From the NCBI RefSeq assembly GCF_000785105.2, contig NZ_CP018906.1, forward strand, positions 1,116,001 through 1,180,000: a stretch of DNA of 64,000 nt, written 5' to 3'. Below, in pieces: positions 1 to 64,000 of the stretch. The position numbers were made by a program, and so were the translations under genes. Position 1 is the stretch's first letter. Each line of letters opens with the position of its first letter. The notes beneath the pieces were generated by a model. It was not told the DNA's origin. It saw only the letters and a list, made by a program, of their open reading frames with translations, and ran no database searches. The DNA comes from Lentilactobacillus curieae. GTDB lineage: Bacteria > Bacillota > Bacilli > Lactobacillales > Lactobacillaceae.

Positions 1-259
1 TTTCTTCGATTAATGTTTCGGAATCAGTGCGATTGATTCCGTCAGCTCTTCCCGAAATTTCGTACGTCGTATCAAGATAATCAAAGTCAGTTTTTAACGC
101 AACTTCTGAGGAGTACGTACTGGGTCGTGATTTTTGAATTTTTCGATGAATTCGGCTACCGGCTGCCATCGAGTTATCGCTAACGCTAGTTGGCACTAAG
201 TCACCACGTCGCAGGATAAACTCAACCAGGGTTCGAATACCGATTTGAATGTTAGCCAT
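1..259 (-). CDS. DinG/Rad3-like helicase, 5' end only
   Basis: This is the first 86 codons of a leftward gene that continues beyond the window. The ATG at 257-259 follows a GGGGAGGACAAA ribosome binding site. The translation starts MANIQIGIRTLVEFILRRGD and goes on through 'GRADGI'. This arrangement (a 'VRTLVEF' start followed by a nuclease-like strand with a GR.DG element) is known from the PD-(D/E)XK-type N-terminus of DinG/Rad3-family ATP-dependent helicases of lactobacilli. The helicase motifs themselves lie outside the window, so the family call rests on N-terminal resemblance only. Confidence 0.55.
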   Translation of the reverse strand, partial: MANIQIGIRTLVEFILRRGDLVPTSVSDNSMAAGSRIHRKIQKSRPSTYSSEVALKTDFDYLDTTYEISGRADGINRTDSETLIEE

Positions 260-337
260 TTTGTCCTCCCCATAATTAATCAACATCCATTATACTGGTA
301 GGTAGTGAAAATGTGATAAGAAATTGGGTGGAAATAA

Positions 338-916
338 ATGGACTTGCCATTTGGTTCAATCATAAAAGATAAGCAGCAGCGGTACCTGGTAATTGGGAAC
401 GTAGTTAGTAACAACCCGCAGCTTATTCTGGACAATGTAAATTACATAGGAAAAAAGAATTTTGTGATTCATATTAGGTATGGACAAGGAATTAGTCATA
501 ATGCCGTCTTGATTTGCAAATACTCTGGAAGAATTCCGGAATACTTAAAAAATGATGTTCCCAAAGATTTTGAAGCTGCAGTTAGAGCTGATGAAATAAT
601 CCTGGCTGAACCGGATGAAATTAACCAGTTTAAAACTGAAGAACCGTTGGAGATTGATGCTGATGAAGACGTTGGTTTTGTTGCTAGTGTGAGACAAAAT
701 GCAATCTTAACCATTGAGAATTATGTTGATGATTTGCAAAAACAAATCAACAAGTTATCACAAAGGAAAATGAATCATTATTTTTCAGATAAGCAACATT
801 ATGAAGACGTTAAAGATTACTTATTGGTTATCACACCGTTCTCAGATTTACGGTTAAAGTCTAGTCAGATTCGGCAAGATGAATGGCGACTAAAATTGCA
901 GTTAGGGGGGCAATGA
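338..916 (+). CDS. Hypothetical protein, 192 aa
   Basis: I do not recognise the family. The ATG at 338 is preceded by GGGTGGA with a good spacer. The N-terminal third is rich in beta-forming segments ('RYLVIGNVV', 'PQLILDNVNYI', 'NFVIHIRYG'). The middle (about residues 80-115) is strongly acidic, and residues 125-150 could form a short helix or coiled coil. There is no signal peptide or membrane segment, so it is probably cytosolic. It is followed after one base by a 70-residue gene, so the two are probably translated together. Its position next to a helicase gene gives no clear clue to function. Confidence 0.7.
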   Translation: MDLPFGSIIKDKQQRYLVIGNVVSNNPQLILDNVNYIGKKNFVIHIRYGQGISHNAVLICKYSGRIPEYLKNDVPKDFEAAVRADEIILAEPDEINQFKTEEPLEIDADEDVGFVASVRQNAILTIENYVDDLQKQINKLSQRKMNHYFSDKQHYEDVKDYLLVITPFSDLRLKSSQIRQDEWRLKLQLGGQ

Positions 917-917
917 A

Positions 918-1130
918 ATGATGACTGAGCAGAAGTTACGGGCAATTGTGGATGTTTACGCAAGGTACAATGTTGAAATTAAGACTGATCAGATGAAAAT
1001 TACCAGTATTAACCAGCATGAGGTGGATTTTGATGCGAACACCTATATGCAAGATCAACTAATTGAGCTGATTGCAAAGGTGTTGGCTAATCAACTGATT
1101 AAAGAAGTTTTTGAAGAGGAGTTCGGATGA
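918..1130 (+). CDS. Small acidic hypothetical protein, 70 aa
   Basis: The ATG at 918 lies one base after the stop of the preceding gene, and the GGGGGG stretch at 905-910 can serve as ribosome binding site. The product is short and acidic, without membrane segment or recognisable motif, and its C-terminal half is predicted helical. It ends just before a bidirectional terminator shared with dapF. The tight coupling to the 192-aa gene suggests the two proteins act together. No function is proposed. Confidence 0.6.
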   Translation: MMTEQKLRAIVDVYARYNVEIKTDQMKITSINQHEVDFDANTYMQDQLIELIAKVLANQLIKEVFEEEFG

Positions 1131-1157
1131 GTAACTGAATTTAACGGGGAAATCAAA

Positions 1158-1193
1158 AAAGAGTTGCGACGGATTAACGTCGTAACTCTTTTT
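1158..1193. terminator. Bidirectional terminator between the 70-aa gene and dapF
   Basis: GAGTTGCGACG pairs with CGTCGTAACTC (one G-U pair) around a short loop, with T runs on both strands. It ends the rightward pair of small genes and the leftward lysC-dapF unit. Confidence 0.85.
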
Positions 1194-1221
1194 GCTTGTA
1201 AGGTATTACTAACTATATTTA

Positions 1222-2214
1222 TTAATCAACTGGATCCTTAATTCCAGCAACGAACGCTTCGTACGCTGCTTGTTCGCCAGTTTCTGAAATTTGAGCATTT
1301 TCAATGTTATTTGTGTGAAGATCAGATTCATCAATTTCCACGTCATGGGTAATTGTTGCGTTACCAATCAAATCGATGTAGTAACCCTCTGAATCTCGAT
1401 CATGAACCCGAGTTTTTACCATTCCACCTGGATTGAAAACTGTAATTTCATCTTCAAATGAAGCGGCGTCTGGATGATTGAGGCAGAACGCAAGACTAGT
1501 TGCAGACATTCCAGTACCACAGGCATTTGTAAAGCCAACGCCGCGTTCAAAGGTTCTCACAAACAGTGAGTTACGGCCGATGATTTTAGCGTAACTTACG
1601 TTCACGCCATCATAGAAGTATGGATTTTCTGAATTGAGCATCTTGCCAACGTGTTCTAACGAGTCAGATTCCATAACGTCTTCTGAGACAAAACTGATCA
1701 GGTGGGGGTTAGGAACGGCAATTGCTGTGAAGGTTAAATTCTCATCAAATTCAGGTACTGGTTGGTCAATCAAAGTATCGGTGTTTAAATTACTGAATGG
1801 TAATGATTCTTTGTTAAATGTTACTGGAGAAATTTCTACGCTAAAGGTTGGAACACCGTCAGCAAAATTAGCTTCTCTGCTGACATGAAGGTCGGCATCT
1901 TGGGTTTCAACTTTGAATTCGTCTTGGCCAAATTTTTCAGCTAGGTGACGGCTTACCGTTCTTAAACCATTTCCGCACATCGAAGCGATACTTCCGTCAG
2001 TGTTAATAACTTGCATGCTACCAATACAGTCAGCGTGATTTGATTTGTCTACGACAAGTAAACCGTCAGCACCATCAAGTAAACCTTCACTGGCATCTGT
2101 AATGTGTTTGGCAAACGTAACTAACTCAGTTTGGCTTAAGGGTTGCTCAAGCTCTGTTTGGTCTAACAGAAAGAATGTGTTCATTGAGCCGTGAACTTTT
2201 TGTAGTTGTGTCAT
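1222..2214 (-). CDS. dapF: Diaminopimelate epimerase
   Basis: DapF interconverts LL- and meso-2,6-diaminopimelate, the last step before peptidoglycan incorporation or LysA decarboxylation. Both catalytic cysteines and their context are visible: 'SMCGNGLRT' with Cys80 and 'TNACGTGMS' with Cys232. This is the signature of the PLP-independent two-thiol racemase family. The protein has 330 residues, longer than the usual roughly 275, because of a C-terminal tail of about 40 residues. It lies 15 bp downstream of lysC and is followed by a terminator, so it is the last gene of a leftward lysC-dapF operon. It stands apart from the other DAP genes, which read divergently under the lysine riboswitch. 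Confidence 0.95.
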   Translation of the reverse strand: MTQLQKVHGSMNTFFLLDQTELEQPLSQTELVTFAKHITDASEGLLDGADGLLVVDKSNHADCIGSMQVINTDGSIASMCGNGLRTVSRHLAEKFGQDEFKVETQDADLHVSREANFADGVPTFSVEISPVTFNKESLPFSNLNTDTLIDQPVPEFDENLTFTAIAVPNPHLISFVSEDVMESDSLEHVGKMLNSENPYFYDGVNVSYAKIIGRNSLFVRTFERGVGFTNACGTGMSATSLAFCLNHPDAASFEDEITVFNPGGMVKTRVHDRDSEGYYIDLIGNATITHDVEIDESDLHTNNIENAQISETGEQAAYEAFVAGIKDPVD

Positions 2215-2229
2215 AGCAAATCCTCCGAA

Positions 2230-3582
2230 TTAATTAAAAAAGTGATTGTATATTTCTTTGATTGATGTGTCGGCGTCAGCCTCTTGAACCCCAATCATGA
2301 TTGAGATTCTTGAAGCACCTTGGTTGATCATGTGAACAGCGATTTGGTTATCGGCCAGTGGTTTGATGATGTTTTCGATCGTCCCAATTCTGGCACGCAT
2401 TCCTTCACCGACCACCATAATGATTGCGTAATCGTCGATCCATTCCATGTCATCTGGTGAAACAGCTTCCTGAATGTCAGCACACATTTTCTTTATAGTT
2501 TGGCCATCGAGTTGGCTTTTGTCAAAGATTATTGTCAGGTCATCGATTCCTGAAGGCATGTGTTCGTATGATACACCGTACTTGTAGAGAATGTCTAAAA
2601 TTTTTCTAGTAAATCCAACTTCTTTGTTAAGCAAATACCTGTGCAGATACAATGCAGCGAATCTGTTTGAAGCTGTGATTCCAGTAACTGGTGACTTGAT
2701 TTCTAGTTCATCTTCGGGAACGATTAAGGTTCCGTCTGCTTCAGGGTTATTGGTATTTTTAACGTTGATGGGAACTTGCCCTTGAATAGCGGGGATGATG
2801 GCCTCGTCATTGAATACAGAAAATCCAGCATAGGAAAGCTCTCGCATTTCCCTGAAAGTCATTTTGTTGATTGGTAACGGATCCTTTACGATTTTTGGAT
2901 TAGCAGCGTAGATTGCATCTACATCAGTAAAGTTTTCGTAGAGATCGGCTTTTAATCCTCTAGCTAAAATAGAGCCAGTAATATCTGAGCCGCCGCGTGC
3001 AAATGTTGCGATTTCACCATTTTTGGTAAAACCGAAGAAACCTGGGAAAATTAATCTCTCATTGCCAATTTTAATTTTGGCTAAATTAGTATATGTTTCT
3101 TCATCGACGGATGCGTTGTTGGGATTATCAGTTAGGATGATTCCGGCTTCACTTGGATCAACAAACTTGGCTGGCTGACCAAGTGCAGTTAAGCAAGCAG
3201 CGAATAGCTCAGCGTTTAATCTTTCGCCATGGGCTTTAAATGCAGCCATCAGGTATTCATCGTTTGGGTATTGCTTAGTTGGCAGTGCGGCTAGTTTTTG
3301 ATTGATGTTATCAAGAACTTCACTAGAAACTGAGAATTCTTTACCGATATCGCTATATCTAGCAAAGATTTGCTGCTGGATTTCAGCATATGGTTGGTTT
3401 GCAATGACAGTTTCAGCGAATTTGATCAATAAGTCAGTGACTTTGATGTCACCATCAAACCGTTTTCCAGGAGCAGACGTAACTACCACCTGACGGCTTG
3501 AATCACTGGAAATAATATCAATTACTTTGCGGAAATGGTCGGCATCAGCTAATGAGCTGCCCCCAAATTTGACGACTTTCAT
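2230..3582 (-). CDS. lysC: Aspartate kinase
   Basis: Aspartokinase phosphorylates L-aspartate, the entry step to lysine, threonine and methionine. The start at 3582 is chosen because AAAGGAG stands just upstream and the product then begins MKVVKFGGSSLAD, the standard kinase N-terminus. An upstream in-frame start at 3618 lacks such support. The protein is 450 aa: an amino-acid kinase domain of about 300 residues with 'FARGGSDITGS', then two C-terminal ACT domains expected to mediate feedback control. It is the first gene of the leftward lysC-dapF unit. No riboswitch is evident on its own leader, unlike the divergent DAP operon. Confidence 0.94.
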   Translation of the reverse strand: MKVVKFGGSSLADADHFRKVIDIISSDSSRQVVVTSAPGKRFDGDIKVTDLLIKFAETVIANQPYAEIQQQIFARYSDIGKEFSVSSEVLDNINQKLAALPTKQYPNDEYLMAAFKAHGERLNAELFAACLTALGQPAKFVDPSEAGIILTDNPNNASVDEETYTNLAKIKIGNERLIFPGFFGFTKNGEIATFARGGSDITGSILARGLKADLYENFTDVDAIYAANPKIVKDPLPINKMTFREMRELSYAGFSVFNDEAIIPAIQGQVPINVKNTNNPEADGTLIVPEDELEIKSPVTGITASNRFAALYLHRYLLNKEVGFTRKILDILYKYGVSYEHMPSGIDDLTIIFDKSQLDGQTIKKMCADIQEAVSPDDMEWIDDYAIIMVVGEGMRARIGTIENIIKPLADNQIAVHMINQGASRISIMIGVQEADADTSIKEIYNHFFN

Positions 3583-3751
3583 AACGTGAGATTCTCCTTT
3601 AGTGCATATTCGTTGCAAATATTTGAAATTGTTAAGGAGAATTCTAGCATTTCTAATTTAATTATCAACTCACAACTTGTCTAAAACACGGTCTTATTCG
3701 CCGCATTAAGTAGAAAAAAAGAAAATATTGCGTCTGTATAAAAATTAGAAG

Positions 3752-3780
3752 TTGACTAAACATGAGATTTATTATAAACT
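3752..3780 (+). promoter_or_regulatory. Probable promoter of the lysA-asd operon
   Basis: A TTGACT box at 3752-3757 is followed by an AT-rich stretch with TATAAA/TAAACT at 3773-3780. This is the right distance in front of the lysine riboswitch. The -10 element is imperfect and its exact register is uncertain. Confidence 0.5.
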
Positions 3781-3796
3781 TTTAATAATTTAAAAA

Positions 3797-3971
3797 GTAT
3801 AGAGGTTGCGACCAACAACAGTAATTAGTAGAGCTACTGCTTTAGCTGAGAAACTAACGAAAGGGGCGGTCGCCGAAGCACTAAGCCTTGCAGGGCTCAG
3901 TAAGCTGGGACGTAGTTTAATAGACTGCGGACTGTCGCAGCGGATACGTCGGCTGCGGGGCGCTATCGACA
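3797..3971 (+). promoter_or_regulatory. Lysine riboswitch (L box)
   Basis: The leader shows the conserved lysine-aptamer blocks in order: AGAGGTTGCG, AGTAGAG, GAAACTAACGAAAGGGGCGGTC, CGCCGAAGC, a GCAGGGCTC..GCTGGGAC arm and GGACTGTCGCAG. A closing helix forms between TATAG near 3799 and CTATC near 3964. It precedes a rho-independent terminator and lysA. With lysine bound, such aptamers favour termination, so the operon should be shut off by excess lysine. Confidence 0.93.
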
Positions 3972-3998
3972 AACGATAAAAGAATGCATAAATTTCTT

Positions 3999-4040
3999 AG
4001 ATCCTTTTGTTTTTAGCGTAAAACAAAAGGATCTTTTTTT
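3999..4040 (+). terminator. Attenuator terminator of the lysine riboswitch
   Basis: A perfect 15-bp stem (AGATCCTTTTGTTTT with its complement) around TAGCGT, followed by seven Ts. It directly follows the lysine aptamer and is the expected expression platform. Confidence 0.92.
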
Positions 4041-4079
4041 ATGCCCCGAACGACAAGCTGTATACACTTGGAGGCCATT

Positions 4080-5384
4080 ATGTCAGAAGAAAATCAACCA
4101 TATCAGATTAATGAACAAGGACACGTAGCAATTGGAGGGGTCGATACTTTAGACTTAGCTAAGCAATTTGGCACACCATTAGTTGCCTATGATGTTAGTG
4201 CCATTCGTAACCAAATTCATCACTTCCAAAGTGTTTTTGAAGATAATCATGTTAGCTATGAAGTCAGCTATGCTAGCAAGGCTTTTGCGTCAATTGCAAT
4301 GTTTCAAGTGATTAACGAAGAGGGCGGCCACATTGATGTTGTGTCTGGCGGCGAACTATATACGGCAATCAAAGCTGGTTTCCCGATGGAACGCGTCAGC
4401 TTCCACGGTAATAATAAATCAGCAGCTGAATTAGAGATGGCAGTCGATAACCACGTTGGAGTGATCATGTTAGATAACTTCCACGAAATTGAGGTATTAC
4501 AATCGATTCTTCATGAGAAACAAGCAACCATCAACGTAATGTTGCGAGTAACCCCCGGAATTTCGGCTCACACCCATGAGTACGACCAAACTGGTCAAGT
4601 TGATAGCAAGTTTGGTTTTGATATTCAAAGTGGTCAGGCTTTTGAAGCTTTGGAAAAGGTATTAACCATCGATTCGATGAACATGCTTGGAATTCACGCT
4701 CACATCGGCTCACAAATCTTTGAGGTTAATGGATTTGAAATGGCGGCTAAGAAGTTGATTGATACCTTAGCTGAATGGAAGTCGAAAAATGGCTATGAAG
4801 CTAAAGTGCTTAATGTCGGTGGTGGTTTTGGAATTCGCTACACCGAGTCAGATGATCCAATTGCCCCAGAACAATTTGTTGATGCAATTGTTAAGACGGT
4901 GAAGGCTGAGTCAGCAGAACGGATGCTTACCACCCCAGCCATTTGGATTGAACCTGGACGCTCAATCGTTGGCCCTGCTGGATATAATTTGTACACTGTT
5001 GGATCAAGAAAGGACGTTCCGGGCATTGAGCCATATGTAACGGTTGATGGGGGAATGGGTGACAATATCCGGCCGGCACTTTACCAAGCAGATTACGAAG
5101 CAGTCTTGGCAAGTGACCCAACTAAAAAGCCAGACGAAACTGTTCGTGTCGCTGGTAAGTATTGTGAATCGGGCGATATTTTAATTAAGAATCAGCCGTT
5201 ACCAGCAACCCATCCTGGTGATGTGCTAGTAATGCTTGCCACCGGAGCGTATGGATATGCAATGGCATCGAACTATAATCGGAACCCCCGCCCCGCAGTT
5301 GTTTTCTGTGAGAACGGTGAAGCCAAACTAGTAATTAAACGTGAGACGTTTGCTGACCTAGTTGCTCGAGACCTAACAATTTAA
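4080..5384 (+). CDS. lysA: Diaminopimelate decarboxylase
   Basis: LysA decarboxylates meso-diaminopimelate to L-lysine with PLP. The start at 4080 has the ribosome binding site GGAGG. An in-frame ATG at 4041 falls directly on the end of the terminator and is not used. The 434-aa protein shows the PLP-binding lysine in 'SYASKAF' (Lys67), 'HAHIGSQI', the 'GGGFGI' phosphate-binding loop, 'EPGRSIV' and the active-site 'YCESGDIL'. It is the first structural gene after the riboswitch, an unusual place since it is the last enzyme of the pathway. Confidence 0.96.
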
Positions 5385-5403
5385 TGAGGAGTTTTTATAT
5401 ATT

Positions 5404-6114
5404 ATGGAAGAAATGAACGCACAAGAGATTATTGAATACATCGGAAACGCTGATAAGAAGACCCCTGTAAAGGTTTTTGTTAAGGGTCAATTGAGTAACT
5501 TAGAGGTACCCGAAACAATTAAAGCATTCGTAGAAACCAAAACTGGCGTATTGTTTGGTGACTGGAGTGACGTTGAACCATTTTTAAAGCAAAATTCCAG
5601 TGCAATTAGCGACTACGAGGTTGAAAATAACGCAAGAAACTCAGCGGTCCCATTGTTAGACCTTAAGAAATTCAATGCCAGAATTGAACCTGGAGCAATT
5701 ATTAGGGACAAAGTAAGCATTGGTGACAACGCAGTTATCATGATGGGGGCAATCATCAACATTGGTGCTGAGATTGGTGCCGATTCAATGATTGATATGG
5801 GAGTTGTTCTTGGTGGACGAGCAATTGTTGGTAAGCATTCACACATCGGCGCCGGTGCAGTTCTTGCAGGAGTAATTGAACCTGCCTCAGCAAAACCAGT
5901 TCAAATTGATGACAATGTATTAGTTGGTGCCAATGCAGTAGTAATCGAAGGGGTTCATGTTGGTGAAGGCGCAGTGGTTGCTGCCGGATCAATCGTAACT
6001 TCAGATGTTGCTCCCCACACTATGGTGGCTGGAGTTCCCGCTCGCAAGATTAAGGATATTGACGAAAAGACAAAATCAAAAACTAGCCTTGAAGACGATT
6101 TAAGAAAGTTGTGA
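5404..6114 (+). CDS. dapH: Tetrahydrodipicolinate N-acetyltransferase
   Basis: This enzyme acetylates L-2,3,4,5-tetrahydrodipicolinate with acetyl-CoA, the first step of the acetylase branch of DAP synthesis. The 236-aa protein has the family-specific N-terminal domain ('[11 protein letters not shown]'). A left-handed beta-helix of hexapeptide repeats follows, from about residue 95 to 215 ('[16 protein letters not shown]', '[12 protein letters not shown]'). GAGGAG precedes the start; Met4 (5413) is a possible alternative. Some annotations call it dapD, but the length and N-terminus fit the acetyl- rather than the succinyltransferase. It sits between lysA and the matching deacetylase. Confidence 0.93.
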
Positions 6115-6118
6115 TCTA

Positions 6119-7273
6119 ATGGCCCAACTAACTGACGAAGAATTAATTCAAATCAGAAGGCATTTACACCAAATTCCTGAGCTTGCGATGCACGAAACAC
6201 AAACTCATGACTACTTAATAGAAGTAATTAGCAAAATGAATCTTGAACATGCTGAAATTCGGGAACAACTTCCGGATTTACCAACGGCAGTGTTAGTACG
6301 AATCGAAGGTACCAACCCACAAAGAACCATTGGTTACAGAACAGATATTGATGCATTACCGGTTTCTGAACAGACTGGGTTACCATTTTCTTCAACGCAC
6401 CCAGATGTAATGCATGCTTGTGGGCATGACATTCACATGACGGTTGCACTTGGGGTGCTAAATCACTTCTTAGAGCATCAACCAAAGGATAACGTGGTGT
6501 TCTTCTTTCAACCCGCTGAAGAAAGCGAAAACGGCGGTAAGGTTGCCTATGAGCAGGGAGTCTTTCAGGGAAAGTGGCAACCGGATGAATTTTACGGTTT
6601 GCATGATAATCCAGACTTACCTGCAGGGGCGATTGGTTGCCGGATGGGAACTTTGTTTGCAGGAACAACTGAGGTCAACGTTGATTTTCACGGAAAGAGT
6701 GGTCACGCTGCCTTTCCGCAAAATGCTAATGATATGGTGGTTGCTGCCTCGCAGTTTATCAACCAAGTTCAGACAATTATTTCCAGAAGCATTAACCCGA
6801 TTGAAAGTGGGGTTGTGACTTTTGGGTTAATGAAAGCCGGAACCATTCGGAATGTGATTGCTGGAAGTGCCCGATTAGAGGGGACAATCAGGGGATTGAC
6901 CCAGGTTATGATCGAACGAATCGTGGAGCGCCTCAAAGAAGTTGCCGAAGGAATTGCCAAAAGCTATGACTGCACCGTAAAAATTGCGTTTAATCAGGGC
7001 GGTTACTTGCCGGTTGAAAATAATCCAGAGCTTACCAAACGTTTTATTAGTTTTTGTGAACAGGATGATCAAACGAACTTTGTGGAAACCGCACCTGCAA
7101 TGACTGGTGAAGATTTTGGCTACTTGCTTTCCAAGTTTCCAGGGACGATGTTTTGGCTAGGAGTAGAAGATGACTCCCAGTTACATTCGGCCACATTGAA
7201 TCCCAAAGAAGAATCAATTAGTAAGGGAATCAATTCGATAAACAGATTTTTAGAATTTAGGATGAATCACTAG
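6119..7273 (+). CDS. ykuR: N-acetyldiaminopimelate deacetylase
   Basis: An M20-family metallohydrolase of 384 aa that removes acetate from N-acetyl-LL-diaminopimelate to give LL-DAP. Metal-site motifs are visible: '[10 protein letters not shown]', '[10 protein letters not shown]' and '[11 protein letters not shown]', with '[10 protein letters not shown]' in the dimerisation domain. The start is four bases after the dapH stop, so the two are translationally coupled. Close relatives hydrolyse N-acyl amino acids or hippurate, but the operon context points to DAP synthesis. Confidence 0.9.
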
Positions 7274-7290
7274 AAAGTGGGGATATAATT

Positions 7291-8178
7291 ATGATTAATG
7301 CAGATATTATGACAGCAATCGTTACACCGTTTGGAGAAGACGGATCAATTGATTTTGCAGCACTTGAAAAATTAACTAATCATCTGATTGATACAGGTAG
7401 CCAAGGGTTTGTAATTGGTGGAACTACAGGTGAAACTCCTACGTTAAGCCATGATGAAAAAATCGAACTTTACACTCGTTTTGCTCAAATCGTTGACGGC
7501 AGGGGAACCGTTATCGCCGGAACTGGTAGTAACAGTACGTACCAAACAGCTAACTTTACCAAAGAAGTTAGCGATATTGATGGCATTGATTACGCTTTGG
7601 TCGTGGTACCTTATTACAACAAACCTAATCAACGCGGAATGATGGCTCACTTTGAAACGGTTGCCGAAAACTCAAATGTTCCAATTATCATGTACAACAT
7701 CCCAGGTAGAACCGGTGTCACAATGGACAAAGAAACAGTGGTTACTCTATCAAAGAACCCAAACATTGCTGGGGTTAAGCAATGTACTTCACTTGAGGAT
7801 TTGGAATACTTGGTAGAAAACACTGATAACTTCAACGTTTACACAGGCGAAGATGCCCAAGCACTTTCTGCTAAGGTTGTAGGAGCTAACGGAGTAATTT
7901 CTGTTGCTAGCCATATCTATGGTAATGACATGCGTAAAATGTACGATGCTGTTGATGCAGGTGACTTTGCCACTGCCGGAGCAATTATGAGACAATTATC
8001 ACCAAAGATGCAGGCATTATTTATGTACCCATCACCATCACCTGTTAAGGCAGTACTGAATGCGACTGGCTACGAAGTTGGTAGTTGCCGCTTACCAATC
8101 CTACCTTTAAACGATGATGAAAAAGTTGAGTTAGCTCGTTGTCTTTCAATGGCTGACAATGCTTTAATAAGTCAGTAA
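7291..8178 (+). CDS. dapA: 4-hydroxy-tetrahydrodipicolinate synthase
   Basis: DapA condenses pyruvate with aspartate semialdehyde. The 295-aa TIM barrel carries '[10 protein letters not shown]' (residues 43-52), the catalytic Tyr135 in 'YNIPGRTGV' and the Schiff-base Lys163 in 'AGVKQ'. The ribosome binding site is AAAGTGGGG upstream of ATG 7291. The residues just after the barrel core contain '[13 protein letters not shown]', typical of the Firmicute enzyme. It is a middle gene of the riboswitch-controlled operon, 17 bp after the deacetylase and 12 bp before dapB. Confidence 0.95.
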
Positions 8179-8190
8179 GGGAGTAGTTTG

Positions 8191-8964
8191 ATGATTAAAG
8201 TATTAGTTGCTGGATTTATGGGATCCATGGGACAAAAAACGGTCAATATGGTCAACCAAAACCCTGATTTTCAATTGGTTGCTGGGCTAAACCCAGGAGC
8301 CAGTGAGATTAACAAAGCAGAGTACAATTTAGCAGATGACGTAGCCGTTTTTGATCAATTATCAGATGTTAAAACTGATGCCGAAGTTTGGATAGATTTT
8401 ACAATTCCTAGCGTCGCCTTCGAAAACGTAAAGTTCGCAATTGAAAATGGAATTCATCCGGTTGTCGGAACATCTGGAATGGCGGATGATCAAGTTGATG
8501 AATTAACGAAGCTAGCAGCTGATAAGCGGGTAGGTGGGTTGATTGCCCCCAACTTTGGATTATCAGCAGTGTTACTCATGAAGTTCGCAACTGAGGCTGC
8601 TAAATACTTCCCAGATGCTGAAGTCATTGAAATGCACCACGAGGACAAACTTGATGCCCCTTCAGGAACTGCAATCAGTACAGCAAAAATGATTGCGGCT
8701 GCCAGGGATGAACCAACCGCACCTGCATCTCAAGAGAGTGTGACTGGTGCCCGGGGAGGCGAAGTTGACGGTGTTCCCGTTCATTCAGTTAGATTACCGG
8801 GATACGTTGCCCATGAACAAGTATTGTTTGGTGGTCCCGGAGAAGCATTGACAATTAGGCAAGATTCCTTTGACCGAGAGTCATTTATGAGTGGAGTTAA
8901 GTTGGCTGTACCGGCAGCGGCTAAAGCCAAAACGTTAATTATTGGATTAGAGAATATCCTTTAA
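8191..8964 (+). CDS. dapB: 4-hydroxy-tetrahydrodipicolinate reductase
   Basis: DapB reduces the DapA product to tetrahydrodipicolinate with NAD(P)H. The start is ATG 8191, with AAGGGAG upstream; a TTG at 8188 directly before it is not needed. The 257-aa protein begins with the dinucleotide-binding '[12 protein letters not shown]'. It contains 'VVGTSGM' and the DapB signature '[15 protein letters not shown]' with the catalytic histidine and lysine. It lies between dapA and patA. Confidence 0.95.
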
Positions 8965-8980
8965 CAAATAGGAGGAAATC

Positions 8981-10162
8981 ATGCCAGAATTAGACAGTAA
9001 GTTAAATAACGTCGTAAACACTAAGGTTCAAGCTGTTGGACCTTCTGGAATTCGTGAATTTGACCAAGAGATTTCATCAGTGGATGGAATTGTAAAGTTA
9101 ACAATCGGTGAGCCAGACTTTGATGTTCCAGAACATGTCAAAGAGGCTGCAATCCAAAGCATCAAAGATAATGAATCTCATTACTCAGCCCAAAAGGGAA
9201 TTGTTGAGTTGAGAAATGCCATTAGCAGTTATTTGAAGACTGCGACTGGCGTTACATACGATCCAGAATCTGAAGTTATTGTGACAATTGGGGCAACTGA
9301 AGCAATTTATACTGCATTGACTACGATTTTGAACCCTGGGGATAAGGTGATTGTGCCAACCCCAGCATTTGCCCTGTACTTCCCAATCATTAATCTTGCA
9401 GGCGCAGAATTGATCACCATTGATACTTCTGACGATGGCTTTGTACTTTCGCCAGAGAAACTACAAAAAGCACTGGATGAAAATGGTGATAGCGTAAAGG
9501 CAATTATTTTGAACTACCCATCTAACCCAACCGGGGTTGAGTATTCAAAGGCTCAACTACAAGCCTTAGCAGATATTATTTCTAAGCACTCAATGTATGT
9601 GATTGCTGACGAAATCTACTGTGAATTGACATATGGAGTCGAACATAACTCAATCGCTTCGATGATTCCAGGACAAACCATTGTGGTTAATGGGTTATCA
9701 AAGTCACACGCGATGACCGGTTACAGAATTGGCTACATTGCTGCTCCAAAGGATATGGTTACTCAGGCAGCTAAGACCCACGCATTCGTGATTACCTCAC
9801 CATCTAACCCAGCACAATATGCCGCAGCAGAAGCACTACAAAATGGTTTGGACGATCCAAAGGCAATGAAGGCAACTTACGAAAAGCGGCTTCACTACAT
9901 TTCACAGCGTTTGAGTGATATGGGCTTTGAAGTTGTTAATCCCGAGGGTGCTTTCTATATTTTCGTGAAGATTCCTGGTACAATACACAAAAACTCGGTT
10001 GAGTTTGCCACTGACTTAGCATACAACGCTAAAGTTGGTGTCACCCCAGGTTCAGCTTTTGGACCAGGTGGCGAGGGCTACATCAGACTTTCTTATGCAG
10101 CTTCGGATGAAGATATCAAGTTAGCAATGGATCGAATGGAACAATATTTACAACAGCAATAA
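8981..10162 (+). CDS. patA: N-acetyl-LL-diaminopimelate aminotransferase (PatA type)
   Basis: A fold-type I PLP aminotransferase of 393 aa. The Schiff-base lysine is Lys241 in 'NGLSKSHAMTGYRIGY'. The cofactor-binding 'NYPSNPTG' and 'VIADEIY' elements and the late arginine in 'IRLSYA' are present. Family members transaminate aspartate, aromatic amino acids or N-acetyl-DAP precursors. Because it sits among dapH, the deacetylase, dapB and asd, transfer of an amino group to N-acetyl-2-amino-6-oxopimelate is the most likely role. AGGAGG precedes the start. Confidence 0.9.
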   Translation: MPELDSKLNNVVNTKVQAVGPSGIREFDQEISSVDGIVKLTIGEPDFDVPEHVKEAAIQSIKDNESHYSAQKGIVELRNAISSYLKTATGVTYDPESEVIVTIGATEAIYTALTTILNPGDKVIVPTPAFALYFPIINLAGAELITIDTSDDGFVLSPEKLQKALDENGDSVKAIILNYPSNPTGVEYSKAQLQALADIISKHSMYVIADEIYCELTYGVEHNSIASMIPGQTIVVNGLSKSHAMTGYRIGYIAAPKDMVTQAAKTHAFVITSPSNPAQYAAAEALQNGLDDPKAMKATYEKRLHYISQRLSDMGFEVVNPEGAFYIFVKIPGTIHKNSVEFATDLAYNAKVGVTPGSAFGPGGEGYIRLSYAASDEDIKLAMDRMEQYLQQQ

Positions 10163-10186
10163 AAAATAGATAAGGGGACATTACAA

Positions 10187-11266
10187 ATGGCAGAAGAATT
10201 TAACGTAGCAATTTTAGGAGCAACTGGTGCAGTTGGTACTCGATTAATTTCTCAACTAGAACAATCAACAATTCCGGTAAAGAGTGTGAAGTTTTTGGCT
10301 TCAGCTCGTTCAGCAGGAAAGGTTCTTAAATTTAAAGGCGAGGATGTAACAATTGAGGAAGCCAAGCCAGAAAGCTTTGACGGAGTTGATCTTGTGTTGG
10401 CTTCTGCCGGTGGTTCTGTTTCTAAGAAATTTCTTCCAGAAGCTGTAAAACGTGGAGCTGTCTGTGTGGACAATACCAGTGCTTTTCGGATGGATCCACA
10501 AGTTCCACTTATTGTTCCTGAAGTTAATGCTAAGGAATTGGTTAACCACAAGGGAATTATTGCTAATCCTAACTGTTCAACTATCCAAATGGTGGTTGCA
10601 CTTGAACCAATCAGACAACAATTTGGTTTGAAACAAGTAATTGTTTCTACTTACCAAGCTGTTTCTGGTGCTGGCCAATCTGCCCTCAATGAGTTGATGG
10701 AAGAATCAGAACAATACATTAAGGGTGAGGAAATCAACCCACAAATTTTGCCAACTAAGGGTGACAATAAGCATTATCAAATGGCATTTAACCTATTGCC
10801 ACAAATCGACGTCTTCGAAGATGATGGATATACTCACGAAGAGTGGAAGATGATCCATGAAACTAAGAAGATTATGCTTAACGACATGGATGCCAAAGAT
10901 ATTAAGGTTACTGCAACTTGTGTCCGCGTTCCAGTTAGAATTGGACATGGTGAGACTGTCTACTTTGAAGTTGAAGACAAGAGTGCTACTGCTAAGCAAA
11001 TTCAAGACGCCCTTTCAAACGCTGCAGGAGTTGTATTACAAGATGATCCGAGCCAACAACTTTACCCACAATCAATTAATTCTGAAGGAAGCCGTGATAC
11101 TTTTGTAGGTCGCGTTCGTCCTGATTTGGAAAATGAAGGAAACTTCAATATGTGGGTCGTATCTGATAACTTGTTAAAGGGTGCCGCATGGAACACCGTT
11201 CAAATCGCAGAAGAGTTGGTTAAGAATAACTTGGTTCGCGTTCCTGAAAATGCATACGAAGCTTAA
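10187..11266 (+). CDS. asd: Aspartate-semialdehyde dehydrogenase
   Basis: Asd reduces aspartyl phosphate to aspartate semialdehyde, the step between LysC and DapA. The 359-aa protein has an N-terminal Rossmann motif '[12 protein letters not shown]', the catalytic Cys130 in '[10 protein letters not shown]', and the substrate-binding 'VRIGHGE'. It is the last gene of the lysine operon and is followed by a hairpin terminator. With lysC encoded divergently, the window holds every step from aspartate to lysine. Confidence 0.95.
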
Positions 11267-11287
11267 TAAAACAAATTATTTATAAAT

Positions 11288-11336
11288 AATAACGGTTAGC
11301 TTGGGTTGAAATGCTCAAAATGACCGTTATTTTTAT
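11288..11336 (+). terminator. Terminator of the lysA-asd operon
   Basis: AATAACGGT pairs with ACCGTTATT across a 26-base loop, followed by TTTTATATTT. Confidence 0.7.
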
Positions 11337-11422
11337 ATTTAGAGTGAATTTGTTTACCGAACGGTGTGCTTTTATATATAATTTAGTTAACAAATATTTT
11401 AAATGGATAGGTGATTTATTTA

Positions 11423-14137
11423 ATGGAAGACAAGCAAAACCCTCCTGGGGAAAATTTATGGCAATTGGAAGATAAACAATTAGCTGACAAGTACCAATCT
11501 GACCTTGAGAATGGGTTGACTTCAAGCGAAGCTCAACAACGGTTGGCTAAAGATGGCTATAACGAATTGGAGGCAAAAAAGAAAAGTAAGCTAGTGCAAT
11601 TTTTAGCACAGTTTAACAACAGTATCATTTACATTTTGATTGCTGCTGCAATAATTACACTCTTGCTTCATCATTACTCAGATTCTGCCGTTATCGCCGT
11701 GGTTATTATTGCCAACGCATTTATTGGCTTTTTCCAAGAAGTACAGGCTGATAATGCATTAACCAAAATTCGTGAATTGCTAGTTAGTCAAAATATTGTA
11801 ATTCGTGACGGTCACAAGATTGAAGTACCAGCTCGCGAATTGGTAGTTGGTGATGTTGTGATTGTGGAGGCTGGGGATGCTATCCCAGCAGATATGCGAT
11901 TAGTGGAAGCCGACAACCTTAACATTCAAGAATCAACACTTACAGGTGAAAGTAACTCCGTTGACAAAACTGAGGATCCACTTGCTAACAATGAAATTCC
12001 TTTAGCAGAGCGTTCTAACATGGCGTATGCGTCAACTGCTGTGACCCAAGGTTCTGGTCGTGGAATTGTGGTTGCCACTGCCAACGATACTGAAATTGGT
12101 GGCATTCAAGAGAGTGTTCAAGAGGTAAAAACTCAAGTTACGCCGTTGATGAAGAACCTGAATAAATTAGGGGTTAACCTATCAATTTTCATCGTGGTTG
12201 TCGCAATCATCTTGTTCATTGTTGGTTTATTTACCAAGATTTACAGCTTACCAACGTTGACCATTGCCATTATCACTATGGTTGTTGGGTCAATACCTGA
12301 AGGATTACCTGCATCAACGTCCGTTGTTTTAGCTCGTGGAGTTCAAACCATGACTAAGAATGGCGCTATTGTTAAAACATTACCTGCTGTTGAAACCCTG
12401 GGTGCCGTGGATATCGTTAACACTGATAAAACTGGTACCCTAACGAAAAATGAAATGACGGTTACTGACGTAATCACTGATAAAGAGCATTACCAAGTTA
12501 CCGGGATTGGTTTCGTTGATGGTGATCAGGGAGTTGCTGGGGATGTTTTATTGAACGGCAACAAGGTTGACTACCGCCAAGACCCTGATTTTGATAAGTT
12601 GGTTACGATTGCTGGAACCACAACCGATGCCGAGTTGGTTAAAGATGAAGGCGAGTGGTCATTGACCGGTGAACCAACTGATGGTGCCTTGACGACTTTA
12701 TTCCACAAGTTAAAGGGTCGTGAGCCCAACGTTGATGAAGTTGATACGCTACCGTTTGATTCAGCTTATCGATACAGTGCAAGATTAGTTAATTATGAAG
12801 GTAAACGCGTCTTGATGATCAAGGGAGCTCCCGGAACTGTATTTGATATGGTGATGAAGCATGACACAAGCTTTAATGAGCCAGCTTGGAATGCCAAGGT
12901 TAATGAGCTAACTCAAGATGGTTTGCGAGTTGTTGCTTTGGCCCAGATTGATAACGTTACTGGCGATGAAATCAATGATGAAATGCTTGATGGCGACGTT
13001 AAGTTAACTGGAGTCGTGGGAATTATTGATCCTCCACGAGAAGAAGTGATTCCCGCCATTCATAGCCTTCGTCAAGCGGGGGTTAAGGTCAACATGATTA
13101 CTGGTGACCACCCTGATACCGCAACAGCAATTGCTAAGAAGCTTAATCTAGATGAAAGTGTTCATGCAATTACTGGTCCTGAGTTGGATGAAATGTCTGA
13201 TGAAGAACTTCAGAAAAACATCGGTCGCTATAACGTGTTTGCCAGAACAACACCGCAAAATAAACTTAGAATCGTTAAGGCTCAGCAGGCTAACGAGAAA
13301 GTCGTTGCCATGACTGGGGACGGTGTTAACGATGCCGCTGCCTTGAAACAGGCCAATATTGGGATTGCGATGGGGGTTAAAGGTACCGAGGTGGCTAAGG
13401 AAGCGTCTGATATGGTTCTGGTTCGGGATGACTTTACCACGATTGTTGACGCTGTTTTCGAAGGGCGTCACGTGTTTGATAACATCCGCAAGACCATTCG
13501 ATTCTTACTACCAACTAGTTTTGCTGAAGGTTTAGTTGTGTTGATTAGTATGGTGATGGGACAAGAACTCCCACTGTTCCCAACCCAATTGCTTTGGATC
13601 AACACAGTTTCGGCGTTGACGATTCAATTTGCCTTTATCTTTGAACCAGCTGAGGCTTCGGTGATGAAACGGGGGCCGCGTGATGTTAAGAAGGGTATAT
13701 TGAGCTGGATGGATAATATAGAAATCACGTATGTGTCAGTCTTGATTGCTGCACTTGGCATCTTCTTGTTCGACAAATTTGTTGATGCCAACGTGTTAAC
13801 CCCAGTTCTTGGTTCAACCATGGCCGTTAACATCATTATCTTTGGTAAGATTTTCTACCTGTTCAACATCAGAAACTCATACCCAATTGTTTCTAAACAT
13901 TTCTTTGAGAATAAGGCTGCCTTCGTAATTATCGGTATTTTGGTAGTTATGCAGCTATTCTTAATATACGTACCATTCATGCAGGATATTTTCCACACAG
14001 CAAATATTAATTTCTACTATGGTTGGTTAGTGCCAATCATCGCCGGATTTATCGTGATGGTGGTTACAGAAATCGTCAAACTTGCTCGAATCGCGTACTC
14101 ACGAAAGAGTAGCAAAGCGACGGGAATGAAAAATTAA
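11423..14137 (+). CDS. P-type cation-transporting ATPase (SERCA/PMA-like)
   Basis: A 904-aa type II P-type ATPase that couples ATP hydrolysis to cation transport across the membrane. The start at ATG 11423 has AGGTGA at a good distance. In order it shows an N-terminal cation ATPase domain, the actuator motif 'TGES', membrane helix 4 with 'PEGLPAS', the phosphorylation site 'DKTGTLT' (Asp335), the nucleotide-domain 'MIKGAPG', the hinge 'MTGDGVNDAAALK' and about four C-terminal membrane helices. PEGLP in helix 4 is typical of Ca2+ pumps, but many lactobacillar relatives have untested ion specificity. It is monocistronic, with its own terminator. Confidence 0.92.
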   Translation: MEDKQNPPGENLWQLEDKQLADKYQSDLENGLTSSEAQQRLAKDGYNELEAKKKSKLVQFLAQFNNSIIYILIAAAIITLLLHHYSDSAVIAVVIIANAFIGFFQEVQADNALTKIRELLVSQNIVIRDGHKIEVPARELVVGDVVIVEAGDAIPADMRLVEADNLNIQESTLTGESNSVDKTEDPLANNEIPLAERSNMAYASTAVTQGSGRGIVVATANDTEIGGIQESVQEVKTQVTPLMKNLNKLGVNLSIFIVVVAIILFIVGLFTKIYSLPTLTIAIITMVVGSIPEGLPASTSVVLARGVQTMTKNGAIVKTLPAVETLGAVDIVNTDKTGTLTKNEMTVTDVITDKEHYQVTGIGFVDGDQGVAGDVLLNGNKVDYRQDPDFDKLVTIAGTTTDAELVKDEGEWSLTGEPTDGALTTLFHKLKGREPNVDEVDTLPFDSAYRYSARLVNYEGKRVLMIKGAPGTVFDMVMKHDTSFNEPAWNAKVNELTQDGLRVVALAQIDNVTGDEINDEMLDGDVKLTGVVGIIDPPREEVIPAIHSLRQAGVKVNMITGDHPDTATAIAKKLNLDESVHAITGPELDEMSDEELQKNIGRYNVFARTTPQNKLRIVKAQQANEKVVAMTGDGVNDAAALKQANIGIAMGVKGTEVAKEASDMVLVRDDFTTIVDAVFEGRHVFDNIRKTIRFLLPTSFAEGLVVLISMVMGQELPLFPTQLLWINTVSALTIQFAFIFEPAEASVMKRGPRDVKKGILSWMDNIEITYVSVLIAALGIFLFDKFVDANVLTPVLGSTMAVNIIIFGKIFYLFNIRNSYPIVSKHFFENKAAFVIIGILVVMQLFLIYVPFMQDIFHTANINFYYGWLVPIIAGFIVMVVTEIVKLARIAYSRKSSKATGMKN

Positions 14138-14150
14138 TTCAATGTACTAA

Positions 14151-14186
14151 AGAGCTGTTCTGCCAAGGCAGAGCGGCTCTTTTTAT
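14151..14186 (+). terminator. Terminator after the P-type ATPase
   Basis: AGAGCTGTTCTGCC and GGCAGAGCGGCTCT form a stem with a short AA loop, followed by TTTTT. Confidence 0.88.
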
Positions 14187-14194
14187 TGAATGAT

Positions 14195-14214
14195 GTGTCA
14201 TTTATAATTGACAC
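14195..14214. promoter_or_regulatory. Palindrome O1, putative XRE operator
   Basis: The 20-bp sequence has GTGTCA and TGACAC arms around an AT-rich 8-bp centre. A second palindrome with the same TGTCA/TGACA arms lies 40 bp further on, directly before the XRE regulator gene. Confidence 0.6.
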
Positions 14215-14234
14215 GTTTAGAGATTGTGTTTAGA

Positions 14235-14254
14235 CTGTCATATATAAATGACAG
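14235..14254. promoter_or_regulatory. Palindrome O2, putative XRE operator
   Basis: CTGTCA and TGACAG arms surround an AT-rich 8-bp centre. It ends 12 bp before the regulator's ATG and its centre is exactly 40 bp from that of O1, about four helical turns. Autoregulation by the 62-aa HTH protein is inferred. Confidence 0.6.
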
Positions 14255-14266
14255 GGGCTGAATGCA

Positions 14267-14455
14267 ATGAATCGTGTGAACGAATACCGAAAACAAAGGG
14301 GGATTTCTCAGCTGGAATTGGCTAAACGAGTTGGAATAGCCAGGCAAACAATCAATCTGATTGAAAATGATAAGTACAACCCGTCATTGAGATTATGTAT
14401 TGAGATTGCTAAGGAGTTGGGGACGGACTTAAATACCCTATTTTGGGAGGAGTGA
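14267..14455 (+). CDS. XRE-family (Cro/CI-type) transcriptional regulator
   Basis: A 62-residue single-domain DNA-binding protein. The helix-turn-helix is clear: 'ISQLELAKRVGIARQTINLIEN' spans about residues 13-34, followed by 'NPSLRLCIEIAKELG'. It matches the short YozG-like group of XRE regulators. AGGGGC precedes the start. It is followed directly by the DUF3278-like membrane gene, whose ribosome binding site overlaps its last codons. Small XRE regulators paired with membrane proteins of this kind are common in lactobacilli. The two palindromes upstream are likely its binding sites. Confidence 0.9.
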   Translation: MNRVNEYRKQRGISQLELAKRVGIARQTINLIENDKYNPSLRLCIEIAKELGTDLNTLFWEE

Positions 14456-14460
14456 CAGTT

Positions 14461-14994
14461 TTGAAGAGTAAGCAAAGCTTTCGTGACCGGTTGATCTGTT
14501 TTATATTTGGGATTCCCGGTTCATTGGACGAGTACAAAAGAAGTCAAATTGATCGGGTCGGAAACAATTGTTTCTTGGCACTGTTGGGATTCTTAATCGT
14601 ATCAGGAATCTTTTTTATCGGATTTACTGGGACATTATTAGATCATAACTGGGGAATGTTGTACCTTTTCTTAAATTTTATGTTTATTTTACTCTTGCTG
14701 GGATGGTACGTTACCCCAACGTTCAAAAAGTTAGGAATCACAACGCAGGAACTATCGGAAGATGAGTTGAAAGGATTCAAGTGGCGGGCTGGAAAAATCA
14801 CGCTGTTTCAATCGATGATCTTATCGGTCACTATGTGGATTGTTTACGGACTTTCTGCGTCTGCAGTGGATGTAACAAGTTTTATTCATTCATTGTTTTC
14901 AGAGAATGGGTTACTGTGGTTGGGGCTTTTCTTCATTATTTATTGGCTTGCTTCTTGGAGTCGTATGCTGAGCAGAACGAAGATGGCTAAATAG
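14461..14994 (+). CDS. DUF3278-like membrane protein
   Basis: The start is most likely TTG 14461, ten bases after GGGAGG, giving 178 aa (MKSKQSFRDR...). It overlaps the XRE unit's end region and is surely co-transcribed. Four hydrophobic segments are visible (about residues 37-60, 65-85, 118-140 and 150-170). The N-terminal 'GIPGSLDEYKRSQIDRVGNN' block resembles DUF3278 membrane proteins that accompany XRE regulators in lactobacilli. Its function is unknown; a membrane sensor or a target of the regulator is possible. Confidence 0.75.
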   Translation: MKSKQSFRDRLICFIFGIPGSLDEYKRSQIDRVGNNCFLALLGFLIVSGIFFIGFTGTLLDHNWGMLYLFLNFMFILLLLGWYVTPTFKKLGITTQELSEDELKGFKWRAGKITLFQSMILSVTMWIVYGLSASAVDVTSFIHSLFSENGLLWLGLFFIIYWLASWSRMLSRTKMAK

Positions 14995-15002
14995 ACTAAT
15001 AA

Positions 15003-15048
15003 AAGAAGCCAGACAGAACGAATTCAATTTCGTCCTGCCTGGCTTCTT
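15003..15048. terminator. Bidirectional terminator
   Basis: AAGAAGCCAG(A)CAG pairs with CTG(C)CTGGCTTCTT, with an extended inner stem. It serves the DUF3278 gene and the convergent acyltransferase gene. Confidence 0.85.
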
Positions 15049-15054
15049 CAATTT

Positions 15055-16053
15055 TTAAGCTGTTTGCAGATATACAGTTGTTTGTCTTTGATTGACAAGC
15101 GTAGTTATCATCAATGGCACTGCGATTGCAATTAGTGATGAAACAACAATGTTATTGATGTTAGCCATTCCACAAATATCTAAAATAGCTTTGTGGAGGT
15201 ACATAATGATCATCGTGTGGCGACCGATTAGTGGCAATAAAGTTAATCGGGGTATTTTAGCAATTAATACTGAGATTCCCATTATTGCAAACGAAAGAAC
15301 CAATGGAACCACAATGATTAGCAGCCCGTTAAGCTGCGGAATTGATGATTCAATCATGTGAGACTTCATCGAGAACTTAAACCGGAAATCCGTAGCTAAT
15401 CTAAGCGCGATGAACAACGTCGCTAAACTAGTTAATCCGGCAATTGCAGCGGGTTTTTGAATCCACTTCCAATTGGTGTGGAAGAATAAGTAACCAATGT
15501 AGGTGTAAAATGCAGCGATTAGAACTCCATCGAGATTCCAAGGTAACATTGTGTACCCAGAAATTTGGAATGGAACCTGGCCATAAGAAGCACCGACCAG
15601 AATCCCAGCGGTTACGATTCCAAGTTGCCACCACCGATTCTTAACCAGTGTTATCAACAATGTGACAGCAGTGATTGAAAGTAGGTAAACGTTGATAAAC
15701 CAGAATGTGCTAGTGTAATTGTTTAGTGTCCGCCCACCAATCAAGAGCTTAGGTAGCGTGTCGATTAGGTAGTGGAAGTCCTTGTTGTGGAGTAATCCAA
15801 ACAACAAGATCATGATAATTCCGGTCATGAAGTAAATTATCAAGTCGGTTTTGATTTTTTTGTTAAAAAATGCCGTGATTTTTTTCAGACTAATTGGCTT
15901 TAAGAAAAAGCCCGCTAGGATGAAGAAAAAGGGCATGTGCCACCAGTAAATTATTTGGCTGGTAGTGCCACTGACTAAAGCGTGGCCAAAGACAACAGCA
16001 ATAATTCCGATTGCCTTTGCGATATCAATCCATTCAATTCTCTTTTTAAGCAT
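15055..16053 (-). CDS. Membrane acyltransferase 3 family protein
   Basis: An integral-membrane O-acyltransferase of 332 aa with about ten hydrophobic segments. The family signature is at the N-terminus: 'KRIEWIDIAKAIGIIAVVFGH', with the catalytic-type histidine, then 'WHMPFFFILAGFF'. Relatives modify exopolysaccharides, teichoic acids or peptidoglycan with acyl groups. The chosen start gives the usual N-terminus and has AGGTGA upstream; in-frame starts at 16101 and 16074 lack ribosome binding sites. It is a single-gene unit with no glycan cluster around it, so the acceptor is unknown. Confidence 0.85.
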   Translation of the reverse strand: MLKKRIEWIDIAKAIGIIAVVFGHALVSGTTSQIIYWWHMPFFFILAGFFLKPISLKKITAFFNKKIKTDLIIYFMTGIIMILLFGLLHNKDFHYLIDTLPKLLIGGRTLNNYTSTFWFINVYLLSITAVTLLITLVKNRWWQLGIVTAGILVGASYGQVPFQISGYTMLPWNLDGVLIAAFYTYIGYLFFHTNWKWIQKPAAIAGLTSLATLFIALRLATDFRFKFSMKSHMIESSIPQLNGLLIIVVPLVLSFAIMGISVLIAKIPRLTLLPLIGRHTMIIMYLHKAILDICGMANINNIVVSSLIAIAVPLMITTLVNQRQTTVYLQTA

Positions 16054-16244
16054 ACTGTTTCCGATCACCTTCATTTTCAGAAAGGGTGAAAAATCACCCA
16101 AATTCCATTCTAGTCAACATCGAAATTTTGTTAAGTGATGTGCCTTTAACTTGAGTACAGATTATCAACTGCAACTTAAGTCAAGCTTAAATAGATATTT
16201 CGGTAACATGTTAACTGGATTACAAGAAGATGGTCAAAAAATAA

Positions 16245-16402
16245 GCCTAAATGAAAATCAGTGGAAACTATGAAAAGTCGTTTCCACTGATTAGTTTAAA
16301 ACGAGAGGGCCTAGCAGATGGCCCTCCCTAGATGCATAAGATTAATCGTGTAGATGCAATGCATTAAGTCGATATTGGAGGACAATAGGGGTTTCATCCT
16401 CC
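16245..16402 (-). ncRNA. Candidate structured small RNA or leader, leftward
   Basis: In this gene-free stretch the minus strand shows a TGATATAAT extended -10 at about 16409-16417. Three hairpins follow: TGGAGGA/TCCTCCA (16376-16403), GAGGGCC/GGCCCTC (16305-16326) and an 11-bp stem TCAGTGGAAAC/GTTTCCACTGA (about 16258-16290). TTTTCATTT then follows, like a terminator. The transcript would be about 155 nt. It contains a 28-codon reading frame (16397 to 16311) directly abutting GGTGGAGG. I could not match it to a known RNA family. It may be a free small RNA or the leader of the acyltransferase gene. Confidence 0.45.
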
Positions 16403-16408
16403 ACCTAT

Positions 16409-16417
16409 ATTATATCA
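16409..16417 (-). promoter_or_regulatory. Extended -10 promoter element for the candidate RNA
   Basis: Reading leftward, TGATATAAT contains TG-N-TATAAT, a perfect extended -10. No good -35 box is present. Confidence 0.45.
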
Positions 16418-16479
16418 AATCAGTGTATAAAATTAGTGAATAATGACTCGCAAACACAGTGGGAGGTTGAAATATGCAA

Positions 16480-16520
16480 AAAAACCACAAAATGTTGTAT
16501 TATCAACATTTTGCGGTTTT
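16480..16520. terminator. Terminator after the amidase gene
   Basis: AAAACC(A)CAAAATGTTG pairs with CAACATTTTG(C)GGTTTT; on the minus strand it is followed by a T run. It begins four bases beyond the amidase stop codon. Confidence 0.85.
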
Positions 16521-16523
16521 TAC

Positions 16524-18347
16524 TTATTTAGTGAATTCAACTTCACTTTGTTTTACGAAGGCAATTCGGTGATTGAACTGAATTTGAACATAATGTTCTT
16601 TACCAGTAAAGTATTGTTCTTCAGTTTCATCATTTAAGGTCGAGTTATAGTAATCGGCCGTATAAATACCGCCAACAACGTACTTTTGACCCTGCTTGAG
16701 CTTTGCGAATGGTTTAAGTGCGGCACTCTTAAATCCGTGATTATTTAACTCGGCTGCAGAAGGGTAGGCACCGCCAAAGACGTCAGCAGTACTGTTTTTT
16801 GCAGTGATCACAGTTCCGGATGCGTTGGTGACATTCTTATCACGGGGATTGTAGAACCAGGCCTTTTTACCGTCATAGTAAATTGCGGTCCAGTCGCCCT
16901 TTTGTCCGGCTTTGACAAATTGTTGGCCATATACAGCTTTGTCTGACCAATCAGGCTCCTCGGTTGTTCCTGACTTACCCGCCTTGAAGTTGGCGTTAGT
17001 GATAAATTTAGAGCTAAATGAAGGTGATTGGTGAAGGTAAACAAAGTTTGTCCCGGTCTTGGTTAGCTCATCGCCGTTGTATGTTAGCTTTTCAGTTTTA
17101 CCTTTCAAACTGTACTTAGGGTTTGGCGTAATCGTTACCACATCACTCTTCTTTTTGGCTGGTTTATTTAAATCAACTCCAAGAAGTTTGAAGTAATGGT
17201 TCCAATTCCAGTATGCACCTGGATCCCAGTGCATTCCTGCTTGGTCCTTAGCTTCCAAACCAGGCACGTTATCGTGGCCAATAATGTGTTCTCTATCTAA
17301 AGGAACGTTGTAACGTTTGGCTAATAACTTAACTAATTTTGCTGATTGTTCATACATAGGTTCAGTGAACCACTTACCACCATGGACTGCAAAGCCTTCA
17401 TGCTCGATGCCGACCGAATGGGAGTTCACGTACCAGTTACCAGCATGCCAAGCCACGTTCTCTGGGCGGATAATTTCAGCGATTTGACCGTCATTTGAAC
17501 GGACGAGGAAGTTAGCGGCAGCGTAACTTTGGCCTTGGAACAACTTTAAGGCGTCCTCATAAGTGGTTTCGGTATTGTGAATAACGATGTAGCGAACATC
17601 AAGACCATTTTGTGTTCGGTTAGAACGGTCGTAATTTCCGTAGTCGCCCTTATCATCGAAGGCAGAATGGGCAGCTGGAATATATTGAACGTTCAAACTA
17701 CTTGGGTAATTAGGATCCTTAGTAGTGTTGTTTTGTAAATTAAGTTTGGTAATTTGAGTAACGTCGGGATCAATTGCTTGTTTTGACAAAGTGAGGGTAG
17801 AACCATCAGCGAACTTTTCGCTAGTTCCTGATTTAATTGTTGAATACACATGGTTTGCAAATTGTTCAGCGGCACTTTGCTCAGTGTTTTGACTGTATTT
17901 AGCGACTGCGCCATACCACTGATTAATATCGGAACTAAGTGGAAGGCCAAGATCTTTCTGGTATTTAGCCAACAATGCGGCACCAGCGTTGATGTTCGCA
18001 GCGTCATCTGACTTAACGTCTGCTAAACTTTCACCACTTAGATTGGCGGCTGTGACTGCTGTTTCCAGCGCACTTGAATTGGTGCTGTCACCTAATCCCT
18101 TTGCATCTGTAAGATGCATAACTCCGTAGCCACCGTTCATGCTTGGTTGAAAGTTATGGTTATTCCAAACAGTTTCGCTGTAAGCTACTGACATGAGAAT
18201 TGGTTCTGGAACTTGGTATTTTGCTGCGGCCTGAGAAAAGTCGGATTGCATATCGTTGACGGTATCACTCCTTGCACTAATGTTCAGACAAAATAAGACT
18301 AAAAATGAGAAAATTATCGTGGATAGAAAAACTTTCCACTTCTTCAT
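16524..18347 (-). CDS. Secreted N-acetylmuramoyl-L-alanine amidase with lytic-transglycosylase-like N-domain
   Basis: A 607-aa exported cell-wall hydrolase. The start at 18347 follows GGTGGGTGA. A signal peptide covers about residues 1-28 ('KVFLSTIIFSFLVLFCLNISA'). Residues of about 35-160 resemble an SLT/goose-lysozyme-like domain ('AAKYQVPEPILMSVAYSE', 'GGYGVMHLTD'). Residues of about 245-385 form an Amidase_2 domain with zinc-ligand histidines in 'IVIHNTET', 'AWHAGNW' and 'EHIIGHDNVPG'. The C-terminal 200 residues contain SH3-like segments with 'WTAIYYDGKKAWFYNP'. The combination suggests cleavage of both glycan strand and stem peptide, but activity of the N-domain is uncertain. Confidence 0.88.
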   Translation of the reverse strand: MKKWKVFLSTIIFSFLVLFCLNISARSDTVNDMQSDFSQAAAKYQVPEPILMSVAYSETVWNNHNFQPSMNGGYGVMHLTDAKGLGDSTNSSALETAVTAANLSGESLADVKSDDAANINAGAALLAKYQKDLGLPLSSDINQWYGAVAKYSQNTEQSAAEQFANHVYSTIKSGTSEKFADGSTLTLSKQAIDPDVTQITKLNLQNNTTKDPNYPSSLNVQYIPAAHSAFDDKGDYGNYDRSNRTQNGLDVRYIVIHNTETTYEDALKLFQGQSYAAANFLVRSNDGQIAEIIRPENVAWHAGNWYVNSHSVGIEHEGFAVHGGKWFTEPMYEQSAKLVKLLAKRYNVPLDREHIIGHDNVPGLEAKDQAGMHWDPGAYWNWNHYFKLLGVDLNKPAKKKSDVVTITPNPKYSLKGKTEKLTYNGDELTKTGTNFVYLHQSPSFSSKFITNANFKAGKSGTTEEPDWSDKAVYGQQFVKAGQKGDWTAIYYDGKKAWFYNPRDKNVTNASGTVITAKNSTADVFGGAYPSAAELNNHGFKSAALKPFAKLKQGQKYVVGGIYTADYYNSTLNDETEEQYFTGKEHYVQIQFNHRIAFVKQSEVEFTK

Positions 18348-18484
18348 AAAATCACCCACCAATCTGATTTGTTACCATTAAGATTACTCCTTAATGAGTG
18401 CAAAATGAAGAAAAATTTAATCATATGTTAATGTTTATAACATGAAGTTCTTATTTTGTATCTGTAACTAAGATTATAGAACAA

Positions 18485-18527
18485 AAAATCCAAGTTTCAG
18501 TCAATCATGACTAAGACTTGGATTTTA
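18485..18527. terminator. Bidirectional hairpin terminator
   Basis: AAAATCCAAGT pairs with ACTTGGATTTT, and an inner AGTCA/TGACT stem extends it. It lies downstream of the 110-aa leftward gene. Confidence 0.75.
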
Positions 18528-18552
18528 CTTTGGCGCTATTGTTGACTAGAAC

Positions 18553-18885
18553 CTAGTCAGTTCTCCACTTTTCGAAGAAGGCTGAGTTACTACCTAAGTA
18601 GTTGATTGCATCTTTTGCAAGCTGGTCTGCCTTTTGTTTGAGGTCTTCTTCAGAGATTCCAAGGTTGTTATTTCTGAGTGAACCGACCCCAACGTTATAA
18701 AATTTATTTATTCGCCCAAAGCCATTGTCTTTGAATAAATCGTCGAGCTTGTTGATATCGCCTTTTGCGGCATCAGAAACGATTTGTGAAAGGTTGTCAT
18801 TTGGGTTGAGAATCGTTGCTGCGTAAGTGATCAAAAATTGATCCATATCAAGAATAATTTCTTGACGTACGTTTTTCTTTGCCAT
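18553..18885 (-). CDS. Hypothetical protein, 110 aa
   Basis: The start at 18885 is chosen because TTGAGGTGA stands just before it; an in-frame ATG nine bases upstream lies within the ribosome binding region. The product (MAKKNVRQEI...) is soluble, without signal peptide or membrane segment. It has helical stretches and a conserved-looking 'FEKWRTD' C-terminus. I do not recognise a family. It lies downstream of potD but has its own ribosome binding site and a terminator after it. Confidence 0.65.
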   Translation of the reverse strand: MAKKNVRQEIILDMDQFLITYAATILNPNDNLSQIVSDAAKGDINKLDDLFKDNGFGRINKFYNVGVGSLRNNNLGISEEDLKQKADQLAKDAINYLGSNSAFFEKWRTD

Positions 18886-18933
18886 TACGTTCACCTCAAT
18901 ATTAGTGTAAACTTTTTAGACTAGTTTTGCCAA

Positions 18934-20004
18934 CTAGTGATGCATTTTGAACTCTAAGTACAAATCATTGTACTGTTCAACTTTTTGCTGACTAAGATTC
19001 TTATAGACTTGGAGACGTTTGATTACTTGCTGGTCTGGATAAAATTGTTTATCGTCTCTAATGGACTTGGGTAACAATTTATAAGCGGCTGTGTTTGGTG
19101 TTGAGTAACCAATATACTCAGCATTCTGCGCCGCATTTTCCGGACGTGACATGAAGTTAAGAAACTTGTAGATTGCGGTGAAGTGTTTAGCCGTCTTGGG
19201 AATTACTAAGTTATCAAACCACATGTTACTTCCCTCAGTTGGAACGATGTAGTGCAGGTGAGAATTCTGACTCATCATTTCAGCAGCTTCACCAGACCAG
19301 TCCACGGCCAATGGTGCTTCTCCGTCAGCCATGTACATTTTAATTTCATCAGCGACGACTGCCTTTACGTTTGGTGCTAACCGAATTAATTTTTTCTTCG
19401 CTGCAAGTAATTCTTGGTTATTTGTCGTATTTACAGAGTGTCCCTGTGAAATCAAAGTCATTCCCATAATATCTCGTGCAGAATCAATCAGCATCAATTG
19501 GTTTTTAAATTTTTTGTTCCATAACTGGTTCCAATGTTGGACCTCGCAAGGTTTAACATATTTATCGTTATAAATAATTCCTAACGTTCCCCAGAAGTAG
19601 GGAAGGGAATACTTGTTACCGCGATCGAAACTCTTGTTAAGGTAGGCCTGACCATAGTTGTCCATACCAGTTAATCTAGTCTTATTTAGAGGCAACAGTA
19701 GATGGCTTTCCTTCATTTTGCCGACCATATAGTCACTAGGTACCGTGATGTCGTAGTTGGTACCGCCTTGCTGCACCTTGGTGTACATGGCTTCGTTACT
19801 ATCAAACGTTTCAACGTTAACGTGATAACCGGTTTCTTTTTGAAACTTGGAAATCAATGCAGGGTCAATATAGTCACCCCAGTTGTAGAGGTTAAGGACT
19901 TTGCTACCGGTGTCCCCAGCAGATTTTTGTAATTCGTTACTACCGTAAGCTAACCCCAAGCAAATGAGGATAATGGCTCCGGCGACCATCAATAATCGTT
20001 TCAT
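18934..20004 (-). CDS. potD: Spermidine/putrescine ABC transporter, substrate-binding protein
   Basis: PotD is the extracellular polyamine-binding component. The 356-aa protein starts with a hydrophobic export segment (about residues 4-20) without a lipobox cysteine, so it may remain anchored by an uncleaved N-terminus. The mature part shows 'LNLYNWGDYIDPALISKFQKET' and 'VPSDYMVGKM', typical of the PotD/PotF fold. It overlaps potC by 4 bp and closes the potABCD operon. Confidence 0.93.
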   Translation of the reverse strand: MKRLLMVAGAIILICLGLAYGSNELQKSAGDTGSKVLNLYNWGDYIDPALISKFQKETGYHVNVETFDSNEAMYTKVQQGGTNYDITVPSDYMVGKMKESHLLLPLNKTRLTGMDNYGQAYLNKSFDRGNKYSLPYFWGTLGIIYNDKYVKPCEVQHWNQLWNKKFKNQLMLIDSARDIMGMTLISQGHSVNTTNNQELLAAKKKLIRLAPNVKAVVADEIKMYMADGEAPLAVDWSGEAAEMMSQNSHLHYIVPTEGSNMWFDNLVIPKTAKHFTAIYKFLNFMSRPENAAQNAEYIGYSTPNTAAYKLLPKSIRDDKQFYPDQQVIKRLQVYKNLSQQKVEQYNDLYLEFKMHH

Positions 20005-20825
20005 CGTTCAGTCGCCCCCGTTCTTCGCTTCTTCTTAGTTGACCGGCTGCGATTATGACTTTCAATGAAGTAATAAACCACTACCAGTACTAATGAGAAG
20101 ACAAACATAATTCCGGATAGCGCATTAATTTCTAGGTCAATTCCTTGCCGAGCTCGTGAGTAAATTTCTACAGAGAGCGTTGTAAACCCGTTACCAGTCA
20201 CGAAAAAGGTAACCGCAAAGTCGTCTAATGAGTACGTGATGGCCATGAAGAACCCAGAAATAATTCCGGGTTGGATGAACGGAATTACGATGTCTGACAA
20301 GATTTGGGTTGATGATGCTCCTAAATCTTTAGCAGCGTTGATTAGTGATGGACTCATTTCGTTAAGCCTTGGCAACACCATGAGCAAGACGATTGGAATT
20401 TCAAAGGCAATGTGGCTAAGCAACACTGACCAGAATCCCAGCGGCACGCTCAAGGCAGTAAAGAAAATCAAGAAGCTAGCACCGATAATGACGTCCGGAG
20501 ATACAAGCAGAATACTGTTGAGTGACAGTAACATTTGCTTTGTCCGCTTCCGTTTAGCATTGCTGATATTGAATGCACCAATGGTTCCGATGATTGTTGA
20601 AATCAAAGATGAAAGCAAGGCGATTAAAATCGTGTTTAAAAATATTGCTAGCATGCGTTTGTCATTGAACAGGGTTCCGTAGTGTTTAAGGGTAAACCCT
20701 TGGAAGTTGTTCATCGTCGTTCCCTTGGAAAACGAGTACATAATTAAGTAAATAATTGGGATATACAGCAACAAAAAGATAAACACTAAGTAAAACTTAC
20801 CAAATTTTGATGTTTTAGATGTCAT
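20001..20825 (-). CDS. potC: Spermidine/putrescine ABC transporter permease
   Basis: One of the two membrane-spanning subunits, 274 aa with about six helices. The permease EAA loop is visible as 'INAAKDLGASSTQILSDIVIPFIQPGI'-like sequence around residues 160-190. Start and stop codons overlap with potB and potD, indicating translational coupling in potABCD. The C-terminus is strongly basic ('SRSTKKKRRTG'). Confidence 0.93.
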   Translation of the reverse strand: MTSKTSKFGKFYLVFIFLLLYIPIIYLIMYSFSKGTTMNNFQGFTLKHYGTLFNDKRMLAIFLNTILIALLSSLISTIIGTIGAFNISNAKRKRTKQMLLSLNSILLVSPDVIIGASFLIFFTALSVPLGFWSVLLSHIAFEIPIVLLMVLPRLNEMSPSLINAAKDLGASSTQILSDIVIPFIQPGIISGFFMAITYSLDDFAVTFFVTGNGFTTLSVEIYSRARQGIDLEINALSGIMFVFSLVLVVVYYFIESHNRSRSTKKKRRTGATER

Positions 20826-21637
20826 TTCATCGGCCCCCTTCGTTTCCTACGGTTACCAGTGAAGAACATTACGATCGCCATCGAAATGATCAGTACAACA
20901 CCGATTGTGGAACCCATTCCCCAGTTCATTGTGGTCAAAAAATGTTCCTCAACTGCTGTACCTAGAGTGATGATTTTATTTCCACCAATCAACCTTGAAA
21001 GCATGAAAAGTGATAACGATGGAATAAAAACGATTTGAACACCCGACTGAATCCCGGGTTTAGTAAGTGGCAGAATTACCTTAGTAAAAGTTTGGTAGGC
21101 TGTAGCTCCCAGGTCATGACTTGCCCGAATGTAAGAATCATTGATGTCTAGCAGTGAATTATAAATTGGCAAAATCATGAACGGAATCTGGATGTAAGCT
21201 GCAACTAAGATAAAACTGGTGTTGGTAAACAGCATGTTGTGAATGCCAAGTCCTAGCCACTGTGAAATGTTGTTGACCATCCCATCGTGACTTAGCAGGC
21301 CAATGAAGGCGTATGCCTTGAGTAGCAGGTTGATCCAGGTTGGCAGAATTACCAACAATATCCAGAGATTTCTGTGCTTTAGTTTACTAATGTAGTAGGC
21401 CATTGGGTAGCTGATCAGCAGTGCAATCAGGGTGATTAAAAATGCGTACAGCACTGAATTGGCTGTCATCGTCAAGTACGTCCCTGATTCAAAGAACGTT
21501 TTGTAGTTGTCCAGGGTAAATTGGTGAGCAACGTTGAAAAACGAGTAATAAAATATCAAGGCAACAGGCGAAATCACAAACAAAATCAGCCATAAAACGT
21601 AAGGGGCGTAAAATGCCCCGCTAATTTTCTTGTTCAT
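20822..21637 (-). CDS. potB: Spermidine/putrescine ABC transporter permease
   Basis: The partner permease, 271 aa with about six membrane helices and an EAA loop ('RASHDLGATAYQTFTKVILPL'-like). The start at 21637 (MNKKISGAF) follows AGAGGTGAGCTC. Upstream in-frame ATGs overlap the end of potA and lack a suitable ribosome binding site. The potA stop codon lies inside this ribosome binding site, so translation is coupled. Confidence 0.92.
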   Translation of the reverse strand: MNKKISGAFYAPYVLWLILFVISPVALIFYYSFFNVAHQFTLDNYKTFFESGTYLTMTANSVLYAFLITLIALLISYPMAYYISKLKHRNLWILLVILPTWINLLLKAYAFIGLLSHDGMVNNISQWLGLGIHNMLFTNTSFILVAAYIQIPFMILPIYNSLLDINDSYIRASHDLGATAYQTFTKVILPLTKPGIQSGVQIVFIPSLSLFMLSRLIGGNKIITLGTAVEEHFLTTMNWGMGSTIGVVLIISMAIVMFFTGNRRKRRGPMK

Positions 21638-21641
21638 GAGC

Positions 21642-22736
21642 TCACCTCTCATCCTCATAAGTGTCTAGCCGTTTATCAAAGTTAGCTTCAGTTTCGTTAA
21701 ATCGCATAACGTGCATATCGTGAGGGCCAAAGCTAAGACCGACAATCTTGTCATCTTCAGTGGCGTTAGTTGAATGAATTAACCATTCGTTATCATCCTT
21801 ATCGTAAGCAAGGATTTCATAGTAGTCGCCTCTGAATAGTTGGGTGCTAACCTTAACTTGGAGCTTTCCATTTTCAGGAGATGTAATGACCAAGTCTTCA
21901 GGACGAATCACTACTTCAACTGGTTCGTTTGGCCGCATTCCTGCATCTGAGCATTCAAACGTGTGACCTAAGAATTCGACTCTGTAATCTTCGATCATCG
22001 TCCCAGGAATGATGTTACTTTCGCCAATAAAGTCAGCTACAAAGTGGTTAATTGGCTCGTCGTAAATGTCGACAGGAGATCCTTGCTGGAGGATTTCACC
22101 CTTGTTCATGACAAAAATTTCGTCAGACATGGCGAGTGCTTCTTCTTGATCGTGGGTAACGAATAAGAATGTGATTCCTAGCCGTTGTTGAAGGTCACGT
22201 AGTTCATACTGCATGTCCTTTCTCAGCTTGGCATCTAAAGCAGATAACGGCTCATCTAAGAGCAACACCTTAGGTTGCTTGACAATGGCTCTGGCAATCG
22301 CAATTCGTTGTTGTTGACCACCAGAAAGCTCAGAGATTTCACGGTCGGCATACTGTTCCAGCTGGACTAACTTAAGGGCAGAAACCACCCGATCTTGAAT
22401 TTCATCCTTAGGAACGTTTGAGACGACTAGGCCAAACGCAACGTTTTCGTACACGTTCATGTTTGGAAAAAGAGCATAATCCTGAAATACGGTGTTAAGT
22501 TGGCGTTTGTTTGCGGGAATGTCGTTGATTCGTTTACCATCAAACAAAACTTCCCCGGATGATACTTCGGTGAACCCTGCAATTGACCGTAAAATTGTGG
22601 TTTTTCCGCAACCGGATGGGCCAAGCAGGGTGTAGAACTCACCTTGTTTTAGTTTAAAATTAATGTTTTTTAGAGCCACAAAGCCGTCATCGTACTGCTT
22701 GCGGACTCCTTTTAGTTCAACGATTGCTTTTTCCAA
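21642..22736 (-). CDS. potA: Spermidine/putrescine ABC transporter ATPase
   Basis: The ATP-hydrolysing subunit for polyamine import, 364 aa from the chosen start. It has Walker A 'GPSGCGKTT', signature '[14 protein letters not shown]', Walker B '[12 protein letters not shown]', the switch histidine in 'FVTHDQEEA', and a C-terminal TOBE domain (about residues 270-350). An ATG at 22751 has no ribosome binding site. A TTG at 22736 follows GGAGGAATTCCGA, which makes it the more likely start. It is the first gene of potABCD. Confidence 0.93.
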
Positions 22737-22780
22737 TCGGAATTCCTCCATACTATGTGTGAATTACTTGAGTTAAATGT

Positions 22781-23152
22781 TTAGTGGCGGGATGATCTGT
22801 GACCAGTGGATCCCTTCATCTTATGAATTCTTCGCTTAAATTTTGGTTTGGAGCCATTAGCAACATACTTAAAATGCTCCATCTTACCGTTATAGGATTG
22901 ACCGGATAGGCGAATTGACACCCATTTCTGCATCGCGGTGATCATCGAATCAACGGCGGCAATTCTTTCAGGGATTCCTTCATCCTTGGCAGCTTTGCGG
23001 ATATCGGTATCAAGCTGGGTAATCAGATTTTGGTGGTAGTCCACCAATTCTTGAGTTAGTGGTGCGTCCTTGTACTGATTAAATAGTTTTTCAATTTGCC
23101 GCATGGCATCTTTTGAATTATTAGGTTGATAATAACGTTCTGAATCGGTCAT
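22781..23152 (-). CDS. Hypothetical basic-tailed protein, 123 aa
   Basis: AAAGAGGAATTCAA precedes the ATG. The protein is soluble and mostly helical through residue 85. It then has a strongly basic tail rich in Lys, Arg and His (about residues 100-123), which could contact nucleic acid. I do not recognise the family. It is upstream of and co-oriented with potABCD; a 44-bp gap separates it from potA, so co-transcription is possible. Confidence 0.65.
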   Translation of the reverse strand: MTDSERYYQPNNSKDAMRQIEKLFNQYKDAPLTQELVDYHQNLITQLDTDIRKAAKDEGIPERIAAVDSMITAMQKWVSIRLSGQSYNGKMEHFKYVANGSKPKFKRRIHKMKGSTGHRSSRH

Positions 23153-23236
23153 TTGAATTCCTCTTTAAAAAATAAAGTATCTTATTATATTTTACGGTAC
23201 AATGAGATAGATTAACAGTCTGAGAGGTTTAGAACA

Positions 23237-24211
23237 ATGAAAACTATTTTAGCAATTCACACAGGTGGCACAATTTCAATGTCACAAAATGAAGACGGTG
23301 AGGTTGTCCAAAACGACGAAAACCCAATCGCAGAACAAGAAGTGATTTTAAACGGGAAAATCAACCTGATCACTGACGAAATGTTTAACTTACCTTCACC
23401 CCACGTAAACCCTGGTGTGATGATGAAAATAAACGCCCGCATTAAGAAGGCGATGGCCGATGGAATTGACGGAGTTGTCATTACTCATGGAACTGATACG
23501 CTAGAAGAAACGGCATACTTTCTTGATTTGACGTTGCCTAATACTATCCCCGTTGTGTTAACTGGGGCAATGCGGTCATCAAACGAAATTGGTTCAGATG
23601 GTCTTTACAACTTCCAAAGTGCAATTAAGGTGGCTGCAGCTGATGAGTCATATGGCAAGGGTGTCTTAGTTGTGATGAACGATGAGATTCATACCGCAAG
23701 ATATGTAACCAAAACTCACACTACTAATGTGGCCACATTCAGAACGCCAACATTTGGACCAATTGGAATCGTCACTCAGCGAGGGGCAAACTATTTCCAA
23801 GAATTGATTGAAACCGAAGCGGTTGAAATTGATAAAGTATTGGACCACGTGTTTCTTTTGAAGGCTTACGCTGGAATGGATGGAACTTTGTTTGAAGCCA
23901 TCAATCAGCCAACGACTCGTGGCTTAGTAATTGAAGGCTTGGGTGCAGGTAATCTACCTCCAGAAACCTTGCCAGCCGTGCAACAACTGCTCGACAACGA
24001 CATTCCCATTGTTTTAGTTTCAAGATGTTATAATGGCGTTGCTCAGGATATTTATGACTACGAGGGTGGTGGCATCCAACTAAAACGGATGGGCATAATC
24101 CTGTGCAAGGGACTTAACGGTCAAAAGGCAAGAATTAAATTGCTAGTTGGCTTGAGTGCCGGCAAGCGTGGTCAAGAGCTAGTTGACTTTGTAAATAACG
24201 CAGTTTCTTAA
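23237..24211 (+). CDS. ansA: L-asparaginase, type I (cytoplasmic)
   Basis: Hydrolyses L-asparagine to aspartate and ammonia. The 324-aa protein carries both family signatures: 'HTGGTISM' near the N-terminus with the nucleophilic threonine, and 'THGTDTLEETAYF' around residue 80 with the second catalytic threonine-aspartate pair. There is no signal peptide. GAGAGG precedes the ATG. The aspartate produced could feed the lysine pathway, but no direct link is shown. It may be co-transcribed with the following gene 21 bp downstream. Confidence 0.92.
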   Translation: MKTILAIHTGGTISMSQNEDGEVVQNDENPIAEQEVILNGKINLITDEMFNLPSPHVNPGVMMKINARIKKAMADGIDGVVITHGTDTLEETAYFLDLTLPNTIPVVLTGAMRSSNEIGSDGLYNFQSAIKVAAADESYGKGVLVVMNDEIHTARYVTKTHTTNVATFRTPTFGPIGIVTQRGANYFQELIETEAVEIDKVLDHVFLLKAYAGMDGTLFEAINQPTTRGLVIEGLGAGNLPPETLPAVQQLLDNDIPIVLVSRCYNGVAQDIYDYEGGGIQLKRMGIILCKGLNGQKARIKLLVGLSAGKRGQELVDFVNNAVS

Positions 24212-24232
24212 TAATTAAGTTAGAGGGATATT

Positions 24233-25396
24233 TTGATAGAAATGTATGAAACACTAAGGTCAGCCCAAATCGATGAAATGCTGATCAACGTTTACCAAAA
24301 GCATACGGATATTGTGTACACCGGAACAATCCAGTACCTTAGTTCGAATGATCTGATTATGAACACTTATAATGACTTTGGAATTCAGGATGGCTCGGTT
24401 TACTTAAAGCTAGCGATTATTGCTCAGGTAGAAACTGATAGTTATGATTTGGCTAACATGAAGGACAGAATCGCTTTTGATGAAGCTAACCGAGTGTTGC
24501 TTGATGAAGATGTTGATATGCCAATCAATATGTCTGACAACTTATTCGAACGGGTGATCACTAACCTGCAAAATACCAATTCGATGGGGTTGATTGTTAC
24601 TTTAGAGGATAATCAGCTCAAATACTCAGAAGGGCTGATTGAGAAGTATTCGGGTGGTACAATCAGTTTCCGGACGATCGATAAATTCAACTTTGAAAAA
24701 TCAGAGCTGAAGTTAATTGACTTGAGTGACATTGTGGGAATTGAGTTTTCAGGTAGCGAACTTGTACTGCTTGGAGACTCCCTACCAATCATCCGCGAAG
24801 AAGACCATATTTCTCCAGTTGAAGTAACTTCGTCAGAACAAATCCCGGATGAAATAATGAAACTAAGGGATAACGGTGGCTTCTCCATCATCACTACAAC
24901 GGATGACCGGAAGTACTTCTATGTAGGAACGATTATTTCTGCTAATCCTGTCGAGTTTGTCATGCAGGTCGTTGATATGAGTGGCCGTTTCGGTGGTTAC
25001 GTTTGGATGCGTTATGACGACGTTGCCAAAGTGGTGCTTGATTCTGACTACCTTAAAGTCATGAAAAATTTCGTGACTAACAACCGGGTCGGTGGTAAAT
25101 TCGTTCTTCCTGGCTTAAATGACCAGCGCGCGTTTGATGATAATGATAATTTGTTGACTTATTTAATCGACCAATCGATTAAGCATCATAAGTTGATTAG
25201 GTTCGAACTGGTTGACGGCACTGACGTCATTGGATTTCCAAATGCCATTGACCAGAGAACTGGGAGCCTAGTAATCTGGTTACTAGACTTCGACGAAGTT
25301 ACCAATAGCGTTAAACGAACCGTTGGACTCGAGGAGATTAAGGAAATGGCCTTCGATTATTACAAGGCATTCTTATTAGAAAATCATATTGATTAG
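24233..25396 (+). CDS. Hypothetical protein with repeated Sm-like beta segments, 387 aa
   Basis: No family recognised. GAGGG fits the TTG at 24233 best; ATG 24242 is the alternative. The sequence appears to contain four related units, each with a 'Y.GTI' or 'FVG.I' strand. Each ends in an 'LxxIxxV..D..YxxxM' segment: about residues 60-85 ('LAIIAQVETDSYDLANM'), 155-175, 270-290 ('YDDVAKVVLDSDYLKVM') and 365-385 ('LEEIKEMAFDYYKAFLL'). This looks like tandem small beta-barrels of the Sm/SH3 type. It has no membrane segment. Its neighbours are asparaginase and small membrane or zinc-ribbon genes. Confidence 0.7.
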   Translation: MIEMYETLRSAQIDEMLINVYQKHTDIVYTGTIQYLSSNDLIMNTYNDFGIQDGSVYLKLAIIAQVETDSYDLANMKDRIAFDEANRVLLDEDVDMPINMSDNLFERVITNLQNTNSMGLIVTLEDNQLKYSEGLIEKYSGGTISFRTIDKFNFEKSELKLIDLSDIVGIEFSGSELVLLGDSLPIIREEDHISPVEVTSSEQIPDEIMKLRDNGGFSIITTTDDRKYFYVGTIISANPVEFVMQVVDMSGRFGGYVWMRYDDVAKVVLDSDYLKVMKNFVTNNRVGGKFVLPGLNDQRAFDDNDNLLTYLIDQSIKHHKLIRFELVDGTDVIGFPNAIDQRTGSLVIWLLDFDEVTNSVKRTVGLEEIKEMAFDYYKAFLLENHID

Positions 25397-25408
25397 GGGG
25401 ATTTGCAC

Positions 25409-25762
25409 ATGGCTCAAAAAAAGCAGTTTAAGTTACCAAAATGGATCAAGGACACCTTACAGGTTGTGATTATGATCGGTGTATTAATGGCAGCTTACAA
25501 TTTTTTCGGCCCTGCAATTAACCCAAACGGTACGTACTTTGCCTGGTGGACATTTCCATACTCAATCTTGGCAGCATTATTGGTAGTTGGTGCTTGGAAC
25601 TTTTTGAAGTACCGGATGAGTCTCCTGAAAATCGAAATGGATAAAGAAGACGAACAGAAAGCTCAACGTGAACAGGCTCGCCAACAGAAGGCTGCAGCAG
25701 AAGACGCTGTTGAAGCGGAAAAACGGCGACAACGAAACCAGTCCAAGCAACAAAGTAGGTAA
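25409..25762 (+). CDS. Small membrane protein with charged coiled-coil tail, 117 aa
   Basis: The start at ATG 25409 follows AGGGGG by eight bases. Two hydrophobic segments lie at about residues 17-33 and 45-62. A highly charged helix of about 50 residues rich in Lys, Glu, Gln, Arg and Ala follows ('DKEDEQKAQREQARQQ'), likely a cytoplasmic coiled coil. The gap from the preceding gene is 12 bp, so it is in the same operon. Function unknown. Confidence 0.7.
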   Translation: MAQKKQFKLPKWIKDTLQVVIMIGVLMAAYNFFGPAINPNGTYFAWWTFPYSILAALLVVGAWNFLKYRMSLLKIEMDKEDEQKAQREQARQQKAAAEDAVEAEKRRQRNQSKQQSR

Positions 25763-25767
25763 AGATA

Positions 25768-25980
25768 ATGGAAAATGAACCAAAAGCATTTTGCCCATAT
25801 TGTGGGTTTAAGTTAGATAAAGATTACGAAATTTGTCCAAATTGTGGTAAGCGATTAAAAAGTGAAACTTCAGGGATGAACCGGTTGATGATGAATCCCT
25901 ATGCTGAAGGTATGAAGCGGTACAAAAAAGAGTCTTCAAAGCCTTCTTGGTGGGAGCGACTCTTTAAGTCAAAAAAGTAG
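25768..25980 (+). CDS. Zinc-ribbon protein, 70 aa
   Basis: Two CxxC pairs, 'FCPYCGFKL' and 'ICPNCGKRL', in the first 30 residues form a zinc ribbon of the kind found at the N-terminus of many Firmicute small proteins. The remainder is basic with aromatic residues ('PSWWERLFKSKK'). It starts five bases after the preceding stop. A metal-binding adaptor or nucleic-acid-binding role is possible but not shown. Confidence 0.75.
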   Translation: MENEPKAFCPYCGFKLDKDYEICPNCGKRLKSETSGMNRLMMNPYAEGMKRYKKESSKPSWWERLFKSKK

Positions 25981-25989
25981 GTGAAATCG

Positions 25990-26235
25990 GTGAAAAACAA
26001 TTCGACTATTGTAAAACGAGCAGCCAAGGATGTCCTCAACTGGTTAATTCTTGTTTTGGGGCTAAACGTAATTTTGGTGCCAGTCGATTTATTATTTCAC
26101 CAGCCAATTTTAGGTGGTCTGGTTGATATGTTTATCAATGATACCAATCGGATCCGCGTAGTTCTAGTCGTGGTTGTAGTTGTGGCGTTAAGCTGGTTAC
26201 TGATTTTTTACTTAGTTTGGCAGTTAGATGGCTAA
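25990..26235 (+). CDS. Small two-helix membrane protein, 81 aa
   Basis: GTG 25990 follows AGGTGA at five bases; the upstream GTG at 25981 is part of that ribosome binding site. Two hydrophobic segments are seen (about residues 17-37 and 52-77, the second with seven valines in near succession). It is the last gene of a tightly packed unit starting at the asparaginase or the repeat protein, and is followed by a strong terminator. Function unknown. Confidence 0.65.
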   Translation: MKNNSTIVKRAAKDVLNWLILVLGLNVILVPVDLLFHQPILGGLVDMFINDTNRIRVVLVVVVVVALSWLLIFYLVWQLDG

Positions 26236-26281
26236 TGCTATTTATGGGTCGCAACGATGTTTATAAACAATAATCTTAGAT

Positions 26282-26329
26282 GAGGTAACAAAATGCCGTT
26301 GAATAGGCATTTTGTTACCTCTTTTTTTT
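26282..26329 (+). terminator. Terminator after the 81-aa membrane protein gene
   Basis: A perfect 16-bp stem (GAGGTAACAAAATGCC and complement) around GTTGAATA, followed by eight Ts. Confidence 0.95.
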
Positions 26330-26478
26330 ACATAATCGTTAGGTACCAAACTTTTTTTGCATTTTGTCCAAAAAACGGTTTTTTTTCTTGTCAAATAAGT
26401 GTACAATAACCGACTGTGTTCACAAATAATACAGTGGTTTAATCAATTTACGATTGTGCGTGCGAAAGGAGTTTTAAC

Positions 26479-28218
26479 ATGCTAAAAATTGCCAAGGGGC
26501 GGATTTCCTATTGGGCAGTTCTCGGTGCGATCTTATTTATGGTCGTTCAGGTTATTTCTAACCTTAACCTGCCGAGTTTAACTTCCGACATCGTTAATAA
26601 TGGTGTTGCAAAGGGAAATCTTGGATATATTTGGAAAGTCGGGTTTGAAATGGTCGGCTTTTCATTGCTCAGTATTGTGGCAGCTATTTGTAACGTATTC
26701 TTGGCATCAAGAACGTCACAAAAACTTGGCCAGAATTTACGTAGTGATATTTATAAGAAGGTTATCAACTTTTCAAACGATGAGTTTGATCAAATTGAAA
26801 CTTCTTCATTGATTACCAGAACCACCAACGATGTGGTGCAGATTCAAAACGTGGCGATTATTATGCTACGGATGATGTTGATGGCACCGATTATGTTGGT
26901 AGGGGCTAGCTTCCTAGCATACTCAAAGGACCACCAATTAACGATGGTTTTCTTGGTCGTTGTGCCGGTTATGTTGATTTTTATTGGATTGTTACTGTAC
27001 TTTGCTGTTCCACTGTTTCAAGCAATGCAGACGAAGACCGATAAGATCAACCGGGTATTCCGTGAGGGGTTGACCGGGGTTCGGGTTATCCGGGCATTTA
27101 GACAAGACCAACGCGAACAGGATCGCTTCGAAGATGCTAACGTTGACTATACGAATAACGCAATCAAGGTAAACACGATTATGGCCTTAGCCTTCCCAGT
27201 GATGACCTTGATTATGAGTGGAACTAACGTTGCTATTATTTGGTTTGGTTCTGGATTAATTGGTAACCAAGCGATGGAAGTTGGTAATCTGATTGCCTTC
27301 ATGACATACGCAATGCAAATCCTGATGAGTTTTATGATGCTTTCAATGGTGTTCATCTTTATCCCAAGAGCACAAGCTTCAGCCAAGCGAATCCAAGAAG
27401 TATTTAACCAAGAATCAACTATTAAAGAAGAAAACAACCCAACTACTTTACCAGAAGCTACTAAGCATGAACTGAAATTTGACCACGTTGACTACCGTTA
27501 TCGTGGTGCTGAGATGTTGGCTTTGGATGACATCGACTTTCAAGCAACTAGTGGCCAAACTGTTGCCATTATTGGTGGTACTGGTTCTGGTAAGAGTACC
27601 TTAGTCAACTTGATTCCTCGATTCTATGATATTGAATCTGGTGAAATCAGCCTTGATGGAACCAACATCGATAAGTTGGATCTTAAGGCACTAAGAGATG
27701 CTGTTGCATTGGTTCCACAAACTGCAACTTTGTTTACTGGAACATTGAGAGAAAATTTGCTATATGGTAATGACAAGGCTACTGACGAAGACCTTTGGCA
27801 CGCTTTAGACATTGCCAAAGCCACTGACTTCGTTAAGGAAGATCCCGCTGGATTAGACCTTCACGTTGAACAGGGCGGTGGTAACTTCTCTGGTGGTCAA
27901 CGTCAACGGTTAGCCATTGCTAGAGCGTTGGTTAAACGTGCCTCTGTATATGTTTTTGATGACTCGTTCTCAGCGCTTGATTTTAAGACGGATGCTGAAT
28001 TGCGGGCTGCATTGAAACAAGATAGTCACATCCAACAAAGCATTACAGTGATCGTTGCACAACGAATTGCAACAGTTGCTGATGCAGACGTTATCCTGGT
28101 TCTCGACAACGGTAAACTAGTTGGTAAGGGAACCCATGAAGAACTCAAGGATAGCTGCGAAGTTTATAAAGAAATCATCAAGTCACAACTCAGAGAGGGG
28201 GCCCTTCCAAATGAGTGA
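26479..28218 (+). CDS. Heterodimeric ABC exporter, subunit with degenerate site
   Basis: A half-transporter of 579 aa: six membrane helices (residues of about 15-310) and a C-terminal ATPase. Walker A is 'GGTGSGKST' and the signature is 'FSGGQRQRLAIARA'. Walker B ends 'VFDDSFSALD': the catalytic glutamate is replaced by aspartate. This is the known asymmetry of heterodimeric multidrug-type exporters (BmrCD/LmrCD/TM287-288 group). AAGGAG precedes the start. Its coding end overlaps the start of the partner gene, fitting co-translation. Confidence 0.92.
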   Translation: MLKIAKGRISYWAVLGAILFMVVQVISNLNLPSLTSDIVNNGVAKGNLGYIWKVGFEMVGFSLLSIVAAICNVFLASRTSQKLGQNLRSDIYKKVINFSNDEFDQIETSSLITRTTNDVVQIQNVAIIMLRMMLMAPIMLVGASFLAYSKDHQLTMVFLVVVPVMLIFIGLLLYFAVPLFQAMQTKTDKINRVFREGLTGVRVIRAFRQDQREQDRFEDANVDYTNNAIKVNTIMALAFPVMTLIMSGTNVAIIWFGSGLIGNQAMEVGNLIAFMTYAMQILMSFMMLSMVFIFIPRAQASAKRIQEVFNQESTIKEENNPTTLPEATKHELKFDHVDYRYRGAEMLALDDIDFQATSGQTVAIIGGTGSGKSTLVNLIPRFYDIESGEISLDGTNIDKLDLKALRDAVALVPQTATLFTGTLRENLLYGNDKATDEDLWHALDIAKATDFVKEDPAGLDLHVEQGGGNFSGGQRQRLAIARALVKRASVYVFDDSFSALDFKTDAELRAALKQDSHIQQSITVIVAQRIATVADADVILVLDNGKLVGKGTHEELKDSCEVYKEIIKSQLREGALPNE

Positions 28219-30109
28219 TAACAAGTCAAATACTCGGCCAACGCAAACTGCTAGACCAGGAGGCGGTCCTCGTGGTGGACACGGCCATGGTGGCCTAGTC
28301 GAAAAGCCAAAGAATTTCTGGGGAACAACCAAACGACTTTTAGGTTACATGTCTGATCGTTGGGTTGGTCTCGTCATGGTATTCGCCTTTGCAATTATCA
28401 GTGTAATTTTCCAAATTCGGACACCAAAGATTTTGGGTGAAGCAACTACTGAAATTTTTAAAGGCGTGATGAAGGGGACTGCTCAACAAAAGGCTGGATT
28501 TAACGTTGGTGGGCTGCCAATCAACTATTCAAAGATTATGCAAATTATCATCATTGTTTTAGTGATGTACCTTGCATCAGCTCTATTCAGTTTCTTGCAA
28601 CAGTACATCATGACCCGGATTTCTCAAAAGACCGTATACCGGTTGAGACGAAACATGAAGGGTAAGCTGAGACTAGTACCAATCAGCTACTATGATACCC
28701 ACAATAATGGTGACATTATGAGCCGGGCTGTTAATGATATGGATAACATTGCTGGGACTTTACAGCAAAGTTTAACCCAAGCAGTTACTAGTTTTGTTAC
28801 GTTTATCGGGACTCTATGGATGATGTTCACAATCAGTTGGAAATTAACCCTGATTGCTCTGATCACTATTCCGCTGAGTTTGATAATCGTGGGAATCGTT
28901 GCCCCACGGTCACAAAAATACTTTGCTGCTCAACAGAAGAGTTTAGGACTGATCAACGACCAAGTTGAAGAAAACTATGCCGGTCACATTGTTTTGAAGA
29001 GTTTTAATAAAGAACAAGACATGATCGACCAGTTTGAAGTTCAAAACGAAAATTACTATAAGGCAGCTTGGAAAGCTCAGTTTATTTCAGGAATTATCAT
29101 GCCGTTAATGATGTTCTTAAACAACATTGGCTACGTATTCGTTGCTATCGTTGGTGGAATCGGAGTTTCTAACGGTAACATCACTCTTGGTAACGTTCAG
29201 GCTTTCTTGCAATACACCAACCAATTCTCTCAACCAATTCAACAACTTGCTAACTTGATGAACACGATTCAATCAACCGTGGCATCTGCTGAGCGAGTAT
29301 TTGAAGTGATTGACGAAGAAGAGATGAAGGAAACTAACGAGAATCGACCAGTTAAAGAAAGCACTGACAACTTAATTGAGTTGGATCACGTCCAATTCGG
29401 TTATAGTGACAATGACCTTCTAATGACTGATTACAACCTCGAAGTTAAACCAGGGCAGCAAGTTGCCATTGTTGGACCTACCGGTGCTGGTAAGACAACG
29501 ATTATCAACTTGCTCGAGCGTTTCTATGATGTAAAGGGCGGGGCAATTCTCCTAAACGGTAAGGATACTCGTGATCTTGACCGTGAGGATTTGCGTTCTC
29601 ACTTTGCTATGGTGCTTCAGGATACTTGGCTATTTACGGGAACGATTTACGACAACATCAAGTATGGTCGTGAAGATGCTACTCATGATGAAATTATTGC
29701 AGCAGCTAAGGCAGCTCACGTGGACGAATTTGTTCGTAAGCTACCGGATGGTTACGACACAATTTTGAATGAAGAAGCATCAAACATTTCCCAAGGGCAA
29801 CGCCAACTATTGACGATTGCCAGAGCGTTTGTGGCCGATCCAGAGATTTTGATTTTGGATGAGGCAACTAGTTCGGTTGATACACGGACAGAAGTTCAGA
29901 TTCAACACGCGATGAGTCAATTGCTCAAGAACCGGACGAGTTTTGTGGTTGCTCACAGACTTTCTACGATTCAAAACGCTGATAACATTATCGTGATGAA
30001 CCATGGTTCAGTTATTGAAACAGGAACTCACGATGAGTTGATGGCTCAAGATGGGTTCTATGCCGATCTTTACAACTCACAATTTTCTGGAAACGTTCAG
30101 TTAGGATAG
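28211..30109 (+). CDS. Heterodimeric ABC exporter, catalytic subunit
   Basis: The partner half-transporter, 632 aa. The start at 28211 follows GAGAGGGGG and overlaps the preceding gene's end. A flexible Gly/Arg/His-rich N-terminus (residues 1-30, 'RPGGGPRGGHGHGG') precedes six membrane helices. The ATPase has Walker A 'GPTGAGKTT', signature 'ISQGQRQLLTIARA' and a complete Walker B 'ILILDEATSSVD'. This subunit therefore supplies the functional glutamate missing in its partner. Substrates are unknown; drugs or lipids are usual for the family. Confidence 0.92.
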   Translation: MSDNKSNTRPTQTARPGGGPRGGHGHGGLVEKPKNFWGTTKRLLGYMSDRWVGLVMVFAFAIISVIFQIRTPKILGEATTEIFKGVMKGTAQQKAGFNVGGLPINYSKIMQIIIIVLVMYLASALFSFLQQYIMTRISQKTVYRLRRNMKGKLRLVPISYYDTHNNGDIMSRAVNDMDNIAGTLQQSLTQAVTSFVTFIGTLWMMFTISWKLTLIALITIPLSLIIVGIVAPRSQKYFAAQQKSLGLINDQVEENYAGHIVLKSFNKEQDMIDQFEVQNENYYKAAWKAQFISGIIMPLMMFLNNIGYVFVAIVGGIGVSNGNITLGNVQAFLQYTNQFSQPIQQLANLMNTIQSTVASAERVFEVIDEEEMKETNENRPVKESTDNLIELDHVQFGYSDNDLLMTDYNLEVKPGQQVAIVGPTGAGKTTIINLLERFYDVKGGAILLNGKDTRDLDREDLRSHFAMVLQDTWLFTGTIYDNIKYGREDATHDEIIAAAKAAHVDEFVRKLPDGYDTILNEEASNISQGQRQLLTIARAFVADPEILILDEATSSVDTRTEVQIQHAMSQLLKNRTSFVVAHRLSTIQNADNIIVMNHGSVIETGTHDELMAQDGFYADLYNSQFSGNVQLG

Positions 30110-30119
30110 GAGGATCACG

Positions 30120-31022
30120 ATGAAGCGAAAGGTACTAATGATTGCCGTAGTGTTCCTTGGAATTATTCTGGCGGGATGCGGAAAGGCAAATCTAAGTGTT
30201 AACGATAAACACGTTGATCCAGATGGACTAGCGGCAGTCATCAAGGGACAGAGTAACCAAAAGACGGTTAATTACCAAATTGATGGGGCAGCTACTAAGT
30301 CAGTTAAGACCAAGAGTGGTGCATTTGCATTCACTGTCCCAGCAAAGGATAAGGTGCAAACCGTTACTATTAAGACGGGTAAACTCAGCAAAGATGTTCG
30401 GGTTTCAAAAATTCCGGCATTGGGTAACTACTCAACAATTAGTTCAAAGTACAACCAGTCTTTGGCTGGAAGTGCGTTATCAAAACAAGATCAAAAATTA
30501 GCTGGTGAACTTTCAGCTAAAGGTGCTGCCCTTAAAAAAGAGCAGGCTAAGTTAAAACAAGCTTCGCCACAAGTCCAAGCTACTAAGGGACAAGCACTTA
30601 TGAAACAGGCGGCATCACTTAAGGCCGACTCTGCAAAGGTTAAAAAGGCGCTTGCAGTGGCTAACTCAAAGGTTAAAGACACCAAGTTGCCTACTAAGGC
30701 AAAAAATGGGGTTAGCGACCTAATTAAGACTAAGCACATGACCATTCGTGGCAATGTGAGTGATGGCAAGACAATTGGGTTAGCTTTAATGGTTCCAGTT
30801 AAAGATTTAAAGACTGTAAAAAAAGCCAAAAGCTTTGTAACTAGTTTTTCAATCTTAGCTGATTCCGTGGGTGCTGACGCTAAGAAGATTCTTAGTGATT
30901 TCCAAAAGCAGGCTAACGGTAAAAACAAAAATCAAACTACAACTAACGTACTTAAGTCGCATGGGGTTAACTTCAGTATTGGTTATTCAACAACGACGTT
31001 GTATGTGTATATTACTAAGTAA
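30120..31022 (+). CDS. Lipoprotein, 300 aa
   Basis: The N-terminus is a lipoprotein signal with lipobox 'ILAGC' (Cys20). The mature protein begins with a possible beta-sandwich domain (residues of about 22-100, 'TVNYQIDGAATKS'). A long Lys/Ala-rich helical segment (about 110-200) and a C-terminal alpha/beta part follow. It starts ten bases after the exporter gene, with AGGAGG, so it is probably the third gene of that operon and may assist or sense export at the membrane. I do not recognise a named family. Confidence 0.8.
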   Translation: MKRKVLMIAVVFLGIILAGCGKANLSVNDKHVDPDGLAAVIKGQSNQKTVNYQIDGAATKSVKTKSGAFAFTVPAKDKVQTVTIKTGKLSKDVRVSKIPALGNYSTISSKYNQSLAGSALSKQDQKLAGELSAKGAALKKEQAKLKQASPQVQATKGQALMKQAASLKADSAKVKKALAVANSKVKDTKLPTKAKNGVSDLIKTKHMTIRGNVSDGKTIGLALMVPVKDLKTVKKAKSFVTSFSILADSVGADAKKILSDFQKQANGKNKNQTTTNVLKSHGVNFSIGYSTTTLYVYITK

Positions 31023-31024
31023 GA

Positions 31025-31076
31025 AAAGGGCATGAGCCATAAAGCATATGAGGATGCTTTATGGCTCATGCCCTTT
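31025..31076. terminator. Bidirectional terminator
   Basis: An almost perfect 22-bp stem (AAAGGGCATGAGCC... and complement) with a six-base loop. It ends the exporter operon and the convergent 102-aa gene. Confidence 0.95.
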
Positions 31077-31086
31077 CTATTTATAA

Positions 31087-31395
31087 CTAACTATTCACAA
31101 TCGTTCCCACTACCGTCAGTACAATTAATGAAAATCCTGCTGAGAAGCCAACTAAGGCAACAATTATTGAAACGATTATATTGATATTGTGTTTACACAG
31201 CGATACCAATATCAACCCTGAAACCCATAGAGTTAAGCCAAAGAAAATTTCATCGGTAAAGTTGCCGAGTGGTGGGTAAAGCATTGCGAGAACCGATATG
31301 GCAAGCAAAGGTAATGATATTCGGTAAAGCCACTTCAGTTCGTGACTGGATAAAACATCCGCAATATCCGTGGTAGCTTGTTTTAAAATCCTCAT
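31087..31395 (-). CDS. Small membrane protein, 102 aa
   Basis: AGGAGGACCTG precedes the start. Three hydrophobic segments are seen (about residues 25-43, 50-66 and 72-98), with a charged N-terminal 20 residues facing the cytoplasm by the positive-inside rule. There are no recognisable motifs. It is a monocistronic leftward gene convergent with the exporter operon. Confidence 0.65.
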   Translation of the reverse strand: MRILKQATTDIADVLSSHELKWLYRISLPLLAISVLAMLYPPLGNFTDEIFFGLTLWVSGLILVSLCKHNINIIVSIIVALVGFSAGFSLIVLTVVGTIVNS

Positions 31396-31581
31396 CAGGT
31401 CCTCCTATCTGTCTTTTTGCGTATTAAATAGAATACCACATAGATTAGGGGCAATTGGGGAAGTTCACAATTGTTTCAGAATAAAATCACACTTTGTAGA
31501 AAATGGACAAATATTCTTCATAATAAATTCACATTCTAATCTGTTATCCTTAAACCATAAGAAAAATAGGGAGGCAATTAT

Positions 31582-32184
31582 ATGAATAACGCTGAACGGA
31601 AAGCAAAACACCTAGTATACTTAGCAACTGATCCGGAGGTAACTGAAAAACAACCAGAATATTTAGACCAAGTATTTGAATACAATCAAATTAAACCTTC
31701 CGACCAAGAAAAGAAGAGTGCCATGCTAAAGGAAATGTTTGCGGAGGTCGGTGAACATTGTTATATTGAAACGCCGTTCTTCGCTAACTTTGGTGGTCAT
31801 AACGTTCACCTTGGGATGGGAGTTTATGCTAACTTCAACCTGACGTTAACTGACGATACGGATATTTATATTGGTGACCGAACGATGATTGGTCCGAATG
31901 TAACGCTGGCAACTGCTGGCCACCCAATCAGACCAGATTTGCGGATGGAAGGGTATCAGTACGATTTTCCGATTCACATTGGAAAAAATGTTTGGCTGGG
32001 AGCTAATGTAGTGGTTTGCCCAGGGGTAACGATTGGAGACAATACAGTAATTGGGGCAGGCAGCGTAGTTACTAAGGATATCCCAGCTGATGTGGTCGCA
32101 TTTGGTTCCCCATGTAAAGTAATTCGCGAAATTGGTGAACGTGACCGAGAGTACTATTTTAAAGATCATAAGTTGGATATCTAA
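31582..32184 (+). CDS. maa: Maltose/galactoside O-acetyltransferase family protein
   Basis: A 200-aa acetyl-CoA-dependent sugar O-acetyltransferase of the LbetaH group. The N-terminal 'NAERKAKHLVYLATDPE' helical region is typical of maltose/nodulation acetyltransferases. Hexapeptide repeats run from residue 75 to 185, with the catalytic histidine in 'ATAGHPI' and 'PGVTIGDNTVIGAGSVVTKDI'. AGGGAGG precedes the ATG. It is monocistronic. The true acceptor sugar is unknown. Confidence 0.88.
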   Translation: MNNAERKAKHLVYLATDPEVTEKQPEYLDQVFEYNQIKPSDQEKKSAMLKEMFAEVGEHCYIETPFFANFGGHNVHLGMGVYANFNLTLTDDTDIYIGDRTMIGPNVTLATAGHPIRPDLRMEGYQYDFPIHIGKNVWLGANVVVCPGVTIGDNTVIGAGSVVTKDIPADVVAFGSPCKVIREIGERDREYYFKDHKLDI

Positions 32185-32314
32185 GACTCTGCAATCCTCT
32201 ATCACTGAATCATCACTAACAATTCAGAAGTTTATCACAGAAATTTCACACTTTTAGTCCAGACTTATTTTATGTAATCGCTTTGGCGATAATTTCAGCT
32301 TAAGGTTGGTGCTT

Positions 32315-32512
32315 ATGACAGTTCAAAACTTGGCAATCGGCTTAATTGCCGTCGCAATTGGGTTAGCAATTTCGGTATTCCCATTAGTTGGGCTTTACCT
32401 AGCATTTCAATCAAGCGTTGTTTTTGGCGTAGTGCTAGCATTAGTATACGTAATTGCGTTTTGTGTTCTTCTTAAAAAACGGCAAAAAAATCGGACGTCC
32501 TCAAATTTTTAA
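32315..32512 (+). CDS. Small membrane protein, 65 aa
   Basis: ATG 32315 follows AAGG at nine bases; TTG 32306 is an alternative. The product is almost entirely two hydrophobic helices followed by a basic tail ('KKRQKNRTSSNF'). The terminator hairpin begins within its last codons. Function unknown, and expression is not certain. Confidence 0.5.
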   Translation: MTVQNLAIGLIAVAIGLAISVFPLVGLYLAFQSSVVFGVVLALVYVIAFCVLLKKRQKNRTSSNF

Positions 32513-32526
32513 TGAGGCGTCCTTTT
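32493..32526. terminator. Bidirectional terminator
   Basis: GGACG(T)CCTC pairs with GAGGCGTCC across an AT-rich loop, with T runs on both sides. It overlaps the end of the 65-aa gene. Confidence 0.8.
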
Positions 32527-32528
32527 TA

Positions 32529-32711
32529 CTATCTAATAAACTTTTGAATAATTGTGCTTTCTTCAGGGGTTGGTTCAGATTCCATCGACTTGATGTTGTG
32601 GAGTCGTTCAACTGTAATGTGCAAGCTGAAAGCCAACTGAGTGTCCGGCATTTCGTGCTTCTTCTGATAATTGATGATTTCTTCAGCTAAACTGCTAAAT
32701 TCATTTGCCAT
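32529..32711 (-). CDS. Small helix-turn-helix-like protein, 60 aa
   Basis: GGAGGAATTCCA precedes the start. The sequence 'TQLAFSLHITVERLHNIKS' resembles the recognition part of an HTH domain, and the protein is short, acidic and helical. Similar 60-70 residue proteins occur widely in lactobacilli without assigned role. It is convergent with the 65-aa gene and separate from its neighbours. Confidence 0.65.
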   Translation of the reverse strand: MANEFSSLAEEIINYQKKHEMPDTQLAFSLHITVERLHNIKSMESEPTPEESTIIQKFIR

Positions 32712-32782
32712 TGGAATTCCTCCGTTGCTTTTGTTTATATCTTAATTATAACAATAAATAATAATCTTGCTGAGAATGACTC

Positions 32783-33100
32783 TTAACGATAGCGCAGACC
32801 GAATTCAATGATGGCAATAATCAATACTGCGACGAAAATACTAGTTATGTAATTATAGTGAGTCTGTACTAAAAAGTAGTAGAAAATTCCGATTCCCACG
32901 ACCGCCAGGGAAGCGTAACGAATGTGGCTGTGATCGATTGATAGAAATACCAATCCCACCACGATGATAATGCTTCCCCAAAGAATTCCGGTGGCACTAT
33001 CGTTGGTGCCTAACTTTAAGAATAATGAAAACACATCAAAAATAATTCCAACCACTACGGCAAAAATTCCAAACGCAAATGCAAATTTGTTGGCACGCAT
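32783..33100 (-). CDS. Small membrane protein, 105 aa
   Basis: The start at 33100 follows GAGGGTGGAG. A longer frame up to 33196 lacks a ribosome binding site and crosses a likely promoter region. Four short hydrophobic segments are separated by tiny loops. There is no recognised motif. It lies between a terminator and the ECF transporter operon, and its function is unknown. Confidence 0.6.
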   Translation of the reverse strand: MRANKFAFAFGIFAVVVGIIFDVFSLFLKLGTNDSATGILWGSIIIVVGLVFLSIDHSHIRYASLAVVGIGIFYYFLVQTHYNYITSIFVAVLIIAIIEFGLRYR

Positions 33101-33191
33101 AAACTCCACCCTCTTTAAAATAATTGTTATTAAAAGTATAGAACAAAAGATTGGAATGAACAAAGATAGCGCTATTGGTTTATATAAAAAA

Positions 33192-33234
33192 GGCAACCAG
33201 ACTAGTTTCAGTTGTTGAAACCGTTCTGATTGCC
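33192..33234 (-). terminator. Terminator of the ykoEDC operon
   Basis: Reading leftward, GGCAATCAGA pairs with TCTGGTTGCC, with a GGTTTCA/TGAAACT inner stem, then TTTTTT. It starts nine bases beyond the ykoC stop. Confidence 0.85.
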
Positions 33235-33242
33235 CCGATTAT

Positions 33243-33896
33243 TTACAGCTTGATCACAAACAACATCACGTTTACAATCACTAGACCGCCAATAAAGAAA
33301 ATCCAGTCCCAGGCTGTGATTTTGATTACGCGGTAGTGAGTCCGTGGTTGATCTTCTACGAATCCATGGGAGGTCATTGCCTCCGCTAGATTTTGCGACC
33401 ACTGAATTGATGCCAAGATTGCCTTGAAGTAAAGTTGTGGCGACCAAAAGTGAAGTACTGTTCCTCGCATTAGCGCCGCTGTTTTAATCGTTTGAACTTC
33501 TTGCCGAATCTTTGGAATCAGGTTGAATGCTGCCAACACTCCGTAAGCAAATTTTGAAGGTAAAGCAAAGTCTTGCTCCAGAGTGAGGGCCAGATCAACG
33601 AATTCGGTGGTAATTGTGAATGTTGCCCCGATAAATACATATGCGTAAATCCGCGTTAACAGGATCGTCGCAAAGTAAATTCCTGCATCACCATAGAACC
33701 ATTGTGAGATAAATAGCCCGAAGGCGGGGAAAAATGGCCACAAGATTAGTCCCATGAACTGCTTGAAACTAATGTGATGGATCAACAGGTAGATGATACT
33801 AAACCCGATTAGAACCAGGTTGACGATCAAGCTGGTGGTGAACGATATTTCTAGCGCAATAATTACTACTAAAAGGAGTTTTAAACCAGGATTCAT
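33243..33896 (-). CDS. ykoC: ECF transporter transmembrane (T) subunit for thiamine precursor
   Basis: A CbiQ/EcfT-type membrane subunit of 217 aa with about five hydrophobic segments. The family's coupling helices are seen as 'AAFNLIPKIRQEVQTIKTAALMRG'-like sequence and the 'SQNLAEAMTSHGF' motif (ARG-type box, here A-M-T-S-H-G-F). It overlaps the double-ATPase gene by 4 bp. With that gene and the S-component upstream it forms a dedicated ykoEDC transporter, predicted for hydroxymethylpyrimidine or thiamine because of the TPP riboswitch. Confidence 0.88.
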   Translation of the reverse strand: MNPGLKLLLVVIIALEISFTTSLIVNLVLIGFSIIYLLIHHISFKQFMGLILWPFFPAFGLFISQWFYGDAGIYFATILLTRIYAYVFIGATFTITTEFVDLALTLEQDFALPSKFAYGVLAAFNLIPKIRQEVQTIKTAALMRGTVLHFWSPQLYFKAILASIQWSQNLAEAMTSHGFVEDQPRTHYRVIKITAWDWIFFIGGLVIVNVMLFVIKL

Positions 33897-35323
33897 TTCA
33901 ATACCTCCTGGTACTCCAAAGTTTGGTTGCTAAAATTGGCGTGATAGTCCACCAAGTCTGTGATGCCCGCAAATTGGTGCGAAATTAGAATCTGAGTTTG
34001 CCCATGCTCATTTTTGGCTGCTATCAAAAACTTAACGATGGTTCTCAGTGACTCGTAGTCTAATCCCTTAAACGGTTCATCAAGCAATAAAACTGGTGGA
34101 TTCATAATTAGCATTTCCAAAATCTGGAGTTTCTTTTTCTGACCCTCGCTCAGGGAATAGACAACTTGGTCCATTCTGTCTGCGAGCCCCAGTTCACTAA
34201 CCATCTGATCAATTTGTTCGTCAGAATAGTCAGCGGTAATTCGGTGCTGTTTTGATAGTTCAAGTTCTTCTTGGATAGTAATTGCCAAGAATTGATTTTC
34301 TGCGTCTTGAAATAATAGGCTGACGCTTTTTGCGTAAGTTAGTGCCCTAATTTTTTTGATGTTCTTTCCCTGAAAGAAAACTGCGCCTTCATAAGGCAGT
34401 AGCTTTGTCAGGGCTGAGAATAAAGTCGACTTTCCAATTCCGTTTTCGCCGGTGATCAGGGTCGTTTTTTGTTGATAAAAATTAAATTCTCCCAGTTGCA
34501 ACAATGTTTCTTTATGGGGATCCAGTTTGAAGTCATTCAGGTAAAGGATGTTGTTATCCTGTCCAGTTGGCATGCTTACCGGGATTTCTTCGATTTGGTT
34601 TTCAGCGAATCTTTGGAAAAACGCGTTGGCAGAATCGGTGTCTAGCTTAGAAATCTGACGGGTAGCTGGATCCAGATAAAAGAAGTTGTCGATTAACCCT
34701 TGATAGTTGCTCAAATCGTGGTCGGCTAAAATAATTGTCTTCCCGAATGTTGTTTGAAGCTGTTTTAACTTATTGATCAGGTCCGTCCGAGTATCAAAAT
34801 CAATGCTGGCAAATGGCTCATCGAGAACAATCACGTCAGCGTCCATGGCAATAATGCTGGCGAGTGCCACTCGTTGCTTTTGCCCACCGGAAAGGGTGCT
34901 GATCTTTCGGTTCTTCAATGATGTGATTCCCACGAAGTCAAGGGCATGATCAATGATGCGGTCCATCTTAGCAGGGTCAGCTTGGATGTTTTCAAGGACG
35001 AAGACCAGTTCATCCTTGACCACGTCCATAGCAAACTGTTGATTTGGGTTTTGAAACATCATGGCGACAAGCTGGTTCTTGGTGTTTTGGGAAACCTTAG
35101 TGATGTCTTGACCAGAAAACTCAATGGTCCCCGTTGATTCACCTTCCACAAAGTTCGGGTACAGGCTCGCAATGAACTTCAACAGCGTAGTCTTACCACT
35201 CCCAGATGGTCCCGATAATAGTGAAAATTCACCGTCAGGGAAGGTGAGGTTTAGGTCTTTAAGAACCCAGTCGTCCACGCCTTGATATTTAAAATTAAAA
35301 TGAGTTACTGCAACGTCAGCCAT
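33893..35323 (-). CDS. ykoD: ECF transporter ATPase with two fused ABC domains
   Basis: A 476-aa protein with two ATPase domains in tandem. Domain 1 has Walker A 'GPSGSGKTT', signature 'LSGGQKQRVALASI' and Walker B 'VIVLDEPFASID'. Domain 2 has Walker A 'GENGIGKST', signature 'LSEGQKKKLQI' and Walker B 'VLLLDEPFKGLD'. Fusion of the two energising subunits is typical of the YkoD group in thiamine-regulated operons. It lies between ykoE (11 bp) and ykoC (overlap). Confidence 0.92.
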   Translation of the reverse strand: MADVAVTHFNFKYQGVDDWVLKDLNLTFPDGEFSLLSGPSGSGKTTLLKFIASLYPNFVEGESTGTIEFSGQDITKVSQNTKNQLVAMMFQNPNQQFAMDVVKDELVFVLENIQADPAKMDRIIDHALDFVGITSLKNRKISTLSGGQKQRVALASIIAMDADVIVLDEPFASIDFDTRTDLINKLKQLQTTFGKTIILADHDLSNYQGLIDNFFYLDPATRQISKLDTDSANAFFQRFAENQIEEIPVSMPTGQDNNILYLNDFKLDPHKETLLQLGEFNFYQQKTTLITGENGIGKSTLFSALTKLLPYEGAVFFQGKNIKKIRALTYAKSVSLLFQDAENQFLAITIQEELELSKQHRITADYSDEQIDQMVSELGLADRMDQVVYSLSEGQKKKLQILEMLIMNPPVLLLDEPFKGLDYESLRTIVKFLIAAKNEHGQTQILISHQFAGITDLVDYHANFSNQTLEYQEVLK

Positions 35324-35334
35324 TAATAATCCCT

Positions 35335-35910
35335 CTAATTAGTTGATACTGATAGGTGGCTCTTATCAAGCATGTTGGTGATTGCTTTGGTAAGTAGGCC
35401 ACCAAAGATGAATGTTGAGATGTAGCGGGTAATAAATAGTGCCACAATCATCAGTGGTGCGTAGTGACCGTACCCGTTTTTGATGATGTCCCAACCAAAG
35501 GTAACCACAACTGTGGTCAAAATGGATAGGTTTAAACCAAACCAACCGTATTTTTTGTAACCAGTTAGGGCAAATCCAAGTTCAGAACCAATTCCTTGAA
35601 CTAAACCAGAGATGAATGCCCCAGCGCCCCATTGGCCACCAAGAAATACTTCGACTGCTGAACCTAGGAATTCACCTAAGAAGGCAGAACCGAGAGTTTT
35701 GATCAGGTAACCAGTTAATGGCCCAGCCATTGTCCAGAGTCCCATGAGGATATCATTGGCAAATGGTGCCATTCCGAGTGGGGTAAGGGCAACGGTCAGC
35801 GCAGTATAGAGAAAACCGGCCCCCCAGAAGATGATTCCGCTAAAGATGGCAATTAGCGCAACCAGGATAATGTTGTGCAAAGTCCAAGGACTTTTTTTCT
35901 TGTTTTCCAT
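35335..35910 (-). CDS. ykoE: ECF transporter substrate-specificity (S) component
   Basis: A 191-aa integral membrane protein with five or six helices, matching the YkoE family by the N-terminal 'WTLHNIILVALIAIFSGIIFWGAG' segment and the glycine-rich 'GGQWGAGAFISGLVQGIGSELGFA' block. GGAGGTCTTG precedes the ATG. It is the first gene after a TPP riboswitch. The substrate is therefore expected to be thiamine or its pyrimidine precursor. Confidence 0.9.
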   Translation of the reverse strand: MENKKKSPWTLHNIILVALIAIFSGIIFWGAGFLYTALTVALTPLGMAPFANDILMGLWTMAGPLTGYLIKTLGSAFLGEFLGSAVEVFLGGQWGAGAFISGLVQGIGSELGFALTGYKKYGWFGLNLSILTTVVVTFGWDIIKNGYGHYAPLMIVALFITRYISTFIFGGLLTKAITNMLDKSHLSVSTN

Positions 35911-36024
35911 GAAACAAGACCTCCAAAATTTATTTCATACAAACTATGGAGATTGGTCTACAGTGAATTCTTTTGTTGGCAAGTATAAATCAAATGAATA
36001 ATTGATAACTCTAGCCAAACAAAA

Positions 36025-36050
36025 AGGCCCACCCTGACTAGGGTGGACCT
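36025..36050 (-). terminator. Attenuator terminator of the TPP riboswitch
   Basis: AGG(T)CCACCCT pairs with AGGGTGG(G)CCT around four bases, then TTTTT on the minus strand. It lies between the aptamer and ykoE. Confidence 0.9.
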
Positions 36051-36091
36051 TGATAAAATTCATCGTAAATGCAGTTTATCCATTAAAAAAA

Positions 36092-36180
36092 TACAACGGA
36101 ATTATGCTCCCTTCGCTGGTATTAGCCAGATCAGGTTCGATGGGTTTTATCTCAGCCTTGCGGCACCCCAGATAGTTGTA
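36092..36180 (-). promoter_or_regulatory. TPP riboswitch (THI element)
   Basis: On the minus strand the conserved THI blocks occur in order: GGGGTGCC, CTGAGA, ACCTGATC-type (CGAACCTGATCTGG), then TAATACCAGCGAAGGGA. The outer stem forms between TACAAC and GTTGTA. A terminator hairpin follows before ykoE, so transcription should stop when thiamine pyrophosphate is plentiful. Confidence 0.96.
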
Positions 36181-36294
36181 TGATCGACATTCAGTATACA
36201 GGTATAGTTAGTTTTTAGCAATCGATTAATTAATTGTGATGCGTTAGAATTGAAGGTAGATTGATTACACTTTTAAAAATAAGGAGGAAGCGAC

Positions 36295-37101
36295 ATGGTT
36301 AAAGTCATTGCTTCTGATATGGATGGAACATTTTTAAATGATCAAAGTGAGTTCGATACTGAGGCATTTCAAGCTCAACTGGATCAAATGAAGGACAAGG
36401 GGATGCACTTTATTTGTGCGACTAGTAATACGTATGCCCACTCATTACGACAGTTTAGTCAAAATTCTGGGCCAATCGCCTACGTTTGCGATAACGGGGC
36501 GCACGTAATTGATGATCGTGGCGTTACTGTATTTGAAGATGCCATTGATCCTCTGTTGCTCCGCCAAATTATTGAGTTCCTACAGACTGATCGTGACTTT
36601 GTAGGAGCAGAGATTATTCTCGCTGGTCGTAACGGTTCGTACTGTAATCTTCCTGCTGAATCTGACCGGTTTAAGGATTCACAGAACTTTTACGAGGATC
36701 TCCAGTCAGTTGGGGATTTAACCATGATTTTTGATGCGATTTATAAGGTTGATTTGATGGTCGATGGTGCTAATGCTGTCCAAATGGCCCGTACAGTTAG
36801 GCAGCAGTTTGCTAATAAAGTCAACGCCGTTTCTAGTGGAATGAATGGGGTCGACATTATGAACTTTGATATCAACAAGGCCAACGGTGTGCAAGAATTG
36901 TTACGCAAGTGGCAATTAACGTTTGCTGATGTAGCAGCGTTTGGTGACAATGGTAACGATTTTGAGATGGTTAATGATGCAGCTGAAGGGTTTGCGATGA
37001 AGAATGCTGCTCCAGATTTGTTGGCGATGGTTTCAAACGTTACCGAGTATACTAATGCTGAATCAGGGGTACAAAAAAAGATCGCCGAGTATTTAAACTA
37101 A
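36295..37101 (+). CDS. Cof-type HAD-family sugar/nucleotide phosphatase
   Basis: A 268-aa HAD-IIB hydrolase. Motif I is 'ASDMDGTFLND' (Asp8 nucleophile, Asp10), motif II is the serine/threonine in 'CATSNTY', a lysine sits in the 'DINKANGVQELL' region, and motif IV is 'AFGDNGNDFEMV'. Its cap domain is of the C2B type. AAGGAGGAAG precedes the ATG. Its 3' end overlaps the convergent hydrolase gene by 9 bp without a terminator between them. The substrate is unknown. Confidence 0.9.
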   Translation: MVKVIASDMDGTFLNDQSEFDTEAFQAQLDQMKDKGMHFICATSNTYAHSLRQFSQNSGPIAYVCDNGAHVIDDRGVTVFEDAIDPLLLRQIIEFLQTDRDFVGAEIILAGRNGSYCNLPAESDRFKDSQNFYEDLQSVGDLTMIFDAIYKVDLMVDGANAVQMARTVRQQFANKVNAVSSGMNGVDIMNFDINKANGVQELLRKWQLTFADVAAFGDNGNDFEMVNDAAEGFAMKNAAPDLLAMVSNVTEYTNAESGVQKKIAEYLN

Positions 37102-38034
37102 GAAGCGATCTTGATTTGCAAATTGATCTAGAACCTCCGGCAATGAGTATTCTGTCAGCTTGCCAGTGAAGCAGTCGGTGAATTGATAAGTTAAACTAGT
37201 GCAGTCCCACGCTGAGATGTAGTGGGTAAAGTTAAAGTTGGGGTGGTCATTCATTGTTGGTTTGAAAGGAATGGCTACCTCTGCGAGAGTTTGGCTCAGT
37301 TGCGCGAAGGCTTCCGGAGCATTAACGGGTTTGGGATTGCCATATTTAGTGATAGCTGCATAGACAAAGCGGGTGGTAGGCGTGTTTGTTGGTTCAGGAA
37401 CCCGGTGCTCCGCAACTAGTTTGGTAGCTGCAGAGGTTAAGTTGTGGTTATTGATTTCAGCTAGATTAAGTTTACTTGCTAAATTTTCTACGTGGCTTTC
37501 ATAAGTTGGTGAATTCGTGAGGACGCCAATGTTGTCAGTGATCACTTTGAGTCGTTTGTTCAATGGTTCGATGATGGCAACTTGCCCGCTAGGATCTTCG
37601 AGAATCCAGTGAAACGAATAGATTTCGTGGCCGGATAGCCATTCTCTACCAATAACGGCAATGTTATCGAGATTTCCCAACACATCAGCGATACTTTTGT
37701 GCTCGCCAAGTACCCAGAACAAGAAGTCCTGGGGAGTGAGGTTTAGTTTGTCTGCTGTCGGTTCGTTGAGGTAGTCAGCTTTGAGTGGAAACATTAATTC
37801 GGAACAGCTCAACCCCTCTGTGTTGATGCCGTCGGCAACCAGGATATCTTGATTATCAATGAGACGACCCCCACCAAGGTATGGGTACTTGATTTTCCGA
37901 GTACCTGCCAGTGGGGTGCGGTAGGTTGCGGATGAGATTATTACCGGTTTCCAGTCAGCTTTGACCGGAAAGTCCATTGTCCTGCCTGCTAGTACGTGAT
38001 CATTAAGGGTGTCGATTGCTAAACTAGTGCACAT
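37093..38034 (-). CDS. Choloylglycine hydrolase family protein (bile salt hydrolase / penicillin V acylase)
   Basis: A 313-aa N-terminal-nucleophile hydrolase. After Met removal the catalytic Cys2 ('MCTSLAI') is exposed. Arg18 and Asp21 in 'AGRTMDF', the asparagine in 'LTNSPTYE' and the arginine in 'TTRFVYA' complete the known active site. AAGGTGAAAAA precedes the ATG. Whether it prefers conjugated bile salts or penicillin V cannot be told from sequence by eye. It is divergent from the 207-aa membrane protein gene. Confidence 0.9.
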   Translation of the reverse strand: MCTSLAIDTLNDHVLAGRTMDFPVKADWKPVIISSATYRTPLAGTRKIKYPYLGGGRLIDNQDILVADGINTEGLSCSELMFPLKADYLNEPTADKLNLTPQDFLFWVLGEHKSIADVLGNLDNIAVIGREWLSGHEIYSFHWILEDPSGQVAIIEPLNKRLKVITDNIGVLTNSPTYESHVENLASKLNLAEINNHNLTSAATKLVAEHRVPEPTNTPTTRFVYAAITKYGNPKPVNAPEAFAQLSQTLAEVAIPFKPTMNDHPNFNFTHYISAWDCTSLTYQFTDCFTGKLTEYSLPEVLDQFANQDRFLV

Positions 38035-38122
38035 TTTTTCACCTTCATCGCCATAGAATCATTTTCCAATTTATTTATAAATAGTGTAAACTAAACGTAT
38101 TAACAATAAAAGGAGATACACC

Positions 38123-38746
38123 ATGAAATCAGCTTGGAACTTAGTTGGAATGGGCCTTTGGCTCCTTCTGGTTATTTATCTAGTATGGATGATCCATGAC
38201 ATGCGGTCACGACGATTAAAGTTGATCGTGACTGAAAAAAAGTCATTCAGCTGGCCAAACTTTACGAGGTCAGCAATCGAGCTAGTGGTATTTTTGCTGG
38301 CACTGTGGGGGATGACTTACGCAACCATTTTCCAAGATGTTGCTAAACTAAATAAAGATGCTGTAAAGACTACTTATACATACAAACCATTGGTTTTACA
38401 ATACGCAGAGCGTTCGCACTATGTCACTGTTTCACAGACAAGTGGGAGAAAACCAATGCAAACGTACTCATACTACATTGATGGTGGAAAGTACGAAGTA
38501 AATAGTAGTGATGCCACGATTTCTTACGGGAAAAATCCGCTGAATGTTTCTGCGGAAGCCTATAAGTGGAATAAGGAATGGCTAAAACATCTTGATGTTC
38601 GTTATCAACGAGCTTGGGTGGGAACAGTTACCACCACCTACAAGAAGAACTTTATGAACGGAATTGGTTTACATGCTGGCCGGCAAGCAAACCGCTTTAG
38701 CTTGATTCGGGTACCGGATAAGTCGTTCATGAAAACAGATGAATGA
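38123..38746 (+). CDS. Hypothetical membrane-anchored protein, 207 aa
   Basis: AGGAGATACACC precedes the ATG. Two hydrophobic helices (about residues 7-24 and 48-68) are followed by an outside-facing domain of about 135 residues rich in Tyr, Thr and Lys with beta-type segments ('LVLQYAERSHYVTVSQ'). I believe similar proteins are conserved in lactobacilli without assigned function, but cannot name one with certainty. It has its own terminator. Confidence 0.7.
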   Translation: MKSAWNLVGMGLWLLLVIYLVWMIHDMRSRRLKLIVTEKKSFSWPNFTRSAIELVVFLLALWGMTYATIFQDVAKLNKDAVKTTYTYKPLVLQYAERSHYVTVSQTSGRKPMQTYSYYIDGGKYEVNSSDATISYGKNPLNVSAEAYKWNKEWLKHLDVRYQRAWVGTVTTTYKKNFMNGIGLHAGRQANRFSLIRVPDKSFMKTDE

Positions 38747-38763
38747 TTGACTAGATCATAATA

Positions 38764-38820
38764 AAAAGACAGCGAGACAACTAAAGCACACATAGATGCT
38801 TTTATCGTCTCACTGCCTTT
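38764..38820. terminator. Bidirectional terminator
   Basis: A long imperfect stem (AAAGACAGCGAGAC... with GTCTCACTGCCTTT) encloses an AAAGCA/TGCTTT inner stem. It separates the 207-aa gene from the convergent FAD protein gene. Confidence 0.8.
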
Positions 38821-38867
38821 TTTGTTTGCGCGTGTAATCTCTAAAGTCTCAATTGAGAATTGTTTAA

Positions 38868-40748
38868 CTACATCATCAATACACCGTCTGCAGACTTTAG
38901 TCCTAAAACATCCGCTGCGAGTTTATCCGCAGTTTGCAAGTTAGGATCGTTAGTTCCTGGGCGTGGACTAGCAGTGGTTGCCAGTCTCATTCCGTCCAAT
39001 GGAACACCCCAAATGTAGATTGATGATTCCTGAACCCCGTTGGAGGTTAGTAATTGATCTGATTCTGGGTTAACGTCAACTGCTGCCAGACCTTCGTCTT
39101 CATCACGGACTTTAACCTTGTATTCACGAATCATTCCGTTTTGTTTCAAATCTTCGAGTAGTGGGTTGGCCGTAATTTCAATGTCGGCCTTTGGTACCCG
39201 AGCTTCAATTAATACGGAAGACTTGAATGTATCGGTGTTACGTTTTGGTGAGCCGGCAACAAACCAACCGTCCTCAGCCTTTACTTGCATCCCTGGTGCC
39301 ATAACGGTCACGATGCCAGCTCTAATCAGAGCTGATAGTTGGGCTGAACGGAACGCTGGACCACCAACGGCTAGGAAGTTCCGGTCACGAATAAATTGGC
39401 CACGGAAGTCCTTCGCGTACTCGTCGCTAGAAAAGACGTTTTGAGCAACCAGTTTTCTTAATGTTGGGGCAAAGTCTCTAAATAGTTCGAGAGTTGAAGT
39501 TAGCGGACCAGTTTTTGACCCCTTCATGGCGTCTTCAACAATGTTGTTGAGCCAATTAACCACGATGTTTTGATAATCAGTGGTTGAAACTACTTTTACA
39601 TCTTTGAATGGATCAAGAATGTAGTCCCAATCAAATAATTCTTCTTCTTTGAAGTGGTAGCTATCGATAACTGCTTGCTTGTCATCAGCCTCAATAAATT
39701 TCTGCTTGAACTCAGTGATAATTTCAAATGGATATTTATCATTCAAAAGTAAGGTATAGTAATAGAATTGGAAGTCTAATCTTACTAAGTCGATGAACTT
39801 TTCAAATGGTAGTTTGCCACCTTCAAGATTCTTTTGGATGTTTTCTTCAGTCAAGAAGACAGGCTTGATCATCTCACCGTAACGCTTTTCACTAACTGGT
39901 TTTGGATAGTAAGGAACGCCGTGACCTGATCCCGCAATAATCTTGGGCTCGCGACCAGATGGTTGGTAAAATAACGTCCCGTCATCATTTTTAAAGTATT
40001 GGCCACCGCGGCCTAAAGTTAATTCAGAAGCATAGTCCAAGAATGATAGACTCAATCCACGAATCAAGATTGGCTCGCCAGCAGGCAGGTCATCTAAATT
40101 AACATCGCCGGGATGAGTTGGTTGTAAGTACTTTAAGTCATGTTCTTCAGCGTATGAAGCGAGCTTTTGCTCCTCATCGTTGAGGTAGTTGTCTTGCTGA
40201 CCAAGTGCCATAACGACTCTGTCAAAAATCTCTTCGTTATCAGAAGTGACCACGTTTACTTGATCACCTTGTTCGGTTCCTAAACTGATGATTTGCGACT
40301 TGATGATTTCCACTTCAGCGTTATGCGGAATTTGGCGAGTTAATTCCTGGTAGAACCACTTGATATAGCCACCGTAAAGTACTCGGGGAGCATAATCGTT
40401 AGGAGCAATGGTCTTCGCCTTTTCAATCATTTCAGAGTCGAAACCGTTATTGGTTAAAAATTTGTTGGCGGCGTCACTTCTTAGCCATTCAAATAGGGAT
40501 GGACCATCATAAACCTTACTTGATAAGGTAACTGTTTTATCAGTAAACAAAGTAACTTGGTCAGCTGGGGAGTTCATTACTAGGCCGTTCCATTGGTCAG
40601 TTCTCCAAACCCGACCACCAGCCCCGTATGGGTCATAAATTTTAATGGTTAATGGGTCTTTTTGATCAGTTTTTTGCTTATATTGATTTAATAGGGCGGA
40701 GGTCACAAGAATCCCCCGAGGACCTGCCCCGATGATTGCAATTTTCAT
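38868..40748 (-). CDS. FAD/NAD(P)-binding oxidoreductase-like protein
   Basis: A 626-aa flavoprotein of the FAD-NAD(P)-binding (PF13454-type) group. It starts with the dinucleotide-binding 'KIAIIGAGPRGILV', has 'VVMALGQQDNY' as second nucleotide contact, and a long variable middle. Relatives are annotated only as FAD/NAD(P)-binding proteins and the substrate is unknown. GGAGAGATACCA precedes the ATG. It is the third gene of a leftward nnrE, dipeptidase, FAD-protein unit. Confidence 0.85.
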   Translation of the reverse strand: MKIAIIGAGPRGILVTSALLNQYKQKTDQKDPLTIKIYDPYGAGGRVWRTDQWNGLVMNSPADQVTLFTDKTVTLSSKVYDGPSLFEWLRSDAANKFLTNNGFDSEMIEKAKTIAPNDYAPRVLYGGYIKWFYQELTRQIPHNAEVEIIKSQIISLGTEQGDQVNVVTSDNEEIFDRVVMALGQQDNYLNDEEQKLASYAEEHDLKYLQPTHPGDVNLDDLPAGEPILIRGLSLSFLDYASELTLGRGGQYFKNDDGTLFYQPSGREPKIIAGSGHGVPYYPKPVSEKRYGEMIKPVFLTEENIQKNLEGGKLPFEKFIDLVRLDFQFYYYTLLLNDKYPFEIITEFKQKFIEADDKQAVIDSYHFKEEELFDWDYILDPFKDVKVVSTTDYQNIVVNWLNNIVEDAMKGSKTGPLTSTLELFRDFAPTLRKLVAQNVFSSDEYAKDFRGQFIRDRNFLAVGGPAFRSAQLSALIRAGIVTVMAPGMQVKAEDGWFVAGSPKRNTDTFKSSVLIEARVPKADIEITANPLLEDLKQNGMIREYKVKVRDEDEGLAAVDVNPESDQLLTSNGVQESSIYIWGVPLDGMRLATTASPRPGTNDPNLQTADKLAADVLGLKSADGVLMM

Positions 40749-40766
40749 TGGTATCTCTCCTCAGAA

Positions 40767-41321
40767 TTAATAGTCTTTTGGATCAACTTCTAAGGGACCA
40801 AATTCGTCCATGTCTGAATCTCTGAAGTCCCACCATTCGTTTTCGTAGCCGTCAAAACCCGCGGCGACCATTGCATCATTTAGTATGTTGTAATTTTTAG
40901 TTGCAGTTTGTGTCCAAGTGGCGTTGCGTTTTGCGCCGCCCTTGAAGTCGTCAAATGGAGTTGGCATCTCGATTTCACTGCCATCGGGCTTAACAAGTGT
41001 GATATCGAATGTTACGCCTTTTTGGTGACTGAAATTGGGATCGGGTTCTGCTACCCACATTGGGTCAGGGTAAACTTCGAACAACTTTTTTTGAGCGTAG
41101 GTTGGGCGATAAGCGTCCCAGATTTTAAGTCGGTAACCTTGCTGTTTGATCAGTTCGCTTGCTTTGGCTAATTTCTTCACCGTATCAATTCTGGCGATTG
41201 CTTGATCAAAGTCATACACCACTTGACCCGTGAAATTATCGGTCGTTGCGTACTTTAAGTCAACGAAAATGTCTGGGTCAGCGTCCTTAACGTTCATATA
41301 GCCTTGGTTCTTCTTATCCAT
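40767..41321 (-). CDS. VanX-like D-Ala-D-Ala dipeptidase family protein
   Basis: A 184-aa M15D-family metallopeptidase homologue. It has 'IWDAYRP' (transition-state arginine) and the zinc motif 'SHQKGVTFD' with His and Asp seven residues apart. The end motif is 'NEWWDFRD', where the VanX zinc ligand His of EWWH is Asp. In species with D-Ala-D-Lac cell walls such enzymes remove D-Ala-D-Ala. Activity depends on whether Asp can replace the ligand. GGAGG precedes the start. It lies between nnrE and the FAD protein. Confidence 0.85.
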   Translation of the reverse strand: MDKKNQGYMNVKDADPDIFVDLKYATTDNFTGQVVYDFDQAIARIDTVKKLAKASELIKQQGYRLKIWDAYRPTYAQKKLFEVYPDPMWVAEPDPNFSHQKGVTFDITLVKPDGSEIEMPTPFDDFKGGAKRNATWTQTATKNYNILNDAMVAAGFDGYENEWWDFRDSDMDEFGPLEVDPKDY

Positions 41322-41348
41322 GGCCGTTCCTCCTAAATGACGAATAAT

Positions 41349-41993
41349 TTAGTTTTCGCTTTTGTTACCACGATAAATGCCGATATCATCGACGAAAATT
41401 TTCCCAGTGTAGTCCCATGATTCTGGTTCGGTCATTCCAACCTTTTCGTAAGCAATGGTTGAAGTTGAAGCTGCCTTGATGGCGGTTCCTAGTGGTTTAC
41501 CTGTGTCTCCATTTAGACCAGAAGGGATGTCGATAGCATGAATGCTTGCTTTTGCAGCATTTGCCTTGTCGATAATATCTTTGTATTCACCCTCAACTTC
41601 GCGGGCAAGGCCACTACCAAAGAGACCGTCAACGATTGTGGTGTAACCACTGAAGTCACTGTTGGCGTCAACCTCTGGAATGTCATAGTAACGGCAGACC
41701 TTCAGTTGGGCGACGTGGTCTTCACTTGCGTGGTCAGGATCGCCAACTAAAGCAATGCTGACATCGTAGTCATGGGTATACAGTAGGCGGGCAACGACCA
41801 AAGCGTCCCCACCATTATTACCACTACCAACGAGGACTAATGTCTTAGTTAGGTCCAAGTCAGGGTTATTAATCATATCGTGATAAATTCCTAAGGCGGC
41901 ACGTTCCATCAGAACTAATGAAGGAATCCCAATTTCCTCAATGGTTTTTTTATCTAAATCGCGTGATTCTGCAACGGTAATTGCTGGTCGCAT
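41349..41993 (-). CDS. nnrE: NAD(P)H-hydrate epimerase
   Basis: A YjeF_N-domain protein of 214 aa that epimerises damaged NAD(P)H hydrate so that the dehydratase NnrD can repair it. The nucleotide loop 'LVGSGNNGGDALVVARLL', 'VDGLFGSGL' and 'HAIDIPSGLNGDTG' are diagnostic. The dehydratase domain is not fused and was not found in this window. AAGGAGGACATAAAGT precedes the ATG. It is the first gene of the leftward three-gene unit and divergent from the 108-aa gene. Confidence 0.92.
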   Translation of the reverse strand: MRPAITVAESRDLDKKTIEEIGIPSLVLMERAALGIYHDMINNPDLDLTKTLVLVGSGNNGGDALVVARLLYTHDYDVSIALVGDPDHASEDHVAQLKVCRYYDIPEVDANSDFSGYTTIVDGLFGSGLAREVEGEYKDIIDKANAAKASIHAIDIPSGLNGDTGKPLGTAIKAASTSTIAYEKVGMTEPESWDYTGKIFVDDIGIYRGNKSEN

Positions 41994-42124
41994 ACTTTAT
42001 GTCCTCCTTAAAAAATATCTTATGTATATGTTCATTCATTCGCGGTTTAAATGCAAGCGGAATGGTTAATTCCTTTAGGTTGCGTGTTAAAATATTGGTA
42101 GAAATAAACGACGGAGGAATCATT

Positions 42125-42451
42125 ATGGAAGTAGATGTACCTTTATCAATGCCAGAAGTTGCCGAAAAGGTGAAAGAACTTAACTCAAAGGGCCAAAACG
42201 TTACTGAAGATGACGTTATTCGTGACACGATTCTGCAATCATTCCAAGGTTACTTAGACGAAGCCGAAGAGGGTCACTACGACTCAGCCCGTTACGAGGA
42301 TGAACTTGAAGTGTTAACTGTTACTGGCCGGGTTACCCATACCATTAAGCCAATGGCTGCCGACTCACTAATCGAGGACTTTAAGAAGAATGCAGACATG
42401 ACGTTTATGTATTTAGCTGACCAGGCGGAGGCCATTGCCAAAGAAGGTTAG
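42125..42451 (+). CDS. Hypothetical protein, 108 aa
   Basis: GGAGGAATCATT precedes ATG 42125; a longer frame back to 41981 runs into nnrE and its promoter region and is rejected. The protein is acidic and soluble, with helical N- and C-terminal parts. No family is recognised. The -35 box of the tRNA-Arg promoter begins just after its stop codon. Confidence 0.7.
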   Translation: MEVDVPLSMPEVAEKVKELNSKGQNVTEDDVIRDTILQSFQGYLDEAEEGHYDSARYEDELEVLTVTGRVTHTIKPMAADSLIEDFKKNADMTFMYLADQAEAIAKEG

Positions 42452-42452
42452 G

Positions 42453-42480
42453 TTGATTTTAACGTGACGTTTACTATACT
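42453..42480 (+). promoter_or_regulatory. tRNA-Arg promoter
   Basis: TTGATT (42453-42458), a 16-base spacer and TATACT (42475-42480), placed 13 bases before the tRNA 5' end. Confidence 0.65.
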
Positions 42481-42492
42481 TAAAGATGTAAG

Positions 42493-42564
42493 GCGTCCTT
42501 AGTGTAATGGATAGCACATGAGATTTCGGTCCTCATGATCCGAGTTCGATTCTCGGGGGACGCA
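42493..42564 (+). tRNA. tRNA-Arg (anticodon TCG by position)
   Basis: A 72-nt cloverleaf can be folded by hand. Acceptor GCGTCCT/GGGACGC, D stem GTGT/GCAC, anticodon stem TGAGA/CCTCA with an A-C mismatch next to the loop, loop TTTCGGT giving anticodon TCG, four-base variable region, T stem CCGAG/CTCGG with loop TTCGATT, discriminator A. CCA is not encoded. The last 47 bases (42518-42564) are repeated 2.9 kb downstream, so this 3' part was probably supplied by an integrated element. Confidence 0.93.
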
Positions 42565-42567
42565 TAA
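42518..42567 (+). repeat. Direct repeat, left copy (attL-like) within tRNA-Arg
   Basis: Fifty bases covering the anticodon arm, T arm and 3' end of the tRNA gene, matching 45419-45468 at 48 of 50 positions (differences at 42522 and 42558). The left copy keeps the tRNA intact. Confidence 0.88.
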
Positions 42568-42893
42568 GTGTAAAATGTTGTCATACCTGGTAATTCCAGA
42601 CTATTTGGAGCATCAAAAAAATCCTTATCTAAAATCAATACAAGTTGATTAGAGTACCATTCATTAGTCAGTAAAGCTTTTTAAGCTTACTGGCTTTTCT
42701 TTTGCCTCCAGGAGTGGGAGAACTGTAAATTTGTTGAAAGTTGTTAACATGACAATTTCCGGGGCTTCTAAATACAAAAAGTAATCCTTCTTCGGAGGTG
42801 ATTTTAAAGTTTGTTCTTTGCCAAGGGGAAATCATTAGTAGTACAAAAATTTGAAATAATTATTTGATGCCAAACAAAGCATAATTATCATAA
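42565..42893. other. Gene-free left end of the island
   Basis: Between the tRNA and the end of the TetR-type gene I see only the hairpin at 42668-42699 and AT-rich sequence. No reading frame, integrase remnant or further repeat was recognised. Confidence 0.5.
42668..42699 (+). terminator. Hairpin terminator downstream of tRNA-Arg
   Basis: CAGTAA-AGC and GCTTACTG-type arms pair around TTTTTA, followed by GGCTTTTCTTTT. It would end tRNA transcription inside the inserted DNA. Confidence 0.65.
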
Positions 42894-43448
42894 CTACTGC
42901 ATATTCAACAGTGTAAAACTATTATTTACAAGCTTAGTTAAAGACTTAGTCATAGATTCAAAGGTGTAGGCATCTTGATGGTTTACCCAGTAAATATAAA
43001 TATTGATAATGCCATTGCAAGAGTATCGCATGATAACTCGTGATTGGTCAGTTTGATTGCTAATACCACTCATTAATGTGTCATAAAGCAAATTCTCTAA
43101 CTCTTGCAGGAGAATATACTGTCGATGGTTTGAACAGATATAAGTAAAACCAATTAAATTGTCTTCAAATATTTGATTGAATGTTGCAACTAAGGCTGGT
43201 GCATCATGGATTGGTGCCAAAAGTGTCTGTCGAATTTGGAATTTCAGGTCGTCTTCATACTCACTGAAGACCTCTAAAACATTATCATAGTGCAGATAGA
43301 AAGTTCTGCGATTGATATTGGCTTGACGACAGAGACCGGAAACAGTTATGTCTTCAACCAAGTGATTTTTTAAAAGTTGGAATAATGCTTTACGCAATGC
43401 ATTTTTAGTTCGGATTACACGTGGATCTAAGATAGTTTGACGTCTCAT
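42894..43448 (-). CDS. TetR/AcrR-type transcriptional regulator
   Basis: A 184-aa regulator. The N-terminal helix-turn-helix is 'DITVSGLCRQANINRRTFYLHYDN' in shortened TetR form (about residues 32-55), and the C-terminal part is of the ligand-binding type. The start at 43448 (MRRQTILDPRV) has AGGAAGAAG upstream at a slightly long distance. It is divergent from the membrane-protein gene with only 86 bp between starts, so it most likely controls that gene. It lies inside the tRNA-bounded island. Confidence 0.82.
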   Translation of the reverse strand: MRRQTILDPRVIRTKNALRKALFQLLKNHLVEDITVSGLCRQANINRRTFYLHYDNVLEVFSEYEDDLKFQIRQTLLAPIHDAPALVATFNQIFEDNLIGFTYICSNHRQYILLQELENLLYDTLMSGISNQTDQSRVIMRYSCNGIINIYIYWVNHQDAYTFESMTKSLTKLVNNSFTLLNMQ

Positions 43449-43534
43449 TACTAATACACACTTCTTCCTAATTTGTGGCAAACTTGTTGAAAACATGTGA
43501 TTTAATAATACACATAAGAAAAGGAGATGACAAT

Positions 43535-44257
43535 ATGTATACGATTAATCAAGTGATGTCCATTGTATATCATAATGAGTCAGCCGCAATTTTGATGGCA
43601 TTTATGACATATGCATTCGGATTCGCACAGTATATTACTAGCATGGTGATGCAGGTTAAGGGTAAGGAAGCACCTTTTTATTTTTGGATGCATGCTTGGT
43701 ATTTTGGTCATGATTTGACATTTTCATTATTATTTCATCAGTGGTTTAATACCGTTCATTTTTGGTTATTCGAGGTTTTGTGGGCAGGATGCGTGGTATT
43801 TGTAGGAATTGAGATATTTTCATTGTATTACTCAGTTAAATATGAAAGAAATACTATTTGGAAAAAGTATCTTAAACACGATGTGTCTACAGGTGAGGGA
43901 TGGCGTTATGGTATAGTTGGATATGCATTAGGGTTCTCACTGTTTTTCCTCATTCGATTGGGACTTGGTGACCAAATGTGTCTAATTCTCATGATGTCTA
44001 CGAATGCAATTCTTGCCTTGGCTGTTTCATTTAAGCTCCAGGAAATGGGAAGTCGACGCTATGGAACAATTATGCTTGGATGGTTCACATTGTTTGGAAC
44101 AATATTTACTTTCATGCCAAAGGGACTAGGATTCTTTGCAACTCTAATTCCTCCATTGGATGGTAGCTGGTTTACAGCTTTAGGAATTATTTGCACGTTA
44201 TTTGCAGTTCGCTATTTAATAATTGCTTTTCGCATGCCAAAGCAACTGGGTAAATAA
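43535..44257 (+). CDS. Multi-spanning membrane protein of unknown function, 240 aa
   Basis: AAGGAGATGACAAT precedes ATG 43535; an upstream frame start at 43475 overlaps the regulator's promoter region. About seven hydrophobic helices are visible, with polar or charged residues within or at their edges: 'FWMHAWYFGHDLTF', 'WLFEVLWAGC' and 'LIRLGLGDQ'. These His, Asp and Glu residues in membrane segments suggest an enzyme or transporter rather than a structural protein. I do not recognise the family. It is in the tRNA-Arg island, divergent from the TetR-type gene. Confidence 0.75.
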   Translation: MYTINQVMSIVYHNESAAILMAFMTYAFGFAQYITSMVMQVKGKEAPFYFWMHAWYFGHDLTFSLLFHQWFNTVHFWLFEVLWAGCVVFVGIEIFSLYYSVKYERNTIWKKYLKHDVSTGEGWRYGIVGYALGFSLFFLIRLGLGDQMCLILMMSTNAILALAVSFKLQEMGSRRYGTIMLGWFTLFGTIFTFMPKGLGFFATLIPPLDGSWFTALGIICTLFAVRYLIIAFRMPKQLGK

Positions 44258-44375
44258 TATTTAGACTATAGATTGATCAATCGGTGAAAAATGATGGATG
44301 GGGAATAATATGCAATGCTTTGATTAGTATAATCGGCTTTGAAAATTAGTAACTGGAATTACAGGGGTTTTAGAA

Positions 44376-45281
44376 ATGAATGGAAAAATTAATTATGACA
44401 AGCTGCCTTCTGGTATTGCGTCAAATGTGATTACAAAAGGTTGCTTGATTATTGAAGGCGGTGCTTTTCGTGGAGTTTATGCACAAGGGGTAACAGATTG
44501 TTTGATGGAGCATAATTTTAATTTTGAATGTACAGTTGGCTGTTCAGCAGGGGCTTTGACTGGCATGAATTATGTATCCGGCCAGATTGGTCGAGCAATC
44601 AGGATTAATTTAGCCTATCGACACGATAGTCGTTATGTTGGTTTAAAAGCAATCATGAAAAATAATGGCCTAATTGGTTTTGATTTTGTCCTCAATGGAG
44701 TAAACCAATATAATCGATTTGATACGAGAAGATTTTTGTCCAACAATCGACGCTTTGTCGCTGTGGCTACTGATATTAAGACTGGTAAACCACGTTATTT
44801 TGACAAGGCAATGGCCGCTGATTATCAATCTACAATCCAAGCTTCTGCAAGCATGCCATTTGTGTCCAAACCGGTTGCCATAGAAGACTCTTTTTATCTT
44901 GATGGAGGAATCACCGATTCTATTCCCTACCAGTGGGCAATAAATCACGGTTATGAGAAAGTTATCGTAGTCAGAACTAGGGAAGATACCTATCGAAAGA
45001 ACACTAAAAAAATGAGTAACGTATTAAATCATTCAGAACTTTTTAAAGAATATCCAGCGTTAGGTAAGGCATTAAACGACCGACCTACTATGTATAACCG
45101 GCAGTGTGATACCCTTGATCGTCTAGTTAAGGGAGAAAGTGTCTTTCGAATTAGTCCATCAGAACCAGTGACTGTTGGCCGATTAGAATCAAATATTTCC
45201 AAACTTGAGGAACTTTACTGGTTTGGGTATCAAGATGCAAAAAAGCAACTAACCAATTTGTACGATTATTTAAAAAAATGA
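44376..45281 (+). CDS. Patatin-like phospholipase
   Basis: A 301-aa serine lipid acyl hydrolase of the YjjU-like group. The oxyanion motif is 'EGGAFRGVYAQG', the nucleophile elbow 'GCSAGAL' contains Ser57, and the catalytic aspartate is in 'LDGGITDSIP'. There is no signal peptide, so it probably acts on lipids from the cytoplasmic side. It is the last gene of the tRNA-Arg island. Confidence 0.9.
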   Translation: MNGKINYDKLPSGIASNVITKGCLIIEGGAFRGVYAQGVTDCLMEHNFNFECTVGCSAGALTGMNYVSGQIGRAIRINLAYRHDSRYVGLKAIMKNNGLIGFDFVLNGVNQYNRFDTRRFLSNNRRFVAVATDIKTGKPRYFDKAMAADYQSTIQASASMPFVSKPVAIEDSFYLDGGITDSIPYQWAINHGYEKVIVVRTREDTYRKNTKKMSNVLNHSELFKEYPALGKALNDRPTMYNRQCDTLDRLVKGESVFRISPSEPVTVGRLESNISKLEELYWFGYQDAKKQLTNLYDYLKK

Positions 45282-45418
45282 TATCGAATATTTTAAATTA
45301 GGCAATTATAAATTACCAAACTATTTCCTATGCTATTGATTATGTTTGATTTTAATAAACTGACGGATGTGAGTAACTTTGTGCTAAGTGTATAAGTCAC
45401 TCTTAGACAGGATAAATT

Positions 45419-45468
45419 ATGATATTTCGGTCCTCATGATCCGAGTTCGATTCTCGGGAGACGCATAA
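45419..45468 (+). repeat. Direct repeat, right copy (attR-like) tRNA-Arg 3' fragment
   Basis: Matches 42518-42567 with two substitutions and lacks the 5' part of the tRNA (acceptor 5' strand and D arm absent), so it cannot be a functional tRNA. Confidence 0.88.
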
Positions 45469-45472
45469 AAAT

Positions 45473-45520
45473 AGCACCTCATCAAAGTTGTTGCTTTTCG
45501 ACTTTGGTGGGGTGCTTTTA
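45473..45520. terminator. Terminator beyond the tRNA fragment
   Basis: AGCACC(TC)ATCAAAG pairs with CTTTGGTGGGGTGCT, followed by TTTTA. It directly follows the tRNA 3' fragment, so it was probably the original tRNA-Arg terminator. It can also end the convergent secreted-protein gene. Confidence 0.75.
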
Positions 45521-45541
45521 TCGTTGTTTTTAGTTTCGAGA

Positions 45542-46543
45542 TTATTTCTTTACTACATAAACCGTTTGGGTTGAACCCTTTGCAGCATTCGTTGCGATTT
45601 TAGATGTGAAGTCATGATCCATGTCTCCGGCTTCATAACCATCAGGGATTTGTTGGTAGTTGTAAATAGTCGAGAGATTCATTCCGGTTTGGCCAGGCGT
45701 TTGCCTGTATGGAACAATCACCGTTTTTAATGTTTTCCCAGAATTATAGTCTACATAATTAACAGTGATTCCATCTTGAGGTGACACCGAGTCAATCTTT
45801 TTAAGGCCACCGTCACGAATGTATCCGGAAATCCTTGCATTGTCTTTAGCTCCTAAGCTTGCTACAGACAACCAGCGATCGCCTTCGCGAGCGTTAGTGA
45901 CCGCATCAGTAATTACAAATATATAATTTTTATATTTTTCTGAACTATTTTTATCTGGCATGTTAATTAAGGGGCCACCCAATCCAAGTGGAGACACGTT
46001 GAATGGGATGGAGTAAACCTTTGAATAACCATCGTTTGCAGTCCCAGGCTTAGCCAGTTCGTAAAAATTGGATTTTTCTGCAGCCGTAAGTGGAGATTTG
46101 AGCAAAGTACGGAATTCAGCCAGGCCACCTGCAGGACGTGTATGCTTTTTGTCCTTATAGTAGAATGGCCCAAACTGATAGCTTTTAGTTTTCCCAGAAT
46201 AAATCCAGCCGGTTATGTTGTTGTCGAATGACCGAACTTTATTATAGATATTACCGTTTGAAAGGATCGCTGTTCTAAGTAGCATAAATGAATCTAATCC
46301 GCGCTTTGAATTTGCATATTGAATCAATTGCAGTTTGTTTCTTACTACTTTTGCTCCCTTCAGTGGAGCAGCCTTACTGTACAATGCATTTTTTCCGGTA
46401 AAGGTGACATAGGTTGAAGACGCCACAAGGCGGTGTGATATTTTTTTAATCGTTGGTCGTTTGGTTTTGGCATGGACATTCTCTGGAATTGATATGAGAA
46501 GTGGCATAGCTAATAAAATTAATGCTAATCTTTTTATTTTCAT
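45542..46543 (-). CDS. Secreted protein with SH3/GW-like and MucBP-like segments, 333 aa
   Basis: A signal peptide is clear (residues of about 1-25, cleavage after 'NVHA'). The region of about 35-125 resembles an SLAP/GW-type module ('NALYSKAAPLKGAKVV', 'GWIYSGKTKSYQF'). The C-terminal 70 residues ('ITVNYVDYNSGKTLKT') resemble a MucBP-type beta domain. No LPXTG anchor is present, so it is probably released or non-covalently wall-bound. Confidence 0.75.
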   Translation of the reverse strand: MKIKRLALILLAMPLLISIPENVHAKTKRPTIKKISHRLVASSTYVTFTGKNALYSKAAPLKGAKVVRNKLQLIQYANSKRGLDSFMLLRTAILSNGNIYNKVRSFDNNITGWIYSGKTKSYQFGPFYYKDKKHTRPAGGLAEFRTLLKSPLTAAEKSNFYELAKPGTANDGYSKVYSIPFNVSPLGLGGPLINMPDKNSSEKYKNYIFVITDAVTNAREGDRWLSVASLGAKDNARISGYIRDGGLKKIDSVSPQDGITVNYVDYNSGKTLKTVIVPYRQTPGQTGMNLSTIYNYQQIPDGYEAGDMDHDFTSKIATNAAKGSTQTVYVVKK

Positions 46544-46759
46544 AATTATCCCCCGTTACTGATTTGATTACCTTACTAACCTATCATAAATTTTATGGAT
46601 GGGATATTAAGTCTAAGTTACTAAATAATGTGGACATTTTGCTTATCCCCCCCCAGTTTCTTTCACAATCAAATACTTATTTTTCTCCATTTTCCAATGC
46701 TATACTTCAGGTGTAGATTTTATTCAGACAATGACTAATTCAACACCTAAGGAGTGATT

Positions 46760-48103
46760 ATTATCGCAATTGCAAAAGTAATTGAGGGGCCTACCATGAC
46801 GTCAATCGATGCTGACAACATTGAGTGTCGGCAGCATCAGTTGATTTGCATTGATGGCCAGGGATATATCGATAGAGTTGTTGACGAAACGGATGCCGAA
46901 TTCGAGACGGTCAGACAAGAAGCGGTAGCCGGCGATAAGTTGATTTCACTGAACCCCGATGAATATATTTTGCCAGGGTTTATCGATCTTCACATTCACG
47001 CACCACAATGGCCAAACGCCGGGGTTGCGTTAGACAGACCGCTAAATGAGTGGTTGGATGTGTACACATTCCCGATGGAGGCTAAGTATCGGGATGTTGA
47101 GTTTGCCAAACGAGTTTATGATGATTTGGTTAACGAACTGATTGCTAACGGAACAACTACTGCGTTGTACTTTGGGACAATTCATAACGAAGCTAATTTA
47201 GAATTGGCAAAGGCTTGTGTCCGTCACAATCAACGTGGATTTATTGGTAAAGTGGCGATGGATAATCCTGAAGAAACGCCGGAAAATTATCGGGATGCAT
47301 CGGCTAAGGTAGCGGTTGAGCAGACCGAGGAATTTATTCACCAGTTGGAAGAACTCAACCAAACCGCAATGGTAAAGCAGACACCAGTTATTACACCAAG
47401 ATTTGTACCTAGTTGTACCCCAGAACTTCTTAAGGGGTTAGGGGAGTTAGCTGCAAAATATGATCTTCCAATTCAGTCACATTGTAGTGAAAATGATTGG
47501 GAAAATGGATTTGCCTTGGAACATTACCACAAGCGTGACTCAGAGGTTCTTGACCAGTATGGTCTGTTGACTGATAAGTCTGTGATGGCCCATGGAACCA
47601 TGCTGAACCAATCAGATTTGACGAGATTTAAGCAGCGGGGAGTTGCGGTGGCTCACTGTCCAATTTCTAACGTTTTCTTTGGTGATGCGGTTTTACCAGT
47701 TAGCAAGTTATTACAGCAACACAACAAGGTCGGCATGGGGACGGACATCTCTGGTGGCTATTCTCCAAGTCTTTACCAAAATATTCGCCAGTCAGTCATT
47801 TCTTCACGTATGCTGCACCAAGGTGTCGATCCAGAATTGTCACCTGAGGAGCGGGGGACCGATAATCAACAAATCACCGCAAAGAATGGTTTTTATTTAG
47901 CAACTGTTGGCGGTGCCGAGGGATTACATTTAAAAACTGGTCAAATCAAGGCGGGCTACTTAGCGGATTTACAAGTTGTGAAGGCCCCATTGACTAAATT
48001 TGAAGATGAGTCGTTGGACCAGACATTTGAAAAGATTATCTATCAGGCAACGAAACATGACATTAAACAAGTGTTTGTTAGGGGACAAGTGGCAAAAGGC
48101 TAG
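46760..48103 (+). CDS. guaD: Guanine deaminase
   Basis: Converts guanine to xanthine and ammonia. The amidohydrolase has 'PGFIDLHIHAPQW' (metal HxH), 'SHCSEND' and 'VAHCPISNVFF', plus a late aspartate in 'GTDISGGYSP'. The length of about 447 aa is normal. No ATG, GTG or TTG is suitably placed: AAGGAG occupies 46749-46754, the in-frame GTG at 46754 overlaps it, and the next suitable codons are ATT 46760 and ATC 46763. The start is therefore provisional. Confidence 0.85.
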   Translation: MIAIAKVIEGPTMTSIDADNIECRQHQLICIDGQGYIDRVVDETDAEFETVRQEAVAGDKLISLNPDEYILPGFIDLHIHAPQWPNAGVALDRPLNEWLDVYTFPMEAKYRDVEFAKRVYDDLVNELIANGTTTALYFGTIHNEANLELAKACVRHNQRGFIGKVAMDNPEETPENYRDASAKVAVEQTEEFIHQLEELNQTAMVKQTPVITPRFVPSCTPELLKGLGELAAKYDLPIQSHCSENDWENGFALEHYHKRDSEVLDQYGLLTDKSVMAHGTMLNQSDLTRFKQRGVAVAHCPISNVFFGDAVLPVSKLLQQHNKVGMGTDISGGYSPSLYQNIRQSVISSRMLHQGVDPELSPEERGTDNQQITAKNGFYLATVGGAEGLHLKTGQIKAGYLADLQVVKAPLTKFEDESLDQTFEKIIYQATKHDIKQVFVRGQVAKG

Positions 48104-48204
48104 TTTTAACAAACGGTTAAGACTAATAGGTATGAAGAATTGGTGCTGTAATTGATGATATCCTTAAAATATAATCTTGATTATTGAAATGGGGACTTTC
48201 ACAA

Positions 48205-48600
48205 TTGACTTTGCAATTCGATTCTAAAATATTGATCCAGCAGATTCTGTTACTGGCTGTTTCAGTATTACTATCTAGTATTTCCGTTTTTATGTCAGCA
48301 CTCAAATTGTCGGTTGGTGGATTGCTGATAGTTGATGTTATTGTAACGTTGCTTACTTTTTACTCACTCGAAAGAATTCGCCAGGTGATTCATAATGGAA
48401 ATTCACGAAAATACTACACACAGGACCAGTCCTTTCTTGCATTTGTTATTACCCAAGCAATCGGGCTGCCTTTATTGTCTGTTTGTTTTCAAGGTAACGC
48501 TTGGAGTTCATGGCTGTGGATGGGTTGTGTGATTGTAAACTACGTTATTGTCATGATGCTGCCGATGGAGTGGCTGAATCGGGTGTTTCCGAAGAGGTAA
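48205..48600 (+). CDS. Small membrane protein, 131 aa
   Basis: TTG 48205 follows TGGGGA at nine bases; the longer frame start at 48184 lacks a ribosome binding site. Four hydrophobic segments are visible. No motif or family is recognised. It is separated from guaD by about 100 bp and its relation to purine metabolism is unknown. Confidence 0.55.
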   Translation: MTLQFDSKILIQQILLLAVSVLLSSISVFMSALKLSVGGLLIVDVIVTLLTFYSLERIRQVIHNGNSRKYYTQDQSFLAFVITQAIGLPLLSVCFQGNAWSSWLWMGCVIVNYVIVMMLPMEWLNRVFPKR

Positions 48601-48670
48601 AGCCAGATGGATAGCGAACAAAGATCTGATTCTTTAGACGTTCGACCGACAATTAATTTAAAACTTTAAA

Positions 48671-48718
48671 TACAAAAGCCCCTCAAAGTTTTTACTTCAA
48701 CTTTGAGGGGCTTTTGTA
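48671..48718. terminator. Bidirectional terminator
   Basis: A perfect stem of about 20 bp (TACAAAAGCCCCTCAAAGTT with its complement) around a seven-base loop, with AT-rich tails. It ends the leftward LacI/aldo-keto reductase unit and the rightward small membrane gene. Confidence 0.92.
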
Positions 48719-48723
48719 TTTTG

Positions 48724-49692
48724 TTACCCGATTTTTCTATCAAACTTTTTAAATCCAAATAACTTGTCGATCCGACTAAAGTATTCTTCAGGGATTTCCA
48801 AGTCAATTGCTTTCAGGTTATTTGCGAGTTGCTCTGGTTTTGAAGCACCCGTAATCAAACTTGATATTCGTCGATCACGTAATGCCCATGCTAGTGAGAA
48901 TGTTGCTAGGTCAGTATTGAGCTCTTTGGCCATTAGGACAAGTTCCTCAACCTTATCTAAGTTTTCCTCTGTCAAAAGCGCTTGAATTTGGTCTTGGTAA
49001 GTTGCTCTGGAACCAGCGGGGATTTGTTGACCCTTACGGTATTTTCCAGTTAACAAGCCTTGCGACAATGGAGAGAATGGGACAATTCCCAGTCCAAGCT
49101 TATCGCACACATCCATTAATTCGTGCTCAATATAGCGATCAAACATATTATATTGGGGTTGGACTACACTCATTGGGTGAAGTCCGAGGCGTTCGATTAC
49201 TAACTGAGCCTCCAAAATTTGAACTGGTCGCCATTCGCTAACGCCATAGTATAAAATTTTGCCTTGATCAACCAGGTCACTTAGCGCCGTAAGGGTTTCT
49301 TCCAATGGAGTATTGGAATCAAATCGGTGGCAAAAGTATAAATCTAAATAATCGGTTTGTAAGTTCTTCAGCGATTGATCAATCGACTCCATAATGTGTT
49401 TGCGTGATAGACCTCTATCATTGATTCCACTGCCGGTTGGAAAATACACCTTACTAGAAAGCACAATTTCTTTGCGGGGGAATTGCTTCAGTGTTTTTCC
49501 TAGGAACCGTTCAGCTGCACCGCCACTGTAAGTATCGGCACAGTCAAAAAAGTTAACCCCGTTATTGTAGGCTTTTTTGATACTTTCGGCAGCAAGTTGT
49601 TGTTTTGCCTCGTCACTAACATCAGTCATCCAACTACCGAGAGCTAGTTCACTAACTCTGATTCCTTGATTACCAAGTCTTCTGTATTTCAT
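48724..49692 (-). CDS. Aldo/keto reductase
   Basis: A 322-aa NADPH-dependent oxidoreductase with the AKR signatures: 'FFDCADTYSGGAAE' (catalytic Asp and Tyr), 'VLSSKVYF' (lysine), 'LYFCHRFD' (histidine) and 'LITGASKPEQL' (cofactor). It resembles the voltage-gated potassium channel beta-subunit/YghZ group. It lies 16 bp downstream of the LacI regulator gene in the same direction. A second paralogue lies at 55142 beyond the alpha-galactosidase. Confidence 0.9.
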   Translation of the reverse strand: MKYRRLGNQGIRVSELALGSWMTDVSDEAKQQLAAESIKKAYNNGVNFFDCADTYSGGAAERFLGKTLKQFPRKEIVLSSKVYFPTGSGINDRGLSRKHIMESIDQSLKNLQTDYLDLYFCHRFDSNTPLEETLTALSDLVDQGKILYYGVSEWRPVQILEAQLVIERLGLHPMSVVQPQYNMFDRYIEHELMDVCDKLGLGIVPFSPLSQGLLTGKYRKGQQIPAGSRATYQDQIQALLTEENLDKVEELVLMAKELNTDLATFSLAWALRDRRISSLITGASKPEQLANNLKAIDLEIPEEYFSRIDKLFGFKKFDRKIG

Positions 49693-49708
49693 GATTAGTC
49701 CTTTTCCT

Positions 49709-50749
49709 CTATTCCTGAGTAAATGTATCTCTGAAAATAATCTTTCCTGGGATGATAGTGCGCTCAGTCCAGTTCATTTCAAGAGATTTGGCAATTGATT
49801 TCGCTTTAATTACGGCTGCTTTTCCCAAGTCAACTTTGGGAATTGAAATTGTTGTTAGTGCAGGTGAGAGAAGTGCGGCAAAATCCATGTCGTCAAAGCT
49901 TACAAGGTGAATTTGTTTGCCGACGTCTATATTGTGATTCCGTAGACTTTTTAGTGTCCCAATTGCTAGAAGCGAGTCTGAGTTGACGAATATCGCACCT
50001 AAATTATCTCCCTCGGATTCTAGTAGGTTATCAGTTTGCTTCAAAGCCTCGTTGTTAGACCAGTTGGTGTTTACAAAAAGTTCTTTACGGTTATTGTTTA
50101 CACACCACTGCTTATACGCAGCAACTCGGGGATCCTCAACACTATCATTCACGGTTCCATCCAAATCAACTTCGCGGCGGTGACCGCTAATCATTGCAAT
50201 ATCTTTATTAGTTTTTTTTGCTAATAAGTCTAAAGTTGATTGAGTTAGCTCTGCAAAGTTTGTATCAATTGTGTGGGCACAATGGTCTAAATTGATTCCA
50301 CCATCAACTACTAATAAATTTGGGTTTACCTCGGACAATTTTTGAGCTGTTGCTTTTGAAATTGTACCAACAATTAAAACAGCATCAAAATCAGCAATAT
50401 CCCAAGGATTGAGACCGTCTCTTAAGTCAATTACCTTGTCGAGACTGATTTTTTGATTTTCCAACTCTTTATAAATTCCTAGTCTCACTAATCGCCAATA
50501 TTCATCCTTGGTTTCTTCTTCAATAGTGTGGGTGTTTATTAATGCAAAGCTAAGCCCATCAATATTTCTTCCGGTATCACTGGGATTAGTTCGCTTTTCT
50601 GGAAGCGAATAGCCCATCTGTTTGGCAATTGTCTTTACCTTTACTCTGGTAGCTTCGGAGACGGAACTGCTTTTTTGTGGGTTTAAAGCTCTAGATACAG
50701 TACCTGGAGAAACTTTAGCGGCCTTTGATATGTCCCTAATGGTTGTCAA
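49709..50749 (-). CDS. LacI-family transcriptional regulator
   Basis: A 346-aa repressor-type protein. The N-terminal HTH 'TIRDISKAAKVSPGTVSRAL' is followed by the hinge region and a periplasmic-binding-protein-like sensor domain. The start codon is TTG 50749, preceded by AGAAGTGA. It is divergent from the LacS-like carrier and alpha-galactosidase genes, so it probably senses an alpha-galactoside and controls them. The palindrome at 50827-50841 and the cre-like site at 50900 lie in the shared intergenic region. Confidence 0.9.
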   Translation of the reverse strand: MTTIRDISKAAKVSPGTVSRALNPQKSSSVSEATRVKVKTIAKQMGYSLPEKRTNPSDTGRNIDGLSFALINTHTIEEETKDEYWRLVRLGIYKELENQKISLDKVIDLRDGLNPWDIADFDAVLIVGTISKATAQKLSEVNPNLLVVDGGINLDHCAHTIDTNFAELTQSTLDLLAKKTNKDIAMISGHRREVDLDGTVNDSVEDPRVAAYKQWCVNNNRKELFVNTNWSNNEALKQTDNLLESEGDNLGAIFVNSDSLLAIGTLKSLRNHNIDVGKQIHLVSFDDMDFAALLSPALTTISIPKVDLGKAAVIKAKSIAKSLEMNWTERTIIPGKIIFRDTFTQE

Positions 50750-50826
50750 TAGTAATCACTTCTTTCGCAAGCGTTCTCATTCCCTTCAGTCTAGCATAGT
50801 TACGTTCAAAATTAAACATTTATCTA

Positions 50827-50841
50827 TTGTTTACTAAACAA
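50827..50841. promoter_or_regulatory. Palindrome in the LacI/carrier intergenic region
   Basis: TTGTTTACTAAACAA is a perfect 7-bp inverted repeat with a single central base, located between the divergent regulator and carrier genes. It may be a regulator binding site. Confidence 0.45.
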
Positions 50842-50886
50842 AAGGTAAACAGTGATGATAAATTTCAATAGTTTAATTAAAACATC

Positions 50887-50915
50887 TTGACTTTGTTTAA
50901 GAAACCGTTTACATT
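50887..50915 (+). promoter_or_regulatory. Promoter of the alpha-galactoside operon
   Basis: TTGACT (50887-50892), 17-base spacer, TACATT (50910-50915). The cre-like sequence overlaps the -10 element, a position suited to repression. Confidence 0.55.
50900..50913. promoter_or_regulatory. cre-like / LacI-family operator
   Basis: AGAAACCGTTTACA matches 13 of 14 positions of the cre consensus TGWAANCGNTNWCA. It could be bound by CcpA or by the divergent LacI-type regulator. Confidence 0.65.
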
Positions 50916-50951
50916 AATAGGCGAAACTTAACAAAAAAGGGGTTGCTATTT

Positions 50952-52904
50952 ATGGATGCACGACCGAGCACAGCGAAAAAGCTAACATCGCGTTTATCAT
51001 ATGCATTTGGAGCGTTTGGACATGATATGTTTTACAACACTCTTTCTGTGTACTTTATTATGTTTGTTACGGCACATTTGTTTGATAAGTCTGCTGGTGG
51101 CGAGAATGCGAAAATGATCGCCTATATCACGGCAATTATCTTTGTTCTTCGATTTGTTGAACTAGCAATCGATCCATTTATTGGAAATACGATCGACAAT
51201 ACAAACAGTCGTTGGGGCCACTTTAAGCCATGGATTCTTGCTGGTGGAACGGTTGGATCAATTGTATTAACAATTTTATTTTCAAATATGGGTGGCCTAA
51301 ATAATTCTAGTCCAATTATGTATTTGATTATCTTTGCAATTTTATATATCACTATGGATATTTTTTATTCATTTAAAGATGTTGGTTTTTGGTCAATGAT
51401 TCCAGCGATTTCGTTTGATACCAAGGAGCGTGAAAAGACCGCGACATTTGCCAGAGTCGGTTCAACGATTGGTGCCAACATTGTGGGAATTTTTGTTATG
51501 CCACTTGTTTTGGCGTTTTCAGTAAATAGTAACCATGGTCAAGGAGATCTTAGAGGTTGGTTTGTATTCGGGTTGACTATTGCCGTCATTTCTTGGATTT
51601 CTGCAGTTGCTGTTGGTGTTGGAACTAAAGAAACTGATACTGATTTAAGAAAGAATGCAGAAAAGACTAGTTTCAAGGATGTCTTTAAAGTTCTTGGAAG
51701 AAATGATCAGTTAATGTGGTTATCGTTGACGTATGGCCTTTATACGGCGGGAATCCAAATTACAAACTCGCTTGAGCTTTACTATTTTACCTATATTTTA
51801 GGAAAGCCACTGCAATTTAGTTCTTTAGCTACACTTAATTCAATTATTGGAATCTTTGCTGTATTGGCATTTCCACCAATGGCACAAAAATTTAGTAGAA
51901 GAAACGTTTTCTTTATCTCAATTGCCATTATGATTGCCTCGATAATTCTTTTCGCATTTTCAGGCCAATCATTAACACTTGTATTGATTTCAGCTGTATT
52001 GTTCTATATTCCACAACCATTAATTTTCTTAGTTGTCTTAATGATTATTAGTGATTCAGTTGAGTACGGTCAATTAAAATTTGGTCACAGAGATGAATCA
52101 TTAACTCTATCTGTTCGCCCATTATTAGATAAATTAGGTGGGGCTGTTTCAAACGGGGTTGCCGGGTTAACTGCAGTATTAGCTGGGATGACAGCCGGAG
52201 TTACAGCTAACGATGTTACACCTCACGGGGCACTGATTTTTAAGCTAATGATGTTTGGAATTCCAGCTTTATTGATTCTGATAGGAACATTTGTATTTTT
52301 CAAAAAGGTAACGCTTGATGAAAAGCAACATGAAAAAATTGTTGATGAGCTTGAGAAAACTTGGCATAAACATTTAGACGGTTCTGAAGAGGGTGAAAAG
52401 GTTTCTTCATTAACTGTTATCAAGGCACCAGTTTCCGGTCAAATCATGCCCTTAGATCAAGTCGAATCAACGAAATTTGCTGATGGAACAATGGGTAAGG
52501 GATTTGCAATTAAACCAAGTGACGAAACGGTAATTGCTCCTTTTGATGGTACGGTAGAAGCAACGTTTCCAACCAGACATGCCATTGGCTTGAAGTCGGA
52601 TAGTGGAGTTTTAACTTTGATCCATATTGGTAACGAAACAGTAACACTGAAAGGTAATGGTTTTACTCAATTTGTTGAGCAAGGTGACCGGATCGTTAGG
52701 GGCCAGAAGTTAATTGAATTTTCAGATCAATTGATTAAACAGGCCAATATTGATGACACTGTCATGGTGGCAATTTCAAATTCTGCTCACTATACCAGCA
52801 ATGAATTAACTGTTACTTCAGGAAGTGTTAATAGTGGCGATGATGTATTTGAAGTTTCAAATCCACTCAATAATGAAAACGGTAAGGGAGATCTCGATAA
52901 ATGA
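50952..52904 (+). CDS. GPH-family sugar:cation symporter with C-terminal EIIA domain (LacS/RafP-like)
   Basis: A 650-aa carrier. The start at 50952 follows AAAAGGGG. Residues of about 15-470 form twelve membrane helices of the glycoside-pentoside-hexuronide family. The C-terminal 170 residues are a PTS EIIA-like regulatory domain with phosphorylatable His558 in 'LIHIGNETV'. Phosphorylation by HPr tunes transport in the known LacS protein. The stop overlaps the ATG of the GH36 gene, so alpha-galactosides are the expected cargo. Confidence 0.9.
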   Translation: MDARPSTAKKLTSRLSYAFGAFGHDMFYNTLSVYFIMFVTAHLFDKSAGGENAKMIAYITAIIFVLRFVELAIDPFIGNTIDNTNSRWGHFKPWILAGGTVGSIVLTILFSNMGGLNNSSPIMYLIIFAILYITMDIFYSFKDVGFWSMIPAISFDTKEREKTATFARVGSTIGANIVGIFVMPLVLAFSVNSNHGQGDLRGWFVFGLTIAVISWISAVAVGVGTKETDTDLRKNAEKTSFKDVFKVLGRNDQLMWLSLTYGLYTAGIQITNSLELYYFTYILGKPLQFSSLATLNSIIGIFAVLAFPPMAQKFSRRNVFFISIAIMIASIILFAFSGQSLTLVLISAVLFYIPQPLIFLVVLMIISDSVEYGQLKFGHRDESLTLSVRPLLDKLGGAVSNGVAGLTAVLAGMTAGVTANDVTPHGALIFKLMMFGIPALLILIGTFVFFKKVTLDEKQHEKIVDELEKTWHKHLDGSEEGEKVSSLTVIKAPVSGQIMPLDQVESTKFADGTMGKGFAIKPSDETVIAPFDGTVEATFPTRHAIGLKSDSGVLTLIHIGNETVTLKGNGFTQFVEQGDRIVRGQKLIEFSDQLIKQANIDDTVMVAISNSAHYTSNELTVTSGSVNSGDDVFEVSNPLNNENGKGDLDK

Positions 52905-55120
52905 GTATAACAATTAATGATGAAAAGCTAATCTTTCATTTACAAACTAAAAATACCAGCTACATTTTTGGTGTGATGGAGAACGGCCAACTTGGCCAAA
53001 TCTACTATGGCAAGAAAGTTCATTCAAGTGATAATTATGATAATCTACAATCTCGTGAGTGGCGAAACGCCATACCTGCATTGGATGATGAGCATAATGA
53101 CTTCCAATTAGAAATGATAAAGCAAGAATACTCAAACTTTGGTACTGGTGATTTTCGCAAGCCGGCATTTAAAGTGACAGAACCAAATGGAAGTCGAATT
53201 ACCGTCTTGAATTATGATAGTTATCAGTTACTAGATGGAAAGTCTCGGATAGATGCTGGTCTACCATCAACATTTGATGACGATGGGGATGGCGCTAAAT
53301 CATTAATAATTAAGTTAACTGATAAATTAACGGGATTAAATGTTTACCTTAATTATTCTGTATTTCCAAATCAAGATGTCATTGTGCGTTCAACAAAGTT
53401 TGTCAATCAAGGTTCAAGCACTCTTTCTCTTAACCGAGCATTGAGTTTACAACTCGACTTGCCTGACAAAGAGTACGATATGATTCATTTTCACGGTTCT
53501 TGGGCACGTGAGCGCGAGTTGAGTCGAGATTCAATTCATGATGGGATTCAAGAGATAGGTAGTTTGAGGACAGCGTCCAGTCATCAAGAAAACCCATTCT
53601 TTATCTTAGCTCGTCATGATACTAATGAAGATCAAGGAGCTGCCTTCGGGTTTAACTTGGTTTATTCGGGAAACTTCATTGATAGTGTTGAAGTAGACCA
53701 ATATAGAACGACCAGGGTCCTTGTGGGAATTAATCCTGAAGAGTTTGGGTGGCAACTGGAACCTAACCAAGAATTTCAAACTCCAGAGGCGGTGTTAAGC
53801 TTTAGTGCAGATGGATTTAACCAACTTAGCCAACAGTTAGGCGAATTTTATGAACGGCATTTAGTTAACCCTAACTTTGCTAACGAACTTAGACCAATTT
53901 TGATTAATAACTGGGAAGCAACTGAGTTTAATATCAATGAACAGAAGTTAACTAGTTTTGCGGAAACAGCTAAGAAACTCGGAATAGAAATGATGGTGCT
54001 TGATGACGGCTGGTTCGGAAAACGAAATGATGATACCAGTTCATTAGGTGACTGGAAAGTTAACCATGACAAATTTCCAAGTGGGTTGGGTCATTTATCA
54101 CAGTCAATCCATAATCTAGGGATGAAATTTGGACTGTGGTTTGAACCTGAAATGATTTCTCAAAATAGTGATTTGTATCGGGAACACCCTGAGTGGTTGG
54201 TGGTTGCTCCTGGAAGAAAGCCAACACCACAACGCCACCAGTCTGTATTAGATATGTCTAGAACTGAAGTTGTTGACTACCTTTTTGAGTCAATGGCTAA
54301 GATTATTAAAGATAATCAAATTGATTACATTAAATGGGACATGAATCGAAACATTACGGAGGCCTTTGGGTTAAAGCTTACTTCTGACCAGCAATTAGAG
54401 TTTGGCCATCGATATATTCTTGGTGTATATTCGCTTTACCAGAAGCTAGTTGATAAGTTTCCTAATGTCTTATTTGAGTCTTGTGCTTCCGGTGGTGGTC
54501 GGTTTGATTTGGGAATGATGTACTACGCTCCGCAAGCATGGACGAGTGATGATACTGATGCAGTTGAAAGAATTAAGATCCAATATGGAACTTCATACGG
54601 ATATCCATTGTCCATGATGGGAGCTCATATTTCGGCAGTTCCTAATGGCCTGAACGGTAGACAAACACCACTTGCTACTCGTGGAAACGTGGCCTTCTTC
54701 GGTGACTTTGGATATGAGTTGGATATTACCAGTCTGGATGACGATACTTTGGCTGAGATGAAAGAGCAAGTCGAGTTTTATAAGCAATATCGTCAGGTAT
54801 TTCAATTTGGTAAGTTTTATAGAATTGAAAGTCCATTTGACACTCGCGGAAGCTATTCATCATGGGAAGTTGTCGATGGAAATCAAGAAGTTGCAATTGC
54901 TGGGTTATACCAAACTTTGCAAAGACCGAATGACAGCTATATTCGCTTATACTTTAAAGGCCTTAAAGAAGACGCCCAATATCAAGTTAATAATGATCCG
55001 CACGTGTATTACGGTGACGAATTGATGAATGCGGGATATTTTGTCTCACACTTTAATCGGGATAAGCGAACCGGCAGTGTGGACTTTACCTCACAGTTGT
55101 TTATTGCTAAAGCTAAATAA
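52901..55120 (+). CDS. Alpha-galactosidase, GH36
   Basis: A 739-aa intracellular glycosidase without signal peptide that releases galactose from raffinose-type sugars or melibiose. The N-terminal beta-domain is followed by the barrel with 'MMVLDDGWFGKRNDD', the nucleophile Asp480 in 'IKWDMNR' and the acid/base in 'WTSDDTD' (Asp550 or 551). 'SCASGGGRFD' is also typical. It is translationally coupled to the carrier gene. Confidence 0.94.
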   Translation: MSITINDEKLIFHLQTKNTSYIFGVMENGQLGQIYYGKKVHSSDNYDNLQSREWRNAIPALDDEHNDFQLEMIKQEYSNFGTGDFRKPAFKVTEPNGSRITVLNYDSYQLLDGKSRIDAGLPSTFDDDGDGAKSLIIKLTDKLTGLNVYLNYSVFPNQDVIVRSTKFVNQGSSTLSLNRALSLQLDLPDKEYDMIHFHGSWARERELSRDSIHDGIQEIGSLRTASSHQENPFFILARHDTNEDQGAAFGFNLVYSGNFIDSVEVDQYRTTRVLVGINPEEFGWQLEPNQEFQTPEAVLSFSADGFNQLSQQLGEFYERHLVNPNFANELRPILINNWEATEFNINEQKLTSFAETAKKLGIEMMVLDDGWFGKRNDDTSSLGDWKVNHDKFPSGLGHLSQSIHNLGMKFGLWFEPEMISQNSDLYREHPEWLVVAPGRKPTPQRHQSVLDMSRTEVVDYLFESMAKIIKDNQIDYIKWDMNRNITEAFGLKLTSDQQLEFGHRYILGVYSLYQKLVDKFPNVLFESCASGGGRFDLGMMYYAPQAWTSDDTDAVERIKIQYGTSYGYPLSMMGAHISAVPNGLNGRQTPLATRGNVAFFGDFGYELDITSLDDDTLAEMKEQVEFYKQYRQVFQFGKFYRIESPFDTRGSYSSWEVVDGNQEVAIAGLYQTLQRPNDSYIRLYFKGLKEDAQYQVNNDPHVYYGDELMNAGYFVSHFNRDKRTGSVDFTSQLFIAKAK

Positions 55121-55141
55121 AAAGGCATAAGGGAGAGTAAT

Positions 55142-56149
55142 ATGTATTCTGCAAATAGTGAACGTTATAGTAATATGATTTATAACCGGGTTGGTAGGAG
55201 TGGTCTTAAGCTTTCTGCTTTGGGGCTAGGACTGTGGCATAATTTTGGTAGCGTTGATTCTTTTGAAAACCAAAAGGCAATTATCCATGAGGCGTTTGAT
55301 AAGGGAATTACCTACTTCGACCTTGCAAATAATTATGGGCCAATTCCAGGAAGTGCAGAGGAAAATTTCGGTCGCATAATGGCACATGATATGAAGGCGT
55401 ATCGAGATGAAATGATAATTTCATCTAAAGCTGGCTATGACATGTGGCCTGGTCCTTATGGTGAATGGGGTTCAAGAAAGAACATTATTGCGAGTGCAGA
55501 TCAGAGTTTGAAACGACTGGGCTTAGACTACGTTGATATTTTCTATTCACACAGGTATGATCCAGAAACACCGGTTGAGGAGACTGCTAGGGCGCTGAAT
55601 CAGTTAGTAAACTCCGGCAAGGCTCTTTATATTGGAATTTCTAATTATAATGGTGAGCAAACAGAGAGAATTGCAAAGGTATTCTCAGATTTAGGAACAC
55701 CATTTATTATCTCGCAACCTCAATATAATATGTTTCAACGCGGTTCTGAGAATGATTTATTTCCAGTCCTATCCAAGCTAAATAAGGCTGCCGTTGGATT
55801 TAGTTCACTTGCGCAAGGATTATTAACAGATAAATATCTTAATGGTATTCCGGAAGACTCTCGTGCCCATAAATCCACGAGTCCATTTTTAGGGGAAACA
55901 CAAGTTGATGAGACCCTCGCTGCCGTTAAACAGCTTAATGAAGTGGCCAATCGTAGAGGCCAGACTTTGGCAGAAATGGCTTTAGCATGGAATTTACGAA
56001 GACCAGAGGTAGCATCCGTGCTAATTGGCGCTAGCCGACCAGAGCAGATTGATGACAATGTTAAGGCGTTGGAGAATCTTGAATTTTCTGATGATGAATT
56101 GACTGAAATTGACTTAATTTTAGGCAAGCAACAAAAAATTGATTGGTAA
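55142..56149 (+). CDS. Aldo/keto reductase (YghZ-like)
   Basis: A 335-aa NADPH-dependent reductase. The N-terminus 'YSANSERYSNMIYNRVGRSG' and 'LGLWHNFG' resemble the YghZ/Gpr group acting on glyceraldehyde phosphate or methylglyoxal. Catalytic elements 'FDLANNYGP', 'IISSKAGY' and 'FYSHRYDP' are present. GGGAGAG precedes the start. It is the last gene of the alpha-galactoside operon. Confidence 0.9.
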   Translation: MYSANSERYSNMIYNRVGRSGLKLSALGLGLWHNFGSVDSFENQKAIIHEAFDKGITYFDLANNYGPIPGSAEENFGRIMAHDMKAYRDEMIISSKAGYDMWPGPYGEWGSRKNIIASADQSLKRLGLDYVDIFYSHRYDPETPVEETARALNQLVNSGKALYIGISNYNGEQTERIAKVFSDLGTPFIISQPQYNMFQRGSENDLFPVLSKLNKAAVGFSSLAQGLLTDKYLNGIPEDSRAHKSTSPFLGETQVDETLAAVKQLNEVANRRGQTLAEMALAWNLRRPEVASVLIGASRPEQIDDNVKALENLEFSDDELTEIDLILGKQQKIDW

Positions 56150-56151
56150 TA

Positions 56152-56199
56152 AAAAGGCGATAACTAGAATGTTTAACACGTTCTAATTATCACCTTTTT
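56152..56199. terminator. Bidirectional terminator
   Basis: AAAAGG(C)GATAA(C)TAGAA pairs with TTCTA(A)TTATC(A)CCTTTT, with T runs on both sides. It separates the alpha-galactoside operon from the convergent ArsR-type regulator. Confidence 0.88.
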
Positions 56200-57104
56200 T
56201 ATTGTGGCACAATATCTTTGTAATAGAATCTGGCTTTAATTCCTTGGTTATGGTTACCAAAATTCTTTCCGAAAATTGTACACCCACCAACGTTTTCAGA
56301 ACTATCTTTTACTTCAAATCTAAGGGGCCATGCGTTTTTTGTTAAATCTAGGTCACTTATTAATGTGTCGCTTGAACGTTGACCATCAATAAATGATCCG
56401 TGTTTTGAAATTCTAAAAGACTTTAACAGCCCATATTGGTTCATATCGTTATAAACCCAGTCCGGAGTGTATCTCCCACGAATATCTGAGAAATCACCAG
56501 GACTAGTCCAAGTCCCAATCTCCTGACCGTCCAGTGAAACGGTAATGTCAGATGGCCAGACATTATTTGAAAACGGAAATTCTGAACTGAGCTCAGCACT
56601 AAACTCAATCATTTCCAGCGACTGTTCATCAGTAAGATAATTAGGGACTTGGTATTCAACGAAACCCTTAGAAAACCAAATCATTCCAGCTGCATATCTA
56701 TCTGGATCCATGAAGTAACTTGGGTTATCTACCTTGCCAATAAAGCCATCTTGACCAGCTAGCCCGCAGGATGGGGTAACATCGTAAGCTGTATATTGGC
56801 CAATCGGAAGGTCAATTCGCCAATCTTTATATGGAATATAAAGTTGATTGGGGAATGAAATATTGATTTTATCAACCTGGAGTTTGGAAATTCGCTGAGT
56901 TCCTTTCTTTTCACGATCAATAATGTGAGCAGCTTCTAACTTATTTAGATGCATGATTGTGATTGCACTAGAAAGGTTGAGCTCCTTAGAAATCTCCCTG
57001 ACGTTCATTTTTCGTTCAGATAGTAACTGGATAATTTTGATTCGCACCGGACTATCTAATGCGGAGAAAACATTCAGCGAGTGATCTGAGATATCTATGT
57101 CCAT
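56199..57104 (-). CDS. ArsR-type HTH regulator with large C-terminal domain
   Basis: A 301-aa protein. Residues of about 8-80 form an ArsR-like winged helix ('VFSALDSPVRIKIIQLLSE', 'VREISKELNLSSAITIMHLNKL'). The remaining roughly 220 residues are an unusual beta-rich domain with 'WTSPGDFSDIRGRYTPDW' and conserved-looking aromatic and Asp residues, possibly a sugar sensor. The start at 57104 follows CGGAG. It is divergent from the GH51 gene, so arabino-oligosaccharide control is likely. Confidence 0.82.
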   Translation of the reverse strand: MDIDISDHSLNVFSALDSPVRIKIIQLLSERKMNVREISKELNLSSAITIMHLNKLEAAHIIDREKKGTQRISKLQVDKINISFPNQLYIPYKDWRIDLPIGQYTAYDVTPSCGLAGQDGFIGKVDNPSYFMDPDRYAAGMIWFSKGFVEYQVPNYLTDEQSLEMIEFSAELSSEFPFSNNVWPSDITVSLDGQEIGTWTSPGDFSDIRGRYTPDWVYNDMNQYGLLKSFRISKHGSFIDGQRSSDTLISDLDLTKNAWPLRFEVKDSSENVGGCTIFGKNFGNHNQGIKARFYYKDIVPQ

Positions 57105-57140
57105 ATTCCAACACTCCGTTCGTAATGATTTTATTAACAT

Positions 57141-57154
57141 TGTAATCGCTTACT
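57141..57154. promoter_or_regulatory. cre-like site upstream of the ArsR-type gene
   Basis: TGTAATCGCTTACT matches 13 of 14 cre consensus positions, 37 bp in front of the regulator's start codon. Confidence 0.6.
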
Positions 57155-57176
57155 TTAAGAATGTCTAATTTTCATT

Positions 57177-57219
57177 AACAAATAGACTTATATTCGTCCA
57201 AAAAAAGCCCTTATTTGTT
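57177..57219. promoter_or_regulatory. Spaced inverted repeat in the arabinosidase intergenic region
   Basis: AACAAATA (57177-57184) and TATTTGTT (57212-57219) are inverted copies with centres 35 bp apart, in the divergent region between the ArsR-type gene and GH51. They are candidate regulator half-sites. Confidence 0.4.
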
Positions 57220-57242
57220 GAAATAACGTTTACACGGCTGGA

Positions 57243-57256
57243 TGAAAGCGCTATAT
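57243..57256. promoter_or_regulatory. cre-like site upstream of the first GH51 gene
   Basis: TGAAAGCGCTATAT matches 12 of 14 cre consensus positions, about 80 bp before the GH51 start; an AACGTTTACA half-site stands just before it. Confidence 0.5.
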
Positions 57257-57336
57257 TAACGTTGTTAAAAATAATATCGATATTAATTAACATATTTATT
57301 TACAAGAGATTTTGTCATGAAGGGCAGGAATTATTA

Positions 57337-58791
57337 ATGACCATTGAATTGCTAACTAATAAAAAAGGCAATAAAATCAGCAAGTATATTTACGGTCAAT
57401 TTTCAGAACATCTTGGTCGCGGAATATATGAAGGCCTATACGTAGGTGAGGATTCGAAGATTCCTAATGTTAATGGGATGAGAACTGATGTTGTGGAAGC
57501 TTTGAAGCAGATCCACGTGCCAGTACTGAGGTGGCCAGGCGGATTGTTCGCAGACACTTATCATTGGAAAGATGGTGTGGGCCCTAAAGAAGGACGAAAA
57601 AAGATCGTTAACACCAATTGGGGTGATGTAACTGAAGATAACTCATTTGGTACTCACGAATACTTCGAATTGTTAAGACAGCTTGGGGCTGATTCTTATG
57701 TGGCTGCTAACATGGGAAGCGGAACAATTCAGGAAATGGCTGAATGGGTTGAATACATGACTATGGAAGGCGAGTCACCAATGGCAAATTGGCGTCGCGA
57801 AAATGGTCAAAACGATCCTTGGAAACTTAAGTTCTTCGGAATTGGAAACGAATCTTGGGGTGGCGGTGGAAATATGCGCCCAGAATATTACAGTGACCTT
57901 TACCGTCAATACCAAGCGTTTGTTCCTCAATACAACAAAGATGAACCTATTGTAAAGGTAGCTTGTGGACCTAATGAAGATGACTACGAGTGGACTGATA
58001 AGATCATGTCGATTGCCGGTGAATTTCTTGATGCAATTAGCCTTCATTACTATGACCTACCAACTAACACTTGGGGTGATGGTAATAAAGGTGATGCCAC
58101 AGGATTCCCAGAATCACAATGGGATTCAACAATGGTAAATGCTAAAAAGATGGATGAATTGGTAACTAAGCATTCAACAATCATGGATAAATATGATCCT
58201 GATAAACGTGTTAGTTTGTTCGTTGATGAATGGGGTATGTGGACTAACTCAGAACCTGGAACTAACCCAGGATTCCTATATCAACAAAACACGATTCGAG
58301 ATGCAATGGTTGCGGCAATCACTTTAAATATCTTCCACAAGCATTCAGATCGTGTAAGAATGGCTAATATTGCCCAGACAGTCAATGTATTGCAAGCCAT
58401 GATTTTAACTGATGGCGAAAAAATGATCAAAACTCCAACTTATTATGTATTCGATATGTATCAAAAGCATATGGATGCTGATTTGGTTGAAGGGTTTGGC
58501 GAAGAAATCGAAAATGTTTCTTACACCGCATCAATTAAAAATGGTGAATTAACAGTTTCAATAGTTAACTACGATAAGGATAAGTCCCAAGATATCGAGT
58601 TTGATCTCGATAACAAGTACAGTGATATCGTGTACTCAAAGGTAGTTACTGCCGATAAAATTGATTCTCATAACACATTTGATAATCCAGATGTAGTTAC
58701 AGAACAAGACTTTGATGGAGCCGAGTTATCAAATAATAAGGTTTCAGTAAAGATGGCACCAAAGAGTGTAGTAACAATCACTCTAAAGTAA
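57337..58791 (+). CDS. Alpha-L-arabinofuranosidase, GH51
   Basis: A 484-aa intracellular retaining glycosidase that removes L-arabinofuranose from arabino-oligosaccharides. The start at 57337 follows GGCAGGAATTATTA; an upstream frame lacks support. It has 'LRWPGGLFADTYHW', the acid/base Glu172 in 'GIGNESWGGGG' and the nucleophile Glu298 in 'FVDEWGMW'. It is the first gene of the arabinoside operon and is followed by a short terminator-like hairpin. Confidence 0.93.
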   Translation: MTIELLTNKKGNKISKYIYGQFSEHLGRGIYEGLYVGEDSKIPNVNGMRTDVVEALKQIHVPVLRWPGGLFADTYHWKDGVGPKEGRKKIVNTNWGDVTEDNSFGTHEYFELLRQLGADSYVAANMGSGTIQEMAEWVEYMTMEGESPMANWRRENGQNDPWKLKFFGIGNESWGGGGNMRPEYYSDLYRQYQAFVPQYNKDEPIVKVACGPNEDDYEWTDKIMSIAGEFLDAISLHYYDLPTNTWGDGNKGDATGFPESQWDSTMVNAKKMDELVTKHSTIMDKYDPDKRVSLFVDEWGMWTNSEPGTNPGFLYQQNTIRDAMVAAITLNIFHKHSDRVRMANIAQTVNVLQAMILTDGEKMIKTPTYYVFDMYQKHMDADLVEGFGEEIENVSYTASIKNGELTVSIVNYDKDKSQDIEFDLDNKYSDIVYSKVVTADKIDSHNTFDNPDVVTEQDFDGAELSNNKVSVKMAPKSVVTITLK

Positions 58792-58810
58792 GGATTTTTT
58801 CCTTATTTTT
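58789..58810 (+). terminator. Short terminator-like hairpin after GH51
   Basis: TAAGGA pairs with TCCTTA around five Ts, followed by TTTTT. The stem begins at the stop codon. It is weak and may only reduce readthrough. Confidence 0.55.
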
Positions 58811-58818
58811 CAAGAAAA

Positions 58819-58832
58819 TGAAAACGGTTACT
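58819..58832. promoter_or_regulatory. cre-like site upstream of the MFS carrier
   Basis: TGAAAACGGTTACT matches 13 of 14 cre consensus positions, about 20 bp before the carrier's ATG. Confidence 0.65.
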
Positions 58833-58851
58833 AACCTGGGGAGGGTTAATC

Positions 58852-60156
58852 ATGAACAAGAATTCTACCGATAAGGATACTGCTTCTGAAAACCGAGGAG
58901 TATCTGTTGGAGAAGTAACAAATGCAAACGTCACTAACGAACAGCAGCCAAAGTTCCCTAAACTATTTGGTTTAGCAATGTTTATTGGACCATTCGTTTG
59001 GTTGGCACCAGCTGGTAACGTTAGAAATACTTTATTGCCACAATATTTTAGCCAAATCGATCCTAGTGGAAAGGTTGCCGCAATTGCAATTTTAGCATCA
59101 GTAACATCAATCGTAGCTGCCGTTTCTAATATTTTATTCGGTGCTCTTTCTGATTTAACTAGAAGTAAGTTTGGTAAAAGAAAACCTTGGATTTTATTTG
59201 GTACGTTAATTGAATCAGGAATGATTTGCTTGGTTGCCAACTTAACTAACATGTTAGCAATTGTTATCTGTTGGGGTATCGTAGCTGCAGCCGAAAATGC
59301 CGTTGCCGCAGCCATGGTTGCCCAGGAAGCCGATCGAATTGCTCCTAAATGGCGGGGAACCATTTCAACATTATATGGATTGGGTTACACGGCAATCCAA
59401 GTTGTTGCAATGATTGCTGCTGGGTTCCTTTCAAATCCTAAACTTGGTATGTACGTAATGGCTGGAATTGGTTTTGGAATGGGTATCATCCATGTTCTGT
59501 TAGCTAAAGAGCCATCAAATCTCGATGAGCCCCGTGATAAGTTTAGTTGGTCAACAATCTGGACTCACTTCTCATTACCAACTTCAGGATCAAGAGACTA
59601 CTGGTTGGCCGTTCTTGGTAAGTTAGCAATGGTTATGGGTGGAACAATTACCAACGCATACATGCTGTTCGTTTTGACTGATTACATGAAGTTAAGTCAA
59701 GGAACAACTAGTAAGACATTAGCAACATTTGCGTCAATTCAATTAGTACTTGGACTTGTATTTACCGCGATTTCAGGACCTATTGCTGATAAGATGGGTA
59801 GATTGAAGTTACCTGTTGCCTTATCAACTGCTGTATTGGGAATTGGTCAATTCTTCCCATTCATTGCTCCTCATGTATGGACCTTGTATGCAATGACAAT
59901 TATGACTGCCATTGCCAATGGTGTTTACAATGCCGTTGATGGTGCTTTGAACTTAGCTGTTTTGCCTAACAAGGAAACTGCTGGTAAAGATATGGGATTC
60001 ATTAACTTGGCCAACACCTTGTCACAAATTGCTGGTACTGTGGTTGCCGGATTGATTGTTACTTATCTTGGCGGATATCGAGCAATCTTCCCATGCGCCT
60101 TTGCTATCAGTTTGTTAGGTGCAATTTTAATTATGTTCATTAAGAAAGTTAGATAG
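58852..60156 (+). CDS. MFS transporter, probable arabino-oligosaccharide carrier
   Basis: A 434-aa protein with a 35-residue charged cytoplasmic N-terminus and about twelve membrane helices. The loop motif 'GALSDLTRSKFGKRKPW' between helices 2 and 3 is typical of MFS/GPH-type sugar carriers. GGGGAGGG precedes the ATG. It lies between two GH51 genes, so it probably imports arabinose-containing oligosaccharides. The substrate is inferred from context only. Confidence 0.88.
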   Translation: MNKNSTDKDTASENRGVSVGEVTNANVTNEQQPKFPKLFGLAMFIGPFVWLAPAGNVRNTLLPQYFSQIDPSGKVAAIAILASVTSIVAAVSNILFGALSDLTRSKFGKRKPWILFGTLIESGMICLVANLTNMLAIVICWGIVAAAENAVAAAMVAQEADRIAPKWRGTISTLYGLGYTAIQVVAMIAAGFLSNPKLGMYVMAGIGFGMGIIHVLLAKEPSNLDEPRDKFSWSTIWTHFSLPTSGSRDYWLAVLGKLAMVMGGTITNAYMLFVLTDYMKLSQGTTSKTLATFASIQLVLGLVFTAISGPIADKMGRLKLPVALSTAVLGIGQFFPFIAPHVWTLYAMTIMTAIANGVYNAVDGALNLAVLPNKETAGKDMGFINLANTLSQIAGTVVAGLIVTYLGGYRAIFPCAFAISLLGAILIMFIKKVR

Positions 60157-60164
60157 TATTTGGT

Positions 60165-60206
60165 TAAAAAGGAATAATTTTAGACTGTTAAAATTATTCC
60201 TTTTTT
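60165..60206. terminator. Terminator after the MFS carrier
   Basis: A perfect stem of about 17 bp (AAAAAGGAATAATTTTA with its complement) around GACTG, then TTTTTT. Confidence 0.92.
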
Positions 60207-60227
60207 GCATTTAAGGAGTGTTTTGGG

Positions 60228-62552
60228 ATGTTCAAGTTCAAAATTAAAAACGTAACTGACGTTCAACTTAATGATCTTTATGGCATTTTTTTTGAGGACA
60301 TTAATCATGCGGCAGACGGGGGTCTATATGCGGAAATGGTGCAAAATAGGTCATTTGAGTTTGAACATGTGGATAATCAAGCTTATAAGCCTCTGTACTC
60401 CTGGAAAGTCAGTGGGACATTTCATTATTCTGTTGAGAGCAATGATTCGCTAGGTAGTCAAAATCTCCATTATCTGCACGTAGATTCAGGTAGTGGACCA
60501 GTAACGGTGACTAATTTTGGGTTTAATGATGGGATGGCCCTCACAATCCAAAGCCAATATGATTTTTCGTTGTTTGCTAATCCAAAGCAACCATTTGCAA
60601 TCGAGGTTATGCTAATTGATGATGAAAACAATGAAATAAGCCAGCGAGAGACGATTCAGATTTCGAAATTACGTTGGCAAAAATATCAATGTCGGTTAAC
60701 TGCGAATACGACAACTTCCAGAGGGCGATTAGTCTTAATAATCCCCAAAGGACAGGATGTAAACCTTGATATGATTTCGCTTTTTCCTGTTGATACTTTT
60801 AAGCATCGTAAAAATGGCGTCCGAAAAGATATTGCCAAAGTATTATTGGAAATGAAACCGAAATTCCTTAGATTTCCTGGTGGTTGTTTAGTGCACGACG
60901 GTACCTTGGATAAGGATGACCGTGACTCAATGTATAGATGGAAGAATTCGATTGGCCCAGTTGAGCATCGCCCAACGAGGAGAAACAAGTGGGGATATAA
61001 CCAAACTCTCGGATTGGGATTCTTTGAGTATTTTCAATTTGCAGAAGATATTGGCGCTAAGCCACTTCCGGTTTTGCCTGGTGGTTACGATCCTCATCAT
61101 CATCGAGCAGCCCCAATTAACAAGCTCAACGAGTGGGTTCAAGATGCATTAGATTTAATTGAATTTGCAAATGGTGGCACTAATACGACATGGGGATGTT
61201 TAAGGTCTGAAATGGGACATCCTGAACCATTTAACCTAGAGTATTTGGCAATTGGAAATGAGGAGGTAGGTCAAGAATTCTTTGATCGTTATCCAATCTT
61301 CCACAAAGCAATCAAGGAAAAGTATCCTGACATAAAACTAATCAATTCGAGCGGCCCATTTGCTTCTGGTAAGGAATTTAACAGAGGCTGGCAAAGTGCG
61401 GTAGCGAACGGCTCGGATTTTGTAGATGAACATTTCTACATGGCACCAGACTGGTTTTATGCGAATTACTCACGCTATGATAATTACGACTCTAACGGAC
61501 CCAAGGCGTTTATTGGGGAATATGCGTCAAAGGCTAACCGTTGGGAAAATGCCCTGGCCGAGGCAGCATTTATGACTTCATTAGAGAAAAATGCAAATAA
61601 GGTTGGACTAGCTTGCTACGCTCCTTTATTGGCAAACATTGCTTACGTTAATTGGTCTCCAGACTTGATTTTCTTCAACCAAAAGGAAGTTTGTCCGAGT
61701 GTCAATTACTATGTCCAAAAGGCATTTATGAATTTTCAAGGGACAAACGATGTTGCTTATGAGGTTTCTGGCGAGCAAAGGAATAAAGTACTTAAGGAAA
61801 ATAAATTTGGTGGCACCATCGGACTAGAAGGAGACAATGCGGATGTTGAATTTTATGGTGCAACTCTAACTAACTACGAAGATAACTTAACTTATCATTT
61901 AGATTCTGCGACGATAAGTGATAAGAACCACATTGATTTATTCAGTATTGATAGCCAATCCTATGGCATCAAATTCAAAGCAAAACGAATTGGTGGTAGA
62001 TCTGATAAGGGATTCCACTTGGCATTTAGCAAGCAAGGCGTGAATAATCAATTTCAATGGATTCTGGGTGGTTGGGAAAATCAGGATTCAATCATCAGAC
62101 AGTTAGGTTCAGGAAATGATCAAAGTGAATGGGATCAATGCGCTTGGTCAATGGAAACAAACAAGGAATATCAGTTTGAAATTCAGGTGAGAAAACGAAA
62201 CGTCAAGACTTATATTGACGGGGAAATAATGAATGATATCGACATATCACCATCCGTTATTCACTCGCTTTACCATAATTTAGTTTTTGATAAGAATAAC
62301 AAAGAATATTATTTAAAATTGGTAAATGTAACGAATGATTCATTTGATGTTTCTTTAGATGATCCAATCTTTGTTGGTGCAAAGATTCATGAACTATCAG
62401 GTGATCCAAAATCTGAAAATTTGACTGGGCAGGAAAATGTTCTAAGCCAAAAAGAGTATGAAGTTGATAGCTTAAAAGTTGAGGTTCCAAAATATTCGGT
62501 GATAATTGTAGAAAGCCAACCACAGATTGATGGGAGTTATAAAAATGATTAA
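60228..62552 (+). CDS. Multidomain alpha-L-arabinofuranosidase, GH51-like
   Basis: A 774-aa enzyme without signal peptide. The N-terminus 'DLYGIFFEDINHAADGG' begins the catalytic barrel. A CBM-like insert (residues of about 60-190) follows, then the acid/base Glu345 in 'AIGNEEVG' and nucleophile Glu431 in 'AFIGEYAS'. Residues of about 560-680 resemble a concanavalin-like/DUF1080-type domain ('VEFYGATLTNYEDNL'). AAGGAG precedes the ATG. It overlaps the GH127 gene by 8 bp. Confidence 0.9.
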   Translation: MFKFKIKNVTDVQLNDLYGIFFEDINHAADGGLYAEMVQNRSFEFEHVDNQAYKPLYSWKVSGTFHYSVESNDSLGSQNLHYLHVDSGSGPVTVTNFGFNDGMALTIQSQYDFSLFANPKQPFAIEVMLIDDENNEISQRETIQISKLRWQKYQCRLTANTTTSRGRLVLIIPKGQDVNLDMISLFPVDTFKHRKNGVRKDIAKVLLEMKPKFLRFPGGCLVHDGTLDKDDRDSMYRWKNSIGPVEHRPTRRNKWGYNQTLGLGFFEYFQFAEDIGAKPLPVLPGGYDPHHHRAAPINKLNEWVQDALDLIEFANGGTNTTWGCLRSEMGHPEPFNLEYLAIGNEEVGQEFFDRYPIFHKAIKEKYPDIKLINSSGPFASGKEFNRGWQSAVANGSDFVDEHFYMAPDWFYANYSRYDNYDSNGPKAFIGEYASKANRWENALAEAAFMTSLEKNANKVGLACYAPLLANIAYVNWSPDLIFFNQKEVCPSVNYYVQKAFMNFQGTNDVAYEVSGEQRNKVLKENKFGGTIGLEGDNADVEFYGATLTNYEDNLTYHLDSATISDKNHIDLFSIDSQSYGIKFKAKRIGGRSDKGFHLAFSKQGVNNQFQWILGGWENQDSIIRQLGSGNDQSEWDQCAWSMETNKEYQFEIQVRKRNVKTYIDGEIMNDIDISPSVIHSLYHNLVFDKNNKEYYLKLVNVTNDSFDVSLDDPIFVGAKIHELSGDPKSENLTGQENVLSQKEYEVDSLKVEVPKYSVIIVESQPQIDGSYKND

Positions 62553-64000
62553 TATTGTCGAAACTGCAAATATTTTGTTGCAAGATAATGAGTTGTTGAC
62601 ATACCAAAAAAATACTCAAAATTACTTATTGAGTTTGAACCCAGATAAATTTTTGGTTAATTTTTTTAATGTCGCTGGTATTGATGTACCAGGCAACCTT
62701 GATTCGTATGGTGGTTGGGAGCGCAATGATGGTACAAACTTTAGGGGTCACTTTTTTGGTCATTATATATCGGCACTATCTCAATCAATTGTTGAAACTA
62801 AAGATTCTAAGCTTAAGGATCAATTAATTGATAAGTTGACTCAGTCAGTCAACGGAATATTTACAGCCCAAGAAGTATATGGAAACAATCATCCAGATAG
62901 TTATGGATATGTTTCTGCTTTTAGAGAATCTGCTTTAGATGAAGTTGAAGGGAAATTTGTTTCAGATTCAGAGAAAGAAAATGTTTTGGTGCCTTGGTAT
63001 GACCTTCATAAGATATTAGCTGGTTTAATAATGACCTACGATAATTTGCAAGAAATCGATGGAAATCTGGCAAGTAAAGCTTTGGATGCCGCCAAAAATT
63101 TCGGCGATTATGTATACAATCGAGTAACAAAGTTAACTGATAAAGATCAAATGCTTAAAACTGAGTATGGTGGGATGAATGATGCTTTGTATCATTTGTT
63201 TGCCATCACAAATGACAAGCGCCATCTCATTGCTGCTCAATATTTTGATGAAGTTAAATTATTTGAAGAGCTTAGCAACAACCACGATGTGTTATCGGGA
63301 TTGCATGCGAATACCACGATTCCTAAACTCTTAGGAGCAATCCGAAGGTATGAACTGTTTAATAACTCGAGTGAGCTTGCTAATGAAAATCTCTCAGCTA
63401 CAGAATTAAATAATTTAAATATGTATTTTACTGCTGCTAAGAATTTTTGGGACATCGTTACAGAACACCATACTTATGTAACCGGAGGTAACAGTCAGGC
63501 AGAACACTTCCATGATGCTGATAAGCTTTATCATGATGCGGTTATTGAAGATGGTGGCTTAACATGTGAAACTTGCAATTCGCATAACATGCTTAAATTA
63601 ACACGTGAGCTTTACCGAATTACTAAAGATGAAAAGTATTTGGACTATTACGAAAAGACATATTTGAACGCAATTATGGGATCTCAAAATCCACAGTCTG
63701 GGATGATGACCTATTTTCAACCAATGGCTTCAGGATTTTTGAAAGTATTTAACCGACCATTTGATGAATTTTGGTGCTGTACTGGAACTGGAATTGAAAG
63801 CTTTACCAAACTTACCGATTCGTATTATTACCTGGATAACGGTTCGTTGATAATTGGTATGTATATTTCAAATACATTGAATGACCCAAAGATTAATCTT
63901 GATCTAAGTATAAAAGCGAATAGACAGACTGGCCATGTAGATATCAAGGTTAGTCCATTGGATAGATCAAAACCAGTTCAAATAAAGTCAATTAAATTGA
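62545..64000 (+). CDS. Beta-L-arabinofuranosidase, GH127 (3' end outside window)
   Basis: The reading frame stays open for 485 codons to the window end. The N-terminus contains 'YGGWERNDGTNFRGHFFGHY'-type sequence (split here by its conserved 'RGHFFGHY'). Zinc and catalytic residues of the family are visible: 'TCETCNSHN' with Glu342 and Cys344, and 'WCCTGTGIES' with Cys411 and Cys412. By comparison with characterised GH127 these are zinc ligands, Cys411 being the nucleophile. GGGAG precedes the ATG, which lies within the end of the GH51 gene. Confidence 0.9.
   Translation, partial: MINIVETANILLQDNELLTYQKNTQNYLLSLNPDKFLVNFFNVAGIDVPGNLDSYGGWERNDGTNFRGHFFGHYISALSQSIVETKDSKLKDQLIDKLTQSVNGIFTAQEVYGNNHPDSYGYVSAFRESALDEVEGKFVSDSEKENVLVPWYDLHKILAGLIMTYDNLQEIDGNLASKALDAAKNFGDYVYNRVTKLTDKDQMLKTEYGGMNDALYHLFAITNDKRHLIAAQYFDEVKLFEELSNNHDVLSGLHANTTIPKLLGAIRRYELFNNSSELANENLSATELNNLNMYFTAAKNFWDIVTEHHTYVTGGNSQAEHFHDADKLYHDAVIEDGGLTCETCNSHNMLKLTRELYRITKDEKYLDYYEKTYLNAIMGSQNPQSGMMTYFQPMASGFLKVFNRPFDEFWCCTGTGIESFTKLTDSYYYLDNGSLIIGMYISNTLNDPKINLDLSIKANRQTGHVDIKVSPLDRSKPVQIKSIKL

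Follow-up and report, generated by a model that had tools for sequence, protein, structure and literature searches.

A probably decayed, integrase-deleted island at the 3' end of tRNA-Arg in Lentilactobacillus curieae

We analyzed a stretch of 64,000 nucleotides of the Lentilactobacillus curieae genome (referred to here as the window) in which a tRNA-Arg gene is followed by an insert flanked by two copies of the tRNA 3' part. The cargo reported in the first-pass annotation of this DNA, a TetR-type regulator, a membrane protein, and a patatin-like phospholipase, was recovered as three full-length open genes inside the insert, the last with a DUF6363 domain. The features of the locus are as follows:

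42493..42564, plus strand: tRNA-Arg (anticodon TCG), the integration target, whose 3' part is the left att core (ARAGORN; Rfam RF00005, 53.2 bits)
42518..42567, plus strand: left att core copy, which completes the tRNA
42569..42764, plus strand: left arm of the ancestral element (blastn without the tRNA; alignment)
42667..42774, minus strand: integrase relic, ca. 36 codons from the very end of a tyrosine integrase gene (tblastn; DNA alignment)
42894..43448, minus strand: TetR-type regulator, 184 aa from an inner ATG, divergent from the next gene (Pfam TetR_C_8)
43535..44257, plus strand: predicted membrane protein, 240 aa, function not assigned
44376..45281, plus strand: patatin-like phospholipase with DUF6363, 301 aa (Pfam PF01734, E 7.9e-17; PF19890, E 5.4e-19)
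45419..45468, plus strand: right att core copy (attR), 48/50, lacking the tRNA 5' half
45473..45516, plus strand: intrinsic-terminator-like hairpin just outside the right core, 18-pair stem

The direct repeat at tRNA-Arg is an integration scar. As first described, and at exactly the same coordinates, 42518-42567 and 45419-45468 are identical at 48 of 50 bp with a spacing of 2,901 bp, so that the last 50 bp of the tRNA are duplicated. The two core copies differ only at 42522 (G/T) and 42558 (G/A), and they are the sole two sites with 18 or fewer mismatches on both strands of the 64-kb window. When the 2.1-Mb genome was searched at E ≤ 0.001, both cores and one 74%-identical match elsewhere were found. 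A looser version of the repeat extends to 59 nt at 90%, with the same spacing. The left copy completes the tRNA and the right one lacks its 5' half, as had been proposed: the sole tRNA called was 42493-42564, and the right copy was not called either by ARAGORN (whole window) or by Rfam (42000-47000). The GC content in 500-bp bins was 0.34 to 0.40 in the insert (n = 6) versus 0.36 to 0.46 in the adjoining bins (n = 13).

Among the cargo proteins, the TetR-like protein scored 26.2 bits against TetR_C_8 in Pfam (cut-off, 26.1; E 8.7e-6), and the patatin-like protein contains GGAFRG, GCSAG, and DGG, which we take to be the motifs of patatin-like phospholipases. The membrane protein had no Pfam match. 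Its AlphaFold model (mean pLDDT of 76.9) gave no fold match in the PDB at E ≤ 0.001 (the best was AtSWEET13, with an E value of 0.25 and a TM score of 0.51), and therefore we claim no function for it. It was matched in 8 of 251 family genomes (its own included), strongly only in its own, G169, and G118; a further Lentilactobacillus genome, G009, lies outside those eight, presumably not having been drawn into the 251-genome sample, and encodes a 95%-identical protein adjoining the same tRNA. At seven loci in other genera, the identity was 49 to 81%. The divergent TetR-membrane gene pair is also found in Secundilactobacillus collinoides, Lacticaseibacillus songhuajiangensis, Paucilactobacillus suebicus, and P. 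nenjiangensis, where the adjoining TetR proteins are 40 to 52% identical to that of the window. The regulator presumably controls the divergent membrane protein gene. No tRNA was called in the DNA around the pair in these four lactobacilli, and the pair is thus not confined to tRNA islands. In P. nenjiangensis, the membrane protein frame appears to be broken.

At a strict threshold (E ≤ 1e-70), the patatin-like gene was matched in 2 of 301 genomes (its own and G009). Within the genus, it was matched in 3 of 24 genomes (its own; G009, 74%, on another contig; and G012, 37%), so the relatives do not all carry the three genes. Plasmid cargo, phage cargo, and defence cargo were each rejected: the membrane protein was only 25 to 28% identical in three plasmid records, the patatin-like protein stayed below 60% in 16 phage records (ten of them listed at 27 to 36%), and none of the three cargo proteins had a PADLOC match as a defence system.

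We compared 24 Lentilactobacillus genomes, including that of the window (G000). All of them match the tRNA query, 22 with at least 73 of 75 bases at 92% identity or more, and the DNA behind the tRNA was inspected in all of these 22; G018 and G020 hold only a weaker tRNA paralogue. A full tRNA-Arg followed further on by a copy that begins at query base 26 was present in four of the 24, with core-to-core spacings of 2.9 kb in the window genome, 8.5 kb in G004, 10.6 kb in G003, and 0.93 kb in G016, the last with only a toxin-antitoxin pair between its two cores. The core copy in G005 is degenerate (8 of 48 mismatches), and other species hold the tRNA-Arg without a nearby core copy.

Larger, integrase-carrying elements at this tRNA-Arg, of the sort that the first-pass annotation had proposed to look for, do exist in G003 and G004 (8.5 to 10.6 kb). 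In G004, an open 424-aa tyrosine integrase (PF00589, E 4.7e-20) adjoins the tRNA and is followed by an XRE regulator, small proteins, a serine resolvase, and an 801-aa protein. The G003 element is similar, with an integrase adjoining the tRNA that is 92% identical and frameshifted. The small proteins of both elements look secreted, as judged by eye. A Pfam scan of six open frames from the G004 element identified no relaxase, and nine of its proteins (integrase excluded) were unmatched in the window (E ≤ 1e-4). The 801-aa proteins are 23 to 26% identical, over 40 to 61% of their length, to proteins of five plasmid records, one of which (from S. epidermidis) is annotated as a DNA polymerase. A viral origin was rejected, since none of 13 candidate viral stretches was found to encode a protein related to the G004 integrase; 355 records of the phage collection have a match to this integrase, the best among those listed at 40%. 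Integrases only 29% identical to the G004 type adjoin the same tRNA in G021 and G011, and integrase remnants are found there in G019 and G022. With both the G004-type and these distant integrases at the same gene, tRNA-Arg(TCG) is an integration hotspot in Lentilactobacillus; our literature search found no work on an integrase at tRNA-Arg in this genus.

The left arm of the window insert is homologous to the tRNA-side end of such elements. Searched by blastn without the tRNA, 42568-42893 matched G003 (E 2.7e-26), G004 (2.5e-20, over 42569-42764), a second copy in G013 (5.6e-16), G010 (3.5e-12), and G009 (1.2e-5), with no match at E ≤ 0.01 in the remaining 16 of the 21 loci compared. The integrase-bearing elements of sister species, which occupy this tRNA and share both the core and a homologous tRNA-side arm with the window, support the earlier attribution of the repeat to tyrosine-recombinase integration at a tRNA 3' end.

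The insert had also been described as lacking an integrase, which holds for the full gene but not for integrase sequence as such. What adjoins the tRNA in the window is a relic of about 36 codons on the minus strand (42667-42774). By tblastn, it aligns with residues 389 to 423 of the G004 integrase (424 aa) at 50% over 36 columns; the E value was 7.7e-5 against the 3.2-kb island stretch and, within that run, 1.2e-4 against the window. It has the position and orientation of the G003/G004 integrase 3' end and starts at what is presumably the catalytic tyrosine of the G004 integrase. The relic is short. Its extension past codon ca. 388 was rejected, being no better than shuffles (522 of 1,000). 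A second colinear stretch relative to the G003 integrase, at 42762-42808 (E 0.006), is only suggestive and may be a further G003-like piece left after an internal deletion. Pieces of this integrase C terminus were also detected in G010 (13 aa, E 0.03), in G009 (E 0.13), and at the tRNA of G013 (13 aa, E 0.40); each is weak alone, but all three occupy the corresponding position in the alignment. The match in the second G013 copy, 7 kb on, is clear (E 1.3e-21). The window genome encodes four PF00589 proteins, none of them within the window, and no cognate integrase: the best match to the G004 integrase is a 321-aa protein (E 1.2e-7).

The arms provide a further measure of decay. A 13-bp repeat (ATCATGACGAGTT-like), a putative integrase arm-binding site, occurs on both sides of the G003 and G004 elements, on the left side in G010 and G013, and within the right remnant of G005 (scan with up to 4 mismatches; 300 shuffles per arm average 0.36 to 0.48 hits). 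The window left arm has one match, with 3 mismatches, at the aligned position; by count, this is at chance level (0.39 expected). At up to 4 mismatches, there was none in the window right arm or in the G009 arm.

On the right side, the inner end (45282-45418) has no match to the G003/G004 element ends, and therefore the original right arm was lost or came from another lineage. Between 42400 and 45700 there are five terminator-like sites, against 2.1 (sd 1.5) in shuffles, and the hairpin at 45473-45516 is probably the original tRNA terminator. In G003 and G004, the 58 bp just beyond attR agree at 42 to 52 of 58 positions with the sequence that immediately follows the tRNA in G005, G002, G007, and G016. 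With the sequence behind their own tRNA, they agree in only 29 of 62 and 32 of 65 columns. This places integration in this subgroup between the tRNA and its terminator. For the window, a search of 39 kb of G017 gave no match to the right chromosomal flank; of this flank, G005 and G021 have only the amidohydrolase, about 29 and 46 kb downstream of their tRNA. With the right flank nonsyntenic, these three genomes show no two-sided empty site for the window lineage. The flank aligned with the DNA behind the G017 tRNA in 34 of 65 columns, a marginal result (200 shuffles, mean of 25.7 and maximum of 33).

The closest parallel is G009, where the same order is found behind the same tRNA: an arm, then a probable relic of the integrase, a TetR relic (E 3.4e-5, 74% over 65 columns), and the membrane gene. 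The membrane gene DNA is 92.6% identical over 851 bp, and its fourfold-site divergence is 0.17 (16 of 94) compared with 0.60 to 0.65 for four neighboring core genes, which suggests that the gene was shared horizontally between the species. The two copies differ at 9 first, 6 second, and 25 third positions over 239 codons, a pattern consistent with purifying selection. The patatin-like gene was discarded as recently shared cargo, its G009 relative being on another contig and as diverged as the core genes (0.66). The arm is identical at 91 of 137 aligned positions, versus 682 of 719 for the membrane gene, 70 of 85 for the DNA just before it, and 35 of 45 for that just after; therefore, the island was not simply copied whole recently.

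Together, the integrase relic, the eroded arm repeats, and the absence of a cognate integrase lead us to conclude that the locus is very likely a decayed, integrase-deleted, CIME-like tyrosine-recombinase island that is now probably immobile. The repeat, the homologous arm, the relic, and the open cargo frames are there in the DNA; the order of events and the present immobility would be as follows. In this Lentilactobacillus lineage, a G004-type element would have inserted at the 3' end of tRNA-Arg(TCG), or else it may have arrived already integrated, by inheritance or import. Integration would have rebuilt the tRNA, with the copy at 45419 left behind as attR. The integrase gene would later have been lost for the most part, with about its last 36 codons staying beside the tRNA, and the arm repeats would have eroded. 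The island is thus probably unable to excise by itself. The remainder would be a chromosomal cargo island, made up of the divergent TetR-membrane pair and the patatin-like lipase, with its frames kept. The locus would thus represent a mobile element caught partway to ordinary chromosome, in which the att cores and the last integrase codons survive and the cargo frames are open.

We also considered that the island, already without integrase, was inherited from the common ancestor of G000 and G009, the membrane gene being homogenized later by homologous recombination. The shared order of arm, integrase relic (weak in G009, E 0.13), TetR gene (a relic in G009), and membrane gene is in agreement with such a history, as is an arm more diverged than the membrane gene and its flanks. 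However, neither an arm nor a core copy was found in the G017 DNA compared, so that a loss there would be required, and G017 is closer to the window than G009 in the neighboring gene products hyp42126 (82 versus 62%), the M15 peptidase (85 versus 83%), and the NAD-binding protein (81 versus 71%), with YjeF reversed (79 versus 80%). We regard this history as a possibility to be kept in mind, although an unlikely one.

Because two species share the order, an apparently already truncated integrase, and a low-divergence membrane gene, and given the toxin-antitoxin pair of G016, tRNA-Arg(TCG) could also be a shared dock at which cargo cassettes spread between species after integrase loss, by integrases acting in trans from co-resident elements or by recombination in the flanks, a generalization that seems doubtful to us. 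The first-pass annotation had left the choice between a decayed island and a satellite moved in trans; the relic and the eroded arm repeats favor the former. A nonautonomous satellite still mobilized by another element's integrase is compatible with the two cores, which are both present and 96% identical, but its sole pointer is the membrane gene divergence (0.17 versus 0.60 to 0.65) shared with a G009 locus of the same order, also without a full integrase. Against it, the putative arm sites fail to match a helper integrase (degenerate in the left arm, missing from the right one, and missing from the G009 arm), no cognate integrase was found in the genome, no right core turned up in G009 before the end of its contig (14 of 48 mismatches allowed), and the arm divergence of G009 excludes a recent copy of the whole island; we consider this option very improbable. 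Finally, the right copy retains GGATA further upstream (within the 59 nt at 90%), as a decayed tandem tRNA gene might, yet the copies in G000, G003, G004, and G016 share their start base around different inserts, and an integrase relic and an element arm adjoin the left copy, leaving this origin next to no credibility.

The preferred reading, a decayed island, is best placed by comparison with known systems. The G003/G004 elements share with it the tRNA, the core start, the homologous tRNA-side arm, and the integrase 3' end, and differ in having an integrase, an XRE regulator, a serine resolvase, small proteins, and the 801-aa polymerase-like protein. They resemble pipolins, as portrayed in PMC9710591 and PMC7385651, in having a tyrosine recombinase and att repeats that overlap the tRNA; judging from distant similarity and from motifs picked out by eye, they might be pipolins themselves. 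The window island differs in having no polymerase, the G004 801-aa protein being unmatched in the window (tblastn, E ≤ 1e-4). CIMEs (cis-mobilizable elements) are described in PMC5704250 and PMC7563491, at tRNA-Lys of Streptococcus agalactiae and in S. salivarius, the classical size being 1.2 to 13 kb (PMC7563491). The window island is only CIME-like: a descent from an ICE or IME would be conjectural, the six frames of its G004 relative scanned with Pfam having given no relaxase. Its arm repeats are eroded, and no other PF00589 integrase is present in the window, so no neighboring helper is seen. The likeness to the CIMEs of these accounts (PMC5704250, PMC7563491) lies in att sites that form a direct repeat around nothing but cargo, at a housekeeping gene's 3' end, a size of 2.9 kb within the classical range, and the loss of integration genes by deletion, as indicated by the integrase relic, with both the attL and attR cores retained.

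Two further Lentilactobacillus genomes displayed features of interest around the tRNA-Arg, as follows:

G013, L047:5023-12362, two arms of the type that adjoins the tRNA, ca. 7 kb apart
G016, L035:4939-5947, a toxin-antitoxin gene pair (ParE-like and Phd/YefM-like, respectively), flanked by tRNA-Arg on one side and a second copy of the core (the duplicated tRNA 3' end) on the other

In G013, the second arm retained a clear C-terminal remnant of the integrase together with only a short stretch of core, and the first arm has a possible integrase remnant of 13 amino acids (E value of 0.40). Together, the spacing of the two arms and their integrase remnants suggest decayed elements in tandem. At 27.3 bits, the G016 antitoxin did not reach the curated cut-off (29.8), and each of the two cores was followed by a terminator-like sequence, similar in both.

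In other Lactobacillaceae, we found integrases 40 to 46% identical to the tyrosine integrase of the G004 element (loci L098, L099, L101, L103, L108, L110, L111, and L116). By eye, these appear to lie near the end of a ribosomal protein gene, probably rpsI by its motif, rather than at tRNA-Arg; tRNA calling at these eight loci returned none. Relatives of the 240-aa predicted membrane protein of the window were seen in a Coriobacteriia MAG, as two tandem genes (L059:2035-3657) with products 50% and 27% identical.

The integrase-bearing tRNA-Arg elements of G004 and G003 also encode a large protein:

L033:5780-8185 and L034:13035-15440, gene for the 801-aa protein

Searches of Pfam and PHROG gave no matches at E values of ≤1e-3, a PDB sequence search returned nothing convincing, and the single PADLOC match, to Cas10b, was weak (E value of 7.6e-5). 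Part of the protein was 23 to 26% identical to proteins encoded on plasmids from Limosilactobacillus fermentum, Fusobacterium, and Staphylococcus epidermidis (the S. epidermidis protein carries a DNA polymerase annotation), and motifs resembling those of family-B polymerases were recognized by eye. These elements may represent a divergent pipolin, chromosomally integrated, in lactobacilli.
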